From the NCBI RefSeq assembly GCF_014640155.1, contig NZ_BMGK01000001.1, forward strand, positions 62,001 to 126,000: 64,000 nucleotides of DNA, given 5' to 3'. The position numbers and the translations under genes were made by a program. Positions 1 to 64,000 of the stretch are shown here, piece after piece. Within the stretch, counting starts at the first letter, position 1. Each line of letters starts with the position of its first letter. This DNA is from Planktosalinus lacus (GTDB taxonomy: Bacteria; Bacteroidota; Bacteroidia; Flavobacteriales; Flavobacteriaceae). Below the pieces are notes generated by a model, which saw only the letters and a program-made list of their open reading frames with translations, made no database searches and was not told where the DNA came from.

Positions 1-344
1 ATGCGGTAACAGTTTCTTCTTCGCTTTGGTGGAATGATTACTTTAAAATGAGATTTTGAATATCCTTCATCGCTGGTTAAATTGATATAGCGACATTCTT
101 CAATGCCGTTTGGAAGACGTTCTATCACATACAACAAACCTTGCAGCTCCAATTTATCTTCAGCAATTGAGCCGTATATTTCAGGCCTTAATGTGAGTAA
201 AGCTTCTCTTAGGGTTTCGCCCGAAACACCCATAGGTTTGTAAAATCCTCTATTAAAAAGGTGACGCATGGTGATGTACATTCGCTCTATAGCGTTTGAG
301 CTTTCTTGAGCACGCGTTCTGTTATGTGTAGTAATTTTTGTCAT
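1..344 (-). CDS. Conserved hypothetical protein, N-terminal part (window edge)
   Basis: This leftward gene starts at an ATG at 344-342 and runs off the left edge, so only about 114 N-terminal residues are visible. The reading frame is open throughout. The protein begins MTKITTHNRTRAQESSNAI, contains a segment rich in charged and aromatic residues (ERMYITMRHLFNRGFYKP) and ends at the edge with a basic patch (PPKRRRNCYR). It has no signal peptide or membrane segment, so it is probably cytoplasmic. I recall near-identical N-termini in a flavobacterial family labelled DUF6909, but the function is unknown. It lies 21 bp downstream of the GH3 gene on the same strand and could be co-transcribed. A TATATTTG box on the minus strand (361-354) could give it its own promoter. 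Confidence 0.75.
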   Translation of the reverse strand, partial: MTKITTHNRTRAQESSNAIERMYITMRHLFNRGFYKPMGVSGETLREALLTLRPEIYGSIAEDKLELQGLLYVIERLPNGIEECRYINLTSDEGYSKSHFKVIIPPKRRRNCYR

Positions 345-365
345 AATTTTGAGCAAATATAGGTT

Positions 366-1868
366 TTATTGGGCATTTAGCTTTAATAGGGTCTCTGCAA
401 TTTTTCTGTCATTTGAAAGTCGGGGCAACTTATTTTGACCACCTAATTTTCCCTGAGTTTTCATATAATCATTAAAGCAATTTTTTCTTAAGGATACTAT
501 CTGAAGTCTTTTTAGAATTTTACCTTTGATCAGGTCTTTGTAGTAACTGTTTTGTCTTTGTAAAGCTTCATCAATTTTTTTCGCGAAAGCACCTATATCT
601 TGAGGGGCATTTTCAAACTCAATAAACCATTCGTGATAAGGCAAATTATCTTCAGGAGGCGTAACTTGTGGTGCTACTGTAAATTCATTGATACGCACTT
701 CTTGGAAATATTCAACAGCCTCTTTAAGGGCTGATTCAACTTCATTGGCAATGACGTGTTCGCCAAATGCTGAAATAAAATGCTTAATCCTTCCTGAAAC
801 AATCACTCTGTAGGGTTTTACAGAGGTAAACTGAACGGTATCACCAACGTTGTAACCCCATAATCCGGCGTTTGAGGAAATAATCAGCACATAATTCACT
901 CCAATTTCTACCTCTCCAATGGTGAGGCGTGGTGGGTTTTCAGAATAAAACTCTGTTACAGGTATAAACTCGTAAAAAATTCCTGCATTTAGCAATAATA
1001 ACATCCCCTTCTCATTTTGTTTGTCCTGATAAGCAAAGAAGCCTTCTGATGCAGGAAACAACTCGATGCTGTCTACTTTTCTCCCTATCAGGTTTTCAAA
1101 TTTTGCACGGTAAGGTTCGTAGTTGACCCCACCGTAAATAAATAAGTCAAATCCAGGAAAAAGATCGCCAATTTTCTTGCCTGTTTTTTTCTGCAAACGT
1201 TCAAAATACATTTGTACCCAAGATGGAATACCACTGATAACAGTCATGTTTTTTTGGTAAGTTTCTTCTACAATAGCGTCAACTTTCGTTTCCCAATCGT
1301 CAATGCAATTTGTTTCCAAGCTTGGAAGGCGGTTAGTTTGTAAGTAACCGGGTACATAATGTGCTGCGATTCCTGAGAGCCGGCCTACCTTTATTCCGTT
1401 TTGTTCAGTCATTTCTGGACTACCTTGAAGAAAAATCATTTTTCCATCAACAAAACCAGCTTTACCGGTTTCTGCAATATACATTAAGATGGCGTTTCGT
1501 GCTGCCTCAATATGGTTGGGCATTGAGTCTTTAGTAATTGGTATATATTTAGCTCCTGAAGTTGTGCCAGAGGTTTTTGCAAAGTACAATGGTTTTCCGG
1601 GCCAGAGTACATTTTTTTCACCACCAACCACTCTGTCAACATAGTTCTTAAGCCCTTCATAATCTCTTATGGGGAGGTGTTTTATAAAATCTGAATGAGA
1701 TTTTATTCTTTCAAATTTGTGGTCTTTGCCAAATACCGTGTCTTTAGCTTTTGAAATCAGTTCTTCAAAAACCTTTTGCTGAGTTTCAATTGGTTTTGAC
1801 GCCCACCGATAGGTTTTTCGTTTGATATATCCTGCAAAAAGCCCTGCAGCAAAAGATTTTATTGACAT
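366..1868 (-). CDS. GH3 family (auxin-responsive promoter type) acyl-adenylating enzyme
   Basis: This 500-residue protein belongs to the GH3 family of adenylate-forming enzymes, which activate a carboxylate with ATP and usually transfer it to an amine. The nucleotide-binding loop TSGTTSGAKYIP is visible at residues 99-110. The family's later motifs include IYGGVNYEPY near residue 246 and a YNVGDTV segment before the C-terminal lid. The length fits bacterial GH3 proteins. The substrate is unknown; plant members conjugate hormones, but bacterial members are largely uncharacterised. The gene lies 48 bp downstream of an M23 peptidase gene on the same strand, so they may form an operon. No signal peptide is seen, so a cytoplasmic location is inferred. 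The family call is firm, the physiological role open. Confidence 0.88.
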   Translation of the reverse strand: MSIKSFAAGLFAGYIKRKTYRWASKPIETQQKVFEELISKAKDTVFGKDHKFERIKSHSDFIKHLPIRDYEGLKNYVDRVVGGEKNVLWPGKPLYFAKTSGTTSGAKYIPITKDSMPNHIEAARNAILMYIAETGKAGFVDGKMIFLQGSPEMTEQNGIKVGRLSGIAAHYVPGYLQTNRLPSLETNCIDDWETKVDAIVEETYQKNMTVISGIPSWVQMYFERLQKKTGKKIGDLFPGFDLFIYGGVNYEPYRAKFENLIGRKVDSIELFPASEGFFAYQDKQNEKGMLLLLNAGIFYEFIPVTEFYSENPPRLTIGEVEIGVNYVLIISSNAGLWGYNVGDTVQFTSVKPYRVIVSGRIKHFISAFGEHVIANEVESALKEAVEYFQEVRINEFTVAPQVTPPEDNLPYHEWFIEFENAPQDIGAFAKKIDEALQRQNSYYKDLIKGKILKRLQIVSLRKNCFNDYMKTQGKLGGQNKLPRLSNDRKIAETLLKLNAQ

Positions 1869-1916
1869 TATTAGTTGGTTTTGGTGCTTAAATTTAGACC
1901 GTTTAAGGTTTTTTAA

Positions 1917-2783
1917 TTATTCAAAATCTATAAAGTTTGTTGGGTTGATGGGGTATCCATTACTCCAAAGTTCAAAGTGCAAATGTGGTCCGGTTGATAA
2001 TTCACCGGTTGAGCCGGCTGTGCCAATCACTTCTCCCGCTTTAACCAAATCGCCTTGTTCTTTTATAATTTTTGAATTGTGTTTGTAGACTGAAATCAAG
2101 TTGTTTTGATGTTCTATGATGATTACATAACCGGTTTGTGTGGTCCACTCTGCGAAGATTACTGTTCCATCAGTCGTTGCCTTAACAGGCGTATTTTCAT
2201 CTACCAGTACATCTACCGCATAATGTTTGGATTTTAAATTATACTCTTCTGTAATTGTACCATTTACAGGTGGGAATAATATGCTGGTTATCATATTTGA
2301 TGAGGGTTCAAATATGGTGTATTTTTCTTCTCTGGCTACCTGATCACGTAACAAAGAATCTTTTTGAGAGGGGGCAAGGTCCACAGTTTCCATATCTGCT
2401 TTAACAACACTCAAAATTGAATCGCGATTGACCTCTTCAATTTCAATGTCTCCTGTAAGTACCTGCTTTATTGATGCCAGATATTGCTCGTTCATATACA
2501 AGACCTTTTGAATAGAATCGGTTTTATAAGCCAACTCAGCCGCTTGCTGTTTTAGTTGTGTTGATGAATATCCGGGAATGTATTCTCTTAATGGGGTAAA
2601 TGCAATAATCACGGTTGTAATACCAATCAAGAAAAGTGCAAACAGGGTAGAGAACACAAAAACGTTTAGCCTGTTGAGCTTAAAGGATACTTTTTCCTCA
2701 AAAGTATCTTCGTTTAAAACAACCAGACGGTACTTGTGAAGGAGTTTCTTTACGATTTTCTTTCTCTTTTTCTCTTCAGTCAT
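1917..2783 (-). CDS. M23 family metallopeptidase, membrane-anchored
   Basis: This is a LytM/M23 endopeptidase-type protein that would act on peptidoglycan cross-links in the periplasm. A basic cytoplasmic N-terminus is followed by one membrane helix (about residues 41-63), a helical linker and a C-terminal M23 domain. The zinc ligands appear intact: HYAVD supplies the HxxxD pair and GPHLHFEL the third ligand, with a further His in VYKHNS. It is therefore probably a catalytically competent hydrolase rather than an EnvC-like activator, although that is inference. I chose the ATG at 2783; an upstream in-frame start would add an atypical 11-residue leader that overlaps the candidate -7 box at 2810-2803. 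It is divergent from tatA and is followed by the GH3 gene. Confidence 0.88.
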   Translation of the reverse strand: MTEEKKRKKIVKKLLHKYRLVVLNEDTFEEKVSFKLNRLNVFVFSTLFALFLIGITTVIIAFTPLREYIPGYSSTQLKQQAAELAYKTDSIQKVLYMNEQYLASIKQVLTGDIEIEEVNRDSILSVVKADMETVDLAPSQKDSLLRDQVAREEKYTIFEPSSNMITSILFPPVNGTITEEYNLKSKHYAVDVLVDENTPVKATTDGTVIFAEWTTQTGYVIIIEHQNNLISVYKHNSKIIKEQGDLVKAGEVIGTAGSTGELSTGPHLHFELWSNGYPINPTNFIDFE

Positions 2784-2802
2784 TTTCCGTTTTCTTATTA
2801 AG

Positions 2803-2810
2803 CAAATATA
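2803..2810 (-). promoter_or_regulatory. Candidate -7 box for the M23/GH3 unit
   Basis: On the minus strand this reads TATATTTG, matching the Bacteroidota -7 consensus TAnnTTTG. It sits 19 bp upstream of the chosen ATG at 2783. No convincing -33 TTTG is seen at the usual spacing. Confidence 0.35.
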
Positions 2811-2887
2811 AAACAAAATCTAAGGGGAATTCGTATACCTGAATGGAAGAAATTATCTTAAAATGTATGGTATTGAATTTTTCTTGT

Positions 2888-2895
2888 TAACTTTG
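2888..2895 (+). promoter_or_regulatory. Candidate -7 box for tatA
   Basis: TAACTTTG matches TAnnTTTG and ends 19 bp before the tatA ATG at 2915. This leaves a short leader. No well-spaced -33 TTTG is apparent. Confidence 0.45.
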
Positions 2896-2914
2896 CAGTC
2901 TAAATTTGAGACAT

Positions 2915-3106
2915 ATGAATGCTTTATTTATTCCTTTAGCGATTGGTCCCTGGCAGATTGCTTTAATTGTTGTCATTGTTCTTTTGTTGTTTGGAGGAAA
3001 GAAAATTCCTGAGTTAATGCGCGGATTGGGTAGTGGAATTAAAGAATTTAAGGATGCTTCCAAAGAAGAAGAAAAAGATGAAAGTGAAAAAATAGATAAA
3101 AAATAA
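2915..3106 (+). CDS. tatA: Sec-independent protein translocase subunit TatA
   Basis: This 63-residue protein forms the TatA component of the twin-arginine pathway, which exports folded proteins across the inner membrane. It has the expected form: a short N-terminus, one membrane helix (about residues 10-27) ending in the FGGKKIPEL hinge, an amphipathic helix and an acidic/basic tail. The ATG at 2915 was chosen because an upstream in-frame TTG at 2906 would only add three residues and leave little room after the -7 box. It stands alone with no tatC nearby, which is common in Bacteroidota. A hairpin terminator follows directly. Confidence 0.93.
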
Positions 3107-3126
3107 ACTTCCCATTATACTTACAT

Positions 3127-3157
3127 AAAAAAATCCGCCAAAAGCGGATTTTTTTTA
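3127..3157. terminator. Bidirectional intrinsic terminator between tatA and the DUF4837 gene
   Basis: AAAATCCGC (3130-3138) pairs with GCGGATTTT (3144-3152) and is flanked by an A-tract on the left and a T-tract on the right. It can therefore stop transcription of tatA and of the convergent lipoprotein gene, whose stop codon lies inside the hairpin's T-tract. Confidence 0.8.
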
Positions 3158-4132
3158 TTTAAACTTGATAGAGTGGATGATAGATTCCAACTCAAACTGA
3201 TAATCTCTTTTGTTAATTGATGGTGCAAATGTAAAGCCTTCAATAACTAAATATCTGTTGTTGGGTTTGTCTTCAATAATATAATTTACAAATGGCCCGG
3301 CCATAAAGAAATTGTAAAGTTCCCAGGTGCCTTTTGCTTGATATGCAAACCTGTCATTCACTTTGGTTTCAAATAAATAGGGTGCAAATGCTTTTTCAGT
3401 TATCATATAACTTCCTTCAACGGTTCCATGTATGTGTTTTTTCCCAATAGAATCTCTCATAGAAATTATTTCCTGCATGCGTGTTTCCTCATTTTGGAAT
3501 GCGTCTAATGGCATTTCATAAATCAATATATTTAAATCGCCTGTGCGAATGTCTTTTCGGAGCCAGGCAAAGTCACTTGATAATTTTGCTATACGATAAA
3601 CAGAGGGCATGGTAAGCGAAACTTTCAGGCTGTCTTTAAGTGGCTTTACTTCGAGAAGTGCTAACGACATTCTTCTTTGCTTTTCTTTTATTTCAGTTTC
3701 TCGAAAACTTGAAATCATTTCTGAAGCTTTATCGTTGATTAATCCAATGAGCTCTTCGTTTGAGTTGCCACTAATAAAAATACCGGTTTGGGGTTTTGCA
3801 TAATGATCTGTAGTGGGTTTATATTGCATTTGTTCCCCTTTTTTTACATACAAAAAGTTACGGTGTTTTTGTGTGAACCCTTCAAAGGAATTGAGTGGTA
3901 GTTGGTTGATTGTAAACAATGGCTCTTCTTGTGGAAGTCCTTCAACAGTGGCGGCAAAGTGGCTTCTAATGGTTTCTCCAACTTCACCGGACCAAAGATC
4001 ATCATCTATAACCACCTGAAGGTTGTTAATGTTTCCCGATGATGTGGGTAACATTGCTTGTCTGTCGCTTTTACTGTCTTCACAAGAAATAAAAAAGGAG
4101 GTGAAGGCCAATACAAAAAAGAGTTTTTTCAT
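3155..4132 (-). CDS. DUF4837 family lipoprotein
   Basis: This is a predicted lipoprotein of about 325 residues. The N-terminus MKKLFFVLAFTSFFISC is a type II signal peptide with the lipidated Cys at residue 17. The remainder is a soluble alpha/beta protein with no membrane segment. I recognise it as the DUF4837 family, found in Bacteroidota and of unknown function. I chose the ATG at 4132 because it puts a standard lipoprotein signal at the N-terminus; an ATG at 4147 would add five residues before it. It lies 103 bp downstream of the lytic transglycosylase gene on the same strand, which hints at a cell-envelope role, but this is inference from position only. Confidence 0.82.
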   Translation of the reverse strand: MKKLFFVLAFTSFFISCEDSKSDRQAMLPTSSGNINNLQVVIDDDLWSGEVGETIRSHFAATVEGLPQEEPLFTINQLPLNSFEGFTQKHRNFLYVKKGEQMQYKPTTDHYAKPQTGIFISGNSNEELIGLINDKASEMISSFRETEIKEKQRRMSLALLEVKPLKDSLKVSLTMPSVYRIAKLSSDFAWLRKDIRTGDLNILIYEMPLDAFQNEETRMQEIISMRDSIGKKHIHGTVEGSYMITEKAFAPYLFETKVNDRFAYQAKGTWELYNFFMAGPFVNYIIEDKPNNRYLVIEGFTFAPSINKRDYQFELESIIHSIKFK

Positions 4133-4235
4133 TACAAACGGTTTCATTTGTCATTGTATAAAGTACAATCAAGCGCTTTCTAAATGACGGTTAGTGTTTA
4201 ATTAGATTTTTATAAGTTTAAGTCTATCAAAAACC

Positions 4236-5804
4236 TTACCCATTTGAAAGTTTCAGTTTCATTCCGGGTTTCAAACTTGTACCGCTAATACCATTCCACT
4301 TCTTAATATTATCAATCGAAACACCTGGAAATTTTCTTGAGATACTCCACAAACTATCTCCCTTCTGCACCACATATTCAGATGACTGATTTGATTTGGT
4401 AGTTGTATGTACTGTGGAACTAGTTGTTTTTTTACCCTTTGGATAAATTATCAAGCGTTGGCCAATTCTTAGATTATTATTTCTCATTCCGTTCCATGAC
4501 TTAATATTTCCGACAGATACTCCATAATTAGAGGCAATTTTTCCGAGGTAGTCACCACTTTTTACGCGATAGGTGATTTGTTCATCTTGTTTGAAAAATT
4601 CAGGTAATGGGTTTTTGTTTTTTTCTGATTCAGCTTTTGCGTAAGCATAAACCAGATCTTCATTGCTTACAAAAGTCCCTAAAATATCAATTGGAAGTCT
4701 TAATGTATATTGTTTTCCTTCAATAAATGGGATAATATCGAGTTTATAAGATGGATTTAAAAACTGAAGTTCTTCCATCGGTACTTCCAGAAGTTCAGAA
4801 AGGTGTTGAAAGGAAATGGATTGTTTTATATGAACGGTATCGGTTTCATAATAGGGCAATCCTGATTTTGGAACTGAAAACCCATGTTCTTCAGCAAATT
4901 CAAAGATATACATGGTCGCCAAAAATGCAGGAACATAACCGGCTGTTTCACGAGGAAGGTAGGGACGTAAGTTCCAGTAATTTTTATTTCCCCCTGAGCG
5001 TCTTATGGCTCTTGAAACATTTCCGGGGCCGGCATTGTAGGCTGCCAATGCCAAATCCCAATCATTGAAAACAGAATGAAGCGAAGAAAGGTATTTTGCG
5101 GCAGACTCTGTGGCCCTTAATGGATCTGAGCGTTCATCAACATAAGAGCTTACTTCCATTCCAAACATTTTACCGGTGGGATACATAAATTGCCATAGAC
5201 CTGTGGCGCCCACTCTCGATTTTGCGCGTGGGTTTAAAGCAGATTCCACAATGGCTAAGTACTTTAACTCTAATGGAAGATTGTGCCTGTCAAGTTCTTC
5301 TTCAAACATTGGAAAATAGTAGTTGCTTAAATTCATAAGTCTTTGCATTGACTTTTTTCTTGTTTTTAGATAGCGCTTGATGGTGTTTTCAAGTGGGACG
5401 GTGTAACTTATATCAAAAGGTGTTTTGGCATTTAAAATTTCAAGATGCTTAATGAGTGTTTCTGTGGAAAGCTCTTCATACACTATAGTATCTTTAGATT
5501 CAGATTCAAAGTTTTTTACTGAGGCTTGCATTTCTTCATACAATTCAGAGTTAAACAACTCTTTTTTCCAAAGGCTGTCAATTTCACTCACCTGGTGGTG
5601 CTGTTTAAAGATGAAAAGTATGCTGTCTTTAATGCTTTCGAAAACAGGCAGTTCTGTCAATTCTTGTACAACAACTGAATTTGAATCAACTTCGGAAACA
5701 CTTAGTTCCATCTCTAATTGTGGAATTTCTTCAAGTGTGGTTTCCTGTGCTTGAATAAAGGAAAAACAAAGGATACAAATAAGGGGATAAATTATTCTTT
5801 GCAT
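4236..5804 (-). CDS. Membrane-bound lytic murein transglycosylase D-like protein with LysM domains
   Basis: This 522-residue secreted enzyme would cleave the glycan strands of peptidoglycan. A signal peptide (residues 1-19) is followed by a helical region, an SLT domain and two C-terminal LysM repeats (about 415-460 and 475-520) that bind peptidoglycan. The catalytic Glu is E187 in the AIVESALNP motif, followed by GATGLWQFM, as in MltD/Slt family 1. A degenerate third LysM-like segment may lie around 340-380. MltD-like architecture is standard in Flavobacteriaceae, often near pgk as here. The gene is transcribed leftward, downstream of pgk (73 bp gap) and upstream of the DUF4837 lipoprotein gene. 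Confidence 0.92.
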   Translation of the reverse strand: MQRIIYPLICILCFSFIQAQETTLEEIPQLEMELSVSEVDSNSVVVQELTELPVFESIKDSILFIFKQHHQVSEIDSLWKKELFNSELYEEMQASVKNFESESKDTIVYEELSTETLIKHLEILNAKTPFDISYTVPLENTIKRYLKTRKKSMQRLMNLSNYYFPMFEEELDRHNLPLELKYLAIVESALNPRAKSRVGATGLWQFMYPTGKMFGMEVSSYVDERSDPLRATESAAKYLSSLHSVFNDWDLALAAYNAGPGNVSRAIRRSGGNKNYWNLRPYLPRETAGYVPAFLATMYIFEFAEEHGFSVPKSGLPYYETDTVHIKQSISFQHLSELLEVPMEELQFLNPSYKLDIIPFIEGKQYTLRLPIDILGTFVSNEDLVYAYAKAESEKNKNPLPEFFKQDEQITYRVKSGDYLGKIASNYGVSVGNIKSWNGMRNNNLRIGQRLIIYPKGKKTTSSTVHTTTKSNQSSEYVVQKGDSLWSISRKFPGVSIDNIKKWNGISGTSLKPGMKLKLSNG

Positions 5805-5877
5805 TGTTTTTTGTTAAGTTAACTGCAAAATAGCAAAAAAATTATAATCAACGAATCTTCTGTCGAATCAATGCGGT

Positions 5878-7065
5878 TTAATTTTCAATTGCGGCAATAC
5901 CCGGCAGTGTTTTTCCTTCCAGCATTTCCAACATCGCACCACCGCCGGTTGATACATAACTCACTTTATTTTCAAGTCCAAATTGTTTAACCGCTGCCAC
6001 TGAATCTCCTCCGCCAACTAATGAAAAACATCCATGTTTTGTTGCCTCAGCAATTGCAATTCCCATCGAAATAGTACCGTGTGAAAAGGGTTTCATTTCA
6101 AAAACACCCACAGGTCCGTTCCAAAGTATCGTTTTAGATTCTCTAATCACACCGGCAAAAAGGGTATTGGTTTCTTTTCCGGTATCCAAGCCCATCCAAC
6201 CATCAGGTATAGCATCTATAGCGGCTTGATCGGTATTTGCATTTTCTGAAAAGCTATCAGCAATTACAGCATCAACAGGTAAGTGTACTTGAACATTTTT
6301 TTGTTTTGCTTGTTTAAGTATGTGTAAAGCAAGCTCTAATTTATCGTCTTCAACCAACGAGCTTCCAACTTTACCACCCAGTGCTTTAATAAAGGTGAAC
6401 GCCATTGCGCCACCAATAATCAAATGGTCAATGGGATCTAAAATGTTTTCAATAATTGTAATTTTTGAAGACACTTTAGCTCCACCAATGATAGCGGTAA
6501 CCGGTTTGTTGTTTTCTTTCAGCACCTTATTTATACTGTATATTTCTTTTTCTAAAAGTTTGCCGAAGCATTTTTTTTCATCAAAAAACTCTGCAATAAC
6601 AGCCGTTGAGGCATGAGCTCTATGTGCTGTGCCAAAAGCATCGTTTACATAAAAATCGCCTAAAACTGAAAGCTTTTGCGCAAAATCTTTATCACCTTGG
6701 GTTTCTTCTTTATAATATCGCAAGTTTTCTAAAAGTAGAATTTGTCCTGATTTAAGGGTTTTTGAGGCATTCTCAGCTTTTTCGTTAATACAATCTTCAA
6801 CAAATTGAACCTGAACTCCTATAATTTCAGAGACCTTATTTGCGATATGCTTCAATGAAAATTCTGATTCCTTTTCTTTGGGTCTGCCCAGATGAGACAT
6901 TAAAATACAGCTTCCACCATCCTCCAGTATTTTAATTATTGTGGGTTTTGCAGCTTTTATGCGTGTAGTATCTGTTACCTGAAAGTCTTCATTAAGTGGA
7001 ACATTAAAGTCTACTCTTATGAGCACTTTTTTTTTATTAAAATTAAAGTCGTTAAGGGTTTTCAT
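5878..7065 (-). CDS. pgk: Phosphoglycerate kinase
   Basis: This 395-residue cytoplasmic enzyme transfers a phosphate between 1,3-bisphosphoglycerate and ADP in glycolysis. Signature features include RVDFNVPL near residue 17, the MSHLGRPK loop, [10 protein letters not shown], and the nucleotide-binding motif GGGDSVAA close to the C-terminus. The length is typical and no key motif is missing. The start is the ATG at 7065, giving [19 protein letters not shown]. The gene is divergent from holB; a minus-strand TATCTTTG box about 95 bp upstream is the likely promoter. Confidence 0.97.
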
Positions 7066-7157
7066 TTTCTGAAGGTTTTGAAGTGTTAAACAGATACTCT
7101 TGCAATGCTAATTGAATAACAAAAAGATCTTTTACTATATTTCTTTCTGTTGGGCAA

Positions 7158-7165
7158 CAAAGATA
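7158..7165 (-). promoter_or_regulatory. Candidate -7 box for pgk
   Basis: The minus strand reads TATCTTTG, a perfect TAnnTTTG. It would give pgk a leader of roughly 85 nt. No -33 TTTG is seen at 17-23 bp spacing. Confidence 0.4.
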
Positions 7166-7209
7166 CTTTTTTCTAAGATTTGTAACCTTACCATTGCACC
7201 GATTTATTA

Positions 7210-7217
7210 TATCTTTG
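7210..7217 (+). promoter_or_regulatory. Candidate -7 box abutting the holB start
   Basis: TATCTTTG is a perfect -7 box but ends only 3 bp before the ATG at 7221. If used, the transcript would start at or just inside the start codon. No well-spaced -33 box is visible. Confidence 0.3.
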
Positions 7218-7220
7218 CGT

Positions 7221-8369
7221 ATGCTGTTTTCAGAAGTATTAGGTTTAGATCATCTTAAGAACCATTTAATTACCGGTGTACAAAACAACCGTATTCCACA
7301 TGCACAATTATTTGTGGGTCAGGGTGTTTTGCCTCTGGCAATCGCCTATGCTCAATACCTTTTATGTGGTAATTCCGGAATGGAAAACAACAGCGAAAAC
7401 TCTTCCTGTAACTTGAAAGTCAATAAGTTATCTCACCCTGATTTGCATTTTGTTTATCCCGTTGCAACGAATGACAAAATAAAAAAGCACCCGGTTTCTT
7501 CTCATTTTTCTGAGGAATGGAGATTATTTGTAAGTGAAAATCCTTATTCAAATTTATACGATTGGTACAATTATATAGGTGTGGAAAAAAAGCAAGGGCA
7601 GATAAGTGTAGATGAGGCTCAGGATATGGTCAAGAGCTTATCGCTAAAAGCCTATGAAGGGGGTTATAAAGTTATGCTTATCTGGATGGCAGAAAAAATG
7701 AATGTTTCTTGTGCCAACAAAATTTTAAAACTTTTGGAAGAGCCCCCTGCAAAAACTGTGTTTATTCTCATTGCTGAAGACGAGGAACAGCTTCTAACAA
7801 CTATAAAATCGCGTTGTCAGGTTTTAAAGTTTCCTTTGTTGGCTGAAGAAGTTATTGCACAAGGTTTGGTGAAAAGTGAGGGCGCCTCTTATGAGGTTGC
7901 AAAAGATTTTGCCAGACAGGCTTCGGGGGTATACAATAAAGCTTTACACTTACTTAAAGACAACAGTGAAGACAATCAGTTTGAGAATTGGGTGATTTTT
8001 TGGGTGCGTACTGCTTTTAGGGCAAAAGGAAATAAATCAGTTGTTAACGATTTACTACACTGGAGTGAAACCATAGCCGGAACGGGACGCGAAGTCCAAA
8101 AAAAGTTCCTTGATTATTGCGTTTCTTTTTTCAGGCAAGCATTACTGATCAATTATAATACAGCATCACTTGTCTATTTAAAAATAAAAGCTTCAGATTT
8201 TGCCTTAGAAAAATTTGCGCCCTTCATACATGGTCAAAATATTATAGAAATAATCGAAGCGCTTGAAACAGCGAATTACCATGTTGAAAGAAATGGAAAT
8301 GCAAAAATCATTTTTACTGACCTTTCCATTCAACTCACTCGTTTGTTACACAAACCAGCTAAAAATTAG
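7221..8369 (+). CDS. holB: DNA polymerase III clamp-loader subunit delta prime
   Basis: This protein of about 382 residues is the delta-prime subunit of the DNA polymerase III clamp loader. It resembles DnaX/HolB AAA+ proteins: PHAQLFVGQ near residue 30 replaces a functional Walker A, ISVDEAQDM and an ANKILKLLEEPP stretch follow, and the SRCQ sensor/finger motif is near residue 200. Two Cys residues flank a small insertion after residue 50, as in other Flavobacteriia. I chose the ATG at 7221 (MLFSEVLGLDHLKNHL) rather than the ATG at 7194, because homologs begin this way and the -7 box lies between them. Confidence 0.88.
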   Translation: MLFSEVLGLDHLKNHLITGVQNNRIPHAQLFVGQGVLPLAIAYAQYLLCGNSGMENNSENSSCNLKVNKLSHPDLHFVYPVATNDKIKKHPVSSHFSEEWRLFVSENPYSNLYDWYNYIGVEKKQGQISVDEAQDMVKSLSLKAYEGGYKVMLIWMAEKMNVSCANKILKLLEEPPAKTVFILIAEDEEQLLTTIKSRCQVLKFPLLAEEVIAQGLVKSEGASYEVAKDFARQASGVYNKALHLLKDNSEDNQFENWVIFWVRTAFRAKGNKSVVNDLLHWSETIAGTGREVQKKFLDYCVSFFRQALLINYNTASLVYLKIKASDFALEKFAPFIHGQNIIEIIEALETANYHVERNGNAKIIFTDLSIQLTRLLHKPAKN

Positions 8370-8524
8370 TTTATAAGTATTTCTTATAAATAAAGCGCCC
8401 TTTAATTACATTTCATTATAAAATATAGGCTCATTAGAGCGGCTTTAAGCGAGTTTTATTTTTGCCAGAGGCAAATGCTTTCCGGCTATTGTCTTAAATT
8501 CCTAGAGGCTCTAAAAAGACGGTT

Positions 8525-9364
8525 TTACTGCTTTTTAAAGATGTAAATGTGTGAAGAGTATTCTTTTGACCGCAATCCAGCGAGATTAGAGTATAATCCA
8601 ATAAAACCGGCTTTGATCCAATTCAATTTTCCGGTCTTATATTTTTCAGAAAGCAAGCTTACATAAAAACTATCAAACCACATTGGTTTAGTTTTCAAAA
8701 GTTTTAAGTTATGTTTTTCTAAAACCCTCTTTATACCGGATTTTGAAAAATGCCATATATGTCTGGGGACATCATAAGCGGCCCAAAATTTTTTGTAATG
8801 TTGAGCATCTTTTGATTTATAATTGGGAACAGCAATGATTAATATTCCATCTGGTTTTAGTTTCCTTGAAATTATAGAGACATAGGAATCTATATCCAGT
8901 ACATGTTCAAGGACATGCCAAAGAGTAATCACATCAAAATTAAATTCTTGAATATCGGTGAGGTTTTCACAAACTGAAACGCCTTTTTTTTCAGAAAGCG
9001 TTCTTGCTTCTTTATTGGGCTCTACTCCAAAAACCTTCCAATTAAATTTTTTAGCGACCGCTAAAAAATCACCTGTTCCTGATCCCACATCTAAAAGTTT
9101 ACCGGATCCATTATTCAGTTTTTTAATGAGTTTAATTTTGTTGTTGAGAGCAATTTTTTTGACAAGTTGATACGCTTTTTCAAAAATTGATTCTTTTGAG
9201 TCGGTATGAGAAATATACTCTTCGCTTTGATAGTACTTTTCAAGATTTTCTGGAATGGGTGTAGTTTTTAATACGCCTTGTGCTTCCGAACAGATCAATG
9301 AAAACTCCTCTGCAGAAACAAGAAAATCTTTTGTTTTAATGAATGTATTGTGTTTAGCCTTCAA
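8525..9364 (-). CDS. Class I SAM-dependent methyltransferase (TTG start)
   Basis: This 279-residue protein has a Rossmann-type methyltransferase fold. Motif I, LLDVGSGTGDF, is at residues 90-100, the acidic motif II (GVEPN) follows, and FDVITLWHVLEHVLD is the post-motif typical of Methyltransf_11/23 enzymes. The first visible start is TTG at 9364-9362. No in-frame ATG occurs near the N-terminus and a stop lies just upstream, so a TTG start is most likely. Flavobacterial homologs begin with a similar KDxxVSxEEF stretch. The substrate is unknown; a role in glycan or lipid modification is only a guess. It follows mnmG by 31 bp, and that gap is filled by a parS-like palindrome. Confidence 0.85.
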   Translation of the reverse strand: MKAKHNTFIKTKDFLVSAEEFSLICSEAQGVLKTTPIPENLEKYYQSEEYISHTDSKESIFEKAYQLVKKIALNNKIKLIKKLNNGSGKLLDVGSGTGDFLAVAKKFNWKVFGVEPNKEARTLSEKKGVSVCENLTDIQEFNFDVITLWHVLEHVLDIDSYVSIISRKLKPDGILIIAVPNYKSKDAQHYKKFWAAYDVPRHIWHFSKSGIKRVLEKHNLKLLKTKPMWFDSFYVSLLSEKYKTGKLNWIKAGFIGLYSNLAGLRSKEYSSHIYIFKKQ

Positions 9365-9379
9365 TTGAAATAGAATCTA

Positions 9380-9395
9380 TGTTTCACGTGGAACA
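9380..9395. other. parS-like site downstream of mnmG
   Basis: TGTTTCACGTGGAACA differs from a perfect 16-bp palindrome at one base pair and matches the general parS consensus TGTTnCACGTGnAACA bound by chromosomal ParB. It fills most of the 31-bp gap between the mnmG stop codon and the methyltransferase start. A second copy lies at 11292-11307. Confidence 0.7.
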
Positions 9396-11267
9396 TTACC
9401 TTCCCATGTATACCAACATTACAGAAATATCATTTGGAGACACACCACTGATGCGAGATGCTTGTGAAATTGTGGTGGGCCTTATTTTGGTCAACTTTTC
9501 TTTTGCTTCAAATGAAAGAGACTTCAGCTTTGAATAATCAAAATCATTAGGAATTTTAATTCCTTCAAGTCTGTTTAACTTGTCAGCATTGTTTTTTTCT
9601 TTATCAATATATCCTGAATATTTCACTTGTATTTCAACTTGTTCTAAAATCTCATTGTCAAAATTATTTTCATTTATAAATGCTTCTACTGTTGGAATTT
9701 TACGCATATCATTTAGAGTGATATTAGGGCGTGAAAATACTTTAAACATTTTATCACTCTGCTTAATTAATGCAGAATTTTTTTCTTTAAGTATGGGATT
9801 CATCTCCTCTACTGAAAAACTGGTTTTTTTAAAAAAGTTTACAAAGGCAGAAGATTTTTCTTGCTTTTCTACCATTCGTTGCATTCTCGACTCTTTAGCT
9901 AAACCAATTGCAAATGACTTTGGTGTTAGTCTAAAATCAGCATTATCTTGTCTTAGTAGTGTTCTGTATTCTGCTCTTGAAGTGAACATTCTGTAGGGTT
10001 CTTCAGTTCCCTTTGTAATCAAATCGTCAATTAAAACACCTATATAAGCCTCATTTCTTTTTAGAATGAAGGGTTCTTTTCTGTGTGCTTTTAAATGTGC
10101 ATTGATACCCGCCATTAAACCTTGAGAGGCCGCTTCTTCATAACCTGTAGTACCATTAATTTGGCCTGCAAAAAACAGTCCATCTACAAGTTTGGTTTCC
10201 AAAGTATGTTTTAATTGTGTGGGAGGGAAATAATCATATTCAATAGCATACCCAGGTCTGAAAAATTTCACGTTTTCAAATCCTGCAACAGAACGCAAAG
10301 CCTTAAACTGAACATCCTCTGGCAAGGAAGTAGAAAATCCATTTACATAAAACTCTACTGTATTCCAGCCTTCAGGTTCAACAAAAAGTTGGTGTCTGTC
10401 TTTATCTGCAAAGCGATTGATCTTATCCTCAATGGATGGGCAGTATCTTGGCCCGATACTTTTAATACGGCCATTAAACATCGGCGATCTATCAAAACCA
10501 TCTTTTAGCAACTCATGAACCGTTGGACTGGTATATGTCATATAACAAGAACGCTGACTTGACAAAGGGTTTGTTTGGTCTGAAAAGGAAAATTTTTCTG
10601 GAATGGGATCTCCTGATTGTTCTTCCATTTTGGAGAAATCAAGTGAACGACCATCTACACGTGGAGGTGTTCCGGTCTTCATTCTGCCTGATTCAAACCC
10701 TAAATTAATAAGGTCTTCAGTAATTCCCGTTGATGCTTTTTCCCCTGCACGACCACCACCAAATTGTTTGTCACCTATATGGATGAGGCCATTTAAAAAA
10801 GTTCCATTCGTTAGAATAACGGTTTTTGCCTTTATCTCAATACCAAGACCCGTTTTAACACCTACTATTTTATTGTTCTTTACAATTAGTCCGGACACCA
10901 TATCTTGGTAAAAATCAAGATTAGGGGTTTGTTCAAGCATTAGCCTCCAAGTTTCTGCAAATTTCATGCGATCACTTTGCACACGTGGACTCCACATGGC
11001 TGGACCCTTTGATTTATTAAGCATTTTAAATTGAATTGCTGTTTTATCTGATACAATTCCACTGTAACCACCCATGGCATCAATTTCACGCACAATTTGC
11101 CCTTTGGCAATTCCACCCATGGCTGGATTGCAGGACATTTGTGCAATATTTTGCAAGTTCATTGTTATAAGCAGGGTTTTCGAGCCCATATTAGCTGCAG
11201 CTGCAGCTGCTTCTGAACCTGCGTGCCCACCTCCAACTATAATAACTTCATACTCATTTTCAAACAT
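9396..11267 (-). CDS. mnmG: tRNA uridine-5-carboxymethylaminomethyl modification enzyme MnmG (GidA)
   Basis: This 623-residue FAD protein works with MnmE to modify the wobble uridine of several tRNAs. The FAD-binding motif VIIVGGGHAGSEAA is at residues 8-21, and the family signatures CNPAMGG and GIAKGQIVREIDAMGG follow at about 46-70. The later FAGQINGTTGYEEAA signature is also present. The length is typical. The gene is bracketed by two parS-like sites: one in the leader just upstream of the ATG, the other directly after the stop. A minus-strand promoter with both boxes lies at 11360-11328. In many bacteria gidA lies near oriC and the par genes, although parA and parB are not in this window. 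Confidence 0.97.
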   Translation of the reverse strand: MFENEYEVIIVGGGHAGSEAAAAAANMGSKTLLITMNLQNIAQMSCNPAMGGIAKGQIVREIDAMGGYSGIVSDKTAIQFKMLNKSKGPAMWSPRVQSDRMKFAETWRLMLEQTPNLDFYQDMVSGLIVKNNKIVGVKTGLGIEIKAKTVILTNGTFLNGLIHIGDKQFGGGRAGEKASTGITEDLINLGFESGRMKTGTPPRVDGRSLDFSKMEEQSGDPIPEKFSFSDQTNPLSSQRSCYMTYTSPTVHELLKDGFDRSPMFNGRIKSIGPRYCPSIEDKINRFADKDRHQLFVEPEGWNTVEFYVNGFSTSLPEDVQFKALRSVAGFENVKFFRPGYAIEYDYFPPTQLKHTLETKLVDGLFFAGQINGTTGYEEAASQGLMAGINAHLKAHRKEPFILKRNEAYIGVLIDDLITKGTEEPYRMFTSRAEYRTLLRQDNADFRLTPKSFAIGLAKESRMQRMVEKQEKSSAFVNFFKKTSFSVEEMNPILKEKNSALIKQSDKMFKVFSRPNITLNDMRKIPTVEAFINENNFDNEILEQVEIQVKYSGYIDKEKNNADKLNRLEGIKIPNDFDYSKLKSLSFEAKEKLTKIRPTTISQASRISGVSPNDISVMLVYMGR

Positions 11268-11291
11268 AAATTATACTCTAAATTTTTAATG

Positions 11292-11307
11292 TGTTCCACG
11301 TGGAACA
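11292..11307. other. parS-like site upstream of mnmG
   Basis: TGTTCCACGTGGAACA is a perfect 16-bp palindrome matching the parS consensus TGTTnCACGTGnAACA. It lies 24 bp upstream of the mnmG ATG, between the candidate promoter and the gene, so it would be transcribed in the leader. Confidence 0.75.
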
Positions 11308-11327
11308 AGGTCAAGGTTAAAAGGATG

Positions 11328-11360
11328 CAAAGATAGGTAAAGTATTGACAAACAGACAAA
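11328..11360 (-). promoter_or_regulatory. Candidate mnmG promoter with -33 and -7 boxes
   Basis: On the minus strand TTTG (11360-11357) is followed after 21 bp by TATCTTTG (11335-11328), matching the Bacteroidota promoter form. Transcription would begin near 11321 and run through the parS-like palindrome into mnmG. Confidence 0.5.
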
Positions 11361-11383
11361 TAATATTATTAACTGATTTACAG

Positions 11384-11809
11384 TTACTTATGGTGTAGAC
11401 GATTAAAGTATTCTAAAGCGGCATCTTCTTTTTTTCTCATTTCTCGTTTTTCATCTTCAGTTTTATCACCAAATCCTAAAAAGTGTAAAACACCGTGTAT
11501 CATCACACGCGATAATTCATCATCAAAAGATGTATTAAACTCTTGCGCATTTTCCTTAACTCGTTCAATAGAAATATAAATGTCCCCGCTTATTATGGAA
11601 TCGACAGTATTGTCAAAACTAATAATATCTGTGAGTGTGTCGTGATTTAAATATTGAAGGTTTAAGTTTTGGAGGTAATCGTCATCACAAAATATATAGT
11701 TGATTTCTCCTAATTTGAATCCTTCTTTTTCAATACTGTTTTGAATCCAGCATTTAAACTTTTCAGTGTTTTTAAGGGAAAAGTCTGTTTCGCTAAAAAA
11801 ATTAATCAT
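11384..11809 (-). CDS. ybeY: Endoribonuclease YbeY, 16S rRNA maturation and ribosome quality control
   Basis: This 141-residue protein is the metal-dependent RNase YbeY (UPF0054), which helps mature the 16S rRNA 3' end. The signature is MIHGVLHFLGFGDKT near residue 108. The first two His ligands of the HGxLHxxGxDH motif are present, but the residue at the third ligand position is Asp. Such substitution is, as I recall, usual in Bacteroidota YbeY proteins. The gene overlaps the end of the DUF4175 gene by 8 bp, which suggests translational coupling, and ends 116 bp before mnmG. Confidence 0.93.
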   Translation of the reverse strand: MINFFSETDFSLKNTEKFKCWIQNSIEKEGFKLGEINYIFCDDDYLQNLNLQYLNHDTLTDIISFDNTVDSIISGDIYISIERVKENAQEFNTSFDDELSRVMIHGVLHFLGFGDKTEDEKREMRKKEDAALEYFNRLHHK

Positions 11810-14800
11810 TATCTGTTTTAAAATAATCTTGAACCTTTTGTTGATAAATTTGACGCAAAGGTAGTTGTTGGCGATTTAATATTTCTACATTGTTGAAGTA
11901 CTTCCTGGCGTTCTCAAGTTGTTTGTTTACTGTGCTTTCATATTCGAACTCATTTGTGCGACCCTGTCTTTTTTCATCTTCACCTTGTTGAAACGCAGCT
12001 TTTTCCAATTTAAGTAATTGGTGTTTAATGTTGTTCATTTTGCGAAGTGTTTCATTATTAAATCCTCTTTCAAGCAAATCTTGTTCAACTTGTTCCATTT
12101 GCTTGATTAATTGACTTGCATCAGTAGGCAAACCTTCTTCACGAAGCTTGTTTTCAAGTTGATTCCGAAGCATTTGTTGTTGTTTATAAATTTCAAAAAG
12201 CTGACCACTTAATTCTTCAGACTGTAAATCTCCTTCACCTGACTCTTTTCCTTCATTTCCTTCCTTTTTATTAGATCCCTCTCCGTTTTTACCTTCTCCA
12301 TCTGAGCCACTACTTCCTTCACCCTGGCCTTTTCCTTCCCCCTCACCTTCTTGGGCGCCTTGCTCACCTTTTCCGGGGTTGGCTCCTTGTTCCATTTGTT
12401 CATTTAGACTTTCCTGCATTTTTATAATATCTGGCAGTTGAAATCCTTGCCCTTGTTCACCCTCTCCTTGACCAGGTGCCCCCATCTGCATCTGCATTTG
12501 CATTTGCATAGTATTTAATGCGTCTCCCAATAAAACAGCCAGATCGTTTGCTCCAGTAATTGAATATTGTTGGGAAGCTATTCCATTTCTAATTTTGTTG
12601 TCTGCAAGTTCTTCAATTGATTTGTTAATGTTGTAATGAACATCTTCAATTAAATCATTAATGGTCGTTCCAACCATGGGATTTCTAAGTGCTAATGAAA
12701 AAAGGCTGTCGTCGACGTGTTGAAAGTTTTGTTTCAATTCATTTTGTCTAACTAATTTTTTACCAAATAAAGGATTGCCATAACCCGTGTTTTTAAAATC
12801 TTCCATCAGGTCTTCCTGAGAGAGTGAATAAATCACCAAATTGTCAAGAATTTGACGAAGCATTTCAATATCCTCCTGTTGACTTTCACTACTGCCCGAA
12901 GCCATTTGCATTTGCATCTGCTCGCTCATTTCACGCATTTTTTGAGCTGCATTTTTTTGATTTTGCTTTGCTCCTTCCTGTTGGTCCTGTTCCAGTTTTT
13001 CAGTAGCTTGTTTTTGTTCTTCCTGTACTTCTTGTTCCTTGGTTTCATTATCAGGAAGTTCCATAGGTGACTTTAAGTCTTCATTTTCTTCTTTGAGTTC
13101 CTTCATTTCCTTCTTAAACTCATCAAATTTTTTATTGATTTCTTCTTGGTTTTCTTTTGTGTTGTTTTCAATGTCTTCATCTGAAAGAGTTTCTTGCTCT
13201 TTGGCAAGTTTTTCAAGTTCTTCGGCAAGTTTTTGTGCCTTTTTCTCAACATAATAGCGCTTTGTTAGCTCTAAAAGTTGTTCAAGGTTTCTTTGTTGCT
13301 TTTTATTTTGCTTGCTGAGTTCTTCCATTTTTTCAAATAGTTCTTCATCTGCAATCTTTTCTTTTAATTTTTCAAGCTCTTCAAGTAGCTTTTCGTTTTC
13401 TTCAAGCCTTTCTTCATTTTCTTCAAAGCGTTCTTGAAGCTCCTCCTTTTTGGGGTCGTTTTCTTTGTTTTCCTTTTGAAAGTCTTCAAGGTTTTCTTTA
13501 GTTTTTTCTGAAAACTTTTTCATCATTTCTTCCTGCAGCTTCTGTCGCTTTAAAAACTCTTCGAACTTTTGTTTATCATTCCAGTTAAGTTCCTTTTTTT
13601 GCTTTTGAAGTTTTGATAGTTCTTCTAAATCTTTATTTTGCTTATCTAAATTCTGAAGTGTCTTGTCTAATCCTTGAATGGTTTCTTTTTGCTCTTTTAG
13701 TTGATGGTTTTCCAGCTCATCTTTAGTGAGTTTTCTAAACGAAAAAGGGGTTGATTTTGAGCTCTTAGGAGAATTAATTGCATCGTTGTCAAAAACCTCA
13801 AAATAATAGCTGTAAACCCTACCTTCTTCCAGAGGTAATTCACCTGGAAAAACATATAAAAACTGATCAAATGTACCTTTGTTTAGGGTAATTGATTTTT
13901 GATGTTTTTCTTCAGGTTTGTCATCCTGATAATAAACGATTTGTAATTTCGAAAGGCCATAATCATCCGAAACTCTCCCCATGAAATATGTAACTCTGCT
14001 ATCTAGGCTATCTTGTTTGGCTTCTAGATTAATTTCAGGATACTGATCCTTAATTACCCGAAGAGAAAAACCTAAGTTTTCAAAATCTTTTAGTTTTTCA
14101 TTGGATGTCGAAATGGTATACTTGACAGGAGAATAAATATTCTTGGAAATATGAAAATCAGGCAAATTCTTTTCAAATAAATAAGCTGTATCTGAAGTCT
14201 TTAAACGCACTTTATCGGTTTGTTTTGTCTTTAAGTTCCAGGTAACCCTAGTGCCTTCAGGAATGGTTGCGTTTCCAGTACTTTTAAGTGTTTCATCAGA
14301 CTTTCCGGTGTAATTTGGATATTCTAAGCTCATTTCAAATGAAAGTAACGACGGCACCTTTATCACGTCCAAAATATAAGGTTTTGAGGTTACCTCGTTG
14401 GCACGAAGTCGAAAAGAGATGTTTTCAATGGGTTGAGAAAAGGTATATTTAAATTCCCCGGGGGCTGTTTTTTGAAGAAAATATTCTTCATCGTTGAAAG
14501 AAATGGAAGCTGTTTCTGGAGTCACCTCTCCAGTTGTTCTTACGTGAAGTTCAAACGGTTTATTTTCAAGCGCTTCCAAATTATCATTGATAACAAAAAA
14601 TGAAAATGGAGCCGGAGGTTCATAAGCCGTTTTATAATTCACAACGCGCTCATAGCTTCCGGAAAAAATACCCGAGTTGCCAGTGATTACAAAAAGCAAA
14701 TACACGACAACCGGTATAGCAATGTATTTTACATACTTTATGTTTTGTTTAAAATTAATTGCTTTGGCAAAAGGAATGGGATGTAACTCAACGGATTTCT

Positions 14801-15188
14801 GTTCAATACTCGCCAATAATAATTCAGACTGTTTTGCATTCTTCTTCAACTGAAGTACATTGAGCAATTTGTCATTCACTTCAGGAAAATGAGCGCCTAT
14901 AATTTTTGATGCCTGAGATAATTCAAGCCCGTCCTGGATTTTTAAAAGTTTGGAAAGCGGAAATGCTATAAACCTTAAAAACAAGGCCAATTCAACGGCT
15001 ATAAACGTCCAAAACAAAATAGTTCTTCCTGTTTGGCTCAGCCATAAAAAATGTTCAATTAAAAGTGTAAAAAGGAAATATAGCAAGCCAATAGCAACAA
15101 AGAGAATACAGCCTTTTATCAATTCATTTGTATAATATTTTTTAATGAATTGTTCAAGTTTTTGAATTATGTGATCAAAGTTACTCAT
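11802..15188 (-). CDS. DUF4175 family protein: large membrane-anchored coiled-coil protein
   Basis: This 1128-residue protein matches the Bacteroidota DUF4175 family, whose function is unknown. It has two membrane helices near residues 23-49 and 55-78 and a third near 154-172. A region of about 300 residues with beta-sheet-like periplasmic character follows. A very long Glu/Lys/Gln-rich coiled coil covers about 480-760. After that come Met/Gln-rich repeats (MQMQMQMQM near 920), a Gly/Glu-rich low-complexity linker and a final helical part. The form suggests a scaffold or force-bearing envelope protein, but that is inference. It heads a leftward unit with ybeY (8-bp overlap) and then mnmG. Composition in the low-complexity part is skewed by the repeats, not by transfer. 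Confidence 0.83.
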   Translation of the reverse strand: MSNFDHIIQKLEQFIKKYYTNELIKGCILFVAIGLLYFLFTLLIEHFLWLSQTGRTILFWTFIAVELALFLRFIAFPLSKLLKIQDGLELSQASKIIGAHFPEVNDKLLNVLQLKKNAKQSELLLASIEQKSVELHPIPFAKAINFKQNIKYVKYIAIPVVVYLLFVITGNSGIFSGSYERVVNYKTAYEPPAPFSFFVINDNLEALENKPFELHVRTTGEVTPETASISFNDEEYFLQKTAPGEFKYTFSQPIENISFRLRANEVTSKPYILDVIKVPSLLSFEMSLEYPNYTGKSDETLKSTGNATIPEGTRVTWNLKTKQTDKVRLKTSDTAYLFEKNLPDFHISKNIYSPVKYTISTSNEKLKDFENLGFSLRVIKDQYPEINLEAKQDSLDSRVTYFMGRVSDDYGLSKLQIVYYQDDKPEEKHQKSITLNKGTFDQFLYVFPGELPLEEGRVYSYYFEVFDNDAINSPKSSKSTPFSFRKLTKDELENHQLKEQKETIQGLDKTLQNLDKQNKDLEELSKLQKQKKELNWNDKQKFEEFLKRQKLQEEMMKKFSEKTKENLEDFQKENKENDPKKEELQERFEENEERLEENEKLLEELEKLKEKIADEELFEKMEELSKQNKKQQRNLEQLLELTKRYYVEKKAQKLAEELEKLAKEQETLSDEDIENNTKENQEEINKKFDEFKKEMKELKEENEDLKSPMELPDNETKEQEVQEEQKQATEKLEQDQQEGAKQNQKNAAQKMREMSEQMQMQMASGSSESQQEDIEMLRQILDNLVIYSLSQEDLMEDFKNTGYGNPLFGKKLVRQNELKQNFQHVDDSLFSLALRNPMVGTTINDLIEDVHYNINKSIEELADNKIRNGIASQQYSITGANDLAVLLGDALNTMQMQMQMQMGAPGQGEGEQGQGFQLPDIIKMQESLNEQMEQGANPGKGEQGAQEGEGEGKGQGEGSSGSDGEGKNGEGSNKKEGNEGKESGEGDLQSEELSGQLFEIYKQQQMLRNQLENKLREEGLPTDASQLIKQMEQVEQDLLERGFNNETLRKMNNIKHQLLKLEKAAFQQGEDEKRQGRTNEFEYESTVNKQLENARKYFNNVEILNRQQLPLRQIYQQKVQDYFKTDND

Positions 15189-15341
15189 TGATTGTTTTCT
15201 TAACCGCTAAAAATAAGAATTTTAATGTTTAAAGCTTAATAATCATCGGTTCCTTAGTCAAACTTTAACATGAAGTAAATTTTACAGCACTTAAAGGACC
15301 AATATAGTCAGCAACATACTTAATAAATACGGCTTAAATTG

Positions 15342-15349
15342 TATCTTTG
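15342..15349 (+). promoter_or_regulatory. Candidate -7 box for gltX
   Basis: TATCTTTG at this position is a perfect TAnnTTTG. It would give a leader of about 65 nt before the ATG at 15419 and argues against a start near 15347, which would lie inside the promoter. No -33 TTTG is evident. Confidence 0.45.
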
Positions 15350-15418
15350 CCCCTTATTAATTTGACATTTATTTTTTATCTATTTAAAAATAGAACAACG
15401 ATTCTTAAAATTTATTTT

Positions 15419-16978
15419 ATGAAACACCAAAGCCCTGACAACCCCTCAAATTCTCAAAATTCTGAACTAAACAAAAATGTAAGGGTTCGTTTTGCTCCCA
15501 GTCCTACTGGTCCTCTCCATATTGGTGGTGTTCGAACGGCTTTATATAACTATTTATTTGCTAAAAAACACAACGGCTCTTTTATTCTCAGAATCGAAGA
15601 TACTGATCAAAAGCGCTATGTGAAGGGAGCTGAAGAATATATCGTTGAAACTTTAAACTGGTGTGGAATTCCATTTGATGAAGGCATTGGAAAGGACAAG
15701 GGATTTGGACCCTATCGACAAAGCGAACGGAAACATTTGTATAAAGAATATGCTGATTTATTAATCAATACTAACAAAGCATATTATGCTTTTGATACCA
15801 ACCAAAGTTTAGAGCAATACAGAAAAGATCATGAAGAAAAAGGGAAAACATTTATATATAATCACCATAACAGGGAAAAGCTTGATAACTCATTAACCCT
15901 CTCTAAAGTAGAATTAGAAAAACGCCTAAACAATGGGGAACCCTATGTAATAAGGTTTAAAACACCGGTTGGTTCCACCATTGTTTTAAATGATATGATT
16001 CGAGGTAAAATGGAAGTTGATTCTAATTTACTTGATGATAAAGTGCTTTTTAAAAGCGATGGCATGCCCACTTACCATCTCGCCAACATTGTAGACGATT
16101 ATTTGATGGAAATTTCGCATGTTATTCGAGGCGAAGAATGGTTGCCTTCTTTAGCTTTACACCAATTGTTGTATGATGCTTTCAAATGGGAAGCTCCAAA
16201 GTTTGCTCACTTGCCGCTTATAATGAAGCCTATTGGTAAAGGAAAATTAAGTAAGCGAGATGGAGATAAAATGGGTTTTCCGGTGTTTCCGCTAGAGTGG
16301 ATTAATTCTGAAGGAGAAAAATATTCAGGCTATAGAGAAGATGGTTATTTGCCCGAAGCTGTGGTAAATATGTTGGCGCTTTTAGGTTGGAACCCGGGAA
16401 CAGAAAAAGAAATTTTTAGCCTTGCTGAGCTTATTCAGGAGTTCGAATTGGAAAGAGTGCATAAAGCCGGCGCTAAATTTGATCCGGAAAAAACCAACTG
16501 GTTTCAACACCACTATCTACAACAACTTGAGGATGATAAACTGGTACTTGCCTATAAAAAATTATTGGACCAGCATCAAATTATAACTTCTTTAAATTTA
16601 GAAGCCATTTTAAAGCTAGTCAAGGAGCGCATCACATTTGTTTCAGACCTTTGGGATGAGACTCAATTCTTCTTTAAGGCACCCAAAGCTTATGATGAAG
16701 CTGCTGCAAACAAATGTTGGAAAGAAGAAACTGATAAAGTAATGCAAGCAGTACTAATCATTCTTAAAAAAGAAGCCTCTTTTACTCAGGAAATTCTGTC
16801 AAAAGAAGTGAAGAACTGGATTACCAATGCCGGTATTGGTTTTGGTAGAGTTATGCAGCCCCTTAGGCTATCTCTTGTGGGAGAAATGAAAGGACCGGAT
16901 GTATTTGCTATAATGGAAATATTGGGTAAAGATGAAGTGATTCAACGTCTTGAAAATGCCATAAAAAGGCTATCTTAA
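15419..16978 (+). CDS. gltX: Glutamyl-tRNA synthetase
   Basis: This class I synthetase of about 519 residues charges tRNA-Glu. The HIGH-type motif is in RFAPSPTGPLHIGG near residue 25, and the KMSKS-type motif appears as GKLSKRDG near 276. The C-terminal anticodon-binding region is helical and of normal length. I chose the ATG at 15419; the sequence upstream encodes a poor leader and contains the -7 box. An N-terminal extension of about 18 polar residues precedes the conserved core. The gene is divergent from the DUF4175 gene and its stop overlaps that of the convergent barrel-protein gene by 4 bp. Confidence 0.96.
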   Translation: MKHQSPDNPSNSQNSELNKNVRVRFAPSPTGPLHIGGVRTALYNYLFAKKHNGSFILRIEDTDQKRYVKGAEEYIVETLNWCGIPFDEGIGKDKGFGPYRQSERKHLYKEYADLLINTNKAYYAFDTNQSLEQYRKDHEEKGKTFIYNHHNREKLDNSLTLSKVELEKRLNNGEPYVIRFKTPVGSTIVLNDMIRGKMEVDSNLLDDKVLFKSDGMPTYHLANIVDDYLMEISHVIRGEEWLPSLALHQLLYDAFKWEAPKFAHLPLIMKPIGKGKLSKRDGDKMGFPVFPLEWINSEGEKYSGYREDGYLPEAVVNMLALLGWNPGTEKEIFSLAELIQEFELERVHKAGAKFDPEKTNWFQHHYLQQLEDDKLVLAYKKLLDQHQIITSLNLEAILKLVKERITFVSDLWDETQFFFKAPKAYDEAAANKCWKEETDKVMQAVLIILKKEASFTQEILSKEVKNWITNAGIGFGRVMQPLRLSLVGEMKGPDVFAIMEILGKDEVIQRLENAIKRLS

Positions 16979-17658
16979 AAGTATGCTGTCACTCCTACAG
17001 TAATTAGATTTGCATTCCCCTTAAAATCTTTATATTCAAGATTAGAGCTATTCAGTTTACTTAACATATTGGTAACTCCATACTGGTATTGTCCAAATAC
17101 TCTGAAGTTTCGGAAACCGGCTGTCACACCTGCAGCAAGATGAAAATTAACTTTAGAAATGTCTTCCAGCTCAATTGCTCGCAATGTGTCATACCCATCT
17201 ATTATGTAGTTTTCATATTGGGTATCTTTCAATGTAAGCCTGCCGTTGATATTTAAAACAGGCCCTGCTTCAATACTTAAATGCTCTCTGATTATTTTAT
17301 ACCCCCATAAAACTGAAATTTGTGCAGACTGAATGTTATAATTCAACTCTCTTTGAGTACCTCCTTCCGGAACGCTGTTTGCTAATACTGAAATATTGGT
17401 GTCGTAAAACGCCACACCATACATCATGTCAAAATTGTTATACACGTTACCGCGTATTTGAAGACCAAACATAAAGCTCTCTTTGCTTTGTGTGCTTAAA
17501 TCATCCGTTTTGATATCATAGAGCGTTAAGCCAGCTGAAACGCCAATTACATTGAACTCATTGTAGTTTCTTTGAGAATAGGCCTGAAAGGAAAGAATAA
17601 AGGTAAAAAGGATTAAAAAGAAATAATTAATTTTCAAGATTAAGGTTTTTAAAAACAA
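16975..17658 (-). CDS. Outer-membrane beta-barrel protein, hypothetical
   Basis: This 227-residue protein has a hydrophobic N-terminal signal sequence, probably cleaved after AYSQ near residue 29. Alternating hydrophobic and polar strands and a final strand ending in VGVTAYF suggest a small outer-membrane beta-barrel. The fold is inferred from this pattern, and the function is unknown. Its stop codon overlaps that of gltX in a TTAA tetranucleotide. A minus-strand TACATTTG box at 17667-17660 lies almost on top of the ATG, so the true start or transcription start is uncertain. Confidence 0.72.
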   Translation of the reverse strand: MFLKTLILKINYFFLILFTFILSFQAYSQRNYNEFNVIGVSAGLTLYDIKTDDLSTQSKESFMFGLQIRGNVYNNFDMMYGVAFYDTNISVLANSVPEGGTQRELNYNIQSAQISVLWGYKIIREHLSIEAGPVLNINGRLTLKDTQYENYIIDGYDTLRAIELEDISKVNFHLAAGVTAGFRNFRVFGQYQYGVTNMLSKLNSSNLEYKDFKGNANLITVGVTAYF

Positions 17659-17708
17659 GCAAATGTAACCTTAATTTTTGTAAATTGACATTTCAAAAAA
17701 TTTAAACT

Positions 17709-18647
17709 ATGGGAAATGTAATTTTAATTATTGGTATTGTTGTTTTTATCCTTTTATTGTTTGGAACCTTCTTTATGGTTCGTCAGCAAACTTCAGCAAT
17801 CGTAGAGCGTTTTGGACGTTTTGTAAGTGTTAGAAATTCGGGTTTGCAATTAAAAATCCCACTCATTGATCGTGTTGCGGGACGGATCAATTTAAGGGTT
17901 CAACAGTTGGATGTTATCGTTGAAACAAAAACAAAAGATGATGTTTTTGTAAAGCTTAAAGTTTCCGTTCAATTTAAAGTGATAGCAGAAAATGTTTATA
18001 ATGCTTTTTATAAGTTGGAGTATCCTCATGATCAAATTACCTCTTATATTTTTGATGTCGTAAGAGCTGAAGTACCAAAATTAAGGCTCGATTATGTTTT
18101 TGAACGAAAAGACGATATTGCCAATGCCGTTAAAAAGGAATTGAATGAGGCTATGACACGCTATGGATATGATATTATCAACACACTGATAACCGATATT
18201 GATCCTGATCAACAAGTGAAAAATGCAATGAATCGTATCAACGCTTCAGAGCGTGAAAAAACTGCTGCTGAGTTTGAAGCTGAAGCACAACGTATTAAAA
18301 TTGTCGCAAAAGCTCGCGCAGAAGCCGAAAGCAAAAGGCTTCAAGGTCAAGGTATTGCAGATCAACGGCGTGAAATTGCTCGAGGATTGGAAGAGAGTGT
18401 CAATGTATTGAACAATGTGGGTATCAATTCACAAGAAGCTTCTGCTTTGATAGTTGTCACCCAGCATTATGACACACTTCAATCACTTGGTGAAGAAACC
18501 AATTCAAACTTGATTTTATTGCCAAATTCACCACAAGCCGGAAGCGATATGCTGAACAATATGGTAGCTTCATTTACTGCCTCAAATATGATTGGCGAAC
18601 AAATGAAAAAAGATAAAACAGATACAAAAAAGAATGATAAAAACTAA
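17709..18647 (+). CDS. SPFH/Band 7 (stomatin-like) membrane protein
   Basis: This 312-residue protein has one N-terminal membrane helix (residues 3-24) followed by an SPFH domain (RQQTSAIVERFGRF onward) and a helical oligomerisation region with EREKTAAEFEAEAQRIK and AEAESKRLQGQG. It matches stomatin/prohibitin-like proteins that form ring assemblies at membranes and often modulate proteases or channels. No NfeD-type partner gene is adjacent. A strong intrinsic terminator follows the stop. The gene appears monocistronic, divergent from the barrel-protein gene. Confidence 0.93.
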   Translation: MGNVILIIGIVVFILLLFGTFFMVRQQTSAIVERFGRFVSVRNSGLQLKIPLIDRVAGRINLRVQQLDVIVETKTKDDVFVKLKVSVQFKVIAENVYNAFYKLEYPHDQITSYIFDVVRAEVPKLRLDYVFERKDDIANAVKKELNEAMTRYGYDIINTLITDIDPDQQVKNAMNRINASEREKTAAEFEAEAQRIKIVAKARAEAESKRLQGQGIADQRREIARGLEESVNVLNNVGINSQEASALIVVTQHYDTLQSLGEETNSNLILLPNSPQAGSDMLNNMVASFTASNMIGEQMKKDKTDTKKNDKN

Positions 18648-18669
18648 TACCAAACGTTTTATAAAACAA

Positions 18670-18699
18670 AAAAGCCCGAAAATTTCGGGCTTTTTTTTA
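18670..18699. terminator. Intrinsic terminator after the SPFH gene
   Basis: AAGCCCGAA (18672-18680) pairs with TTCGGGCTT (18684-18692) across a 3-nt loop and is followed by a run of T. An A-tract on the other side lets it also serve the convergent small-protein operon. Confidence 0.85.
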
Positions 18700-18918
18700 T
18701 TTTCTAAATGGTAATAGTTTCTGAAAAAGTCTTCCGTAAAGTAACTTCCTAACTATGGATAAACTCACGTCAAGGGCTATATTAGTAGGTGAAACTGAAT
18801 CTTTAATCTCATAATAATTTTGTTTCATCTTTTCCTTATCAATTTGAGCCTGAAGCTTATAAATTTCAAGTTCTTGATTAATTTCTTCGAGTGATTTATA
18901 TGTTTTCATATTAGTCAT
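18697..18918 (-). CDS. Small conserved protein, DUF6327-like
   Basis: This 73-residue protein has a charged helical first half (LEEINQELEIYKLQAQIDKEK) and a hydrophobic/basic C-terminus. It is the last gene of a three-gene leftward operon with a holin-like membrane protein and a YtxH protein. Its ATG overlaps the stop of the preceding gene by one base (TAATG), indicating coupled translation. A second ATG nine bases later is an alternative start. I recall a family called DUF6327 in this context in Flavobacteriaceae, but the assignment is from memory. The function is unknown; a stress- or envelope-related role is only suggested by the neighbours. Confidence 0.68.
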   Translation of the reverse strand: MTNMKTYKSLEEINQELEIYKLQAQIDKEKMKQNYYEIKDSVSPTNIALDVSLSIVRKLLYGRLFQKLLPFRK

Positions 18919-19265
18919 TAGTCATTAAAAAAAATGTTTGAGGTATTTTTTAATACTGCCCTTTCGAGTCGTTTTCTACTAAAAATCCAGGCTAAAATAA
19001 AAACCAGCACATAAAAACCAGCTACATATAAAAACCCGTAACTAATATTCCCATAAGCTTCTCCTATCAGATAAGCCGCGGCCAATGATAGAAAAAACAA
19101 AAGTAAGAGAGCAATAGCGCCCAGTAATAGAACTCTTAGAATGGATATAAACGTTTTCGTAGTTTTTTTATAAATGTCCAGTTTATAATATTCAGCTGAG
19201 TTTTTAATGTAGGACTCTAAATGATCCTGAATGCCTTCAACATTGTTGGTTATTTTTTCAAACAC
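18918..19265 (-). CDS. Holin-like membrane protein, Phage_holin_3_6 (DUF1469) type
   Basis: This 115-residue protein has an amphipathic N-terminus and two membrane helices (about 45-70 and 78-98) joined by a short loop, then a basic tail (FSRKRLERAVLKN). That form matches the Phage_holin_3_6 / DUF1469 family. Despite the name, the family is chromosomal and widespread, so it does not imply a prophage, and no phage genes are nearby. It sits between a YtxH-domain gene and a small coiled protein, a combination common in Bacteroidota and often linked to envelope or stress functions. Confidence 0.75.
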   Translation of the reverse strand: MFEKITNNVEGIQDHLESYIKNSAEYYKLDIYKKTTKTFISILRVLLLGAIALLLLFFLSLAAAYLIGEAYGNISYGFLYVAGFYVLVFILAWIFSRKRLERAVLKNTSNIFFND

Positions 19266-19287
19266 ATTATTTTATTTAGATTAATTT

Positions 19288-19620
19288 TTACTTTTTTTGA
19301 AGTTTTGAATTTTGTTTTCTTAACTCCTCCAGTTTATCCTCTAAAGCTTTTAAGACATCATCAGCTTTATGGCTTGCTGAAGATATTGTGTCTTCAAGCT
19401 TATCTTCAAAGCTCAACCTGGCAGCACTAGCTTTACTGCTGAGTGAGTTTGTAGTTTCTTTCAATTGCTTTGTCAGCTCTTTTTGAGCTTTTTGTGCACT
19501 TTTACTAATGTTTTTTCGGGTTTTTGTGCCTTTTTCAGGCGCGTAGAGAATTCCTATCCCAGCTCCAATAGCAGCTCCGGTTAAAAGTGCTAATAAAGTT
19601 TGTCCAGTGTTATTTGCCAT
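19288..19620 (-). CDS. YtxH domain-containing protein
   Basis: This 110-residue protein begins with a small-residue-rich hydrophobic segment (LLTGAAIGAGIGILYAPEKGTKTR, residues 11-34) diagnostic of YtxH domains. An amphipathic, lysine- and serine-rich helical tail follows, reminiscent of apolipoprotein- or LEA-like helices. Bacillus YtxH is a general stress protein, but the biochemical role of the family is unknown. It is the first gene of the three-gene leftward operon; the spacer upstream contains a motif TTGTTAATAACCGGTTAATAA-like element described in the findings. Confidence 0.85.
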   Translation of the reverse strand: MANNTGQTLLALLTGAAIGAGIGILYAPEKGTKTRKNISKSAQKAQKELTKQLKETTNSLSSKASAARLSFEDKLEDTISSASHKADDVLKALEDKLEELRKQNSKLQKK

Positions 19621-19748
19621 AATTGTATTGTTTAAATTGTTATTAAATTAATTATACTCTAATATACAATTTATAACCCAACACTATTGTTAATAACCGG
19701 TTAATAATTTACAGTCAATTCCTAAATTTTTTAACAAAAAAATTGAAT

Positions 19749-21428
19749 TTAATTGTTTTTAGAACCCCAGGAGTCTCTCAAGCCAACAGTTTTATTAAAT
19801 ACAAGTTTTGATTCTGAAGATTCTTTGTCTACAGCAAAATAGCCTATTCGTTGAAACTGAAACACTTCTTCGGGTTTTACGTTTTTAAGGCTGGGCTCCA
19901 GGAAACCTTCTGTGATTTGAAGTGAATCTGGGTTTATGTGTTCCATAAAATCCTTCTCCTTATCAGTATCAGGTGATTCGGTGAGGAAAAGTCGGTCATA
20001 TACCCTGATTTCGGCAGGAATGGCATGTTGAATTGAAACCCAGTGGAGTGTTCCTTTTACTTTGCGCTGTGAGGCTTCTGTCCCACTTCCGCTTCTACTG
20101 TCTGGGTCGTATGTGCAGTGAATTTCGGTTATATTTCCGGATTCATCTTTTACTACGCTTTGTCCTTCTATGATATAAGCATTTTTTAATCGTACTTCTT
20201 TTCCTAAAGTAAGTCTGAAAAATTTACGGTTAGCCTCTTCTTTAAAATCTTCTCTTTCGATAAAAAGTTCTTTAGAAAAAGGTATTTTTCGAGATCCTGC
20301 ATGCTCGTCTTCTGGGTTATTTTCAGCGTCAAGCCACTCTTCTTTTCCTTCAGGATAGTTAGTTATAATAAGTTTAACGGGGTCAAGAACGGCCATTACA
20401 CGCGGGGCTATTTTATTTAAGTCTTCTCTAACACAAAATTCTAGATGCGAAACATCAACAATGTTATCACGTTTTGCAATCCCAATACTGTCAGCAAAAT
20501 TTCTGATTGATGCCGGTGTATATCCTCTTCTTTTCATACCAGAAATTGTGGGCATCCTCGGATCATCCCAGCCGTTAACAACCCCTTCCTGAACTAGTTT
20601 TAATAATTTTCGTTTACTCACAACTGTGTGGCTTAAATTTCTACGTGCAAACTCCCGTTGTTTAGGCCTTACCTTGGAAGTATCATATATCTGCTCTAAA
20701 AACCAATCGTATAGCTCTCTGTGAGGTAAAAATTCTAGTGTACAAAGTGAATGTGAAACTTGTTCAACATAGTCACTCTCGCCGTGTGCCCAGTCATACA
20801 TTGGATATATTTTCCAATTATCGCCTGTTCTATGGTGATTTTTATGTAAAACACGGTACATAACAGGGTCACGCATCAGCATATTTGTAGATGCCATATT
20901 GATTTTTGCTCTCAAAACGTGTTCACCTTCCTGAACGTCTCCATTTTTCATCTTCTCAAATAACTCAAGACTTTCATCCACGCTTCTGTTTCTATACGGA
21001 CTTTCTTTACCAGATTCAGTAGGCGTTCCTTTTTGATCTGCAATTTCCTGAGATGATTGTGAGTCTACATATGCTTTGCCGTCTTTTATCAATTGCACTG
21101 CCCAATCATACAGCTCTTGAAAATAATCTGAAGCATAACACTCTTTAGCCCAATTAAAGCCTAACCATTCTACATCCCGTTTAATGGCATCTACATATTC
21201 CTGCTCTTCTTTGGCTGGATTTGTATCATCAAAACGAAGGTTAACCGGTGCATTGTATTTTAAACCCAATCCAAAATTGAGGCATATTGAAGTGGCATGG
21301 CCTATGTGTAAATAGCCATTGGGTTCAGGAGGGAATCTAAATCGTAACTTTTCTTTTTCAAATCCTGATTTTAAATCGTTTTCTATTATGTGCTCAATAA
21401 AATTGAGTGATTTTTCTTCTGTTGACAT
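19749..21428 (-). CDS. glnS: Glutaminyl-tRNA synthetase
   Basis: This 559-residue class I synthetase charges tRNA-Gln directly. The HIGH motif is in RFPPEPNGYLHIGHA near residue 30, and the KMSKS equivalent is VVSKRKL near 272. The C-terminal anticodon-binding beta-barrels are present and the length is typical of bacterial GlnRS. A direct GlnRS suggests the organism need not rely on the GatCAB route for Gln-tRNA. The start is the ATG at 21428, with a minus-strand TACCTTTG box about 18 bp upstream. Confidence 0.97.
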   Translation of the reverse strand: MSTEEKSLNFIEHIIENDLKSGFEKEKLRFRFPPEPNGYLHIGHATSICLNFGLGLKYNAPVNLRFDDTNPAKEEQEYVDAIKRDVEWLGFNWAKECYASDYFQELYDWAVQLIKDGKAYVDSQSSQEIADQKGTPTESGKESPYRNRSVDESLELFEKMKNGDVQEGEHVLRAKINMASTNMLMRDPVMYRVLHKNHHRTGDNWKIYPMYDWAHGESDYVEQVSHSLCTLEFLPHRELYDWFLEQIYDTSKVRPKQREFARRNLSHTVVSKRKLLKLVQEGVVNGWDDPRMPTISGMKRRGYTPASIRNFADSIGIAKRDNIVDVSHLEFCVREDLNKIAPRVMAVLDPVKLIITNYPEGKEEWLDAENNPEDEHAGSRKIPFSKELFIEREDFKEEANRKFFRLTLGKEVRLKNAYIIEGQSVVKDESGNITEIHCTYDPDSRSGSGTEASQRKVKGTLHWVSIQHAIPAEIRVYDRLFLTESPDTDKEKDFMEHINPDSLQITEGFLEPSLKNVKPEEVFQFQRIGYFAVDKESSESKLVFNKTVGLRDSWGSKNN

Positions 21429-21445
21429 TGTCCATATTTGAAATG

Positions 21446-21453
21446 CAAAGGTA
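21446..21453 (-). promoter_or_regulatory. Candidate -7 box for glnS
   Basis: The minus strand reads TACCTTTG, matching TAnnTTTG, 17 bp upstream of the glnS ATG. No -33 TTTG is seen at suitable spacing. Confidence 0.35.
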
Positions 21454-21525
21454 TTAAAATTATGGTTTTAAGTAACAGAAATCATAGAGAGGCTTTTTAT
21501 AAATTTATTGTTGATTTCAATGATG

Positions 21526-21533
21526 TATCTTTG
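21526..21533 (+). promoter_or_regulatory. Candidate -7 box for folB
   Basis: TATCTTTG is a perfect -7 box 51 bp upstream of the folB ATG. A TTG at 21508-21510 lies 15 bp upstream, slightly closer than usual for a -33 element. Confidence 0.45.
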
Positions 21534-21584
21534 TGAAATAATATATGTTATTATTTTCTTTTAAAAATCTAAACTTATTAAAGA

Positions 21585-21941
21585 ATGGGTGTTATAAGGT
21601 TGAAAAAAATAAAAGTTTATGCATATCATGGTTGCTTGATTGAAGAAGGTAAAATTGGTTCTGATTATATGGTAGATTTAAAAGTTAAGGCCAGCCTGGC
21701 AGAGGCATCAAAAACTGACGAATTAAAAGATACCGTTGATTATGTTCATTTAAACAGAATTGTAAAGGAAGAAATGGCAATTCGTTCAAAATTGTTAGAA
21801 CATGTTGGAAAGCGTATAATTAACAGAATTTTTAATGAGCTTTTACTTGTCAATGAGGTTCGAGTGGAGGTTTCAAAAGTAAACCCCCCTATAGGTGGTG
21901 ATGTTGCCGAAGTTATCATTGCAATGAAAGCGAAAAGGTAA
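21585..21941 (+). CDS. folB: Dihydroneopterin aldolase
   Basis: This 118-residue cytoplasmic enzyme converts dihydroneopterin to 6-hydroxymethyl-dihydropterin in folate synthesis. It has the FolB signature: KIKVYAYHGCLIEEGKIGSDY at the N-terminus with the conserved Glu, DTVDYVHL in the middle, and a conserved Lys near the C-terminus (VSKVNPPIGGDV). The length is exactly typical. It stands alone between glnS and a tRNA-Cys gene on the same strand. Confidence 0.94.
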   Translation: MGVIRLKKIKVYAYHGCLIEEGKIGSDYMVDLKVKASLAEASKTDELKDTVDYVHLNRIVKEEMAIRSKLLEHVGKRIINRIFNELLLVNEVRVEVSKVNPPIGGDVAEVIIAMKAKR

Positions 21942-21960
21942 TTTTTGAAATTAGATAGTA

Positions 21961-21987
21961 TTTGAAAGCAAATTTTTTTTACATTTG
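21961..21987 (+). promoter_or_regulatory. Candidate promoter for tRNA-Cys
   Basis: TTTG (21961-21964) and TACATTTG (21980-21987) are separated by 15 bp, near the Bacteroidota promoter form. Transcription would begin about 35 bp before the mature tRNA. Confidence 0.45.
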
Positions 21988-22027
21988 CTGACCCGTTAAT
22001 AGGGTATCCATCTGTGTAGAAAAATAG

Positions 22028-22098
22028 GGCATCGTGGCCGAGGGGCTAGGCACCGGTCTGCAAAACCGTCTACTCCGGTTCGAATCCGGACGATGCCT
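22028..22098 (+). tRNA. tRNA-Cys (GCA)
   Basis: This 71-nt cloverleaf has acceptor stem GGCATCG/CGATGCC, a D-arm GCC/GGC, anticodon GCA (22060-22062) in the loop CTGCAAA, and a T-arm with GGTTCGAATCC. The discriminator is T at 22098, the expected U73 of tRNA-Cys. CCA is not encoded. The outermost anticodon-stem pair is a C/T mismatch. Confidence 0.93.
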
Positions 22099-22104
22099 CA
22101 AAGT

Positions 22105-22143
22105 AAAAAACTCCTTCATTTAAATAATGAAGGAGTTTTTTTG
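22105..22143 (+). terminator. Intrinsic terminator after tRNA-Cys
   Basis: AACTCCTTCATT (22109-22120) pairs perfectly with AATGAAGGAGTT (22126-22137) over a 5-nt loop and is followed by a T-run. A-tracts on the left could also allow function for the convergent LysE-family gene. Confidence 0.9.
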
Positions 22144-22168
22144 TTTTAATTTATCAGATGTTAAAATG

Positions 22169-22858
22169 CTATATTGTTGGTATTCTTCTTTCTATTTGAT
22201 CTTCAAAAGTTTCATTTATTTGTTTTGGGAAAATTCCGTTGAACAACAATACAACCCCTGAAATAATTATGATAATACTTATCAACCTTTTAATTTTATA
22301 AATTCTGTAAGGGGTTAGTTTTTTATTGAGTTTTTTTGCAGCAAACATTTTAAAAATATCAATAACCAAATAGGTCCCTAAAATGGCTCCAAAAAAGAAA
22401 ATCATCCTGTTCGGATCCATCTCAAGTTGAGGTCCAAATACTATTATTAAACCTAACCAAAAACCCAATACTCCGATATTTATAAAATTTAATAAAAAAC
22501 CCTTTATAAAAAGTTCAACGTAATTATTTTTCTTGATTGTAATAATGGATTCATTTTCTTCGTGACGTTTGTAGTTTTTTTTATTTTTTATGAGAGAAAT
22601 AATCCCATATGTCACAAATAAAACCCCTCCAAAAATATAGAGTGCTGGGTCGTCTTTAATCTTTTCAAGAAGTTTATTGGTACTAAAATAAGCAATAAGA
22701 ATAAAAACTACATCAGCTACAATTACACCTAAATCTAAAGAAAAAGCAGCTCTAACGCCTTTCACAGCACTGGTTTCAAGAAGAACAAAAAAAACCGGTC
22801 CAATTAAAAAAGCCAAGAAAAAACCTAATGGAATAGCAGCAAGTAAATCTTCAATCAT
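22169..22858 (-). CDS. LysE family translocator
   Basis: This 229-residue integral membrane protein has about six hydrophobic segments. The N-terminal IPLGFFLAFLIGPVFFVLLETSAVKGVRAA matches the LysE/RhtB family of amino-acid exporters (GPxxxxxxxxxxxxGxxxG pattern). A hydrophilic loop with many Lys and Glu residues sits in the middle (about 95-110), as in many Bacteroidota members. Substrate is unknown. It lies 58 bp downstream of rnr on the same strand and faces the tRNA-Cys terminator. Confidence 0.85.
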   Translation of the reverse strand: MIEDLLAAIPLGFFLAFLIGPVFFVLLETSAVKGVRAAFSLDLGVIVADVVFILIAYFSTNKLLEKIKDDPALYIFGGVLFVTYGIISLIKNKKNYKRHEENESIITIKKNNYVELFIKGFLLNFINIGVLGFWLGLIIVFGPQLEMDPNRMIFFFGAILGTYLVIDIFKMFAAKKLNKKLTPYRIYKIKRLISIIIIISGVVLLFNGIFPKQINETFEDQIERRIPTI

Positions 22859-22916
22859 GCAATTGATTTCTGTATTACAAAATTAGGAATTTATCAACTA
22901 AAACTTCAAGATCTAC

Positions 22917-25118
22917 TTATTTTTCGACCTCTTCTCTACTTCCAATTAAAGTAAAATCCAGCTGTTTTTTGACTAAATCTGCTTGTTTTACTTTTACAAA
23001 AACCTCATCTCCAAGTTGATATACTTTTTTAGTTTTACTACCCACAACAGCATATTGGTCTCTGTCAAAAGTGTAGTGATCATCTCTTAACTCACGTAAA
23101 CTAACCATTCCTTCACATTTGTTTTCTATAATTTCTACATAAATTCCCCATTCTGTAACTCCTGAAATTACACCTAAAAACTGTTCATCCTTATGGTCAA
23201 CCATATATTTTACCTGCATATATTTTATGCTATCGCGTTCTGCACTGGTAGCAAGGCCTTCCATATCACTTGAATGGCGGCATTTTTCTTCATAAACTTC
23301 TTCTTTTTGAGTAGGTTTTCCATCCAGATAGATTTGCAATAATCGATGCACCATTACATCAGGATAACGTCTAATTGGTGAAGTGAAATGTGAATAATAA
23401 TCAAACGCCAGACCGTAATGTCCAATGTTTTGAGTTGAATATTCTGCTTTACTCATTGTGCGAATAGCGAGCGTATCAATGAGATTTTGTTCTTTTTTTC
23501 CTTTTACATCTACAAGTAGCTTATTGAGAGAGGCATTTGTGGTTTTACGGTCACGTGTGTTAATTTTATATCCAAAGCGTTTAATAATTCCTTCCAAAGC
23601 TGATAACTTTTCATCATTTGGCTCATCATGAACTCTGTAAACAAATGTTTTCTTTGGTGTTTGTTTTCCTATAAATTCAGCTACTTTTTTGTTTGCTAAA
23701 AGCATAAACTCTTCAATAAGATGATTTGCTTCTTTACTTTCCTTGAAATAAACACCGGTTGGGTTGTTTTCCTCATCAAGTTTGAATTTTACTTCAACTT
23801 TATCAAATGAAATTGCTCCATTCTGCATGCGTTTTCTTCGCATGGTTTTTGCTAATTTATTGAGTGTTTTAACAGCGTCAACAATCGTTTCTTTAGCGTG
23901 GTAAGTTTTTCCTGTTAAAGAAAACTCTGCCGAAATTTCTCCTTTTCCAGTTTCAATAATCTGTTGAGCCTCTTCATAAGCAAAACGGGCATCACTTAAA
24001 GTTACTGTTCTTCCAAACCATTCATTTTTAATTTGAGCTTTTTCGTTAATTTCAAAAACAGCTGAAAAAGTAAATTTTTCTTCATTTGGTCTTAGGGAAC
24101 ATGCAAAATTTGATAGTACTTCAGGAAGCATAGGTACAACTCGGTCAACTAAATAAACTGATGTTGCTCTTTCATAAGCTTCATCATCTAATATGGTATT
24201 GGGTTGTAAATAATGAGAAACATCTGCGATGTGAATTCCTACTTCATAGTTTCCATTTTCTAATACTTGAAAACTCAATGCATCATCAAAATCTTTTGCA
24301 TCTGCAGGATCAATTGTGAAGGTTAAAACCTTTCGCATATCTCTGCGTTTTTTAACTTCTTCAGGATGTATTTTTGTATCTATATTTTCTGCAAATTTTT
24401 CAATTTCTGGTGCAAAATCGTGTGGCAATCCATATTGTGCAAGAATTGAATGTATTTCAGTATTGTGTTCACCCGGTTTACCCAGTACTTTAATAACTGT
24501 TCCAAAAGGAGAATCTGCTTTTTCTGGCCATTCATCCATTCTTACCAATACTTTATCTCCTTGTTGTGCATTACCTATTTTGTCTTTCGAAACAAAAATA
24601 TCGGTATACATTTTACCATCAGCAGTTGAAACAAATGCAAATTTTTGCTGAATATCAATAACCCCAACAAATTCAGTTTTGTTGCGTTTTAAAATGTTAG
24701 TGATTTCACCTTCAAGTTTTGAATTTTTTCTTCTTTTATAAATATAAACTTCTACTTCATCGCCATTGAATGCTTTATTGATGTTTTTATTAGATACAAA
24801 AACATCATCTTCAAGCCCTTCAACAACTACATATCCCTGGCCTCTAGTAGTCATATCCAGTTTTCCAGTATGGTATTGATTTCCTTTTTTAATCCGGTAT
24901 TTACCTTTATCAATTTCTTCTATTTGTTGTTTTCCTAGAAGTTCTTTCAATTTTTTAATTATTTGATTTCTACTACTTGGATCATCTAAACCCATTTTAG
25001 CACCAATTTGTTTATAATTGAACGAATTTGATGGATTTAATAATAAAATTTTTAAGATACTTTCGGAGAGATTTGGAATCTTATTGGTTGATTTTTTTCT
25101 TTTTTTCTTTGCAGACAT
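22917..25118 (-). CDS. rnr: Ribonuclease R
   Basis: This 733-residue 3'-to-5' exoribonuclease degrades structured RNA. The order of domains is an N-terminal winged-helix (about 15-75), cold-shock domains (about 80-210), the RNB catalytic domain and a C-terminal S1 domain (about 640-715). The RNB metal-binding cluster TIDPADAKDFDDAL is at residues 268-281 with its Asp residues intact. A lysine-rich N-terminus (SAKKKRKKS) may bind RNA. It reads leftward with the LysE-type exporter downstream, and is divergent from a DUF2007 gene. Confidence 0.96.
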   Translation of the reverse strand: MSAKKKRKKSTNKIPNLSESILKILLLNPSNSFNYKQIGAKMGLDDPSSRNQIIKKLKELLGKQQIEEIDKGKYRIKKGNQYHTGKLDMTTRGQGYVVVEGLEDDVFVSNKNINKAFNGDEVEVYIYKRRKNSKLEGEITNILKRNKTEFVGVIDIQQKFAFVSTADGKMYTDIFVSKDKIGNAQQGDKVLVRMDEWPEKADSPFGTVIKVLGKPGEHNTEIHSILAQYGLPHDFAPEIEKFAENIDTKIHPEEVKKRRDMRKVLTFTIDPADAKDFDDALSFQVLENGNYEVGIHIADVSHYLQPNTILDDEAYERATSVYLVDRVVPMLPEVLSNFACSLRPNEEKFTFSAVFEINEKAQIKNEWFGRTVTLSDARFAYEEAQQIIETGKGEISAEFSLTGKTYHAKETIVDAVKTLNKLAKTMRRKRMQNGAISFDKVEVKFKLDEENNPTGVYFKESKEANHLIEEFMLLANKKVAEFIGKQTPKKTFVYRVHDEPNDEKLSALEGIIKRFGYKINTRDRKTTNASLNKLLVDVKGKKEQNLIDTLAIRTMSKAEYSTQNIGHYGLAFDYYSHFTSPIRRYPDVMVHRLLQIYLDGKPTQKEEVYEEKCRHSSDMEGLATSAERDSIKYMQVKYMVDHKDEQFLGVISGVTEWGIYVEIIENKCEGMVSLRELRDDHYTFDRDQYAVVGSKTKKVYQLGDEVFVKVKQADLVKKQLDFTLIGSREEVEK

Positions 25119-25230
25119 GCAATGTTATTTTTATGGATGTTAAAATTACGTCATTATTGTGAAAGTATATCGTTTTCACTCTAAAGTTTTGTTAACTTAG
25201 TGAAGTTGATATTTTAAAATTCAATGATTT

Positions 25231-25470
25231 ATGATTAATTATGTTGTTGCAGCTGTTTTTACTTATGCTCATGAATTTGCGGTTTTGCGACTTATTTTAG
25301 AGCAACGTCACATTGCTCACTTTTTTCAAAACGAAACGATGCTAAGTGTAATTCCATTTCATTCTTACGCTTTAGGGGGTATTCGTTTAATGGTTCATCC
25401 TGATGATCTTGAGCAAGTAAAAGAAATCATTAATGATTTAAAACATAATAAAGACCTTCACATAGTTTAG
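25231..25470 (+). CDS. DUF2007 domain-containing small protein
   Basis: This 79-residue protein resembles the DUF2007 family (putative signal-transducing, GlnB-like alpha/beta fold). It has an N-terminal beta strand, a helix (FAVLRLILEQRHIAHF), and a C-terminal segment GGIRLMVHPDDLEQVKEIIND typical of these domains. No membrane segment is present. The function is unknown. It is separated from rnr by a 112-bp divergent spacer, and the longest gene-free stretch of the window follows it. Confidence 0.82.
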   Translation: MINYVVAAVFTYAHEFAVLRLILEQRHIAHFFQNETMLSVIPFHSYALGGIRLMVHPDDLEQVKEIINDLKHNKDLHIV

Positions 25471-25998
25471 TTTTATTAACAACTATAATATATACATTTA
25501 TTTTTATTTTAAATTTAAAAACAAAATGATGCTTATTATAGTATGTTAATATGTAGTATAACTTTTTTTATTTTTGTTTTGATTTTTACTTATAATCATT
25601 TTCAAACCGGTTATCAACAGTTTTTACAATACTAAAATTTTAAGAATCAATATAGATAGTAATTTAAATTAACAGTTGTCAATAACTAAAACTAACTTTA
25701 CTTTTTGATAATTAATTTTAATAATTATGGTTAAGATCACTTAAATTTTGGATGAAAACTTCGCTATAAAAAGTTAAAAACAAATTAGGTTTCTCCGTTA
25801 AAATTTACATATGAAATTTTATATTGAGGAAAGCAAGCTTACTTTTTGAATTTGAACCACTATTTGTAAACAATTTTAACAAAATTTTAATTATCTAAAT
25901 ATTAAGCTATTGTAAAGATAAATTAACAATGTAAAATTTAGTTGTTAATAACCGATGTTTTGTACTTTTGTTAACCAATCTAATCTAAAATAATCCTT
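25471..25998. other. 528-bp A+T-rich gene-free region with DnaA-box-like motifs
   Basis: No open reading frame of note, tRNA or known RNA is visible. The sequence is strongly A+T-rich. It holds TTATTAACA at 25473-25481, TTATCAACA at 25611-25619 (one mismatch to the DnaA box TTATCCACA), TGTCAATAA at 25677-25685 and TGTTAATAA at 25943-25951, the last two being minus-strand versions. The rpiB promoter occupies the right end. A replication-origin or regulatory role is possible but unproven. Confidence 0.45.
25942..25970 (+). promoter_or_regulatory. Candidate promoter for rpiB and the CDF gene
   Basis: TTG (25942-25944) is followed after 18 bp by TACTTTTG (25963-25970), a good match to the Bacteroidota promoter. 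It leaves a leader of about 22 nt before the rpiB ATG. Confidence 0.6.
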
Positions 25999-26430
25999 AT
26001 GAAACTTGCTATTGGAAATGATCATGCAGGCACAGAATACAAATTTTCAGTTCTTGAATTATTAAAAGAGCGTGGATTCGAAGTTATCAACCATGGCACA
26101 GATTCAGAAGAAAGCGTTGATTATCCCGATTTTATTCATCCTGTTGCCGAGGATGTTGAAAAGGGTAAGGTTGATTTTGGAATTATTATTTGTGGAAGTG
26201 GAAACGGTGCTTCAATGACTGCAAATAAACATAAAAATGTGCGTTCTGCACTCTGCTGGACCAAAGAAATCACTGCTCTGGCTCGTCAACATAACAATGC
26301 AAATATTTTAAGTCTTCCGGCACGGTTTATTTCAAAACCACAAGCAATCGAAATGGTAAAAACTTTCTTAGACACCCCTTTTGAAGGAGGCAGACATCAA
26401 AATCGTGTCAATAAAATTGCGTGTAACTAA
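25999..26430 (+). CDS. rpiB: Ribose-5-phosphate isomerase B (RpiB/LacAB family)
   Basis: This 143-residue enzyme interconverts ribose 5-phosphate and ribulose 5-phosphate in the pentose phosphate pathway. The N-terminus MKLAIGNDHAGTEYK is diagnostic, with DYPDF at 41-45, the probable catalytic Cys at C65 in IIICGSGNGASM, and H98 in the RQHNNANIL motif. The usual GSGIG is GSGNG here, a change also seen in related sequences. The downstream CDF transporter gene begins 17 bp later, so they are likely co-transcribed. Confidence 0.93.
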   Translation: MKLAIGNDHAGTEYKFSVLELLKERGFEVINHGTDSEESVDYPDFIHPVAEDVEKGKVDFGIIICGSGNGASMTANKHKNVRSALCWTKEITALARQHNNANILSLPARFISKPQAIEMVKTFLDTPFEGGRHQNRVNKIACN

Positions 26431-26447
26431 TTCGTTAATTACAGATA

Positions 26448-27359
26448 ATGGAACACGGCCATCACCATCCAAAATCTTCCCAGGTTAAAGGAAATAAGGT
26501 TTTATTTTCAATAATATTAAATTTAATTCTTACAGTTGCTCAGCTTATTGGGGGGATTGTTTCAGGAAGTCTTGCACTTATTTCAGATACACTTCACAAC
26601 TTTAGCGATGTGGTGTCGCTTTCTATAAGTTATATCGCTAATAAATTGATAAGAAAAGAAGCTTCCTACAAGCGTACTTTTGGCTACAAGCGCGCTGAAA
26701 TTATGGCGGCTTTCATAAACTCTGCCACCATTGTTATTGTAGCAATTTATTTGATATATGAGGCTATTCACCGTTTTATCGAACCTCAGGAAATAGGCAG
26801 TGATATTGTAATTTGGATGGCACTACTCGGTATTTTTGTCGACGGCTTTAGTATGTTATTACTAAAAAAAGATTCAGACAAGAACATGAATATGAAATCT
26901 GCCTATTTGCATATGCTATCTGATTTAGCTTCCTCTGTTGCAGTCTTAATTGGAGGACTTTTAATGAAGTTTTATGAAATTTGGTGGATAGATGGTGTAT
27001 TAACACTTATAATAGCTTTTTATCTAATTAGAGTGGGCTATTTATTATTAAAAAAATCGTTTAATGTATTGATGCTATTTACTCCTGATGAAGTGAGGGT
27101 GGAAGAAATAACTAAAAAAGTAAATGCGCTTCCCGGTATTAAAAGCATTCATCATATTCATATTTGGCAACTCAATGAAGATGAAGTACATCTGGAGGCT
27201 CATTTGGAGTTTAATAAAAACGTTAAAATTTCAGAATTTGACAGATTGCTTTTGGATCTGGAAGAGCTTTTGTTATACGATTTTGGAATCAACCACATAA
27301 CAATTCAGCCTGAATTTCAAAGAGAGGAAAGTAGTAAAGATATTATTGTACAGGATTAG
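26448..27359 (+). CDS. Cation diffusion facilitator family transporter (Zn2+/Co2+/Cd2+ efflux type)
   Basis: This 303-residue inner-membrane antiporter exports divalent metal ions. It begins with a His-rich metal-binding stretch (MEHGHHHPK) and has six membrane helices. The transport-site residues H50 and D54 (SDTLHNFSD) and H155 and D159 (LHMLSD) are present, as in CzcD/ZnT-type members, followed by a C-terminal cytoplasmic domain with IHHIHIWQL. Zn2+ is the likeliest substrate by family. It follows rpiB closely, and its 3' end overlaps the convergent lipoprotein gene by 17 bp. Confidence 0.93.
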   Translation: MEHGHHHPKSSQVKGNKVLFSIILNLILTVAQLIGGIVSGSLALISDTLHNFSDVVSLSISYIANKLIRKEASYKRTFGYKRAEIMAAFINSATIVIVAIYLIYEAIHRFIEPQEIGSDIVIWMALLGIFVDGFSMLLLKKDSDKNMNMKSAYLHMLSDLASSVAVLIGGLLMKFYEIWWIDGVLTLIIAFYLIRVGYLLLKKSFNVLMLFTPDEVRVEEITKKVNALPGIKSIHHIHIWQLNEDEVHLEAHLEFNKNVKISEFDRLLLDLEELLLYDFGINHITIQPEFQREESSKDIIVQD

Positions 27360-27879
27360 TTTCTTCACTAGTTTCAGGCACTTTATTGTCTACCCAAATT
27401 GATTCCATGACAAAAGGAGCAGTGTCCCAGTACATATGTTCCTGAACAATTTTACCGTTTTCAAACTTTGAAGTGATGTGAACTATGATTTGGGATGTAT
27501 TTCTACTTTCAGCGAAAGTTCCTGTCCAAACACCCCAAAAACTTACCCAAATAGTTCCTTTACTATCAATTATCATTTCAAATGTTTGATTTTCTGTAGT
27601 TGAATATTCATAAGAAATCATTTGATTTATTTTATTTTTATGATCTTCAATGGCTTCATCAATAAATCTTGGGTCACTGTTTACACGGTTATGATATATT
27701 TTTGCATTTTCAAGATAGTGTGATTTGTAGGACACCCAATTACCGTTTTCATAGTCTTTAATCATTTGACGCATTACGTCAATTTCAGGTGATTCTTCGG
27801 TGAAATAATTTTTTGAATTGTCATTGCAGGAAGTAAAAGCGAATAAGATCAAAAACAAAAATGGAATATAATTTTTCAT
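27343..27879 (-). CDS. NTF2-like lipoprotein
   Basis: This 178-residue protein has a type II signal peptide (FLFLILFAFTSC; lipidated Cys near residue 18). The mature part resembles a SnoaL/NTF2-like cone fold, with an N-terminal helix (IDVMRQMIKDYENGNW), a YHNR element and a run of beta strands ending in QEHMYWDTAPF. NTF2-like domains can be enzymes or binding proteins; no specific activity can be assigned. It is convergent with the CDF transporter and shares 17 bp with it. Confidence 0.75.
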   Translation of the reverse strand: MKNYIPFLFLILFAFTSCNDNSKNYFTEESPEIDVMRQMIKDYENGNWVSYKSHYLENAKIYHNRVNSDPRFIDEAIEDHKNKINQMISYEYSTTENQTFEMIIDSKGTIWVSFWGVWTGTFAESRNTSQIIVHITSKFENGKIVQEHMYWDTAPFVMESIWVDNKVPETSEETNPVQ

Positions 27880-27961
27880 AATAGTAAATTTTTACACTCT
27901 TATAAAGATAGATGTTTTTGTTTTCAAAAAAACTTATTTTAGCAAATAACAATTACAATCA

Positions 27962-28408
27962 ATGAAACTAAATTTCATCCTAAAAAAATATTCAGAACTT
28001 ACTACAAGAGAATTGTATGATATTCTTCAATTGCGCAGCGAAGTGTTTGTAGTTGAGCAAGATTGTGTTTATCAGGATATTGATGGAAAGGATTCGATGG
28101 CACTTCACCTTTTTGCATATAAAAAAGAAGTATTGGTTGCTTATGCTCGTCTTTTTAAGCCTGGTGATTATTTTAAAGATGCAAGTATTGGCCGGGTGGT
28201 GGTCAAACAAACCGAACGCAAGCACGGTTATGGTCACCAATTGATGGAGACCGCAAATGGAGCTATAGATTCCTTGTATAAAGTTTCAAAAATTCACCTT
28301 TCAGCACAAGAATACCTTGAAAAATTCTACAATACGCACGGATATCAACGCGTGGGTGAAGGCTATCTTGAAGATGGGATTCCCCATATTGGAATGGAAA
28401 AAGAATAA
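27962..28408 (+). CDS. GNAT family N-acetyltransferase, ElaA-like
   Basis: This 148-residue protein resembles ElaA. It has the ElaA-type N-terminus (LTTRELYDILQLRSEVFVVEQDCVYQDIDGKD) and the acetyl-CoA-binding motif A region around IGRVVVKQTERKHGYGHQLM. A conserved HLSAQEYLEKFYNTHGY stretch follows near the C-terminus. The acceptor substrate is unknown. The gene stands alone, divergent from the NTF2-like gene and convergent with the sterol desaturase-family gene (3-bp gap). Confidence 0.9.
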   Translation: MKLNFILKKYSELTTRELYDILQLRSEVFVVEQDCVYQDIDGKDSMALHLFAYKKEVLVAYARLFKPGDYFKDASIGRVVVKQTERKHGYGHQLMETANGAIDSLYKVSKIHLSAQEYLEKFYNTHGYQRVGEGYLEDGIPHIGMEKE

Positions 28409-28411
28409 TAT

Positions 28412-29227
28412 TTACCCCTTTGTTTGAATTCTTTTATTAAAGGGAATTTTCAATTGATATAATATATCTTCATCTGTGCTATCATCTACCAAGTCGAGTC
28501 CATAGCGCACCTTTTTAGGATCACCATAAACAAAAGTGCCAAATATTCTATCCCAAAAGGAGAACATATTTCCAAAATTGGTATCAGTCCAAGGCAATTC
28601 CCAGTGGTGATGAAACTTGTGCATATTAGGTGTTACAAAAACATAGCTTATGTATTTGTCAATTTTACCCAGATTAATGTTAGCGTGTGTGAAATAAGTA
28701 AAAAACACACTTAAAATGCGGTAAATTAGATAAAATGCAATCGGCATACCCATCAGTAATACAGCAAAAAGCGCAAAAGTCTCCCTGATGACAAAATCAA
28801 GTGGGTGATGACGGGTGCCCGTGGTTACATCTACTTTGGTGTCGCTGTGGTGGATGATGTGCAAACGCCACATCCATTTTACTTTGTGAAGTAAATAATG
28901 CACGCCATATTGGGCGATAAAATCTAGTGCTAAAAGTGCTAAAATCAATTCTGCCCAGACAGGCCAATCCACGAGGTACAGCAAACCAAATTGTGCAGTT
29001 TCTATCCAATAAAAAACTCCCAAAGTAAGGACTCCAAAACCAACATTGATCAACATCGTAAAAAAAAGAAAAGCAAAATTTACTCCTGCGTGTTTCCACT
29101 TTTTATAGTTGATTTTGACAAGGGCATAGTAACCTTCCAAAATCCAGAAAACACCAAGAACACCCACTACCCATAGCAAGCGCATCCAAAGTGGCATTTG
29201 TTCAAAAAAATGCAACAGGGAGTCCAT
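28412..29227 (-). CDS. Sterol desaturase/fatty acid hydroxylase family protein
   Basis: This 271-residue integral membrane protein has about four hydrophobic segments and the di-iron His clusters of the family: HYLLH, HIIHHSD, a later HHPLDF, and HKFHHH near the C-terminus. The pattern matches the fatty-acid hydroxylase superfamily, which oxidises lipid substrates. In bacteria without sterols the substrate may be a fatty acid, carotenoid or other lipid; I cannot tell which. It lies 2 bp downstream of the S41 protease gene, which implies co-transcription. Confidence 0.88.
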   Translation of the reverse strand: MDSLLHFFEQMPLWMRLLWVVGVLGVFWILEGYYALVKINYKKWKHAGVNFAFLFFTMLINVGFGVLTLGVFYWIETAQFGLLYLVDWPVWAELILALLALDFIAQYGVHYLLHKVKWMWRLHIIHHSDTKVDVTTGTRHHPLDFVIRETFALFAVLLMGMPIAFYLIYRILSVFFTYFTHANINLGKIDKYISYVFVTPNMHKFHHHWELPWTDTNFGNMFSFWDRIFGTFVYGDPKKVRYGLDLVDDSTDEDILYQLKIPFNKRIQTKG

Positions 29228-29229
29228 AA

Positions 29230-30852
29230 TTATTTCAATATGCTTTGATACCTTTTGTTGTCATTGAGAATAGAGACTGCTTCTTTAATTTCAGGATTAT
29301 TCATCACATGATACTCATACAAGCCTTCCTTATAGAAATAACGCTTTAAAATCTCATCGGTTATTAATGATTTGATTTCAGCTTTTTTATCCAGAAGTTC
29401 TCGGTCTTTGGCTTTATTGAGGTCTTGCAAAAGAGCCGAATAACTTTTCTCAATGTCTCCTTTGATTTCTTCTTCTTCAGCTTTGATCATGGCTTCTTTC
29501 AAAGCTGTTTCTGTTTGGGTTTCAAAACTAAAGTTACTGCGCTTTAAAAAGGCTAAAAAGTTATTATAATCACTTTCGCTAAAGTGAAATTCACGCCAGT
29601 CACTAAGTTGGTTGTTGTAGTAATATTCAGTAGCATAATCAAAAATACTATTGGCTTTTAGTAATGCCGTAGTAATAGGACTGAAAACGGCAGTTTCAAG
29701 TTCTACATCTGGTTGAATACCCCCCCCGTCATATACGGTTCGTCCCCCTTTGGTTTTAAAAGCATTGTAATTATCTGCCGTTGCGCGAATGGGATCACCA
29801 TTTTCATCGCGGTTAAAGTAATCTTCTGCTTGAATACACCGGCCACTTGGGGTATAATATTTTGAAATGGTAACTTTCAATTGAGTTCCATAGGTGAGTG
29901 CTTTGGGACGTTGCACGAGACCTTTTCCAAAACTGCGCGCGCCTACAACGACTCCCCTGTCAAGATCCTGAATGGCTCCTGAAACGATTTCACTTGCCGA
30001 CGCACTTCGCCCATTGATTAAAACGGCCAATGGAATTTCAGTGTCCAAAGGTTCAAATGAAGTGCGGTAAGTTTGATTGAATTTTTCAATGGCTGATTGT
30101 GTGGTGGTAATAATTTCGCCTTTAGGCACAAAAAGATTCACAATATTAATAGATTCTCGCATCAGGCCACCCGGATTTCCCCTCAAGTCTAAAATAATGC
30201 TTTCTGCACCTTGTTTTTTTAAATCAACCAAAGCAGCTTTCGTTTGAGAAGTAGTTTTTTGATTAAATGTACTTAAAACAATATACCCTATGTTTCCTTC
30301 CATAAGTGTATAAAAAGGTACTGCATTGAGCTCAACAGCTTCACGAGTTATAGTAGCCTTTTTGGTTTTCCCTTGGCGTTTAAAACTCACAGCCAAGGTT
30401 GAACCCGGAGCTCCTTTTAGCAATTCACCGGCATCGTCATTAAAATTAGCCACTTCAACATCCCCAATTTTAATGATTTCATCTCCGGCTTTGAGCCCTG
30501 CCTTATCTGCAGGACCATCCTTCCAGGGTTCAATGATAATTAGTTTGTCTTTCTGTGTTTTTACAGCTGCTCCAATTCCGGTATAGGCACCCGTTTGATT
30601 GATGCGTGCTTGCTCCACATCTTGTTCATTGTAGTAAACAGTATATGGATCAAGTTCTTGCAACATACCTTTAATGGCTTTGTCCATCAACTCAGCCGGA
30701 ACGGTTTCATCAACATAGTTCATATTGAGCTCCTTAAACAAAGTTGTAAAGATTTCAATTTGCTTGGCAATTTCAAAAAAATCGCTTTTAAAACTCCAGG
30801 TTCCTATCGCAATTAAAAATGCTAATGCCGGGATTATTATTCTCTTTTTCAT
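29230..30852 (-). CDS. S41 family C-terminal processing peptidase
   Basis: This 540-residue protein has an N-terminal signal or anchor (residues 5-20), a PDZ domain (about 90-170) and an S41 protease domain. The catalytic Ser is probably S283 in the NGRSASASEIVSGA motif, with Lys near K310 in ARSFGKGLVQ. A Lys/Glu-rich C-terminal helical extension follows. It belongs to the CtpA/Prc group, which trims periplasmic proteins. It is followed by the sterol desaturase-family gene with a 2-bp gap and preceded by a 206-bp spacer after rnpA. Confidence 0.93.
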   Translation of the reverse strand: MKKRIIIPALAFLIAIGTWSFKSDFFEIAKQIEIFTTLFKELNMNYVDETVPAELMDKAIKGMLQELDPYTVYYNEQDVEQARINQTGAYTGIGAAVKTQKDKLIIIEPWKDGPADKAGLKAGDEIIKIGDVEVANFNDDAGELLKGAPGSTLAVSFKRQGKTKKATITREAVELNAVPFYTLMEGNIGYIVLSTFNQKTTSQTKAALVDLKKQGAESIILDLRGNPGGLMRESINIVNLFVPKGEIITTTQSAIEKFNQTYRTSFEPLDTEIPLAVLINGRSASASEIVSGAIQDLDRGVVVGARSFGKGLVQRPKALTYGTQLKVTISKYYTPSGRCIQAEDYFNRDENGDPIRATADNYNAFKTKGGRTVYDGGGIQPDVELETAVFSPITTALLKANSIFDYATEYYYNNQLSDWREFHFSESDYNNFLAFLKRSNFSFETQTETALKEAMIKAEEEEIKGDIEKSYSALLQDLNKAKDRELLDKKAEIKSLITDEILKRYFYKEGLYEYHVMNNPEIKEAVSILNDNKRYQSILK

Positions 30853-31058
30853 TTGACTGTGTTTGCTTACGCGAAATAAACTTTTCGCTTAATTCTATAT
30901 TCTCTTTTTCTTTTCAAATATTTTCTAATTTCAAAAACAGGGAGCAACAAGTTAATAAAAAACAACCATTTGTTGAAAAAGCTCAGATAAAAATGAAAGA
31001 GTTTTCAAGCCAGATGGAATTATAATTATATCAAGCCAGAAATAATTAACGCGCCAAC
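30853..31058. other. 206-bp spacer between rnpA and the S41 peptidase gene
   Basis: No terminator, structured RNA or credible gene is visible. A short rightward open frame across it is low-complexity and begins inside the peptidase gene, so it is not called. Confidence 0.4.
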
Positions 31059-31439
31059 CTAACTTTTAGTTTGTTGAATCAATTTATCTATTAAAACATT
31101 CATTGTCTTATTAAGCTCCTTAAAGTTGGGCTTTTCTTTTCCTACATATAAAAAAAGCAATGCGTATTTCTGATCATCTAAGGCGTTTAAAATTTGGTGT
31201 TTATTTAACCGATAACTTTCTCTTAGCAATCGTTTAATATAATTGCGATCAACAGCATTTTTAAAATTTCGTTTTGAAACCGAAACAGCTGTTTTTAAAG
31301 GAACAGATTGAGGTTCTTCACCCTCAATATAAAAAACCCTTAATGGAAAAACCCCTACAGACTTCCCATCTGTGAAAAGTGTTTCAATGGTTTTTCTGCT
31401 TTTGAGTTTTTCTTCTTTGGAATAACTGAATTTCATCAC
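31059..31439 (-). CDS. rnpA: Ribonuclease P protein component
   Basis: This 126-residue basic protein assists the RNase P RNA in removing tRNA 5' leaders. The RNR signature is visible in FKNAVDRNYIKRLLRESYR at about 58-76. An N-terminal basic segment and the central AVSVSKR strand also match. The usual partner rpmH is not adjacent; instead rnpA lies between an M1 peptidase and an S41 peptidase gene, an arrangement I associate with Flavobacteriaceae. The size and motif give a firm call. Confidence 0.93.
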   Translation of the reverse strand: MMKFSYSKEEKLKSRKTIETLFTDGKSVGVFPLRVFYIEGEEPQSVPLKTAVSVSKRNFKNAVDRNYIKRLLRESYRLNKHQILNALDDQKYALLFLYVGKEKPNFKELNKTMNVLIDKLIQQTKS

Positions 31440-31504
31440 TGTAAAGGTAATGAAAATGCGTTCTTATAATTCCTCTGAAGTGAAATCATGTTAAGAGAAC
31501 TGTT

Positions 31505-33403
31505 TTATTCGTCTCCCTCTGATGGAGTTTCTGCAATTTCAGCCTCATAAACATTGTTTTCCACATTAACGTCTGCCAATAGTCTAGAGGCGTCAATCAT
31601 CAAAGCAGAAATAGTTGACAGTGGCGCATCAATTTCAAATGTATAAGACGGGATAGCCCAGGCCCAATCATTCAAAACAGTTCGTTTCAATGCAGGATAA
31701 GGGTTTTCTTTGACGCCGCGCATCATTCGCAGTGGGATGTGAAAAGACTCATTTGTATTGTCTTTATAAACCACATAAAAATCGATTGGCATAGGCATCA
31801 GTCCTTTTCGCTCCAGCGTAACCATAGTTTTACCGTCTTTTTCTACTACATTTTCAATTGCATAATCGATGGTGTTAGTAGTTTTGGTCCAGTCAAGTAA
31901 ATACCAACCTAGTTGAAATCCGGAAACTTTTTCAGCAGTGCGGATAAAATCGTTTGGAGTGGGATGGGTAAATTTGAATTCGTCATAAAAACGTTTGAGG
32001 GTTTTGGCAACGTTTTCTTTTCCTATTAAATATTCTAGCTGAGCTAAAAATACAGCTCCTTTAGAATATGAAGCGGCATTATACACCCAGTTTTCCTCAT
32101 AACGGTCTGCATGGGTCGATTGAGGTTGTTCTTTGCCACTTGTAGCCATTCTTAGATAGCTTCGGTAGGAGCCTTCATAAGGAAATTGCTTGTTTTGATT
32201 CATCACTTCGTTCATCGCCAGTGCGCTTATGTAGGATGTAAAGCCTTCATCCATCCATTCATGTTTTGATTCATTAAAGGCCAGTACAAATTGAAACCAG
32301 CTATGGGCAACTTCGTGAGCAGTTACGCCCACTAGGCTATTGAAATTTCGTTCACCAGTAATTAGCGTAGACATGCCATATTCCATACCACCATCGCCAC
32401 CTTGAATAATAGAATATTGTTTATATGGATAATCCCCCAGGTGTTTGTTGAAATATTCAAATAACGCGATTGTTTTGGGTTGTAATTTTTTCCAGTTTTC
32501 GAAAATTTCAGGATTGTTTTTATATAAAAAGTGAAGCGTCATCCCGTTGGGACCCTCTATGCGATCATGTAGATATTCATTGTCTGCTGCCCAAGTAAAA
32601 TCATGGACATCGGGAGCGATGAAATGCCAGGTAAGTTTCTTTCCATTTTTGTGTTTTACATTCTTTTCAAGATTGTCCTGGTAGCCATGACCAATTTCGT
32701 TAGGATTTTGTAGATAACCTGTTCCACCAAGTGTATAGGTATTATCAATGGTGATTTTTACATCAAAATTGCCCCACACACCTTGAAATTCTCTTCCAAT
32801 ATATGGATCTGCATGCCATCCCTCAAAATCATATTCGGCGAGTTTAGGATACCATTGTGACATAGATAAAGCCACTCCTTCTTCATTATTTCTCCCGCTG
32901 CGACGGATTTGCAACGGTACCTGAGCATCAAAATCCATGGTAAAAGTAGCTTTCTCTCCCGGAAGGATAGGCGTGCTTAAATCAACTTCCAAGATAGTTC
33001 CCACAGTATTGTTTTGAACGGGGGTCCCGTTTTGAAGCAAGCTATTGATTTTGATATAGCCAATTTCATCCGGGCTTAATTTTGAGATGCGATCACCCAC
33101 ACGTCTGTCAGGGTCTGAAATGGTGCGGGAACGCACGTCCATTTCGCTGCCGGGTTGAAAGGCATTGAAATGAAGGTGGTAAAAAACTCTTTTTAATGTG
33201 TCGGGGGAGTTGTTGGTATAGACAATTTCTTGTTTGCCCTTGTATTGATATTTGTCAACATCCACATCAATTTCCATTTTGTAATCGACATGTTGTTGCC
33301 AATAATGGGGTCTGTCAAATTGATCGAGGTAGTTATGGTAGTTTTGAGCACTACTATTGAAAATAATTAATAGGGTTAAAAGAGAAAAATATTTGAAATT
33401 CAT
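31505..33403 (-). CDS. M1 family metallopeptidase (aminopeptidase-type), secreted
   Basis: This 632-residue protein has a signal peptide (residues 1-19) and a gluzincin domain. The zinc site is HEVAH in VTAHEVAHSWFQ, with the third ligand Glu in the downstream HEWMDEGFTSY. An acidic C-terminal tail (EAEIAETPSEGDE) follows. Bacteroidota proteins of this form hydrolyse peptides in the periplasm or outside the cell. It lies 10 bp downstream of the subtilase gene and 65 bp before rnpA on the same strand, part of a leftward hydrolase run. Confidence 0.93.
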   Translation of the reverse strand: MNFKYFSLLTLLIIFNSSAQNYHNYLDQFDRPHYWQQHVDYKMEIDVDVDKYQYKGKQEIVYTNNSPDTLKRVFYHLHFNAFQPGSEMDVRSRTISDPDRRVGDRISKLSPDEIGYIKINSLLQNGTPVQNNTVGTILEVDLSTPILPGEKATFTMDFDAQVPLQIRRSGRNNEEGVALSMSQWYPKLAEYDFEGWHADPYIGREFQGVWGNFDVKITIDNTYTLGGTGYLQNPNEIGHGYQDNLEKNVKHKNGKKLTWHFIAPDVHDFTWAADNEYLHDRIEGPNGMTLHFLYKNNPEIFENWKKLQPKTIALFEYFNKHLGDYPYKQYSIIQGGDGGMEYGMSTLITGERNFNSLVGVTAHEVAHSWFQFVLAFNESKHEWMDEGFTSYISALAMNEVMNQNKQFPYEGSYRSYLRMATSGKEQPQSTHADRYEENWVYNAASYSKGAVFLAQLEYLIGKENVAKTLKRFYDEFKFTHPTPNDFIRTAEKVSGFQLGWYLLDWTKTTNTIDYAIENVVEKDGKTMVTLERKGLMPMPIDFYVVYKDNTNESFHIPLRMMRGVKENPYPALKRTVLNDWAWAIPSYTFEIDAPLSTISALMIDASRLLADVNVENNVYEAEIAETPSEGDE

Positions 33404-33413
33404 TTATGATATT

Positions 33414-35087
33414 TTAAAGTTGTTGTGAAATTTTTTCCGCCATTATAAACGCGTTGTACATATTCACCATTTTTCCTGATTTTGAAATTTCTGAAAAAGG
33501 TTTTTTATTGTTTTCTTCACCACCAAGAATAACAGTTTGATTGGAAGTAAGGCCACTGTCCATTATGATTTGTTTCACTTGTCTGGCTGATAATTCTGGA
33601 TAGAAAGACCGTAACATTGCTGCAACACCTGCAACCGCGGGAGAGGCCATAGAAGTACCCATTTGGTATTCATACTCATTGTTTGGGGTGGTTGACCAGA
33701 TTTGCACTCCGGGTGCAAACACATCCACTTGATTTTTACCAAAATTTGAAAAGGAAGCAATCATATCAGAGCCATAAGAGGTGTTTAAAGCTCCAACGCT
33801 TAAAAATGTATCAGAAAACTCATCGAAGTTGGTGGTTTGATCGTTAGGATATACCTGAATCTCATCATCGTCCAAATCGAAACCGTCATTTCCGGAAGCA
33901 TTGACAATTAGCACATCGTTCTCGGCGGCATATTTTATGGCATCATAGACCCACTCCGGGTTTGGGGAATAAAATTTACCAAAACTTGTATTGATTACTT
34001 TAGCTCCATTATCTACAGCATAACGTATTGCCAGGGCAATATCCTTATCATATTCATCGCCGTCTGGTACAGCTCTTAATACCATAATTTCAACGTTTTG
34101 GGCCACACCATTCATTCCAATTCCATTGTTTCTTTGGGCCGCAATAATACCCGCAACATGCGTGCCGTGTTCAGCATCTTCTTTTTTTGGATCCGGACCA
34201 CTTATCTGATTATTCCCATGTGGCACATCTGAAATATCATAAGGGTTATCTCCTAAGGTTTCTCTGAAGTTTTTATTTATGTTGAAGTGGCTATCTAAAC
34301 GGTTGCCATAGTACTTAATACCACTTTCCAGTTCGTCAATAATTTTGGGGATATTATCTTCAAATTGAAACATTTGTTCCAAAACATAAACTTCGCGTTG
34401 AAAGGAGCTGTCGTTGTTTAAACTTCTCAGTTCTTCTGCCGTATAATTTTCTTTTTGAAGTTTTTGAGCCACTTTTTCATGGGCTGGCTTAATTACTTCA
34501 ATCATTGATTCATATTGCAGCTTAATATTAAGGGCTTCTTGTTTTTCTTTTAGATATTCAGCTTTTGCTTTTTTATAAAGCGAATATTCCAATCTGTCTG
34601 CAGTACTAATCGCGCTTTCGGGTTTTTCTTCATATTTTGGCGCAAGCCGAAGCATAATTCTCACATATTCCATTTGCTCACCTACAATATCTCCTAAAAA
34701 ATTCCATCCGTTTATATCATCGATATAACCATTGCCGTCATCATCAATACCATTGTTTGGAATTTCATCCCGGTTTACCCAAATTACATTTTTTAGGTCT
34801 TCATGTTCAATGTCAACCCCACTGTCAATGACGCCAACAATTACTGTTTGCCCCTTTCTTTTCTTAATGATTTCATTGTATGTGCGTTCAATACTCATTC
34901 CAGGCACAGTATCACGGGTTAAATCTTTGTGCCACCACGATTTTAACTCATTTTCAGAAAGATCCTGAACTTTTAGTGGTAAAGTATCAATGTTTTCAAT
35001 GGGTGTTGAAACAATGGCTGAAGTGCTGCCACAAGCAACAAGAGATAGTGCCAATATTGAAAAGGCAATGAATTTAATAATTTGCAT
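33414..35087 (-). CDS. S8 family subtilisin-like peptidase lipoprotein
   Basis: This 557-residue serine protease begins with a lipoprotein signal (SLVACGS; lipidated Cys19). The catalytic triad is D88 (GVIDSGVD), H307 (HGTHVAG) and S479 (GTSMASP), with the oxyanion Asn at N400. An unusual insertion of about 150 residues (roughly 130-285), helical and lysine/glutamate-rich, separates the Asp and His motifs. It probably acts in the periplasm or at the cell surface. The gene follows the MBL-fold gene by 2 bp and precedes the M1 peptidase gene by 10 bp, so all three are likely one unit. Confidence 0.94.
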   Translation of the reverse strand: MQIIKFIAFSILALSLVACGSTSAIVSTPIENIDTLPLKVQDLSENELKSWWHKDLTRDTVPGMSIERTYNEIIKKRKGQTVIVGVIDSGVDIEHEDLKNVIWVNRDEIPNNGIDDDGNGYIDDINGWNFLGDIVGEQMEYVRIMLRLAPKYEEKPESAISTADRLEYSLYKKAKAEYLKEKQEALNIKLQYESMIEVIKPAHEKVAQKLQKENYTAEELRSLNNDSSFQREVYVLEQMFQFEDNIPKIIDELESGIKYYGNRLDSHFNINKNFRETLGDNPYDISDVPHGNNQISGPDPKKEDAEHGTHVAGIIAAQRNNGIGMNGVAQNVEIMVLRAVPDGDEYDKDIALAIRYAVDNGAKVINTSFGKFYSPNPEWVYDAIKYAAENDVLIVNASGNDGFDLDDDEIQVYPNDQTTNFDEFSDTFLSVGALNTSYGSDMIASFSNFGKNQVDVFAPGVQIWSTTPNNEYEYQMGTSMASPAVAGVAAMLRSFYPELSARQVKQIIMDSGLTSNQTVILGGEENNKKPFSEISKSGKMVNMYNAFIMAEKISQQL

Positions 35088-35089
35088 AA

Positions 35090-35953
35090 TTAAGAGTTAA
35101 AAAGTTCATTAAAAGTAAAACGCTCTTTGAGTCGCACTCCTTTTTCGGTGTGTTGCACAGTAATGATTTCCTGATGGGCATCATGTTCAAGGAACAGGTA
35201 AAAGTTTTCATCGGCAGCGCGATTTAAAAACTGTGCTTTTTCATCGAGTGTTAAAAGGGGGCGGGTATCATAACCCATCACAAAAGGCAGAGGAATATGA
35301 CCGGCAGTAGGCAAGAGGTCTGCCATAAAGCAGAGGGTTTTATCTTTGTATTTTAGCATGGGAATCATCTGTTTTTCAGTATGCCCATCTGCAAAAAACA
35401 CGCCAAAATCGAGTTCGCTATTCTCCTGAAAGATATTTCCGTTTTGATGAATAAAGTTTAGCTGTCCACTTTCTTGTATGGGAATGATATTTTCTTTTAA
35501 AAAGGACGCCTTTTCACGGGCATTGGGATTTGTTGCCCAGTTCCAGTGATTTTCATTGCTCCAGAATTTTGCATTCTTAAATGCAGGTTCATAAGCTGTG
35601 CGATTTTTATTCCATTGAATACTGCCACCACAGTGGTCAAAGTGCAAATGGGTTAAAAACACATCTGTAATATCATTACGATGAAAACCGATGTTTTTAA
35701 GGGAGTCGTCAAGATTGTGTTCTCCCCAACGATAGTAGTAACCAAAAAACTTTTCACTTTGCTTATCACCCATGCCGTTGTCTATGAGAATAAGTCGATT
35801 ACCCTCTTCAATCAATAAACAACGCGCTGCAATGTCAATCATATTATTGGCATCTGCGGGATTGGTTTTATTCCAAAGTGTTTTGGGAACTACACCAAAC
35901 ATGGCTCCTCCATCGAGTTTAAAATTTCCTGCTTCTATAGGATATAAAGTCAT
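35090..35953 (-). CDS. MBL-fold metallo-hydrolase
   Basis: This 287-residue protein carries the metallo-beta-lactamase signature THLHFDHCGG (HxHxDH) near residue 105, a downstream His in FADGHTEKQM and a further Asp (MADLLPTAGHIP). It has no signal peptide. Members include lactonases, glyoxalase II-like enzymes and other hydrolases; the substrate cannot be assigned. It is the first gene of the leftward hydrolase unit and starts at the ATG at 35953. Confidence 0.9.
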   Translation of the reverse strand: MTLYPIEAGNFKLDGGAMFGVVPKTLWNKTNPADANNMIDIAARCLLIEEGNRLILIDNGMGDKQSEKFFGYYYRWGEHNLDDSLKNIGFHRNDITDVFLTHLHFDHCGGSIQWNKNRTAYEPAFKNAKFWSNENHWNWATNPNAREKASFLKENIIPIQESGQLNFIHQNGNIFQENSELDFGVFFADGHTEKQMIPMLKYKDKTLCFMADLLPTAGHIPLPFVMGYDTRPLLTLDEKAQFLNRAADENFYLFLEHDAHQEIITVQHTEKGVRLKERFTFNELFNS

Positions 35954-36075
35954 ATCAATTTTTTAAAAGGTTGCAAATTAAGAAATGCCTTTCATTTTTG
36001 TAAATCTAAGCTCTTGATTTGGGGGATTTTTAACAAATAATATGGTACACGAAAACTGCTTTGGAATACGTTATA

Positions 36076-36083
36076 TATATTTG
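36076..36083 (+). promoter_or_regulatory. Candidate -7 box for the first micro-lipoprotein
   Basis: TATATTTG matches the -7 consensus and lies 19 bp before the ATG at 36103. A TTTG at 36060-36063 is too close (12 bp) to be a standard -33 element. Confidence 0.4.
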
Positions 36084-36102
36084 ATGCTGAAAACTCACTT
36101 TT

Positions 36103-36324
36103 ATGAAACAATTTTTTTCACTCGCCGGAATCTCATTTCTTTTTTTCATTTCGTGTAAAAGCGATGACACACCTGAGTGTAGAAGTTGTAGTTCAGAGCT
36201 TACTTCGACGTTCAACCTTTGCAAAGAAAGTAATGGAAATGCATCAGTTAATGGAGAAGACACTGGCGTGAGTTATGCCATATATCTTGATGGTTTGGTT
36301 GCTGAAGGAGTTTCTTGTAATTGA
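36103..36324 (+). CDS. Small Cys-rich lipoprotein, probably surface-exposed
   Basis: This 73-residue protein has a clear lipoprotein signal (MKQFFSLAGISFLFFISC; lipidated Cys18). The mature peptide is only about 55 residues and carries four further Cys (26, 29, 40, 72), enough for two disulfides. The residues after the lipidated Cys (KSDD) resemble the acidic lipoprotein export signal used for surface display in Bacteroidota. No family with known function is recognised. A second small lipoprotein with the same plan follows 82 bp downstream, so they form a tandem pair. Confidence 0.75.
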   Translation: MKQFFSLAGISFLFFISCKSDDTPECRSCSSELTSTFNLCKESNGNASVNGEDTGVSYAIYLDGLVAEGVSCN

Positions 36325-36406
36325 GAATGATTCTAAAAGAGGGATTTGTATTTAATTTTCTAAAAATTAGTTTCATATTGCCATAAACTAAATAACAAAA
36401 ACAATT

Positions 36407-36667
36407 ATGAAACAACTAATTTTATCTATCGCAGCTGTTGCTGTATTTTCATTTACATCCTGTTCAAGTGATGATGACGGTGGCACAAGCTGTGAGCAAT
36501 TGCTAATTAACCTTAACGCTGCTGCTGAAGCTTGGATTCAAAACCCTGAATCGCAGTCACATTGTAACGATTACAGAGCGTCCATAGAGGCCTTTATGGG
36601 TAGAGAATGTACTGGAAGCGATGCGTATGCATCACTTTTAGCTGAATTGAGTTGTTCTGATTTGTAA
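36407..36667 (+). CDS. Small Cys-rich lipoprotein, second of a tandem pair
   Basis: This 86-residue protein begins with a lipoprotein signal (MKQLILSIAAVAVFSFTSC; lipidated Cys19) followed by SSDDD, an acidic stretch typical of surface-export signals. The mature part is helical, Ala-rich and carries four Cys (29, 53, 68, 83). It shares the size, signal and four-Cys plan with its neighbour but little other sequence, so common ancestry is uncertain. Similar small lipoproteins occur in Bacteroidota; I know of no function. A strong terminator follows. Confidence 0.78.
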   Translation: MKQLILSIAAVAVFSFTSCSSDDDGGTSCEQLLINLNAAAEAWIQNPESQSHCNDYRASIEAFMGRECTGSDAYASLLAELSCSDL

Positions 36668-36695
36668 TTTCAATTAAAAATAAGAACTTAATATT

Positions 36696-36742
36696 AACCC
36701 TAAACTTATATTAAAAATATAAAGTTTGGGGTTGTTTTTTTA
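36696..36742 (+). terminator. Intrinsic terminator after the micro-lipoprotein pair
   Basis: A long hairpin pairs AACCCTAAACTTATAT (36696-36711) with ATATAAAGTTTGGGGTT (36717-36733), with one bulge and one G-T pair, and is followed by a T-run that overlaps the stop codon of the convergent lepA. Confidence 0.7.
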
Positions 36743-38536
36743 ATCATTCAGCTTCAGTACAGCCATAAATGCTTGTTGCGGTATTTCCACATTCCCCACC
36801 TGGCGCATGCGTTTTTTACCCTTTTTCTGTTTTTCAAGCAGTTTTCGCTTACGCGAAATATCCCCTCCATAACATTTTGCAGTTACGTCTTTTCGCAATG
36901 CTTTGATTGTTTCTCTAGCAATAATTTTTGACCCAATAGCCGCCTGAATGGGAATATCAAACTGTTGTCTAGGGATGAGTTCTTTCAGTTTTTCACACAT
37001 TTTTTTTCCGATATTATGTGCATTATCAACGTGAATTAAGGAAGACAGGGCATCCACAGTTTGAGCATTTAAAAGTATGTCAACCCGCACCAGTTTTGAT
37101 GCCCGCAAACCAATGGGTGAATAATCAAAAGAGGCATATCCTTTTGATACTGTTTTTAATCGATCATAAAAATCAAATACAATTTCAGCCAAAGGCATAT
37201 CAAAAGTTAATTCAACTCGCTCAGGTGTTAAATAAGTTTGATTGGTAATCATTCCTCTTTTTTCGATACACAATGACATCACGTTGCCTACAAAGTCTGA
37301 TTTTGTAATGATTGTTGCTTTGATATAAGGTTCCTCAACACGATCAAGGCTAGAAGGGTCTGGAAGATCTGAGGGATTGTTAACAATAATAATGTCATTG
37401 GGATTTTTTGTTGAAAAAGCATGGTAAGACACGTTGGGAACAGTAGTAATTACGGTCATGTCAAACTCACGTTCCAATCTTTCCTGAATGATTTCAAGAT
37501 GCAGCATTCCGAGAAAACCACATCTGAATCCGAAGCCAAGTGCGGCAGAGCTTTCGGGAATAAACACTAAAGAGGCATCGTTGAGTTGTAGTTTTTCCAT
37601 CGAAGACCTGAGTTCTTCATAATCTTCTGTGTCAACAGGATATATACCGGCAAAAACCATTGGTTTTACATCTTCAAAACCTGAAATAGGGTTTTTAGTT
37701 GGGTTTGCAGCATCTGTTATGGTATCACCCACTTTTACTTCACGTGCGTCTTTGATACCGGTGATAAGGTAGCCCACATCGCCGGCTTTAATTTCACTTT
37801 TTGGCGCTTGTTTTAGTTTTAATGTGCCCACTTCATCTGCATTGTAAGTATTTCCGGTGGCAACAAATTTAATTTTTTGACCCTTTTTAATACTGCCATT
37901 AATCACCCTAAAAATGGTTTCCACTCCTCGAAATGGATTGTAAACAGAGTCAAAAATCAAAGCTTGAAGGGGTTCATCTGGGTTACCTTTTGGAGCAGGG
38001 ACGCGTTCAATAATCGCAGCAAGTATTTCATCAATTCCCAGGCCTGTTTTTGCGCTTGCAGGGATAACGTCTTCAGTTGCACAACCCAAGAGTTCCACAA
38101 TATCTTCAGTAACCTCCTCAGGGTTTGCACTAGGTAAATCAACCTTGTTTAAAACAGGAATGATTTCAAGGTCATTTTCTAAAGCCAGATATAAATTTGA
38201 TATGGTCTGTGCCTGTATACTTTGTGCAGCGTCCACTATGAGTAATGCCCCTTCACAAGCAGCAATCGATCTTGAAACCTCATAGGAAAAGTCCACGTGT
38301 CCTGGAGTATCAATTAAATTTAAAATGTAATTTTCTCCTTTGTATGTATACTCCATTTGAATGGCGTGACTTTTTATGGTGATTCCACGTTCACGTTCCA
38401 AATCCATACTGTCAAGTAATTGCTCCTGTTTTTCACGAGAGGTAACAGAACCTGTGGCGTCCAAAAGCCTGTCTGCTAAAGTGCTTTTACCGTGATCAAT
38501 ATGTGCAATGATGCAAAAGTTTCTAATATTTTTCAT
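36740..38536 (-). CDS. lepA: Elongation factor 4 (LepA)
   Basis: This 598-residue translational GTPase acts on stalled or misplaced ribosomes. The G motifs are AHIDHGKST near residue 12, DTPGHVDF near 77 and NKVDLP near 131. The LepA-specific C-terminal domain ends with the typical basic stretch ([21 protein letters not shown]). The length matches the family exactly. The start is the ATG at 38536; a minus-strand TATATTTG box at 38575-38568 is a possible -7 element. The gene stands alone between the micro-lipoproteins and the barrel receptor. Confidence 0.98.
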
Positions 38537-38567
38537 ACAAAATGTAACTGCCGTCTTTATGAATCTG

Positions 38568-38575
38568 CAAATATA
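38568..38575 (-). promoter_or_regulatory. Candidate -7 box for lepA
   Basis: The minus strand reads TATATTTG about 31 bp upstream of the lepA ATG. No -33 TTTG occurs at the expected spacing. Confidence 0.35.
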
Positions 38576-38767
38576 ATTGATTTACCCTTCATCTATATCA
38601 TAAATCAATTTTAAACCCCGTGTTTGTCATTTAACAAAAAAAAACGTCATTTGTCGTTGTTTATTGGGATATTTTTAACAAATTTGTAGGGTATTTAAAT
38701 ATCGCTTTTTAGTTTTCCCCAAACATATTTTAATTTTATAGGTTTCCTCAAAAGTTTGGAAAGTATA

Positions 38768-41170
38768 ATGACTAAAACACTTATTTTTTTTCTTTTTTCG
38801 GTGTGTACTTTATGTTCTCAAGAGTACACTTTAAACGGTAAGGTTTTAAATCACGAAAATGAACCTATCTCATTTGTGAGTATTTTATTACTTAAAAAAG
38901 CAGATTCAACTTTTTTTTCAGGCACAGCTACAGAAGAAAATGGAAACTTTTCTATCCAAAACATACCTAAAGGAGTTTACACTTTAAAAGCCAGCTTTAT
39001 TGGGTTTAAAGAGTTTTATTTTGATGTTGATATAGACTCTAACCTTGATTTGGGAACACTTATCTTAAAAGAAGGTTCTGAAAATCTTGATGAAGTCACA
39101 TTGAATGTGCACAAGCCCATCATCCAAAGAGATCCTGATAAATTAATTTTTAATGTTGAAAACAGTTCAGTTTCTTCTGGAAGCACTTGGGAGATTTTAG
39201 GCAAAACACCCGGGGTAATTATTCAGCAAAATAGTATAACAATAAAAAATCAACCGGCAACGGTGTATATTAATGACCGAAAAGTAAATTTAAATTCAGA
39301 AGAATTGAAAAGCTTATTACAAAGTTTTTCTGGAAGCAATGTGAGCAGTGTTGAAGTAATTACAAATCCTTCAGCCAGGTATGATGCAGATAGTGGTATG
39401 GTTTTAAATATCGTCACCAGTAAAAGTATTATGCCCGGCTATAAGGGTGATATTTCTACAAATTACACACAAGCAATTTTTCCAAAATACAAATTTGGAA
39501 GCAGTCACTTTTTTAAAAACGAGCATGTTAATCTGTTTGTAGATTATAGTTATAGTAAAAGGAAGGAACATAAAAACGACCTGGGGGAAATCTCTTTCTT
39601 TGAACCCGATATGTCAGTAAATTCATTTTGGGAAACAGATTTTCAAAGAATCACACATAAAGACATTCACAATATAAATGCTTCCTTAGATTATTATTTG
39701 AGTCCAAAAACAACTTTAAACTTTACCAGCTTTGCTTCTTATGAGCCTAAGATAGAGTTTAATAACACCGAAACAGCAATAATATTTAGCCCTGAAAAAA
39801 CAGTTGATTCCTTGTTTGTGACTTCTAGTAATTTAGAGGCAGATAAGATGAACCTTGCATTTGATTTGTCGATAAATCACAACTTTAATGATAAAGGCAC
39901 CAAACTATCAACAAATGCTCATTATACAAACTTTGACTATAGTAACTTACAAAACTTAAATACAAACTATTTTTTGCCAAATGGAAACTTTTTAAATCAA
40001 AACAGCTTTTCAACAGATTCAGAGCAAAAGATAGATATTTTGGTTGGGCAGATTGATTTTGAAACAAAATTATTAGGAATCGCTCTAGAAACAGGATTAA
40101 AAGCCTCTTTTATAAATTCAAAAAGTGGCATAGACTTTTTTGATGTTCAGAACAATTCAAATCAAAACATTAGTTTTTTATCAGATAATTTTAAATATGA
40201 AGAAAAGGTGTATGCCGGTTATATTGGTTTGGCAAAAAACTGGGATAAATGGAGCGCTTTATTTAGCATTAGGGGAGAGCAAACCGAAACCAAAGGAAAT
40301 TCCATTGCTTTAGATCAGATAAGCATAAAAGATTATTTTGACTTTTTCCCAAATGTATCTTTAAACTATTCGCCCAACGGGAATCACTCAGTTACACTGG
40401 CCTATAAAAAGAGCATCACAAGGCCCAATTATGACCTTTTAAATCCATTTAGATATTATATAAACGAAAATAATTTCACCTCTGGAAACCCCCATTTAAA
40501 ACCATCCTTAACTGACAGATTCAGTATTTCATACCTTGTTGAAGGCGCCTTTGAGTTTGAATTTTACTACAGAACCACTGTAGACGATATTGAAGTGTTG
40601 GCTTTTCAAGATAATGCCAATAGGTTCTTAAACTCTGTTTCAGCAAACATGGAAGGGCGCAAAGGTTATGGACTAAACTTTAGTTACGCGACTTCAATAA
40701 GACCATGGTGGTTTTATAGCAATTATTTTGCTTTATTTCACGAAGAAAATTCTTTTCTAGCCATAGAAAGCAACAACCAAAAAGTAACTCTCAATTCCGA
40801 TGGTTTTTTTATCCAGCTTTACAATGGATTTACACTCTCCAAAGACAGGACGTTTACAGGTAATTTAACCTTTATACACCTTACAGGCATCGTTGCCGGC
40901 ACATATAAAATGAACTCTTTTTCTACCTTATCTTTAGGCTTAAGAAAAAGTTTATGGAATAACAGAGCCTCAATATCCATTTCTGCAAATGACCTATTTG
41001 ATACCACAAACAGAAAATTACAAACAGACTATTTAAACCAAAAAAACAGCTACTTTGCTAAGCTTGAAACACAATATGTTCAACTTGGTTTTATTTATAA
41101 TTTTGGAAACTTTAACCTCAATGAATCTTCAAGAGAAATTAGCAATGATGAGCGCAATCGCATTGACTAA
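38768..41170 (+). CDS. Outer-membrane beta-barrel family protein (TonB-dependent receptor-like)
   Basis: This protein of about 800 residues has a signal peptide (residues 1-18), a carboxypeptidase-regulatory-like domain (about 20-100) and a plug-like segment with INDRKVNL and EVITNPSARYDADSG (about 130-215). A large OMP_b-brl_3 barrel completes it. The architecture matches TonB-dependent receptor-like barrels of Bacteroidota, but no SusD partner or TonB box is obvious, so the substrate is unknown. I chose the ATG at 38768; the upstream in-frame TTG would add a non-signal leader. The gene is isolated between lepA and dus, with no sign of an operon. Confidence 0.87.
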   Translation: MTKTLIFFLFSVCTLCSQEYTLNGKVLNHENEPISFVSILLLKKADSTFFSGTATEENGNFSIQNIPKGVYTLKASFIGFKEFYFDVDIDSNLDLGTLILKEGSENLDEVTLNVHKPIIQRDPDKLIFNVENSSVSSGSTWEILGKTPGVIIQQNSITIKNQPATVYINDRKVNLNSEELKSLLQSFSGSNVSSVEVITNPSARYDADSGMVLNIVTSKSIMPGYKGDISTNYTQAIFPKYKFGSSHFFKNEHVNLFVDYSYSKRKEHKNDLGEISFFEPDMSVNSFWETDFQRITHKDIHNINASLDYYLSPKTTLNFTSFASYEPKIEFNNTETAIIFSPEKTVDSLFVTSSNLEADKMNLAFDLSINHNFNDKGTKLSTNAHYTNFDYSNLQNLNTNYFLPNGNFLNQNSFSTDSEQKIDILVGQIDFETKLLGIALETGLKASFINSKSGIDFFDVQNNSNQNISFLSDNFKYEEKVYAGYIGLAKNWDKWSALFSIRGEQTETKGNSIALDQISIKDYFDFFPNVSLNYSPNGNHSVTLAYKKSITRPNYDLLNPFRYYINENNFTSGNPHLKPSLTDRFSISYLVEGAFEFEFYYRTTVDDIEVLAFQDNANRFLNSVSANMEGRKGYGLNFSYATSIRPWWFYSNYFALFHEENSFLAIESNNQKVTLNSDGFFIQLYNGFTLSKDRTFTGNLTFIHLTGIVAGTYKMNSFSTLSLGLRKSLWNNRASISISANDLFDTTNRKLQTDYLNQKNSYFAKLETQYVQLGFIYNFGNFNLNESSREISNDERNRID

Positions 41171-41230
41171 CTTAACTTCAGCTATTTAAAATTCACTCAA
41201 AACATTTACCTTTACGGCCAAATTTGAACC

Positions 41231-42223
41231 ATGGCAAAGATTGGAAATATAGATGTTGGTGAATTCCCTTTACTACTTGCACCGATGGAGGATGTGAGCG
41301 ATCCGCCATTCAGGGCGCTTTGCAAAGAACAGGGTGCAGATATCGTTTTCACTGAATTTATTTCCAGTGAAGGGCTCATTCGTGATGCCGCTAAAAGTGT
41401 TATGAAGTTGGATATTTATGAAAAAGAACGCCCGGTGGGTATTCAAATTTTTGGTGCAAACCTGGAATCTATGATACAATCTGTTGAGATTGTTGAAGCC
41501 TCAGGGCCAGATATAATTGACATCAACTTTGGATGTCCTGTTAAAAAAGTGGTTTCAAAAGGAGCCGGTGCAGGAATTTTAAAAGATATCGACTTGATGG
41601 TTTCACTTACAGAAGCGATGGTAAAACATACTAAACTTCCAATTACTGTCAAAACAAGACTTGGTTGGGACGAAAATTCAATCAAAATAGTTGAAGTAGC
41701 TGAAAGATTACAGGATGTGGGGTGTCAGGCAATTTCAATTCATGGAAGAACGCGGGCACAAATGTATAAGGGTGAGGCCAATTGGGAGCCCATTGCAAAA
41801 GTAAAAAACAACCCCAGAATGCACATTCCTGTATTTGGAAATGGCGATGTTGACACACCCGAACGCGCCATGGAAATGCGTGATAAATATGGTTTAGATG
41901 GCGCTATGATTGGAAGAGCAAGCATTGGCTATCCATGGTTTTTCAGAGAAGTAAAACATTTCTTTAATACGGGAAGCCATCTGGCACCCCCCACAATGGA
42001 AGAACGTGTTTATGCTGCTAAAAGACATTTACAAATGGCGATTGACTGGAAAGGAGAAAAATTGGGGGTTTTCGAAACCAGAAGACACTATACTAATTAC
42101 TTTAAAGGAATCCCAAACTTTAAAGAATACCGAATGCAGATGGTAACCAGTGACGATGCTGCTTCAGTTTTTGAAGTATTTGAAGAAGCACTTGAAAAAT
42201 TTTACGACTATGAATTTTCTTAA
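41231..42223 (+). CDS. dusB: tRNA-dihydrouridine synthase (DusB-like)
   Basis: This 330-residue FMN enzyme reduces specific uridines in tRNA. It has the N-terminal PLLLAPMEDVSDPPFRALC signature and DINFGCPVKKVVSKGAGAG (the catalytic Cys of the Dus family, near residue 102). It also has TVKTRLGW and the SIHGRTRAQMYKG loop. The sequence fits the bacterial DusB group best, though DusA/C-type specificity cannot be excluded by eye. Its stop codon overlaps that of the convergent permease gene in a TTAA. Confidence 0.93.
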   Translation: MAKIGNIDVGEFPLLLAPMEDVSDPPFRALCKEQGADIVFTEFISSEGLIRDAAKSVMKLDIYEKERPVGIQIFGANLESMIQSVEIVEASGPDIIDINFGCPVKKVVSKGAGAGILKDIDLMVSLTEAMVKHTKLPITVKTRLGWDENSIKIVEVAERLQDVGCQAISIHGRTRAQMYKGEANWEPIAKVKNNPRMHIPVFGNGDVDTPERAMEMRDKYGLDGAMIGRASIGYPWFFREVKHFFNTGSHLAPPTMEERVYAAKRHLQMAIDWKGEKLGVFETRRHYTNYFKGIPNFKEYRMQMVTSDDAASVFEVFEEALEKFYDYEFS

Positions 42224-43416
42224 GAGATCAAACTGTTTTTGACCCGACTTGCCGCTATTTTGGAAGCTATAACACCCAAAACAATAATCGTAATTAAAAC
42301 AACCAAGACGTTTATTAGTTTAAGTTTTACAGGATAGGGAAGTGTTGATGTAATCATCACAAGGTCAAACTGAAGTTGTAAAAAGACAACTATGATTCCT
42401 AAAACAATCCCCAAAACCCCTCCCAAAACAGTCATAAAAACTCCTTGTAAATAAAATATTCTACGGATATCCCTTAAAGTGCTACCTAAATATTTCAGGG
42501 TTTTGATGTTGTGTTTCTTGTCAAGGATTATCATAATTATACTTGCTATGATATTAAAAATAGCAATGATAAGTACCAAAGTGAATATCAAATAAACAGC
42601 AAGGTTTTCTGTATTGAGCATTTTATACAGTGCATCGTTTTGTTGTATTCTGTTTTTAAACGTAAGGGGTTGGTCAAAAATGCTTTCCAATTGAGATATT
42701 ACCTCCTGCTCGGTAGTTTCGGACATTAGTTTGATTTCAATGGAGCTGAATTCCTCGTCAGAATAAGCAAGTAAGCCTTTAGCCAAATCAATATTTGAAA
42801 ACACAAATTTTGAATTGAGTTCTTCATTGACGTGATAAATTCCTGAGACAACAACCTTGGTTTTATTAAACGCCTGATTGGGATCTGTGATTTGACCAGT
42901 TCCGGGTTTGGGAACATAAATTTCCAGCAAGTCTGAATAATCATAAATACCCAGGCTTAATATTCTTGAGATTTCATTTCCAACAACCACTTCATTTGGG
43001 TTTTGAATCCAACCGCCAACAATCAGCGTGCTATCAATTGAATTAACTTTTTGAAAATTTTCATCAACACCTTTTATGTAAGAGATGTAGTTTTTTCCTT
43101 TGAAGGTTAAAAAAATGCGCTCTTCAATTACTTTTGAATAGGAATCCACACCGGTGATTTGAGTAAGTCTTTCATCTTGTTGTGGCGAAATACGAATGAT
43201 TTTTCCGGTTTCAGGAAGCACTTTTAAGTCTGAATCATAAACAGAGCTAAACTGAAGGCTAAAATCTTTTAAGCCTGAAAAACCTGAGAGCACTATGAAG
43301 AGTGACATAGCACCAACAACAACACCAGTTGCCGCAATAATTGTTATAATATTGATGGCATTGTTACTGCTTTGTGAAAATAAATACCGCTTAGCGATGT
43401 AAAAGGAAAACCTCAA
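42220..43416 (-). CDS. ABC transporter permease, LolC/LolE-FtsX type
   Basis: This 398-residue protein has one N-terminal membrane helix (about residues 22-45), a large periplasmic domain (about 50-260) and three C-terminal helices. That is the MacB/FtsX-like permease plan. The N-terminus FYIAKRYLFSQSSNNAINIITIIA is typical of lipoprotein-releasing permeases. It would extract lipoproteins from the inner membrane with an ATPase that is not encoded nearby. The gene starts 3 bp after the rbfA stop, so the two are co-transcribed. Confidence 0.9.
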   Translation of the reverse strand: MRFSFYIAKRYLFSQSSNNAINIITIIAATGVVVGAMSLFIVLSGFSGLKDFSLQFSSVYDSDLKVLPETGKIIRISPQQDERLTQITGVDSYSKVIEERIFLTFKGKNYISYIKGVDENFQKVNSIDSTLIVGGWIQNPNEVVVGNEISRILSLGIYDYSDLLEIYVPKPGTGQITDPNQAFNKTKVVVSGIYHVNEELNSKFVFSNIDLAKGLLAYSDEEFSSIEIKLMSETTEQEVISQLESIFDQPLTFKNRIQQNDALYKMLNTENLAVYLIFTLVLIIAIFNIIASIIMIILDKKHNIKTLKYLGSTLRDIRRIFYLQGVFMTVLGGVLGIVLGIIVVFLQLQFDLVMITSTLPYPVKLKLINVLVVLITIIVLGVIASKIAASRVKNSLIS

Positions 43417-43419
43417 CGG

Positions 43420-43812
43420 TTATGATTTTTTTCTTTTATCTAACAAGTCTGGATTGTCGATTGGGTTTTCTTCACCTTTAACAGCTTTGTCAATTTTATC
43501 AATATAGTCCAGGGAGTCATCGTTGTAAAATATAAGTTCAGGCATGCGTCTTAATTGGTTTTTTGTAAGCTGAGCGGTCTGATGTTTTATTTTGTGTTTT
43601 ACCTCATTAATTTCGTTTACAACTGAAACCGCATGTGCTGAAGGAAACACACTCACATATACTTTTGCAATTGATAGATCTACGGTTACCTGAACTTTTG
43701 AAACTGAAATCAAAATTCCTGTTTGCCCAGAATCTATCAAGGCTTTTTGAAGAATTGAAGCTAAATCGTTTTGTAAAACCCCCGCAATCTTTTTTTGTCT
43801 GTTACTTTCCAT
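43420..43812 (-). CDS. rbfA: 30S ribosome-binding factor RbfA
   Basis: This 130-residue protein has the KH-like RbfA fold and assists late 16S rRNA maturation. Visible features are the N-terminal SNRQKKIAGVLQNDLASILQ helix, the beta strand KVQVTVDLSIAKVYVSVFP, and RRMPELIFYNDDSLDYIDKI near the C-terminus. It precedes a LolC/E-type permease gene by 3 bp and is divergent from the methylmalonyl-CoA epimerase gene. A minus-strand TACTTTTG box (43824-43817) ends just before the ATG. Confidence 0.93.
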   Translation of the reverse strand: MESNRQKKIAGVLQNDLASILQKALIDSGQTGILISVSKVQVTVDLSIAKVYVSVFPSAHAVSVVNEINEVKHKIKHQTAQLTKNQLRRMPELIFYNDDSLDYIDKIDKAVKGEENPIDNPDLLDKRKKS

Positions 43813-43816
43813 TTTA

Positions 43817-43824
43817 CAAAAGTA
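43817..43824 (-). promoter_or_regulatory. Candidate -7 box abutting the rbfA start
   Basis: The minus strand reads TACTTTTG, matching TAnnTTTG, and ends 4 bp before the rbfA ATG. If used, the transcript would be leaderless or nearly so. Confidence 0.3.
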
Positions 43825-43872
43825 CTATATTTAAAGATTATCTTACTTTTACAGAGTGAAAATTACTTAATT

Positions 43873-44280
43873 ATGAATAAAATAGAACATATTGGGATTG
43901 CTGTAAAAAACCTTGAAGAATCTAACAAAACTTATGCAGCATTATTGGGAACTACACATTATAAAATTGAAGAAGTAGCAAGCGAGCACGTAAAAACGTC
44001 GTTTTTTAAAGTTGGCGAAAGTAAAATTGAATTACTGGAGGCATTAAACCCCGAAAGCCCGATTGCAAAATTTATTGAAAAACGAGGAGAAGGAATCCAT
44101 CACATTGCATTTTACGTAGATGATATAAATAAAGAGTTAAAACGCTTAAAGGAGGAAGGTTTTGTAGCTTTAAACGAGATTCCAAAAAAAGGAGCTGATA
44201 ATAAGTTGGTTGCCTTTTTACACCCAAAATCAGTAAACGGAGTTTTGGTTGAGCTTTGCCAAGAAGACACAAATGTTTAA
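43873..44280 (+). CDS. mce: Methylmalonyl-CoA epimerase
   Basis: This 135-residue vicinal-oxygen-chelate enzyme interconverts the (R)- and (S)-forms of methylmalonyl-CoA. The N-terminus MNKIEHIGIAVKNLEES supplies the first His ligand. GEGIHHIAFYVDDI provides the second metal site and NGVLVELCQ the final Glu. The length and motif order are diagnostic. I chose the ATG at 43873, since an upstream extension would be atypical and would overlap rbfA. The mutase genes are not in the window. A GTTTGC/GCAAAC hairpin lies just after the stop. Confidence 0.93.
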   Translation: MNKIEHIGIAVKNLEESNKTYAALLGTTHYKIEEVASEHVKTSFFKVGESKIELLEALNPESPIAKFIEKRGEGIHHIAFYVDDINKELKRLKEEGFVALNEIPKKGADNKLVAFLHPKSVNGVLVELCQEDTNV

Positions 44281-44284
44281 AAAA

Positions 44285-44317
44285 GTTTGCTACATAAGCA
44301 AACTAGTTTTAAATTTG
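44285..44317 (+). promoter_or_regulatory. Candidate promoter for the CAU tRNA, with overlapping inverted repeat
   Basis: TTTG (44286-44289) is followed after 20 bp by TAAATTTG (44310-44317), a good Bacteroidota promoter. The -33 element sits inside the inverted repeat GTTTGC-N7-GCAAAC (44285-44303), which could also be a weak terminator for the upstream gene. The tRNA begins about 105 bp downstream. Confidence 0.5.
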
Positions 44318-44424
44318 CCGTCACATTAAAGAAACCTTATTTTTAAATCCCTTGTTTTACTAAATAAAACACAAGCCTAACAAGAGTGTTATAAAATAAA
44401 AGTTCTCAAAAAAACAATCAAAAA

Positions 44425-44498
44425 GGTCCCATAGCTCAGCTGGTTAGAGCACCTGACTCATAATCAGGGGGTCCATGGTTCGAGCCCATGTGGGACCA
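44425..44498 (+). tRNA. tRNA with CAU anticodon (elongator Met or lysidine-type Ile)
   Basis: The 74-nt cloverleaf has acceptor GGTCCCA/TGGGACC, D-arm AGCTCAGCTGGTTAGAGCA, anticodon stem CCTGA/TCAGG around the loop CTCATAA (anticodon 44459-44461), a T-arm with GGTTCGAGCC and discriminator A. It is not the initiator, because the first pair is G-C and the stem lacks three consecutive G-C pairs. Met elongator and Ile2 (lysidine) cannot be separated by eye. CCA is not encoded. Confidence 0.9.
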
Positions 44499-44738
44499 CT
44501 TTTTTTATTTCAAAATCTTATTTCTTATTTGAGATATATAAATTTTCTGCAATTTTATTTTTTTGGCTTAATTTATTTATATTTGACTCTCCTCACACAT
44601 TTACAAGCTAAGCCTAAGTAATAATTTGATTTTGGGCGTTTTTACCGTAGCTTAACACGACATAAACAATTTTAGTTTAGATTTGCCGTTTTGCTAGTTG
44701 TTTGATAAAATAGTAATTTAGTTGAACCCTATACAATT
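44499..44738. other. 240-bp spacer after the CAU tRNA
   Basis: No gene or structured RNA is seen. A TAGATTTG box at 44678-44685 could be the -7 element of the downstream small-protein gene. A short T-run directly after the tRNA (44501-44505) has no clear hairpin. Confidence 0.4.
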
Positions 44739-44963
44739 ATGCGACCCCAAATCGTGAAAAACATATTAGCCTTGTTTTTATTTCACTTAATTGTGTGTGT
44801 CTCTGCTATTGCTCAACAAAAATCACCCCCGCCCCCTCAGCCCGAAAGCACTCCTCCACCAGTTGGACTACCAATAGATGGCAATTTATGGGTTTTAATA
44901 ATAGTTGGTTTAATTATTGGCATCTACATTTTGGTAATTAAAACGAATTTAAAATCCAGATAG
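44739..44963 (+). CDS. Small secreted/membrane protein with Pro-rich linker and PIDG motif
   Basis: This 74-residue protein has a signal peptide (cleaved after about residue 26), a proline-rich linker (PPPPQPESTPPP), the motif VGLPIDGNLW, one membrane helix (about 51-66) and a short basic tail (KTNLKSR). The motif-helix-basic tail order resembles C-terminal sorting signals. I recall such tails being called PID-CTERM in Flavobacteriaceae, but this is from memory. The protein is almost nothing but signal, linker and tail. Its 3' end overlaps that of the convergent ribE by 15 bp. Confidence 0.72.
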   Translation: MRPQIVKNILALFLFHLIVCVSAIAQQKSPPPPQPESTPPPVGLPIDGNLWVLIIVGLIIGIYILVIKTNLKSR

Positions 44964-45533
44964 TTTTTTTAAGTATTTTCCCACAATATCAAATTCAAGA
45001 TTTACTTTTGAATTTACTTTTAATGTGTTAAAATTTGTGTGCTCATACGTATAGGGAATAATTGCCACGCTAAAATTGTTTTCAGAAGAGTTTACAACCG
45101 TTAAACTTACTCCATTTACTGTTATAGAACCCTTTTCTATTGTTATGTTTCCGGATTCGGAATTATATTCAAAAGTAAAATACCAACTTCCATTAGTCTC
45201 TTTAATGTCTGTGCAAATACCCGTTTGGTCAACATGACCCTGCACAAGATGCCCATCTAGCCTGTCACCCAATTTCATGGCTCTTTCTAAATTTATCAAA
45301 TCACCAACCTTAAGTTGGCTTAAGGCTGACTTTTCTAATGTCTCTTTAATAGCGACGACCTTATAAATATCTTTATTTATTTCAACAACCGTTAAACACA
45401 CCCCATTATGAGAAACACTTTGGTCAATTTTCAATTCTTTTGTAATACTGCTTTTAACTTCAATTTCAACATTGTCTCCTTTCTTTGTTAAGGAGACCAC
45501 TTTGCCCATATCTTCAACAATTCCTGTAAACAT
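44949..45533 (-). CDS. ribE: Riboflavin synthase, alpha chain
   Basis: This 194-residue enzyme dismutates 6,7-dimethyl-8-ribityllumazine to riboflavin. It starts with the diagnostic MFTGIVEDMGKV and shows the internal duplication of the family: SVSHNGVCLTVVEI in the first half and KGSITVNGVSLTVVNS in the second. The LGDRLDGHLVQGHVDQTG signature is also present. No FMN riboswitch is seen in the 95-bp spacer upstream. A minus-strand promoter with both boxes lies at 45590-45563. The gene is divergent from pdxA. Confidence 0.96.
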   Translation of the reverse strand: MFTGIVEDMGKVVSLTKKGDNVEIEVKSSITKELKIDQSVSHNGVCLTVVEINKDIYKVVAIKETLEKSALSQLKVGDLINLERAMKLGDRLDGHLVQGHVDQTGICTDIKETNGSWYFTFEYNSESGNITIEKGSITVNGVSLTVVNSSENNFSVAIIPYTYEHTNFNTLKVNSKVNLEFDIVGKYLKKLSGF

Positions 45534-45549
45534 ATTCGGTTTATTTGGT

Positions 45550-45557
45550 TAAATTTG
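45550..45557 (+). promoter_or_regulatory. Candidate -7 box for pdxA
   Basis: TAAATTTG matches the -7 consensus 71 bp upstream of the pdxA ATG. No -33 TTTG occurs at the right spacing, so this is tentative. Confidence 0.3.
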
Positions 45558-45562
45558 TACTT

Positions 45563-45590
45563 CAAAAGTAGTTTGTAAATTTACTGCAAA
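45563..45590 (-). promoter_or_regulatory. Candidate promoter for ribE
   Basis: On the minus strand TTTG (45590-45587) is followed after 16 bp by TACTTTTG (45570-45563). It leaves a leader of about 24 nt before the ribE ATG at 45533. Confidence 0.5.
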
Positions 45591-45628
45591 AGCAAAAGCT
45601 TACCTAAAATATTTATTCCAAAATAAAA

Positions 45629-46690
45629 ATGAGCAAACAAGACAGCATTATAGTTGGTATTTCAATTGGAGATTTAAACGGGATTGGACCTGAAATTGTT
45701 TTAAAAACTTTTGAAGACCCAAGAATGTTAGAGTTTTGTACCCCTGTAATTTTTGCTTCTGTAAAAACCATGTCACTTATTAAAAAAGCCCTTGAAATCA
45801 ATGTAAATTTTCAAGGAATAGATCATTTAAACAAACTGGTCCACGGTAAAGTTAATATCCTCAATGTTTGGAGGGAATCGGCTGACATTTCATTTGGAAC
45901 AGAAACTCCCATGATGGGTGAATACGCCATCAAGTCTTTACAAGCTGCAGTAAAAGCATTAAAAACAGATGAGGTGGATGTTTTGGTGACAGCTCCTGTA
46001 AACAAACACAATATTCAGTCAGAAAAATTTAAATTTCCAGGGCACACAGATTATCTTGCACAAGAGTTAGGGGGAGAAAGCCTAATGTTTATGGTTTCAG
46101 ACACCCTTAGAGTGGGCTTGTTAACCGATCATATTCCTGTGAATGAGATTTCAAAACACATTACAAAATCACTGATTGAGAAAAAAATTAATTTAATTCA
46201 CGCGGCTTTAAAACAAGACTTTAGAGTAACAGTTCCTAAAATTGCTGTTTTGGGTATCAATCCACATACAGGGGACAATGGAGTTATTGGTAAAGAAGAC
46301 GATGAGGTTTTAAGGCCAACCCTCCAAAAAATCAATCACTCTGGAAAGATTGTATATGGACCTTATGCTGCCGATAGTTTTTTTGGTTCTGGGAATTACA
46401 AAAATTTTGATGCTATTGTGGCGGCTTATCATGACCAGGGTTTAATCCCTTTTAAAACAATTTCTTTTGGGAGTGGAGTCAATTTCACAGCTGGCTTAAG
46501 TAAAGTAAGGACGTCACCAGATCACGGTACCGCTTATGACATAGCCGGAAAAAATGAAGCAGATTTCACTTCATTTAGAGAGGCCGTATTTAAAGCGATT
46601 CAGATATACAATAACCGGAAAGAATATCTTGAAATCTCAAAAAACCCACTAAAACCTTCCGGCAAAAAGTTATCCACAAAAAAGGGTTGA
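45629..46690 (+). CDS. pdxA: 4-hydroxythreonine-4-phosphate dehydrogenase
   Basis: This 353-residue enzyme oxidises 4-phosphohydroxy-L-threonine in the deoxyxylulose 5-phosphate-dependent route to pyridoxal phosphate. It shows GDLNGIGPEI near residue 13, TAPVNKHNI, FPGHTDYLA, and the metal-binding region AAYHDQGLIPFKTISFGSGVNFTAGL. The DHGTAYDIAGKN motif near the C-terminus is conserved. The length is typical. The stop is followed at once by the promoter of the DUF177-rpmF-fab-acc unit. A perfect DnaA box (TTATCCACA) at 46670-46678 lies within its last codons. Confidence 0.96.
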   Translation: MSKQDSIIVGISIGDLNGIGPEIVLKTFEDPRMLEFCTPVIFASVKTMSLIKKALEINVNFQGIDHLNKLVHGKVNILNVWRESADISFGTETPMMGEYAIKSLQAAVKALKTDEVDVLVTAPVNKHNIQSEKFKFPGHTDYLAQELGGESLMFMVSDTLRVGLLTDHIPVNEISKHITKSLIEKKINLIHAALKQDFRVTVPKIAVLGINPHTGDNGVIGKEDDEVLRPTLQKINHSGKIVYGPYAADSFFGSGNYKNFDAIVAAYHDQGLIPFKTISFGSGVNFTAGLSKVRTSPDHGTAYDIAGKNEADFTSFREAVFKAIQIYNNRKEYLEISKNPLKPSGKKLSTKKG

Positions 46691-46700
46691 TAAAACATTA

Positions 46701-46727
46701 TTGCTTTAAAATATTTTTTTATCTTTG
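46701..46727 (+). promoter_or_regulatory. Candidate promoter of the DUF177-rpmF-fabH-accB-accC unit
   Basis: TTG (46701-46703) and TATCTTTG (46720-46727) are separated by 16 bp. The -7 box is perfect. Transcription would begin near 46733. Confidence 0.55.
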
Positions 46728-46771
46728 CACCCGCCTTAACCGGAAGGAACAAGGTGAAAAAAGTTGAAATA

Positions 46772-47320
46772 ATGAAGCAAATGAAAGAGTTTACAATTCC
46801 TTTTGTGGGATTGAAGCAGGGTGAGCATCATTTTGATTACAAAATTGATAATACGTTCTTTGAACATTTTGAGTATGATGAATTTAATAATGTAACCATT
46901 TCAGCGGAAGCGATTCTCGTTAAAAAGTCAAATGCGCTGGAATTTCACTTCACAATAAAAGGTTTTGTAAATGTTTATTGTGATTTAACCAACGAGCCTT
47001 ACGATCAAAAAGTTGAAGGAGAACACCATTTGGTAGTGAATTTTGGAGATGAATTTAATGATGAGGACGATGCATTGTTAATTCTACCTCACGGAAGCTA
47101 TGAAGTAACTATTCAGCAATATATTTATGAATTAATTATATTGTCACTTCCGGCAAAGAGGGTACATCCTGGTGTAGAGGATGGCACTTTAAATTCAGAA
47201 ATACTTGAAAAACTAAAAGAATTAACCCCAAAAGTTTCTGAAGAAGATTCTTCAGAAAAATCAGATAAAGAAATAGACCCCAGATGGGATCAATTAAAAA
47301 AACTATTAACGGATAAATAA
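46772..47320 (+). CDS. DUF177 (YceD) family protein
   Basis: This protein of about 182 residues belongs to the DUF177/YceD family, which is almost always encoded just before rpmF and is linked to 23S rRNA or ribosome large-subunit biogenesis in some bacteria. Features are the [18 protein letters not shown] start, the [20 protein letters not shown] core and an acidic tail ([17 protein letters not shown]). Three starts are possible: a GTG at 46754 preceded by a GGAAGGA Shine-Dalgarno-like sequence, and ATGs at 46772 and 46781. I chose 46772 because homologs begin near [11 protein letters not shown], but the GTG start deserves checking. Confidence 0.85.
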
Positions 47321-47328
47321 ATTTTGCG

Positions 47329-47526
47329 ATGGCACATCCTAAGAGAAAGATTTCAAAAACCAGAAGAGACAAAAGAAGAACACACTATAAAGCAACTGCT
47401 CCACAAATTGCTACAGATCCAACAACTGGAGAAGCTCATTTATACCATAGAGCACACTGGCATGAAGGGAAGCTTTACTACAGAGGTCAGGTAGTTATTG
47501 ATGCTGTTGAAGAAGTAGAAGCATAA
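47329..47526 (+). CDS. rpmF: 50S ribosomal protein L32
   Basis: This 65-residue protein starts with the diagnostic [21 protein letters not shown] and has the L32-type histidine/basic core ([15 protein letters not shown]). The Cys pairs of zinc-binding L32 forms are absent, as in many Bacteroidota. It follows the DUF177 gene by 8 bp. An intrinsic terminator after it may lower expression of the downstream fatty-acid genes or separate the two sub-units. Confidence 0.96.
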
Positions 47527-47547
47527 CAAGTTTTTTTCAAAAATTGA

Positions 47548-47577
47548 CAAACTCTCACAATTCGTGAGAGTTTTTTT
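47548..47577 (+). terminator. Intrinsic terminator after rpmF
   Basis: ACTCTCAC (47551-47558) pairs with GTGAGAGT (47564-47571) over a 5-nt loop and is followed by seven T. It lies between rpmF and fabH and could be partial. Confidence 0.85.
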
Positions 47578-47699
47578 GTTTTTAACTTTTCTATATCTCA
47601 AAAACAACCTATTTTGCACCTGTTTTAGACTAAAAATTTGTATTTTCATCTTATTATACGCTTTTTAGAGAAAAATTCAGTGAATTTTAAAAAAGTAAT

Positions 47700-48695
47700 A
47701 TGAGCAAAATCACAGCAGCAATCACCGCTGTAGGAGCCTATGTTCCAGATTTTGTATTGACCAATAAAATGCTTGAAAGTATGGTCGATACCAATGACGA
47801 ATGGATAACTACCAGAACCGGAATCAAAGAGCGAAGAATTTTAAAAGATAAAGATAAGGGTACTTCCTATCTTGCTATTCAAGCCGCCAAAGACTTACTT
47901 CAAAAACGCAATCTTGATCCCAAAGAAATTGACATGGTTATTATGGCAACCGCAACACCCGATATGCCAGTTGCTATCACATCTGCCTATGTCGCTACGG
48001 AAATTGGTGCTATTAACGCTTTTTCTTATGATTTAGTAGCTGCCTGCTCCAGCTTTCTTTTTGGAATGTCAACGGCAGCTCGTTATATTGAATCAGGAAA
48101 ATACAAAAAAGTACTCCTCATAGGCGCAGATAAAATGTCTTCAATCATAGATTATGAAGATAGAACGACATGTATTATATTTGGAGATGGAGGTGGTGCT
48201 GTATTGTTTGAACCTAATCAGGAGGGTTTGGGGCTTCAAGATGAAATTCTAAGAACCGATGGAATAGGAAGGCAATCACTAAATATTGAAGCCGGAGGCT
48301 CCTTGCTTCCTGCGTCTGCAGAAACAGTTGCCAACAAGAAACACTATGTGTTTCAGGACGGACAAACTGTTTTTAAATTTGCAGTTTCAAACATGGCCGA
48401 TGTAAGTGAAAAAATAATGCATAGGAACGGGCTGTCAAACGATTCTGTTCAATGGCTTGTTCCACATCAAGCAAATAAGAGAATCATTGATGCCACAGCA
48501 AGAAGAATGCAACTCAATGAGCAAAAAGTGATGATGAATATTGACCGTTATGGCAATACAACATCTGCCACATTACCTTTGCTTTTAAACGATTACGAAA
48601 AACAACTTAAAAAGGGAGACAATCTGGTTTTTGCTTCTTTTGGCGGTGGATTTACCTGGGGGTCAATCTACCTTACATGGGCATATAACAGTTAA
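47700..48695 (+). CDS. fabH: 3-oxoacyl-ACP synthase III (FabH)
   Basis: This 331-residue condensing enzyme starts fatty-acid synthesis by joining acetyl-CoA (or a branched acyl-CoA) to malonyl-ACP. The catalytic triad is C116 (AACSSFLFG), H256 (PHQANKR) and N286 (YGNTTSA). Length and fold are typical. In Flavobacteriaceae, branched primers are common, so isoleucine/valine-derived primers are plausible, though that is inference. It lies downstream of rpmF and 23 bp upstream of accB. Confidence 0.97.
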   Translation: MSKITAAITAVGAYVPDFVLTNKMLESMVDTNDEWITTRTGIKERRILKDKDKGTSYLAIQAAKDLLQKRNLDPKEIDMVIMATATPDMPVAITSAYVATEIGAINAFSYDLVAACSSFLFGMSTAARYIESGKYKKVLLIGADKMSSIIDYEDRTTCIIFGDGGGAVLFEPNQEGLGLQDEILRTDGIGRQSLNIEAGGSLLPASAETVANKKHYVFQDGQTVFKFAVSNMADVSEKIMHRNGLSNDSVQWLVPHQANKRIIDATARRMQLNEQKVMMNIDRYGNTTSATLPLLLNDYEKQLKKGDNLVFASFGGGFTWGSIYLTWAYNS

Positions 48696-48718
48696 AAACC
48701 AAAACTAAAATCAAAACT

Positions 48719-49204
48719 ATGGATATCAAAGAAATTCAAAACCTTATTAAATTCGTAGCAAAGTCAGGTGCTAGTGAAGTTAAACTAGAAATGGGTGATA
48801 TTAAGATCACAATAAAAACCGGTGGTGACGACTCTAAAGGAGAGACCACTTATATTCAACAAGTGCCTGTACAACCTCAGGCTCAACCACAACAATCTGC
48901 TCCACAGCCTGTTGTTGAGTCTGCAACCGCCACAAAAGAAGCTGTGACAACTGAAGAAGATAAATATGTAACTATAAAGTCACCTATTATTGGAACATTT
49001 TATAGAAAACCTTCTCCAGACAAACCTGCATTTGTAGAAGTTGGAAGTACTATTAAAGAGGGCGACCCACTTTGTGTAATTGAAGCGATGAAACTTTTCA
49101 ATGAAATCGAAAGCGAAGTTTCGGGAAAAATAGTTAAAGTTTTGGTGGATGATTCTTCTCCGGTTGAATTTGACCAACCTTTGTTCTTAATCGATCCATC
49201 ATAA
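48719..49204 (+). CDS. accB: Acetyl-CoA carboxylase biotin carboxyl carrier protein
   Basis: This 161-residue carrier subunit has an N-terminal domain, a Pro/Gln/Ala-rich linker (about 45-78) and a C-terminal biotinyl domain. The biotinylated Lys is K125 in the conserved EAMKLFNEI motif. It follows fabH by 23 bp and precedes accC by 81 bp, the standard arrangement. It passes carboxybiotin between the biotin carboxylase and the carboxyltransferase, which is not in this window. Confidence 0.97.
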   Translation: MDIKEIQNLIKFVAKSGASEVKLEMGDIKITIKTGGDDSKGETTYIQQVPVQPQAQPQQSAPQPVVESATATKEAVTTEEDKYVTIKSPIIGTFYRKPSPDKPAFVEVGSTIKEGDPLCVIEAMKLFNEIESEVSGKIVKVLVDDSSPVEFDQPLFLIDPS

Positions 49205-49285
49205 CAAATTAATCTTTAATATTCAGATTGTTTTATTTATAAAGCAATCGGTTTTAAAAGGAGAAAACCTTTAATAATCTTAACT

Positions 49286-50638
49286 ATGTTTAAAAAGATT
49301 CTTATTGCAAACAGGGGTGAAATTGCTTTACGTATTATCAGAACCTGTAAAGAAATGGGCATAAAAACAGTTGCTGTATATTCAACAGCAGATGCAGAAA
49401 GCTTGCACGTAAGGTTTGCTGATGAAGCCGTTTGTATAGGCCCTCCTGCAAGTAATTTATCCTATCTCAAAATATCAAATATAATAGCCGCAGCAGAAAT
49501 CACTAATGCTGATGCCATTCACCCTGGTTATGGTTTTTTAGCTGAAAACGCTAAATTTTCTGCAATTTGTGCAGACCATAAAATTAAGTTTATTGGAGCC
49601 TCTCCTGAAATGATTGACAAAATGGGAGACAAAGCTTCTGCAAGAGCCACGATGCTGGCAGCTGGAGTACCGTGTATTCCAGGATCTGACGGTTTGTTGG
49701 AAGACTATGAAGAAGCTGAAAAAGTTGCTCAAAAAATGGGTTATCCCGTGATGCTTAAGGCAACAGCCGGTGGCGGAGGTAAAGGTATGAGAGCCGTGTT
49801 GAAAAAAGAAAACTTAAAGGCGGCCTGGGATTCAGCAAGACAAGAAGCTGGAGCAGCTTTTGGAAATGACGGTATGTATATGGAAAAGCTCATTGAAGAA
49901 CCACGACACATTGAAATTCAAGTTGTTGGAGATTCCACCGGAAAAGCCTGTCACCTTTCAGAAAGAGATTGCTCGATTCAGAGAAGACACCAAAAGCTTA
50001 CCGAAGAAACTCCTTCGCCGTTTATGACAACCAAGCTTAGAAAAGCAATGGGTGACGCAGCTGTTAAAGCCGCAGAATCAATAAAATATGAAGGTGCCGG
50101 AACCATCGAATTTTTGGTAGATAAGCACAGAAACTTTTATTTTATGGAGATGAATACCCGTATACAGGTTGAACATCCCATTACCGAACAAGTTATAGAT
50201 TTTGACTTGATTAGAGAGCAAATCTTAGTTGCTGCAGGTGTGCCAATTTCAGGTAAAAACTATACTCCAAACCTTCATTCAATTGAATGCAGAATTAATG
50301 CAGAAGACCCATATAATGACTTTAGACCATCGCCAGGAAAAATTACTGTTTTACATGCTCCCGGAGGTCATGGCGTGCGACTTGACACCCACGTTTATGC
50401 GGGTTACAGTATTCCGCCAAACTACGATTCGATGATTGCTAAATTAATAACAACTGCTCAAACCCGGGAAGAAGCCATAAACAAAATGAAAAGAGCCCTG
50501 GATGAATTTGTGATTGAAGGTGTGAAAACCACAATCCCATTTCACAGGCAATTGATGGATCACCCTGATTACATATCAGGTAATTACACCACAAAATTTA
50601 TGGAGTCATTCACAATGAATGAACCCGAAGATGAATAA
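49286..50638 (+). CDS. accC: Acetyl-CoA carboxylase biotin carboxylase subunit
   Basis: This 450-residue ATP-grasp enzyme carboxylates the biotin on AccB. It opens with [23 protein letters not shown], has the glycine loop GGGGKGMR (about 163-170) and the [16 protein letters not shown] catalytic motif near 285-300. The C-terminal carboxylase domain is intact and the length typical. It closes the fabH-accB-accC block and is followed by an intrinsic terminator. Confidence 0.98.
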
Positions 50639-50643
50639 CTATT

Positions 50644-50669
50644 AAGCTCCATTTTGGAGCTTTTTTTAT
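50644..50669 (+). terminator. Intrinsic terminator after accC
   Basis: AAGCTCC (50644-50650) pairs with GGAGCTT (50656-50662) over the loop ATTTT, followed by a T-run. The hairpin's T-run ends just before the start of the FAD oxidoreductase gene. Confidence 0.8.
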
Positions 50670-50673
50670 GCTT

Positions 50674-51789
50674 ATGCATTTAAGTTACTGGGAAATAAGT
50701 GCTTGGTTTGAATCGGTTGATTTTACAATCGTGGGCAGTGGCATCGTGGGTTTGAATTGTGCCTTAGCTTTACGTGAAAAATTTCCCGAAAGTAAAATAC
50801 TCGTTTTAGAGAGAGGTATACTTCCCAGTGGAGCGAGTACTAAAAACGCTGGTTTTGCCTGTTTTGGAAGCATTTCTGAAATAGTAGAAGATTTGAAAAA
50901 CCACAGTGAGGAAGAAGTGTTTCAACTTGTTAAAAAAAGAATAAATGGCTTAAACTTACTAAGAAAAACCTTGGGAGATCAATCTATAGGATTCAAACAG
51001 TGGGGAGGTCACGAATTATTTCTTTCTAAAGAATCAAAATTATTTGAAGAGTGTTTGGAGGCAGTACCCCGTATTAATACACTTCTAAAACCCCTTTTTA
51101 AAGAGTCAGTTTACTATAAAAATCACAATTCTTTTAACTTTCAAAACATCATAAAAAACTATGTAAGCACTTTTTTTGAAGGGCAAATAGATACCGGCAA
51201 AATGATGCAAGCTTTGGTTAAAAAAGCTATTAAAAAGGACATTTTAATTGTTAATAGTGCATCTGTAACTTCCTTTTCAGAATTAAAAAATGGTGTTGCT
51301 CTTGAAATAAATAACAATTTTGAGTTTCAAACACATAAACTGCTTTTTGCCACAAATGGTTTTGCAAATCAATTATTAAATGAAGACATCAAACCGGCAA
51401 GGGCGCAAGTGCTAATTACCAAACCTATCAATGGGTTACAAATTAAGGGCACATTTCACCTTGACAAAGGTTTTTATTATTTCCGAAATATCAACAATAG
51501 AATTTTATTGGGAGGGGGAAGAAATTTGGATTTCCAAAAAGAAGAAACCACCAATTTTGGACTTACAGATATAATCCAGAATCAATTAGAAACCTTTTTA
51601 AAAGAGGTGATTCTTCCCAATCAAAAATTTGAAATTGAGCATCGATGGAGTGGAATAATGGGTGTGGGAAATAAAAAGAAGCCCGTTGTAAAACAAATTT
51701 CTGAGTCTGTTTTTTGTGGAATAAGATTAGGTGGAATGGGAGTTGCAATTGGTTCAGAAATTGGTAAAGATTTGGCAGAACTAATTTAA
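50674..51789 (+). CDS. FAD-dependent oxidoreductase (DAO/glycine oxidase-like)
   Basis: This protein of about 371 residues has a Rossmann FAD-binding motif VGSGIVGLNCALAL at residues 20-33 and an ERG motif after the second strand. The middle region is DAO-like (TNGFANQLLNEDIKPARAQV). It ends with GIMGVGNKKKPVV and CGIRLGGMGVAIGSEIG, the FAD-binding tail of the D-amino-acid oxidase superfamily. The substrate is unknown. I chose the ATG at 50674 (MHLSYWE); an ATG at 50668 would add only two residues. The start lies directly after the accC terminator, so expression depends on read-through or an unseen promoter. Confidence 0.88.
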   Translation: MHLSYWEISAWFESVDFTIVGSGIVGLNCALALREKFPESKILVLERGILPSGASTKNAGFACFGSISEIVEDLKNHSEEEVFQLVKKRINGLNLLRKTLGDQSIGFKQWGGHELFLSKESKLFEECLEAVPRINTLLKPLFKESVYYKNHNSFNFQNIIKNYVSTFFEGQIDTGKMMQALVKKAIKKDILIVNSASVTSFSELKNGVALEINNNFEFQTHKLLFATNGFANQLLNEDIKPARAQVLITKPINGLQIKGTFHLDKGFYYFRNINNRILLGGGRNLDFQKEETTNFGLTDIIQNQLETFLKEVILPNQKFEIEHRWSGIMGVGNKKKPVVKQISESVFCGIRLGGMGVAIGSEIGKDLAELI

Positions 51790-51880
51790 AAACAACGACT
51801 TTCTAAATTTTTAATACAAGATTTCACAAAAATCAATTATCTTGTACCCTTCTATTACAATAGATTAATATTTTTTTATT

Positions 51881-52990
51881 ATGATTAAGCTTAAATTCCC
51901 CACAATCTTACTCATGGCGGTACTTTTATTTTCCTGTTCTTCAGACTCAGAAGAATACGACCCGATCATTGAAGAACCTTTGCCTGAATCTCCCGTTAAT
52001 TTTGACCCTGAAAGCATTCCTTATCCAACACTTTCAGAATACAATTTTTTTGAGGGGGATATGGCAAATTTAAACCCTGTTTATGGGGTATTGCCCTATG
52101 AACTCATCACTCCGCTTTTTACTGATTATGCTCATAAAAAAAGATTTGTTTGGATGCCATCTGAGCAAAAAGCGAGCTTTATTGGTGATGATAAACTATT
52201 TAATTTTCCGGAAGGAACCATCATCATTAAAAACTTCTATTATGACAATGTTCTACCGGAAAATGTGACAAAAATACTTGAAACAAGATTGCTCATAAAA
52301 AAAGATAACCAATGGGTTTTTGCTGAATATATCTGGAATGAAGATCAAACGGAAGCAATTCTTGATATGAATGGCAGAAACGTCCCAATTGAATGGCTTC
52401 ACAACGGACAGGCAAAAAGCGTCAATTACAGAATCCCTTCAGAATCAGAATGTTTAATGTGTCATAAAACTTTTGGTGACGCAGTCCCAATCGGGCCAAA
52501 ACCCCAAAACATCAATTCCATTTTTAATTATTCAGACGGTAGCGAAAATCAAATGGTAAAATGGGAGGAAATGGGCTATTTAGACAGTAACTACCCTGCT
52601 TCAATATCTACGACTGTAGATTGGGAAGACAGTTCAGAATCGCTGGATTTAAGAATGCGTTCATATTTTGACTCAAATTGTGCACATTGCCACTCAGAAG
52701 GAGGTCATTGCGATTACAGACCCATAAGACTCTCTTTTAGTGAAACTATCGCTGAAGAAAATTTAGGAATCTGTGTAGAACCCGATGAGGATATAAGCTT
52801 CTGGATTACTGACGCAGACCCAACACATATTGTTTATCCCGGTGATGCCGATAAATCTGTACTTTTTCACAGGATGAACACTACAGAAGACGCTATAAAA
52901 ATGCCTCTTGTGGGCAGAAAGTTAATCCACGATGAAGCTGTTCTTTTGGTTGAAGAATGGATTAACTCATTAGATACTAACTGTAATTAA
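51881..52990 (+). CDS. SO2930-family diheme c-type cytochrome lipoprotein
   Basis: This 369-residue protein has a lipoprotein signal (MAVLLFSCSS; lipidated Cys19) followed by a long acidic segment. Two CxxCH heme-binding motifs are present: CLMCH at 191-195 and CAHCH at 267-271. Other conserved blocks, such as YPTLSEYNFF, GVLPYELITPLFTDYAHKKRFVW and FPEGTIIIKNFY, match what I recall of the SO2930/HNE_0200 family. It probably carries electrons in the periplasm or at the surface. The two following FG-GAP genes are in the same direction with a 25-bp gap, so a common unit is likely. Confidence 0.87.
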   Translation: MIKLKFPTILLMAVLLFSCSSDSEEYDPIIEEPLPESPVNFDPESIPYPTLSEYNFFEGDMANLNPVYGVLPYELITPLFTDYAHKKRFVWMPSEQKASFIGDDKLFNFPEGTIIIKNFYYDNVLPENVTKILETRLLIKKDNQWVFAEYIWNEDQTEAILDMNGRNVPIEWLHNGQAKSVNYRIPSESECLMCHKTFGDAVPIGPKPQNINSIFNYSDGSENQMVKWEEMGYLDSNYPASISTTVDWEDSSESLDLRMRSYFDSNCAHCHSEGGHCDYRPIRLSFSETIAEENLGICVEPDEDISFWITDADPTHIVYPGDADKSVLFHRMNTTEDAIKMPLVGRKLIHDEAVLLVEEWINSLDTNCN

Positions 52991-53015
52991 ACATTTAAAA
53001 ACAATTCTTTTACTT

Positions 53016-54629
53016 ATGAAATCAAAAATTACACTATTGATAATTGCTTTTCTATCAATAAACACAGTTTTTTCTCAAATCAGTTTTACAACAGAAAACA
53101 TTGATGTTACAGGACAATATAAAATTTGTGCAGTAGACATGAATGGTGACTATCTGGATGATATTGTTTCAGTGAGTGGCACCAATATTAACATCCACTT
53201 TCAAAATGAAAATGGAACTTTCACCCCACAAGATTTTAATACAACTCCTGCTGACAACCTTCCATCATGGAGTTTATCTGCCGGTGACTATACCGGAAAC
53301 GGTTATAACGATTTAATCTATGGCAGTAGTAGTGGCGTAACCTTTATGAGAGCAAACAACAACGGAACCGCATATACTGAAGTTTCTTTTCCTGAGTTTG
53401 TTTTTGTACAACGCACAAATTTTGTTGATATCAACAATGATGGAAACCTTGATGCTTTTGCTTGTCATGATATTGCTCCTAATGTATATTTTATTAATGA
53501 CGGTAATGGGAATTTAGAATTTAATCAAGGCGGTCTTGGTGATGTGCCTGTTGGAGGCCATTATGGCTCTCTTTGGGTAGATTATAATAATGATGGAAAC
53601 TTAGACCTTTTCATTGCAAAATGCAGTGGAGGAGGTCAAGGTGCAACTGCAAAATTTAATGAACTACACAGAAACAATGGAGACGGCACTTTCACTGATG
53701 TAAGTGTTGAATCTGGTTTAAGAGACGCTGTTCAAACATGGTCATCAGCTTGGGGAGATTTTGATAATGATGGATTTATGGATGTTCTAGTAGGAGCCAG
53801 TTCTTTTTCTGATGGCGGTCATAAATTAATGAGAAATAATGGTGACGGAACTTTCACAGATATCACTGCAGGTTCCGGGTTTGATACCTTTGGCGGAACC
53901 AGTATAGAACACGCAACTTATGACTTCAACAATGACGGTTATCTTGATATTTTTGGAAATTCAAACACGTTGTTTATAAATAACGGGGACTTCACATTTA
54001 CAACCACAACAATTCCCTTTTCAGGAGCTGCAATAGCAGACCTCAACAATGATGGTTTTTTAGATGCTTTTCAGGGAAATGAGATACATTATAATAGTGG
54101 AAATAACAACAACTGGATTGTAATAAACACCCAAGGTGTTGAAAGCAACAGAAACGGAATTGGTGCCAGAATTGAGATTGTAAGTGCTCTTGGCACACAA
54201 ATTAGAGATGTTAGAAGTGGAGAAGGATTTCGATTTATGAGTACCCTTAACACTCATTTTGGAATCGGTCAAGACACCGAAATTGAGCAATTAATTGTAA
54301 GATGGCCTTCTGGAACTATCGATGTGATTGAAAACCCAGAGATTAATACCACTCACCTCATAGTTGAAGGACAAACACTTAGTGTAGAAGAAAACCGTTT
54401 GTTTGATTTAACACTTTCACCAAATCCCGTGAAGGATATTTTAGCGCTTTCTACTAGAGAAAATTTAATTGGAGCGCAGGCTCAAATTTATGACATGTCT
54501 GGAAGGTTGGTCTTTTCTGAAACATTAAATAGCAGCACAATTGATGTCTCTAAAGTTTCATCTGGAGTTTATGTGTTGAATTTAGATGTTAATGACCAAA
54601 AAGCAGCCATAAGATTTGTAAAGTATTAA
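53016..54629 (+). CDS. FG-GAP/VCBS repeat protein with ASPIC/UnbV domain and T9SS C-terminal signal
   Basis: This 537-residue protein has a signal peptide (residues 1-20) and about seven FG-GAP-type calcium-binding repeats (DMNGDYLDD, DINNDGNLDAF, DYNNDGNLDLF, DFDNDGFMDVL, DFNNDGYLDIF, DLNNDGFLDAF). These are expected to form a beta-propeller. An ASPIC/UnbV module (NGIGARIEIVSALGTQIRDVRSGEGF) follows at about 375-440, and a type IX secretion tail (FDLTLSPNPVKDI to KAAIRFVKY) closes it. It is likely secreted or surface-attached. The next gene is a close paralog. Confidence 0.92.
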   Translation: MKSKITLLIIAFLSINTVFSQISFTTENIDVTGQYKICAVDMNGDYLDDIVSVSGTNINIHFQNENGTFTPQDFNTTPADNLPSWSLSAGDYTGNGYNDLIYGSSSGVTFMRANNNGTAYTEVSFPEFVFVQRTNFVDINNDGNLDAFACHDIAPNVYFINDGNGNLEFNQGGLGDVPVGGHYGSLWVDYNNDGNLDLFIAKCSGGGQGATAKFNELHRNNGDGTFTDVSVESGLRDAVQTWSSAWGDFDNDGFMDVLVGASSFSDGGHKLMRNNGDGTFTDITAGSGFDTFGGTSIEHATYDFNNDGYLDIFGNSNTLFINNGDFTFTTTTIPFSGAAIADLNNDGFLDAFQGNEIHYNSGNNNNWIVINTQGVESNRNGIGARIEIVSALGTQIRDVRSGEGFRFMSTLNTHFGIGQDTEIEQLIVRWPSGTIDVIENPEINTTHLIVEGQTLSVEENRLFDLTLSPNPVKDILALSTRENLIGAQAQIYDMSGRLVFSETLNSSTIDVSKVSSGVYVLNLDVNDQKAAIRFVKY

Positions 54630-54649
54630 ACCTAAAATGAATTGCAATT

Positions 54650-56251
54650 ATGAAACAAACTATCTGTTTACTAACCACTTTATTTATTTTTTGTATAGGA
54701 ATTTCTCAGGTTAGTTTCCAATCAACAGGCATAAACACAACAGGACAATATAGCATTTGTGCAGTCGACATGAACGGTGATTTTCTAGATGATATTGTCT
54801 CAGTAAACACCACAAATATTCAAATCCATTTTCAAAATAACGATGGTTCTTTCACTGAGCAGAACTTTCCGGTAGCAGATGTTGAAAATGCGCCATCATG
54901 GAGTCTAGCAGCCGGAGATTTAACCGGCAATGGTTATAATGACTTGCTCTACGGAGGTGGTTCCGGAGTAACTTTTATGATTGCAAACAACGACGGAACA
55001 GCCTATACTCAAACATCATTTCCCGAGTTTATATTTTCTCAGCGCTCCAATTTTGTGGATATAAACAATGACGGAAATCTGGATGCCTTTGTTTGTCATG
55101 ATGTCGCTCCAAATGTTTATTTCATTAATGATGGCGATGGAAATCTTTCTTTCAATCAAGGTGGGATCGGTGATTTTCCAACGGGAGGTCATTATGGCTC
55201 GTTGTGGTTTGATTATAACAATGATGGCCTGCAGGATATGTTTATGGCAAAATGTGGCGGTAGCGTTGAACGACGAACCAACCAACTTTTAAAAAATAAT
55301 GGTGACGGAACTTTTACAGACGTTGCAATTGAAGCAGGATTGAACGACCCCATTCAAACTTGGTCTGCAGCTGTTGGAGATTATGACAATGACGGCTATA
55401 TGGATTTACTGGTAGGAGCAAGTTCCTTCACAGATGGTGGCCATAAACTTATGCGAAATAATGGTGATGGTACTTTTTCTAATATAACTGAGGGATCTGG
55501 ATTTGAAACATTTGAAGGCACTAGTGTTGAGCATGCAACTTATGATTTTAATAACGATGGATTTCTTGATATTTTCGGAAATTCTAATAAATTGTTCATT
55601 AACAACGGTGATTTAACTTTTACACAAATTTCCATCCCATTTTCCGGAGCTTCAATAGCAGATTTGAATAACGACGGGTTTCTAGATGCTTTTAGAGCAA
55701 CCACTATATATTATAATGAAGGAAACGACAATAACTGGATAGTTATTAATACAGAAGGAGTAGAAAGCAATATAAACGGAATAGGCGCCAGGGTAGAAAT
55801 CACGAGTGCTTTGGGCACTCAAATAAGGGATGTTAGAAGTGGTGAAGGGTTTCGGTATATGAGCACATTAAATACTCATTTTGGCATAGGAACAGACACA
55901 GAGATTGAGGAACTGGTAATAAAATGGCCCTCTGGAGTTGTAGATGTTATTCAAAACCCTGAAATAAATACAGTACATCATATTGTTGAAGGACAACACC
56001 TTGCTGTAACTGAATCCAATTTATATAGCTTTACCATTTCACCGGTCCCTGCAAATGAATCGTTAAACATTCATTTAAAAAATACATTTGATGAGGTTGA
56101 TTACTCAATTTATGATATCTCAGGAAGAGTTATAAGTACAGGAAAACTTGAATCAACCATTCTTTCGGTCGAACATTTATCCTCAGGTACTTACTTTTTG
56201 GAGGTTCAAATTGAGGGAGCAACTGCCACAAAGAGATTTGTAAAACAATAA
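54650..56251 (+). CDS. FG-GAP/VCBS repeat protein with ASPIC/UnbV domain and T9SS tail (tandem paralog)
   Basis: This 533-residue protein repeats the architecture of its upstream neighbour: signal peptide, seven FG-GAP repeats, ASPIC/UnbV domain and T9SS tail (SFTISPVPANESL to ATATKRFVKQ). The two proteins align along their whole length, clearly identical at more than half of positions by eye, so a tandem duplication is the simplest explanation. The tails have diverged more than the propellers. It begins 20 bp after the upstream stop, and a terminator follows. Confidence 0.92.
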   Translation: MKQTICLLTTLFIFCIGISQVSFQSTGINTTGQYSICAVDMNGDFLDDIVSVNTTNIQIHFQNNDGSFTEQNFPVADVENAPSWSLAAGDLTGNGYNDLLYGGGSGVTFMIANNDGTAYTQTSFPEFIFSQRSNFVDINNDGNLDAFVCHDVAPNVYFINDGDGNLSFNQGGIGDFPTGGHYGSLWFDYNNDGLQDMFMAKCGGSVERRTNQLLKNNGDGTFTDVAIEAGLNDPIQTWSAAVGDYDNDGYMDLLVGASSFTDGGHKLMRNNGDGTFSNITEGSGFETFEGTSVEHATYDFNNDGFLDIFGNSNKLFINNGDLTFTQISIPFSGASIADLNNDGFLDAFRATTIYYNEGNDNNWIVINTEGVESNINGIGARVEITSALGTQIRDVRSGEGFRYMSTLNTHFGIGTDTEIEELVIKWPSGVVDVIQNPEINTVHHIVEGQHLAVTESNLYSFTISPVPANESLNIHLKNTFDEVDYSIYDISGRVISTGKLESTILSVEHLSSGTYFLEVQIEGATATKRFVKQ

Positions 56252-56273
56252 TTTTTTTAAATTTACACTCAAT

Positions 56274-56304
56274 AAAAAAAGCCCTCAAATGAGGGCTTTT
56301 ATGT
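56274..56304. terminator. Bidirectional intrinsic terminator between the FG-GAP and S9 peptidase genes
   Basis: AAAAGCCCTC (56277-56286) pairs with GAGGGCTTTT (56291-56300) over an AAAT loop. A- and T-tracts on either side allow it to stop both convergent genes. Confidence 0.82.
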
Positions 56305-56320
56305 TTTAGGCGGTAAAAGG

Positions 56321-58447
56321 TTATTCGGGAAGTTTATCATAACCCATATTGTATAAAATGAATCCAAAAATATCAGTGTGCAAATCTACTATTTTTGAAA
56401 CGGGCATCCCAGCTCCGTGACCTGCACCCACATCAATTCTAATTAATTTGGGAGCTTCTCCGGTTTCCTTAGACTGTAGTTCTGCAGCATATTTAAATGA
56501 ATGAGCAGGGACCACTCTGTCATCGTGATCTGCAGTTGTAACCATTATAGCAGGATAATTTTGACCTTCTTGAATGTTATGCAAAGGAGAATAGCTTTTC
56601 AAATACTGAAACATTTCTTCGTTGTCATTGGCTGTACCATAGTCATAAGCCCAGCCTGCACCTGCTGTAAAAGTGTGATATCTCAGCATGTCCATTACAC
56701 CCACTTGAGGTATTCCAACTTTAAAAAGTTCGGGGCGTTGGTTTACAACAGCTCCTACTAAAAGGCCTCCATTTGAGGCACCTCTAATAGCAAGATAATC
56801 ACTTGAAGTAAATCTTTTATCAATTAGATATTCTGCAGCAGCTATAAAGTCATCAAATACATTTTGTTTCTTTAGTTTTATTCCGGCGTCGTGCCACGCT
56901 CTCCCATATTCTCCACCTCCACGAATGTTTGGAACAGCATATACTCCACCCATTTCCAACCAAACAGCAGAAATAGTTGAAAAACCGGGAGGCAAGCTTA
57001 CGTTAAAACCGCCATATCCATATAAAATGGTTGGGTTTTTTCCGTTGAGGTCCAGACCTTTTTTGTGGGTGATAATCATGGGCACTTTTGTGCCGTCTTT
57101 AGAGGCATAGAAAACTTGATTGGACTCATATTCATCTGGATCAAAATCCATTTCAGGTTGCCAGTAAATCTCTGAAGTTCCTGTTTCTACATCATAACTA
57201 TAAATACTTGAAGGGGTTTTATAATTTGAGAAAGAATAATACATGTTTTCTGCTTCACTTTTTCCACCAAAACCACCTGCAGTACCAATTCCGGGAAGCT
57301 CAATTTCTCTTATTAAATTTCCGTCAAAGTCAAATTGTTTTACTTTAGAAACAGCATCAACCATATAACGCGCAAAAATATATCCACTACCGGTTGATGG
57401 ACTTAGCACATGTTCAGTTTCAGGAATTAAATCTTCCCAGTTTTCAGAAAGTGGATTTGATGCATCAACAGTAACTATTTTTTGATTAGCCGCATCCAAA
57501 TTAGTTTGAATATACAATTTGCTTCCTTTATTGTCTAGTACCGAGGTTGTATTTTCAAACCCTATTATTATGGGAAGAATTTTAGTGTCACCTTTTTCTA
57601 AATCCATCAAATAAAGTTCGTTTCCACTTGTAGAGACAGATCTTGAAATGTAAAGAAATCGGCCGTCTTCAGAAATAGTCCCTCCAATATATCTTCCTTT
57701 TTGGTTTTCTGTTCCACCAAAAATCACTTCATCTTCCTTTTGATTTGTGTTAAGCTTGTGGAAATAGAGCTTGTGTTCATTAGTCATTGCTGAAAGCTGA
57801 CTCCCTTCAGGCTTCTCGTAGGTAGAATAGTAAAAACCTTCATCGCCCTTCCAGGCAATTCCCGTGAACTTAAGATCAACAAGGGTGTCGCCTACTTGTT
57901 CTTTGGTTTCTGTATCAATCACAATCACTTTTCTCCAGTCGCTTCCTCCTTCAGAAATGCTATAAGCAGCCAGCTTTCCACTTTTTGAAAAGCTCAAATC
58001 ATCTAATGAAGTTGTTCCATCTTCTGAGAAGGTATTGGGGTCTAAAAAAACTTCTTCTACCTCGTCCATCATTCTGTAAACGACATAATGGTCTTGCAGG
58101 CCATCATTTTTATAAAAATAAGTAATTCCTCCTTCAATAAAGGGAGCACTTATTTTTTCATAGTTCCAAAACTCTGTGAGTCTGTTGTTTATTTCGTTTC
58201 TAAAAGGAATTTGATTTAAAAAATCAAAAGTCACTTGGTTTTGTTCTTCAACCCATTTTGCGGTTTCATCAGACATATCGTCTTCAAGCCAACGGTAAGG
58301 ATCTTGTATTTCTGTGCCAAAATAAGTGTCAATAGTGTCAACTTTTTTGGTTTCCGGATAATTTAACTGCATAGATTTTTCTGTGCTTTCTTCTTTACAG
58401 CCCAAAATGAGTGAAAGAGAAAAAACTACAATTAGTGATTTTTTCAT
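56321..58447 (-). CDS. S9 family prolyl oligopeptidase lipoprotein
   Basis: This protein of about 708 residues has a lipoprotein signal (SLILGC; Cys17), an N-terminal beta-propeller and a C-terminal alpha/beta-hydrolase domain. The catalytic Ser is S558 in RGASNGGLL, His about H677 in GAGHGAG, and Asp in the DHDDRV loop. The N-terminal DPYRWLED motif is typical of prolyl oligopeptidases. I chose the ATG at 58447, which puts the lipobox at the proper place; an ATG at 58471 would add eight residues. A minus-strand TAAGTTTG box lies at 58476-58469. Confidence 0.94.
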   Translation of the reverse strand: MKKSLIVVFSLSLILGCKEESTEKSMQLNYPETKKVDTIDTYFGTEIQDPYRWLEDDMSDETAKWVEEQNQVTFDFLNQIPFRNEINNRLTEFWNYEKISAPFIEGGITYFYKNDGLQDHYVVYRMMDEVEEVFLDPNTFSEDGTTSLDDLSFSKSGKLAAYSISEGGSDWRKVIVIDTETKEQVGDTLVDLKFTGIAWKGDEGFYYSTYEKPEGSQLSAMTNEHKLYFHKLNTNQKEDEVIFGGTENQKGRYIGGTISEDGRFLYISRSVSTSGNELYLMDLEKGDTKILPIIIGFENTTSVLDNKGSKLYIQTNLDAANQKIVTVDASNPLSENWEDLIPETEHVLSPSTGSGYIFARYMVDAVSKVKQFDFDGNLIREIELPGIGTAGGFGGKSEAENMYYSFSNYKTPSSIYSYDVETGTSEIYWQPEMDFDPDEYESNQVFYASKDGTKVPMIITHKKGLDLNGKNPTILYGYGGFNVSLPPGFSTISAVWLEMGGVYAVPNIRGGGEYGRAWHDAGIKLKKQNVFDDFIAAAEYLIDKRFTSSDYLAIRGASNGGLLVGAVVNQRPELFKVGIPQVGVMDMLRYHTFTAGAGWAYDYGTANDNEEMFQYLKSYSPLHNIQEGQNYPAIMVTTADHDDRVVPAHSFKYAAELQSKETGEAPKLIRIDVGAGHGAGMPVSKIVDLHTDIFGFILYNMGYDKLPE

Positions 58448-58468
58448 AAGGGAATTTTTTAATAAGCA

Positions 58469-58476
58469 CAAACTTA
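58469..58476 (-). promoter_or_regulatory. Candidate -7 box for the S9 peptidase gene
   Basis: The minus strand reads TAAGTTTG, 21 bp upstream of the chosen ATG. No -33 TTTG is seen. It supports the start at 58447. Confidence 0.35.
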
Positions 58477-58496
58477 CTAAAAAAGATGTGTTAATA

Positions 58497-58871
58497 TTAG
58501 TTAAAAAGCGGCTTATATTTAGGCCATAGTTTGTAAAGGAGGATAAAATTTATAACGGCCACCAAAGCAGCAATCCCAATGTGTGGAATATCTAAAAACA
58601 AGTGATAAAGAAGGACGTTTAACGAAATAGGAACCAACGCAATTACCGCAAAAGCCACCCACTTATTGAACAACAATAATAGACCAATAAAAATTTCTAC
58701 CACCCCTAAAACAGGAAGCACATAGCCTGTTGCTTTTAATGAACCCATAAATTCTGAAGCATCCTCTGGGATTTCAGGAGCAGGAATGAACTGAAAGAAC
58801 TTATTGAGCCCAATTAGTATTAAAATAATAGCTAGTAGAAAACGAATGATTTTAGTGAAGGTTGAATTCAT
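58497..58871 (-). CDS. DoxX-like family membrane protein
   Basis: This 124-residue protein has four predicted membrane helices and the DoxX-type features RFLLAIILILIGLNKFFQF at the start and GVVEIFIGLLLLFNKW in the middle. DoxX-like proteins are small inner-membrane proteins of varied or unknown function, sometimes tied to thiosulfate oxidation or quinone chemistry. No partner gene is adjacent that would clarify the role. The gene lies upstream of the S9 peptidase gene (49 bp) on the same strand. Confidence 0.83.
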   Translation of the reverse strand: MNSTFTKIIRFLLAIILILIGLNKFFQFIPAPEIPEDASEFMGSLKATGYVLPVLGVVEIFIGLLLLFNKWVAFAVIALVPISLNVLLYHLFLDIPHIGIAALVAVINFILLYKLWPKYKPLFN

Positions 58872-58955
58872 AATAGGTTGGTTTTAAGGTCTCTTTAGAA
58901 TAGGAATATCTAAAGATATAAAAACCACCGAAAAAATCAAATTTGCACTACTTTT

Positions 58956-59945
58956 TTAAAGCAATTGTTTTTCAACCAGATACTCAGCAATTTGAACAGT
59001 ATTAGTTGCGGCTCCTTTTCTCAAGTTATCGCTAACAATCCACATATTTAATGTGCGAGGCTGTGATGCATCTCTACGAATGCGACCCACAAATACATCA
59101 TCCTTTCCTTTAGCATAAACAGGCATTGGGTAGGTATTTGTGTCTGGGTTGTCCTGAAGTGTAATTCCGGGTGTATTGTGCAGGAGAGTCCTTATTTCAC
59201 TAAGTTCAAAATCATGTTCAAATTCAATATTTACAGATTCGCTATGGCCGCCCACTACAGGAATTCTAATTGCGGTAGCGGTCACTGCAATACTTCGGTC
59301 ATCAAGTATTTTTTGTGTTTCCCTTACTAGTTTCATTTCTTCTTTGGTGTATCCGTTTTCCTCAAAGACATCACATTGTGGAATAGCGTTTTGATGAATT
59401 GGATAGGGGTAGGCCATTTCGCCTTTTTCACCCTTCATTTCGTTTTCAAGTTGCCGTACAGCTTTCACGCCTGTTCCTGTGATAGATTGATATGTAGAAA
59501 CTACCACACGTTTAATACTATATTTTTTATGTAACGGATGGAGCGCAAGTACCATTTGAATGGTTGAGCAATTTGGATTTGCGATGATCTTATCATTCTT
59601 TGTGAGTAGGGTGGCATTTATTTCGGGAACAATCAGTTTTTTTGAAGGATCCATGCGCCAGGCAGAAGAATTGTCAACAACTGTAGTGCCGACTGCTGCA
59701 AATTTCGGAGCCCATTCCAGCGAGGTAGTTCCTCCGGCGGAAAATAAAGCTATTTCGGGCTTTGCCTTTACAGCATCTTGTAGACTAATAACCGTGTGCT
59801 CTTTTCCTTTAAATGAAATTTTTTTCCCAACCGAACGTTCGGAAGCGACTAACATCAATTCTGAAATTGAAAAATTTCTTTCTTCCAACACCTGAAGCAT
59901 TACTTCTCCAACCATTCCGGTGGCACCTACAACTGCTATCCTCAT
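58956..59945 (-). CDS. asd: Aspartate-semialdehyde dehydrogenase
   Basis: This 329-residue NADP-dependent enzyme makes aspartate semialdehyde for lysine, threonine, methionine and diaminopimelate synthesis. The nucleotide loop GATGMVGEVM is at residues 8-17, and the catalytic Cys is C126 in IANPNCSTIQM. GGHSESVNIE supplies the downstream His. The fold and length match the bacterial enzyme. It is preceded by a -7-like minus-strand TAACTTTG (59993-59986), and a terminator from mscL lies upstream of that. Confidence 0.97.
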   Translation of the reverse strand: MRIAVVGATGMVGEVMLQVLEERNFSISELMLVASERSVGKKISFKGKEHTVISLQDAVKAKPEIALFSAGGTTSLEWAPKFAAVGTTVVDNSSAWRMDPSKKLIVPEINATLLTKNDKIIANPNCSTIQMVLALHPLHKKYSIKRVVVSTYQSITGTGVKAVRQLENEMKGEKGEMAYPYPIHQNAIPQCDVFEENGYTKEEMKLVRETQKILDDRSIAVTATAIRIPVVGGHSESVNIEFEHDFELSEIRTLLHNTPGITLQDNPDTNTYPMPVYAKGKDDVFVGRIRRDASQPRTLNMWIVSDNLRKGAATNTVQIAEYLVEKQLL

Positions 59946-59985
59946 AAGTCAACTAAGCTCTTTAAATTAAAATTGAATAAAGGAA

Positions 59986-59993
59986 CAAAGTTA
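59986..59993 (-). promoter_or_regulatory. Candidate -7 box for asd
   Basis: The minus strand reads TAACTTTG, matching TAnnTTTG, about 40 bp upstream of the asd ATG. No -33 TTTG at standard spacing is seen. Confidence 0.38.
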
Positions 59994-60025
59994 AAAAGAA
60001 GACCATTTAAAACGGTTAAAATTTA

Positions 60026-60055
60026 AATAAAAAACCATCCGCTTTTGACGAATGG
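60026..60055 (-). terminator. Intrinsic terminator after mscL
   Basis: On the minus strand CCATTCG (60055-60049) pairs with CGGATGG (60041-60035), using one G-U pair, and is followed by TTTTTTATTT. It separates mscL from asd. Confidence 0.7.
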
Positions 60056-60084
60056 CTTAAAGTTAGAATATATAGTGAGCGGTA

Positions 60085-60492
60085 TTATTTCTTTAATAAA
60101 TCCCTGATTTCTGCTAAAAGTTCTTCTTGAGTAGGTCCTTTGGGAGCAGCGGGTTCTTCTTTTTTCTTTTTCTTGGTTTTGTTGTAAGCTTTGACAATGA
60201 TAAACAAAACAAAACCAACAATTACTAAATTGATAATCGAGTTAATCCAAGCACCATACCTAATGGCGTTTTCAGGGGTTGTAACAGTTCCATCTGCAGC
60301 AATTACTGCTTCAGAGAGGATGATTCTTAAATCTTCAAAGGCCATACCACCTGCAAAATGACCCACTATGGGCATCATAATGTTTATTACAAATCCATTG
60401 ACAACGAGCCCAACGGCTCCGGCCAAAATAACCGCAACGGCCAGATCAATAACGTTGCCGGTCATGATAAAACTTCTAAATTCTTTTAGCAT
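60085..60492 (-). CDS. mscL: Large-conductance mechanosensitive channel
   Basis: This 135-residue protein forms the pentameric MscL channel that releases solutes on hypo-osmotic shock. The N-terminal MLKEFRSFIMTGNVIDLAVAVILAGAVG is the conserved amphipathic helix plus first membrane helix; a second helix lies at about 85-107. A Lys/Glu-rich cytoplasmic C-terminal helix follows. The start is the ATG at 60492, and a terminator lies downstream. Confidence 0.96.
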   Translation of the reverse strand: MLKEFRSFIMTGNVIDLAVAVILAGAVGLVVNGFVINIMMPIVGHFAGGMAFEDLRIILSEAVIAADGTVTTPENAIRYGAWINSIINLVIVGFVLFIIVKAYNKTKKKKKEEPAAPKGPTQEELLAEIRDLLKK

Positions 60493-60526
60493 TTTTTTTG
60501 GTTTAATAGTTAGTGAAATAAAAATA

Positions 60527-61642
60527 CTAAAATTTATCTTCTATAACAATTCTTTTTACCCTTTGAGAGATAGCGGTAATAATTTCATAGGATATAGAAT
60601 TTATAGTTTCAGCAAATTCATCAGCAGTATTTTTTTGACCAAAAACAACCACTTCATCTCCTTCTTCACAATCAATACCTGAAATATCCACCATCAGCAT
60701 ATCCATACAGATGTTTCCAATCATTGGGGCACGTTTTCCATGGATGGTCACAAAACCCTTTCCCTTTCCATAACTTCGGTTGATTCCATCTGCGTGACCC
60801 AATGGTAAAGTTGCTGTTTTAGTATCATTAGTGGCAACAAAGCCAAAATTATAACCCACACTTTCACCCTTTTTTATGTGATGAATTTGTGACACGATGC
60901 TTTTTAATGTCGCCACCGGCTTAAGGTGTTGGTTTTCTATGGCATCGTTTCCAAAACCATACAAACCAATACCACTACGCACCATGTCAAACTGAGCGTT
61001 TGGGTAATTTAAAATACCCGAGGTGTTTAAAGAGTGCCTTAAAGGCTGATAACACAAAAGTTTGATTAGTCGCTCTGAGCTTTCCTGAAAAAGAGCAAGT
61101 TGTTTTTCTGTAAACGCTTTATTGCCCATATCTTCACTGGCCGCCAAATGTGAAAAAATGGACTTTACTTTTACCGCAGTTGTACTGCCCATCAAGTCTG
61201 CAATGGCCTGAACTTCGTTTGGAGCAAAACCAATTCTGTTCATACCGGTATTGATTTTAATGTGAATGGGGTAGTCTTTTAATTGATTTGCTTCCGCGAA
61301 AGCGATAAAACGCTGTAACATCAATGGAGAATAAATACTGGGTTCCAAACAACGGGCAACAATTTTATCAAAATTGACAGTTTGAGGGTGCAATACCAGT
61401 ATGGGTGCTTGAATACCTTCATCTCTCAGCAAGATCCCTTCAGAAGCGTAGGCAACCGCAAGATAGTCTGCACTTAGTTGCTCCAGTTTTTTAGCAATCA
61501 CACGACTGTCACTTCCATATGCAAATGCTTTTACCACTCCCATAAACTTCACCCCGGGCTTTAATTTTGATTTTAAGTATTTAAAATTTTGAGTCAGGGC
61601 ATTCAAGTCTATCTCAAGAGTGGTTTCAGTGGCTTTGGGCAT
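60527..61642 (-). CDS. alr: Alanine racemase
   Basis: This 371-residue pyridoxal-phosphate enzyme makes D-alanine for peptidoglycan. The PLP Lys is K38 in VVKAFAYGSDS, slightly different from the common KANAYGHG. The second-base Tyr lies in the GESVGYNFGF motif. The RSGIGLYGFG and IGNICMDMLMVDI motifs are present. Its ATG overlaps the tdk stop in a TAATG, so translation is coupled. In Bacteroidota alr is sometimes fused to murF; here it is a stand-alone gene. Confidence 0.96.
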   Translation of the reverse strand: MPKATETTLEIDLNALTQNFKYLKSKLKPGVKFMGVVKAFAYGSDSRVIAKKLEQLSADYLAVAYASEGILLRDEGIQAPILVLHPQTVNFDKIVARCLEPSIYSPLMLQRFIAFAEANQLKDYPIHIKINTGMNRIGFAPNEVQAIADLMGSTTAVKVKSIFSHLAASEDMGNKAFTEKQLALFQESSERLIKLLCYQPLRHSLNTSGILNYPNAQFDMVRSGIGLYGFGNDAIENQHLKPVATLKSIVSQIHHIKKGESVGYNFGFVATNDTKTATLPLGHADGINRSYGKGKGFVTIHGKRAPMIGNICMDMLMVDISGIDCEEGDEVVVFGQKNTADEFAETINSISYEIITAISQRVKRIVIEDKF

Positions 61643-62280
61643 TATGAAGACTTTTTTGAAGGAATGATTTCCGGGTCGTTTACTTTAAGCTTTTTCACTT
61701 TTTCATTTAGCATGGCTTTGTAATAAGCGGCTCTGCTGAGGGGCTCATATTCTTCTGTTTCACCCAGCATGACCAGGTTGTCGTTGCTGGATTTTCTAAA
61801 ACTGTATTGTGCCAGATTTCCGGTGCGGGTGCATACGGCGTGTACTTTTGTAACATATTCGGCAGTGGCCATGAGTGCAGGCATCGGGCCAAAAGGATTT
61901 CCTTTAAAATCCATATCAAGACCTGCAACAATCACCCGAATTCCGCTATTTGCGAGGTCGTTGCATACTTTTATGATTTCATCATCAAAAAACTGTGCTT
62001 CATCAATCCCAACCACATCACAATTGTCTGCAAGAATCGGAATATTGGCAGCTGCAGGAACGGGGGTTGATCTAATTTCATTACTGTCGTGAGAAACCAC
62101 CATATCTTCATCATAGCGGGTGTCTAGGGCAGGTTTAAAAATCTCCACACGTTGTTTTGCAAACTGCGCGCGTTTTAGCCGGCGAATAAGTTCTTCGGTC
62201 TTGCCCGAAAACATCGAACCGCAGATGACTTCTATCCAACCAAATTGCTCTTTATGATTTACTGTATTTTCGAGAAACAT
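61642..62280 (-). CDS. tdk: Thymidine kinase
   Basis: This 212-residue type II thymidine kinase phosphorylates thymidine for salvage. The Walker A loop GSMFSGKT is at residues 21-28 and the DEAQFF motif supplies the catalytic acid. The usual second Cys pair of the zinc lasso is degenerate (VCTRTGN instead of CxxC), so the zinc site looks lost or altered, as I recall is seen in other Bacteroidota. The lysine/serine C-terminus is short. It begins at the ATG at 62280 and shares one base with alr. Confidence 0.95.
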
Positions 62281-62455
62281 TTTGTATTTTTCAATGCGAA
62301 AACTAATGCAATTTTCGTTATACTTCTATATCGGTAAATTTATAAAAACAAAAGTCGTTACCGAAATAAAAAGAAAAGATATAATCGGCTTTTTGTATTT
62401 TTTAATTTAAATGGTATTTTTTAAATATCGTCAGAACCAACGTAAATAAAATCCA

Positions 62456-63208
62456 ATGGAAAAAAAGCTTCATGAGCAATTAAAAGATTTGGCCAATGAA
62501 ATTTTAGCGATGAATGAAACTTCTCTTGTTGATTTGCATCAGAAAACCCGTGCGCTTTATGAATTGCTCACCATACAATTACATTTAGAAAAGAACCCAC
62601 CTAAGAATAAAGAGGAAGAAACTATTGAAGCAACCGATTCAAAAACTTATGATAAATTCATAGAAGACCAGGACCCACAACCGGTAGAACAATCAACCTA
62701 TGAAGAGAACCTTGCTGAGCCTCTTATTGAAAAAATTAAGGACATTGTTGCTCAAATGCCTTCAGAAACACAAAAAATTGATGAGCTATTGGAGGAACTC
62801 TTACCCTCAAAATCAAAACCCTTGAGTGAGCTTGAAGATTTTGCTTCAAATTATCAACAAACCCCTGTTTTTGAACGAAAAGATTCTCAAAAAACACCAC
62901 CAAAACCGGTGGAACCCACAGCTCCGGAACCCAAAGAAACCCCAGAACAGAACAAACCCAAGTCACTCAATGACAAACTCAACAAGAACATTCAAATTGG
63001 TCTAAACGATCGCCTTGCTTTTACAAAACATTTGTTTGAAGGCAACAGTGATGAGTATCACAGAGTCATTTCACAGATCACTACAATGAATAACTATCAA
63101 GAAGCTACACGCTTTATCGATACAATGGTTAAGCCCGATTATAACTGGGAAGGAAAAGAACAACACCTGGACCGGTTTTTATTATTGATTGAGAAAAAAT
63201 TTAATTAA
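62456..63208 (+). CDS. Conserved hypothetical protein upstream of rsmI
   Basis: This 250-residue cytoplasmic protein is not recognised as a named family. The N-terminal third is helical (LHEQLKDLANEILAMNET). The middle (about 60-185) is disordered, acidic and Pro-rich with repeated KP/EP motifs. The C-terminal part (LNDKLNKNIQIGLNDRLAFTKHLFEGNSDEYHRVISQI) is compact and well conserved in appearance, ending in LDRFLLLIEKKFN. I recall similar proteins in Flavobacteriaceae but no function. It ends 3 bp before rsmI, so the two are likely coupled. Confidence 0.82.
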   Translation: MEKKLHEQLKDLANEILAMNETSLVDLHQKTRALYELLTIQLHLEKNPPKNKEEETIEATDSKTYDKFIEDQDPQPVEQSTYEENLAEPLIEKIKDIVAQMPSETQKIDELLEELLPSKSKPLSELEDFASNYQQTPVFERKDSQKTPPKPVEPTAPEPKETPEQNKPKSLNDKLNKNIQIGLNDRLAFTKHLFEGNSDEYHRVISQITTMNNYQEATRFIDTMVKPDYNWEGKEQHLDRFLLLIEKKFN

Positions 63209-63211
63209 CAA

Positions 63212-63886
63212 ATGTCAAAATTATACCTGGTGCCCACACCCATCGGAAACCTTGAGGATATGACCTTTAGGGCCATTAGAGTTCTCAAAGAAGTTGACCT
63301 TATTTTAGCCGAAGACACTCGCACCAGCGGAAAACTCCTGAAGCATTTTGAAATCAGCACACAAATGCATTCGCACCATATGCACAACGAACATAAAACT
63401 GTTGACAACATCGTGAGCCAGATCAAAGCCGGTAAAACGATTGCTTTGATCAGCGACGCCGGCACTCCGGCCATCAGCGACCCGGGGTTTTTGCTCACCC
63501 GTGCCTGTATAGTAGCAGGTATAGAGGTAGACTGTCTTCCCGGCGCCACAGCTTTTGTTCCTGCATTGGTCAACAGTGGCCTGCCCAATGACAAGTTTGT
63601 TTTTGAAGGTTTTCTGCCAGTTAAAAAAGGACGACAAACCCGTTTGCTGGCACTGGCCGAAGAAACCCGCACCATGGTTTTCTATGAATCGCCTCATAAG
63701 CTCCTGAAAACCCTTGCACATTTTGCAGAATACTTTGGAGAAGACCGAAGAGTATCAGTGTCCCGTGAAATTTCAAAGTTACACGAAGAGACCGTTCGCG
63801 GAAGCATCAAAGAAGTCCTGGAGCATTATACCGCGAAACCCCCAAAAGGCGAGATTGTAGTCATCCTTGCCGGAAAGGACACTTAA
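63212..63886 (+). CDS. rsmI: 16S rRNA (cytidine(1402)-2'-O)-methyltransferase RsmI
   Basis: This 224-residue tetrapyrrole-methylase-type enzyme 2'-O-methylates C1402 of 16S rRNA. The start LYLVPTPIGNLEDMTFRAIRVL is diagnostic, followed by LAEDTRTSGKLL, ISDAGTPAISDPG and the FYESPHKLLKTL motif. The C-terminal extension found in longer members is short here, as is usual for Bacteroidota. It follows the unknown gene by 3 bp and precedes a uracil-DNA glycosylase-family gene by 2 bp. Confidence 0.96.
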   Translation: MSKLYLVPTPIGNLEDMTFRAIRVLKEVDLILAEDTRTSGKLLKHFEISTQMHSHHMHNEHKTVDNIVSQIKAGKTIALISDAGTPAISDPGFLLTRACIVAGIEVDCLPGATAFVPALVNSGLPNDKFVFEGFLPVKKGRQTRLLALAEETRTMVFYESPHKLLKTLAHFAEYFGEDRRVSVSREISKLHEETVRGSIKEVLEHYTAKPPKGEIVVILAGKDT

Positions 63887-63888
63887 CA

Positions 63889-64000
63889 ATGAAAAAATTA
63901 CTTCACGAAATAAGAAACTGTACCCTTTGTGCTGAACATTTGCCGTTGGGTCCACATCCCGTGTTGACTGCCCATCCCGATGCTAAAATCCTTGTGGTGG
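63889..64000 (+). CDS. Uracil-DNA glycosylase family protein, N-terminal part (window edge)
   Basis: Only about 37 N-terminal residues are visible before the right edge. They begin MKKLLHEIRNCTLCAEHLPLG and continue with HPVLTAHPDAKILVV. The Cys pair (CTLC) and the strand leading to a probable VGQAPG motif resemble the uracil-DNA glycosylase superfamily of the family 4-like kind. The call is tentative because the catalytic motifs are outside the window. It follows rsmI by 2 bp. Confidence 0.65.
   Translation, partial: MKKLLHEIRNCTLCAEHLPLGPHPVLTAHPDAKILVV

Follow-up and report, generated by a model that had tools for sequence, protein, structure and literature searches.

Where does replication of this chromosome begin? 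The original prediction, drawn from the window analysed here (64,000 nucleotides; bases 62001–126000 of the 477,821-bp contig C1, in a draft genome of 2,965,096 bp and 39 contigs), singled out an A+T-rich 528-bp spacer with DnaA-box-like motifs as a candidate ‘origin-proximal element’. Our analysis supports that reading more strongly than was claimed; the evidence, drawn from the sequence and its relatives, favours the spacer as the origin itself, and we consider it very probably to be oriC.

A gene-free spacer with clustered DnaA boxes

Reading from left to right, the spacer and its surroundings comprise:

22917–25118, minus strand: rnr, ribonuclease R, divergent left neighbour (domains RNB, CSD2 and S1)
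25231–25470, plus strand: conserved 79-aa ORF between rnr and the spacer (found in relatives by tblastn)
25471–25998, no strand: proposed oriC spacer, 528 bp, with four TTATNNACA boxes; conserved in relatives
25473–25481, plus strand: DnaA box TTATTAACA, left outer box; kept in close relatives, at a family peak near −525
25482–25524, no strand: A/T tract from left box to core, evident in A+T steps; candidate DNA unwinding element
25525–25541, minus strand: triplet block TAT AAT AAG CAT CAT, with a central A per triplet; trio-like
25544–25552, minus strand: core inverted DnaA box ATATTAACA, one mismatch to TTATNAACA
25611–25619, plus strand: DnaA box TTATCAACA, at a family plus-strand peak at −400 to −380
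25677–25685, minus strand: DnaA box TTATTGACA (TGTCAATAA on the plus strand), at a family minus-strand peak near −320
25864–25872, plus strand: degenerate box TTGTAAACA, family position about −135
25943–25951, minus strand: DnaA box TTATTAACA (TGTTAATAA on the plus strand), right box (motif scan, alignment)
25999–26430, plus strand: rpiB, ribose-5-phosphate isomerase B, right neighbour (LacAB_rpiB, 2.9e-57)

The coordinates first given for the spacer are right, and all four of the motifs then listed are in place. It is also, as had been claimed, the sole gene-free stretch of more than 300 bp once small ORFs and tRNAs are counted: the interval 35953–36740 holds ORFs of 73 and 86 aa, and hence is not gene-free; ORFs of 66 aa (TatA-like by reading) and 65 aa (L32-like by reading) lie within 2816–3155 and 47320–47700, respectively; and 44280–44949 contains a tRNA-Met together with a 74-aa ORF. 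A search of Rfam over the window returned two tRNAs and nothing else. Elsewhere in the window, the adjacent genes at 53016–56251 encode proteins (537 and 533 aa) that look much alike by eye, as a tandem duplication would leave them.

The 79-aa ORF, which may be DUF2007-like, has a tblastn match in 12 of 30 loci (the window’s own locus counted) and no match in Pfam at an E-value of 0.001. At the opposite edge, TACTTTTG (25963–25970) fits the −7 promoter motif of Bacteroidota, TAnnTTTG; with this fit in mind, rpiB may be transcribed from the right-hand margin of the putative origin.

Within the spacer TTATNNACA occurs four times, whereas 5000 dinucleotide shuffles average 0.47 and reach four in 0.12% of cases (P = 0.0012). 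Across the whole window the same motif shows no excess (21 versus 18.4 expected), and nor does TTATCCACA with one mismatch (20 versus 21.0); the unusual thing is therefore the clustering in the spacer alone. A perfect TTATCCACA is absent from the spacer, the sole copy in the window lying at 46670, and the E. coli box alone was dropped as a marker, its counts being at chance across the window. The G+C content of the 528 bp is 0.188, with an A+T content of 84–94% in 50-bp steps around the left box and tract and of 70–86% in later steps; the boxes are thus accompanied by the A/T-rich region that would be expected of an oriC.

Conservation of the boxes and of a core beside the A/T tract

At 19% G+C, and with motif counts at chance window-wide, the clustering could in principle arise simply because an ordinary intergenic region is rich in A+T. 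Such an explanation is contradicted by dinucleotide shuffling of these spacers, by comparison with other intergenic DNA from these loci and by positional conservation, all detailed in this section, and we find it scarcely credible. Conservation of the motifs in relatives had been set beforehand as a test of the spacer as an origin element, and is found in close relatives, in a set of 30 spacers and in 72 named loci.

A search with rpiB matched 57 of 60 genomes (own included), and 30 loci were cut out as a first set: the window itself and 29 relatives. In 25 of these, rnr or the 79-aa ORF stands at the left, with a gap to rpiB of 487–885 bp. The 30 spacers contain 104 copies of TTATNNACA, distributed over 27 of them, versus 14.5 (s.d. 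4.3, largest 25) in 60 shuffled sets, as well as 37 copies of TTATCCACA at no more than one mismatch (21/30), versus 5.7 in shuffles. A blind 9-mer search of the same spacers, with no preset motif, is topped by DnaA-box variants: GTTATCAAC ranks first (11/30; 0.15 expected), GTTATCCAC second (7/30; 0.10 expected) and TTATCCACA sixth (6/30; 0.14 expected).

The second set consists of 80 named loci, the nearest by rpiB being mostly Flavobacteriaceae, the family to which the present genome too would on this showing belong, and may overlap the first in species; rnr is divergent and upstream of rpiB in 77 of the 80. All 80 entered the distance profile, including six that were left out of the density count as their rpiB ORF was not called (L131, L145, L149, L154, L158 and L175); L179 and L182, having no left gene, were also left out, such that 72 were scored. 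Median spacer length for the 72 is about 600 bp, with five spacers of less than 330 bp retained (L138, L146, L150, L183 and L186), three of them short from a small ORF called inside and two from a 172-aa ORF before rpiB. The rpiB spacers of the 72 loci hold 224 boxes, or 5.14/kb; around ten times the density of other intergenic DNA (0.50/kb in 139 stretches longer than 150 bp, same loci), with coding DNA of the same loci at 0.36/kb. Binned by 250 bp, density is 3.7–5.6/kb in the three bins (750 bp) before rpiB and 0.05–1.1/kb elsewhere, to 6 kb on both sides of the gene. By motif, TTATCAACA and TTATCCACA each stand at about 30 times, and TTATTAACA at 12 times, their first-order expectation (95 spacers).

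The boxes also keep to preferred sites. In a positional profile of 107 sequences (110 less three near-duplicates), plus-strand boxes peak near −525, about −395 and about −130 relative to rpiB, and minus-strand boxes about −325; those of the window at −526 (+), −388 (+) and −322 (−) match the family peaks. Among six aligned close sequences, of which L006 and L114 differ hardly at all from each other, all retain the left box, with changes at its degenerate fifth base only, the right box reads TGTNNATAA in all six, and the site of TTGTAAACA reads TTATAAACA in the other five. This is the conserved, beyond-chance cluster of DnaA boxes looked for in an oriC. On a larger scale, the spacer ranks first for boxes in three of four 400-kb stretches and ties in the fourth. 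The three-box spacing has a single occurrence in the own draft genome, at the spacer, but was rejected as a family-wide marker for being too strict: in its strict form it is found in 26 of 299 family genomes versus 10 of 299 with a reversed control pattern, and several of the 26 matches are unlike origins.

Immediately right of the left outer box sits a conserved core of ~50 bp, formed from a T-rich run, an A-rich run, ATG-ATG-nTT-ATK-ATA-G, two bases, TGTTAATA, ATAAC and then T’s. Its block pattern was first drawn by eye, from k-mers enriched in the 9-mer search and from the window. The weight matrix was built from the same 110 rpiB-upstream sequences that it scores, window included, and hence applied leave-one-out, with near-duplicates kept in the counts; on this footing the core exceeds 10 bits in 102 of the 110 (median 42 bits), with no match on the reverse strand of any (largest 3.5 bits). 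The eight sequences below 10 bits are L183 and L186, in which the core has been displaced (see below); L156 and L163, where it is altered but recognisable; L024 (7.9 bits) and L152 (2.0 bits); L021, which ends at a contig end; and L175 (Avrilella), with neither rnr nor core near rpiB.

In six 400-kb stretches, whose own spacers, where among the 110, helped to build the matrix, the best match is in each case the spacer, and the 400 kb scanned hold one strong core match in each of the six genomes. For the own genome the score is 51.4 bits at window position 25525, with the next at 3.7, and the nearest competitor in any stretch reaches 14.3 versus 30.0 bits (in G034); a refined matrix gives a similar outcome.

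The internal geometry of the core is equally regular. It starts 52–54 bp from a plus-strand box in 71 of the 77 matches that have such a box within 30–80 bp (a further 27 have none in that range), and the T-run then A-run of the tract are conserved across 100 aligned sequences. Over the five triplets, conservation of the central adenine is 100, 100, 92, 87 and 93%; all five are present in 82 of 100 sequences and at least four in 95, and a test by frame gives 0.94 versus 0.11 and 0.30 in the other two frames. The core box lies within one mismatch of TTATNAACA in 76 of 100 sequences, and within two of TTATCCACA in just 34, the window’s own having three.

Outside the Flavobacteriaceae, the core is not convincing in 21 loci from other families of the order (L255–L275; best 9.1 bits, L268). 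In eight of the 21, the weak best match lies on the plus strand, 368–484 bp before rpiB, and several of the spacers hold two to four boxes; they are perhaps a diverged version of the same origin.

Neighbouring genes, parS and strand asymmetry

REARRANGEMENTS separate the element from its gene neighbours. In G023, a single contig, the order is rpiB (954.6 kb), rnr (992.0 kb) and mnmG (1277.0 kb), with a seven-box cluster, the densest among 20 stretches read, running from 991.2 kb beside rnr; there is no box cluster at rpiB, 37 kb away, nor at mnmG, 285 kb away. The core-matrix scan finds no match at this cluster, though the boxes are kept. In two Flavobacterium loci (L183 and L186), where a gene has been inserted before rpiB, the core is found 2.3–2.4 kb upstream, on the rnr side, at about 44 bits. 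Conversely, L016, L023, L026 and L029 keep the core on the rpiB side (34–61 bits), with rnr not found in the 1.2–1.5 kb read before rpiB; the spacer of L016 has the core and no TTATNNACA. Since boxes or core part from rpiB or from rnr on rearrangement, the element is tied to neither gene.

This bears directly on an alternative in which the spacer is a DnaA-binding regulatory or titration locus, or a DnaA-controlled promoter for rnr/rpiB, near the true origin. Such loci exist (datA and DARS titrate or regulate DnaA) and they too carry DnaA boxes; moreover, the spacer sits between divergent genes, and skew minima drift by tens of kb. However, boxes or core persist both in the four spacers lacking rnr at the left and where rpiB is displaced (G023, L183 and L186), so that service to one gene alone would not explain them; four 400-kb stretches show no second box cluster that recurs in a fixed position; and the core beside its A/T tract resembles an origin. 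We judge a titration or promoter role improbable, and oriC the better description of the spacer.

The original prediction also pointed to a parS-like pair about 14 kb from the spacer. The pair is real, at 9380 and 11292, and 14–16 kb away:

9380–9395, no strand: parS-like site TGTTTCACGTGGAACA (pattern TGTTNCACGTGNAACA)
9396–11267, minus strand: mnmG (gidA), between the parS-like sites (GIDA)
11292–11307, no strand: parS-like site TGTTCCACGTGGAACA (pattern TGTTNCACGTGNAACA)

Allowing up to one mismatch, TGTTNCACGTGNAACA occurs in the whole genome at those two sites only; the exact pattern is present in 261 of 299 family genomes and a reversed control, by reading of rows, in two. As 16-bp palindromes near the proposed origin and rare elsewhere, the sites have the attributes of a putative parS centromere. 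They exactly flank mnmG, ~1.9 kb apart, and similarly spaced pairs are seen in many of the listed family genomes, a recurrence that suggests selection for the pair. In G023, three parS sites (997.1–998.8 kb) lie 5–8 kb from the box cluster.

The distance from mnmG to rpiB is 3.5–40 kb, on one contig, in 22 of 28 family genomes; for the remaining six it is ~18 kb in G025 if the record is circular and 322 kb in G023, with the two genes on different contigs in four. Two further stretches give 15 kb (G101) and 61 kb (G034). An origin at mnmG/parS, about 15 kb left of the spacer, would have precedent, in that Ori-Finder origins have been placed by mnmG in Mariniflexile and Algorimicrobium (PMC11278836, PMC12843772) and in Yersinia, as in E. 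coli, the predicted oriC has gidA (mnmG) at its side (PMC10225481); in the first two papers mnmG may have been named because it serves as an indicator gene. Against it, mnmG has no TTATNNACA cluster in this window, with two boxes (11839 and 12181) within 2 kb; the skew switch of G014 falls much nearer to rpiB than to mnmG (see below); and in G023 mnmG is remote both from the boxes and from the parS sites, the latter at a distance of about 280 kb. We therefore hold an mnmG origin to be very improbable, and keep to the spacer.

The own dnaA gene is no closer a candidate: it is found on contig C8, away from the window’s contig C1, and its flanks carry three scattered boxes in 3.5 kb versus 0.94 expected. 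In all seven genomes compared (G014, G021, G023, G024, G025, G032 and G101), dnaA lies at least 0.9 Mb from rpiB or, for G023, from the boxes.

A minimum of GC skew at the spacer had been put forward as a check, and the outcome is divided: the region is borne out, the spacer itself is not, the minimum of the own contig being shallow and 15 kb off (raw cumulative skew, contig position 103230, window 41230). Raw minima over 400 kb in G014, G021 and G032 fall 21–47 kb from rpiB, and raw cumulative skew was set aside as a pinpointer; it points to the region and is nearly flat over tens of kb. Correction for gene strand at third codon positions (60 bootstraps; 10–90% ranges in brackets) puts the switch of G032 at −53 bp relative to rpiB (−2 to +22 kb) and that of G014 at −4.9 kb (10th and 90th percentiles identical), 16 kb from mnmG. 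For the own genome it falls at +42 kb (38 to 268 kb), for G021 at −61 kb (−61 to +0.7 kb), for G101 at +25 kb (−179 to +33 kb) and for G034 at −47 kb (−53 to −13 kb); that is, within 5 kb of rpiB in two of six genomes and 25–61 kb off in four. Averaged over the six, cumulative skew reaches its minimum at +20 kb and hardly varies between 0 and +40 kb. Skew locates the origin in the region, but alone does not pick the spacer.

Much the same can be said of the change in gene polarity claimed for this point, which holds at the 100-kb scale (of the coding length, 19% is rightward over the 100 kb to the left and 61% over the 100 kb to the right) and fails at the spacer itself, where the nearest 20 kb give 23% at left and 33% at right, and every gene longer than 100 aa at 28.4–38.5 kb reads leftward. 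Polarity near the spacer lends the origin reading little support.

Proposed origin opening and relation to known origins

From the observed motifs, their enrichment, positions and conservation, the separation from either neighbour and the uniqueness of the parS pair, we infer DnaA binding, melting, an order of events and origin activity, as follows. DnaA, expressed from its distant gene, would bind the dispersed TTATNAACA-type boxes; from the inverted core box at 25544–25552, a DnaA filament would extend leftward over the minus-strand triplets (25525–25541) and enter the adjoining T/A tract (25482–25524), which would melt between the core box and the convergent outer box at 25473. Helicase could then load and forks depart both ways, with ParB, on the parS pair at mnmG 14–16 kb off, gathering and segregating the new origins.

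The core has parallels with the Basal Unwinding System (BUS) of Bacillus subtilis, described as DnaA boxes, a spacer and DnaA-trios (PMC6669920, PMC8287927). A published search for the BUS looks for three or more N-A-N triplets no further than 16 bp from a DnaA box (PMC8287927), for which we allowed at most two mismatches. As in the BUS so described, a box-like 9-mer is followed, after 3 bp of which the last is C, by five central-A triplets on the same strand and in the same direction, and then by an A/T-rich tract. Unlike it, the triplets are mostly 3'-TAC-5' or 3'-TAT-5' by column frequencies, the published trio consensus 3'-GAT-5' not being seen in the core; in addition, the core box is degenerate, and a second, convergent box lies beyond the A/T tract at 52–54 bp. 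Because the architecture fits, whilst the trio consensus fails and the box of the core, judged by that of E. coli, is a weak one, we would say that the core ‘works like a BUS, perhaps a variant’ rather than that it is one.

More broadly, it is conceivable, and we offer it tentatively, that Flavobacteriaceae share a rigid origin-opening module (an outer DnaA box, a 43–45 bp mostly T/A tract, five lower-strand central-A triplets and an inverted degenerate box), as a variant BUS with 3'-TAC-5' trios in which two convergent DnaA complexes would grip the tract and melt it. The form of the module would then be maintained as the genes around it change, some genomes having it apart from rnr and others apart from rpiB.

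The oriC of E. coli is likewise intergenic, with a DnaA-box cluster by an A/T-rich unwinding region; it adjoins gidA (mnmG) and prefers TTATYAACA. The spacer resembles it in placing a box cluster next to an A/T-rich region between genes, and differs in lying 14 kb from mnmG, in its other neighbours and in its box preference. Within the Flavobacteriales, the predicted 649-bp oriC of Elizabethkingia meningoseptica, as outlined in PMC8994065, is similar in size, box number (three) and distance from dnaA (nearly 1.9 Mb). Closest of all is Tenacibaculum, of the same family, where Ori-Finder 2022 predicts origins at the same gene: of seven closed chromosomes, six have theirs directly beside rpiB and the seventh has it close by, on which account the chromosomes were oriented on rpiB, by the description in PMC9864904. 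The present analysis adds to this account where the boxes lie, a core that is conserved, tests by rearrangement and how the element stands to parS. The kind of origin and its rpiB location in one genus were already known; what is contributed here is the anatomy across the family, together with the core and the tests of separation. Neither the core nor family-wide conservation was met with in the open-licence papers searched.

Bacteroidota origins have sometimes been assigned to dnaA by default, as parts of three papers illustrate (PMC11278836, PMC10197239, PMC5771137): maps are drawn with oriC at dnaA in PMC5771137, a dnaA-assigned origin did not fit the skew plot in PMC11278836, and caution over dnaA as an origin marker is advised in PMC10197239. 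The Figure 3 legend of PMC11278836 has leuB and dnaA as oriC and mnmG as ter, contradicting the text it accompanies. Blattabacterium reportedly lacks dnaA and recognisable boxes altogether, its origin being placed by skew in dapB (PMC2768785, in the relevant passage). A family-wide oriC core would serve to orient draft genomes, give growth rates from coverage and guide oriC plasmid design; as a candidate unwinding motif that differs from the Bacillus consensus, the core also lends itself to testing.

As for the presumed initiator, the own DnaA is canonical by its sequence, matching solved DnaA chains over its N-terminal, AAA+ and C-terminal parts; entry 1j1v, which we take to be DnaA domain IV on a DnaA box, is among them. 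The protein (L001 973–2400) reads RDHATVLHA where the best-matching chain has RDHTTVIHA, with alanine at the x of RDHxTV where that chain has threonine; this alanine may go with the relaxed box TTATNAACA.
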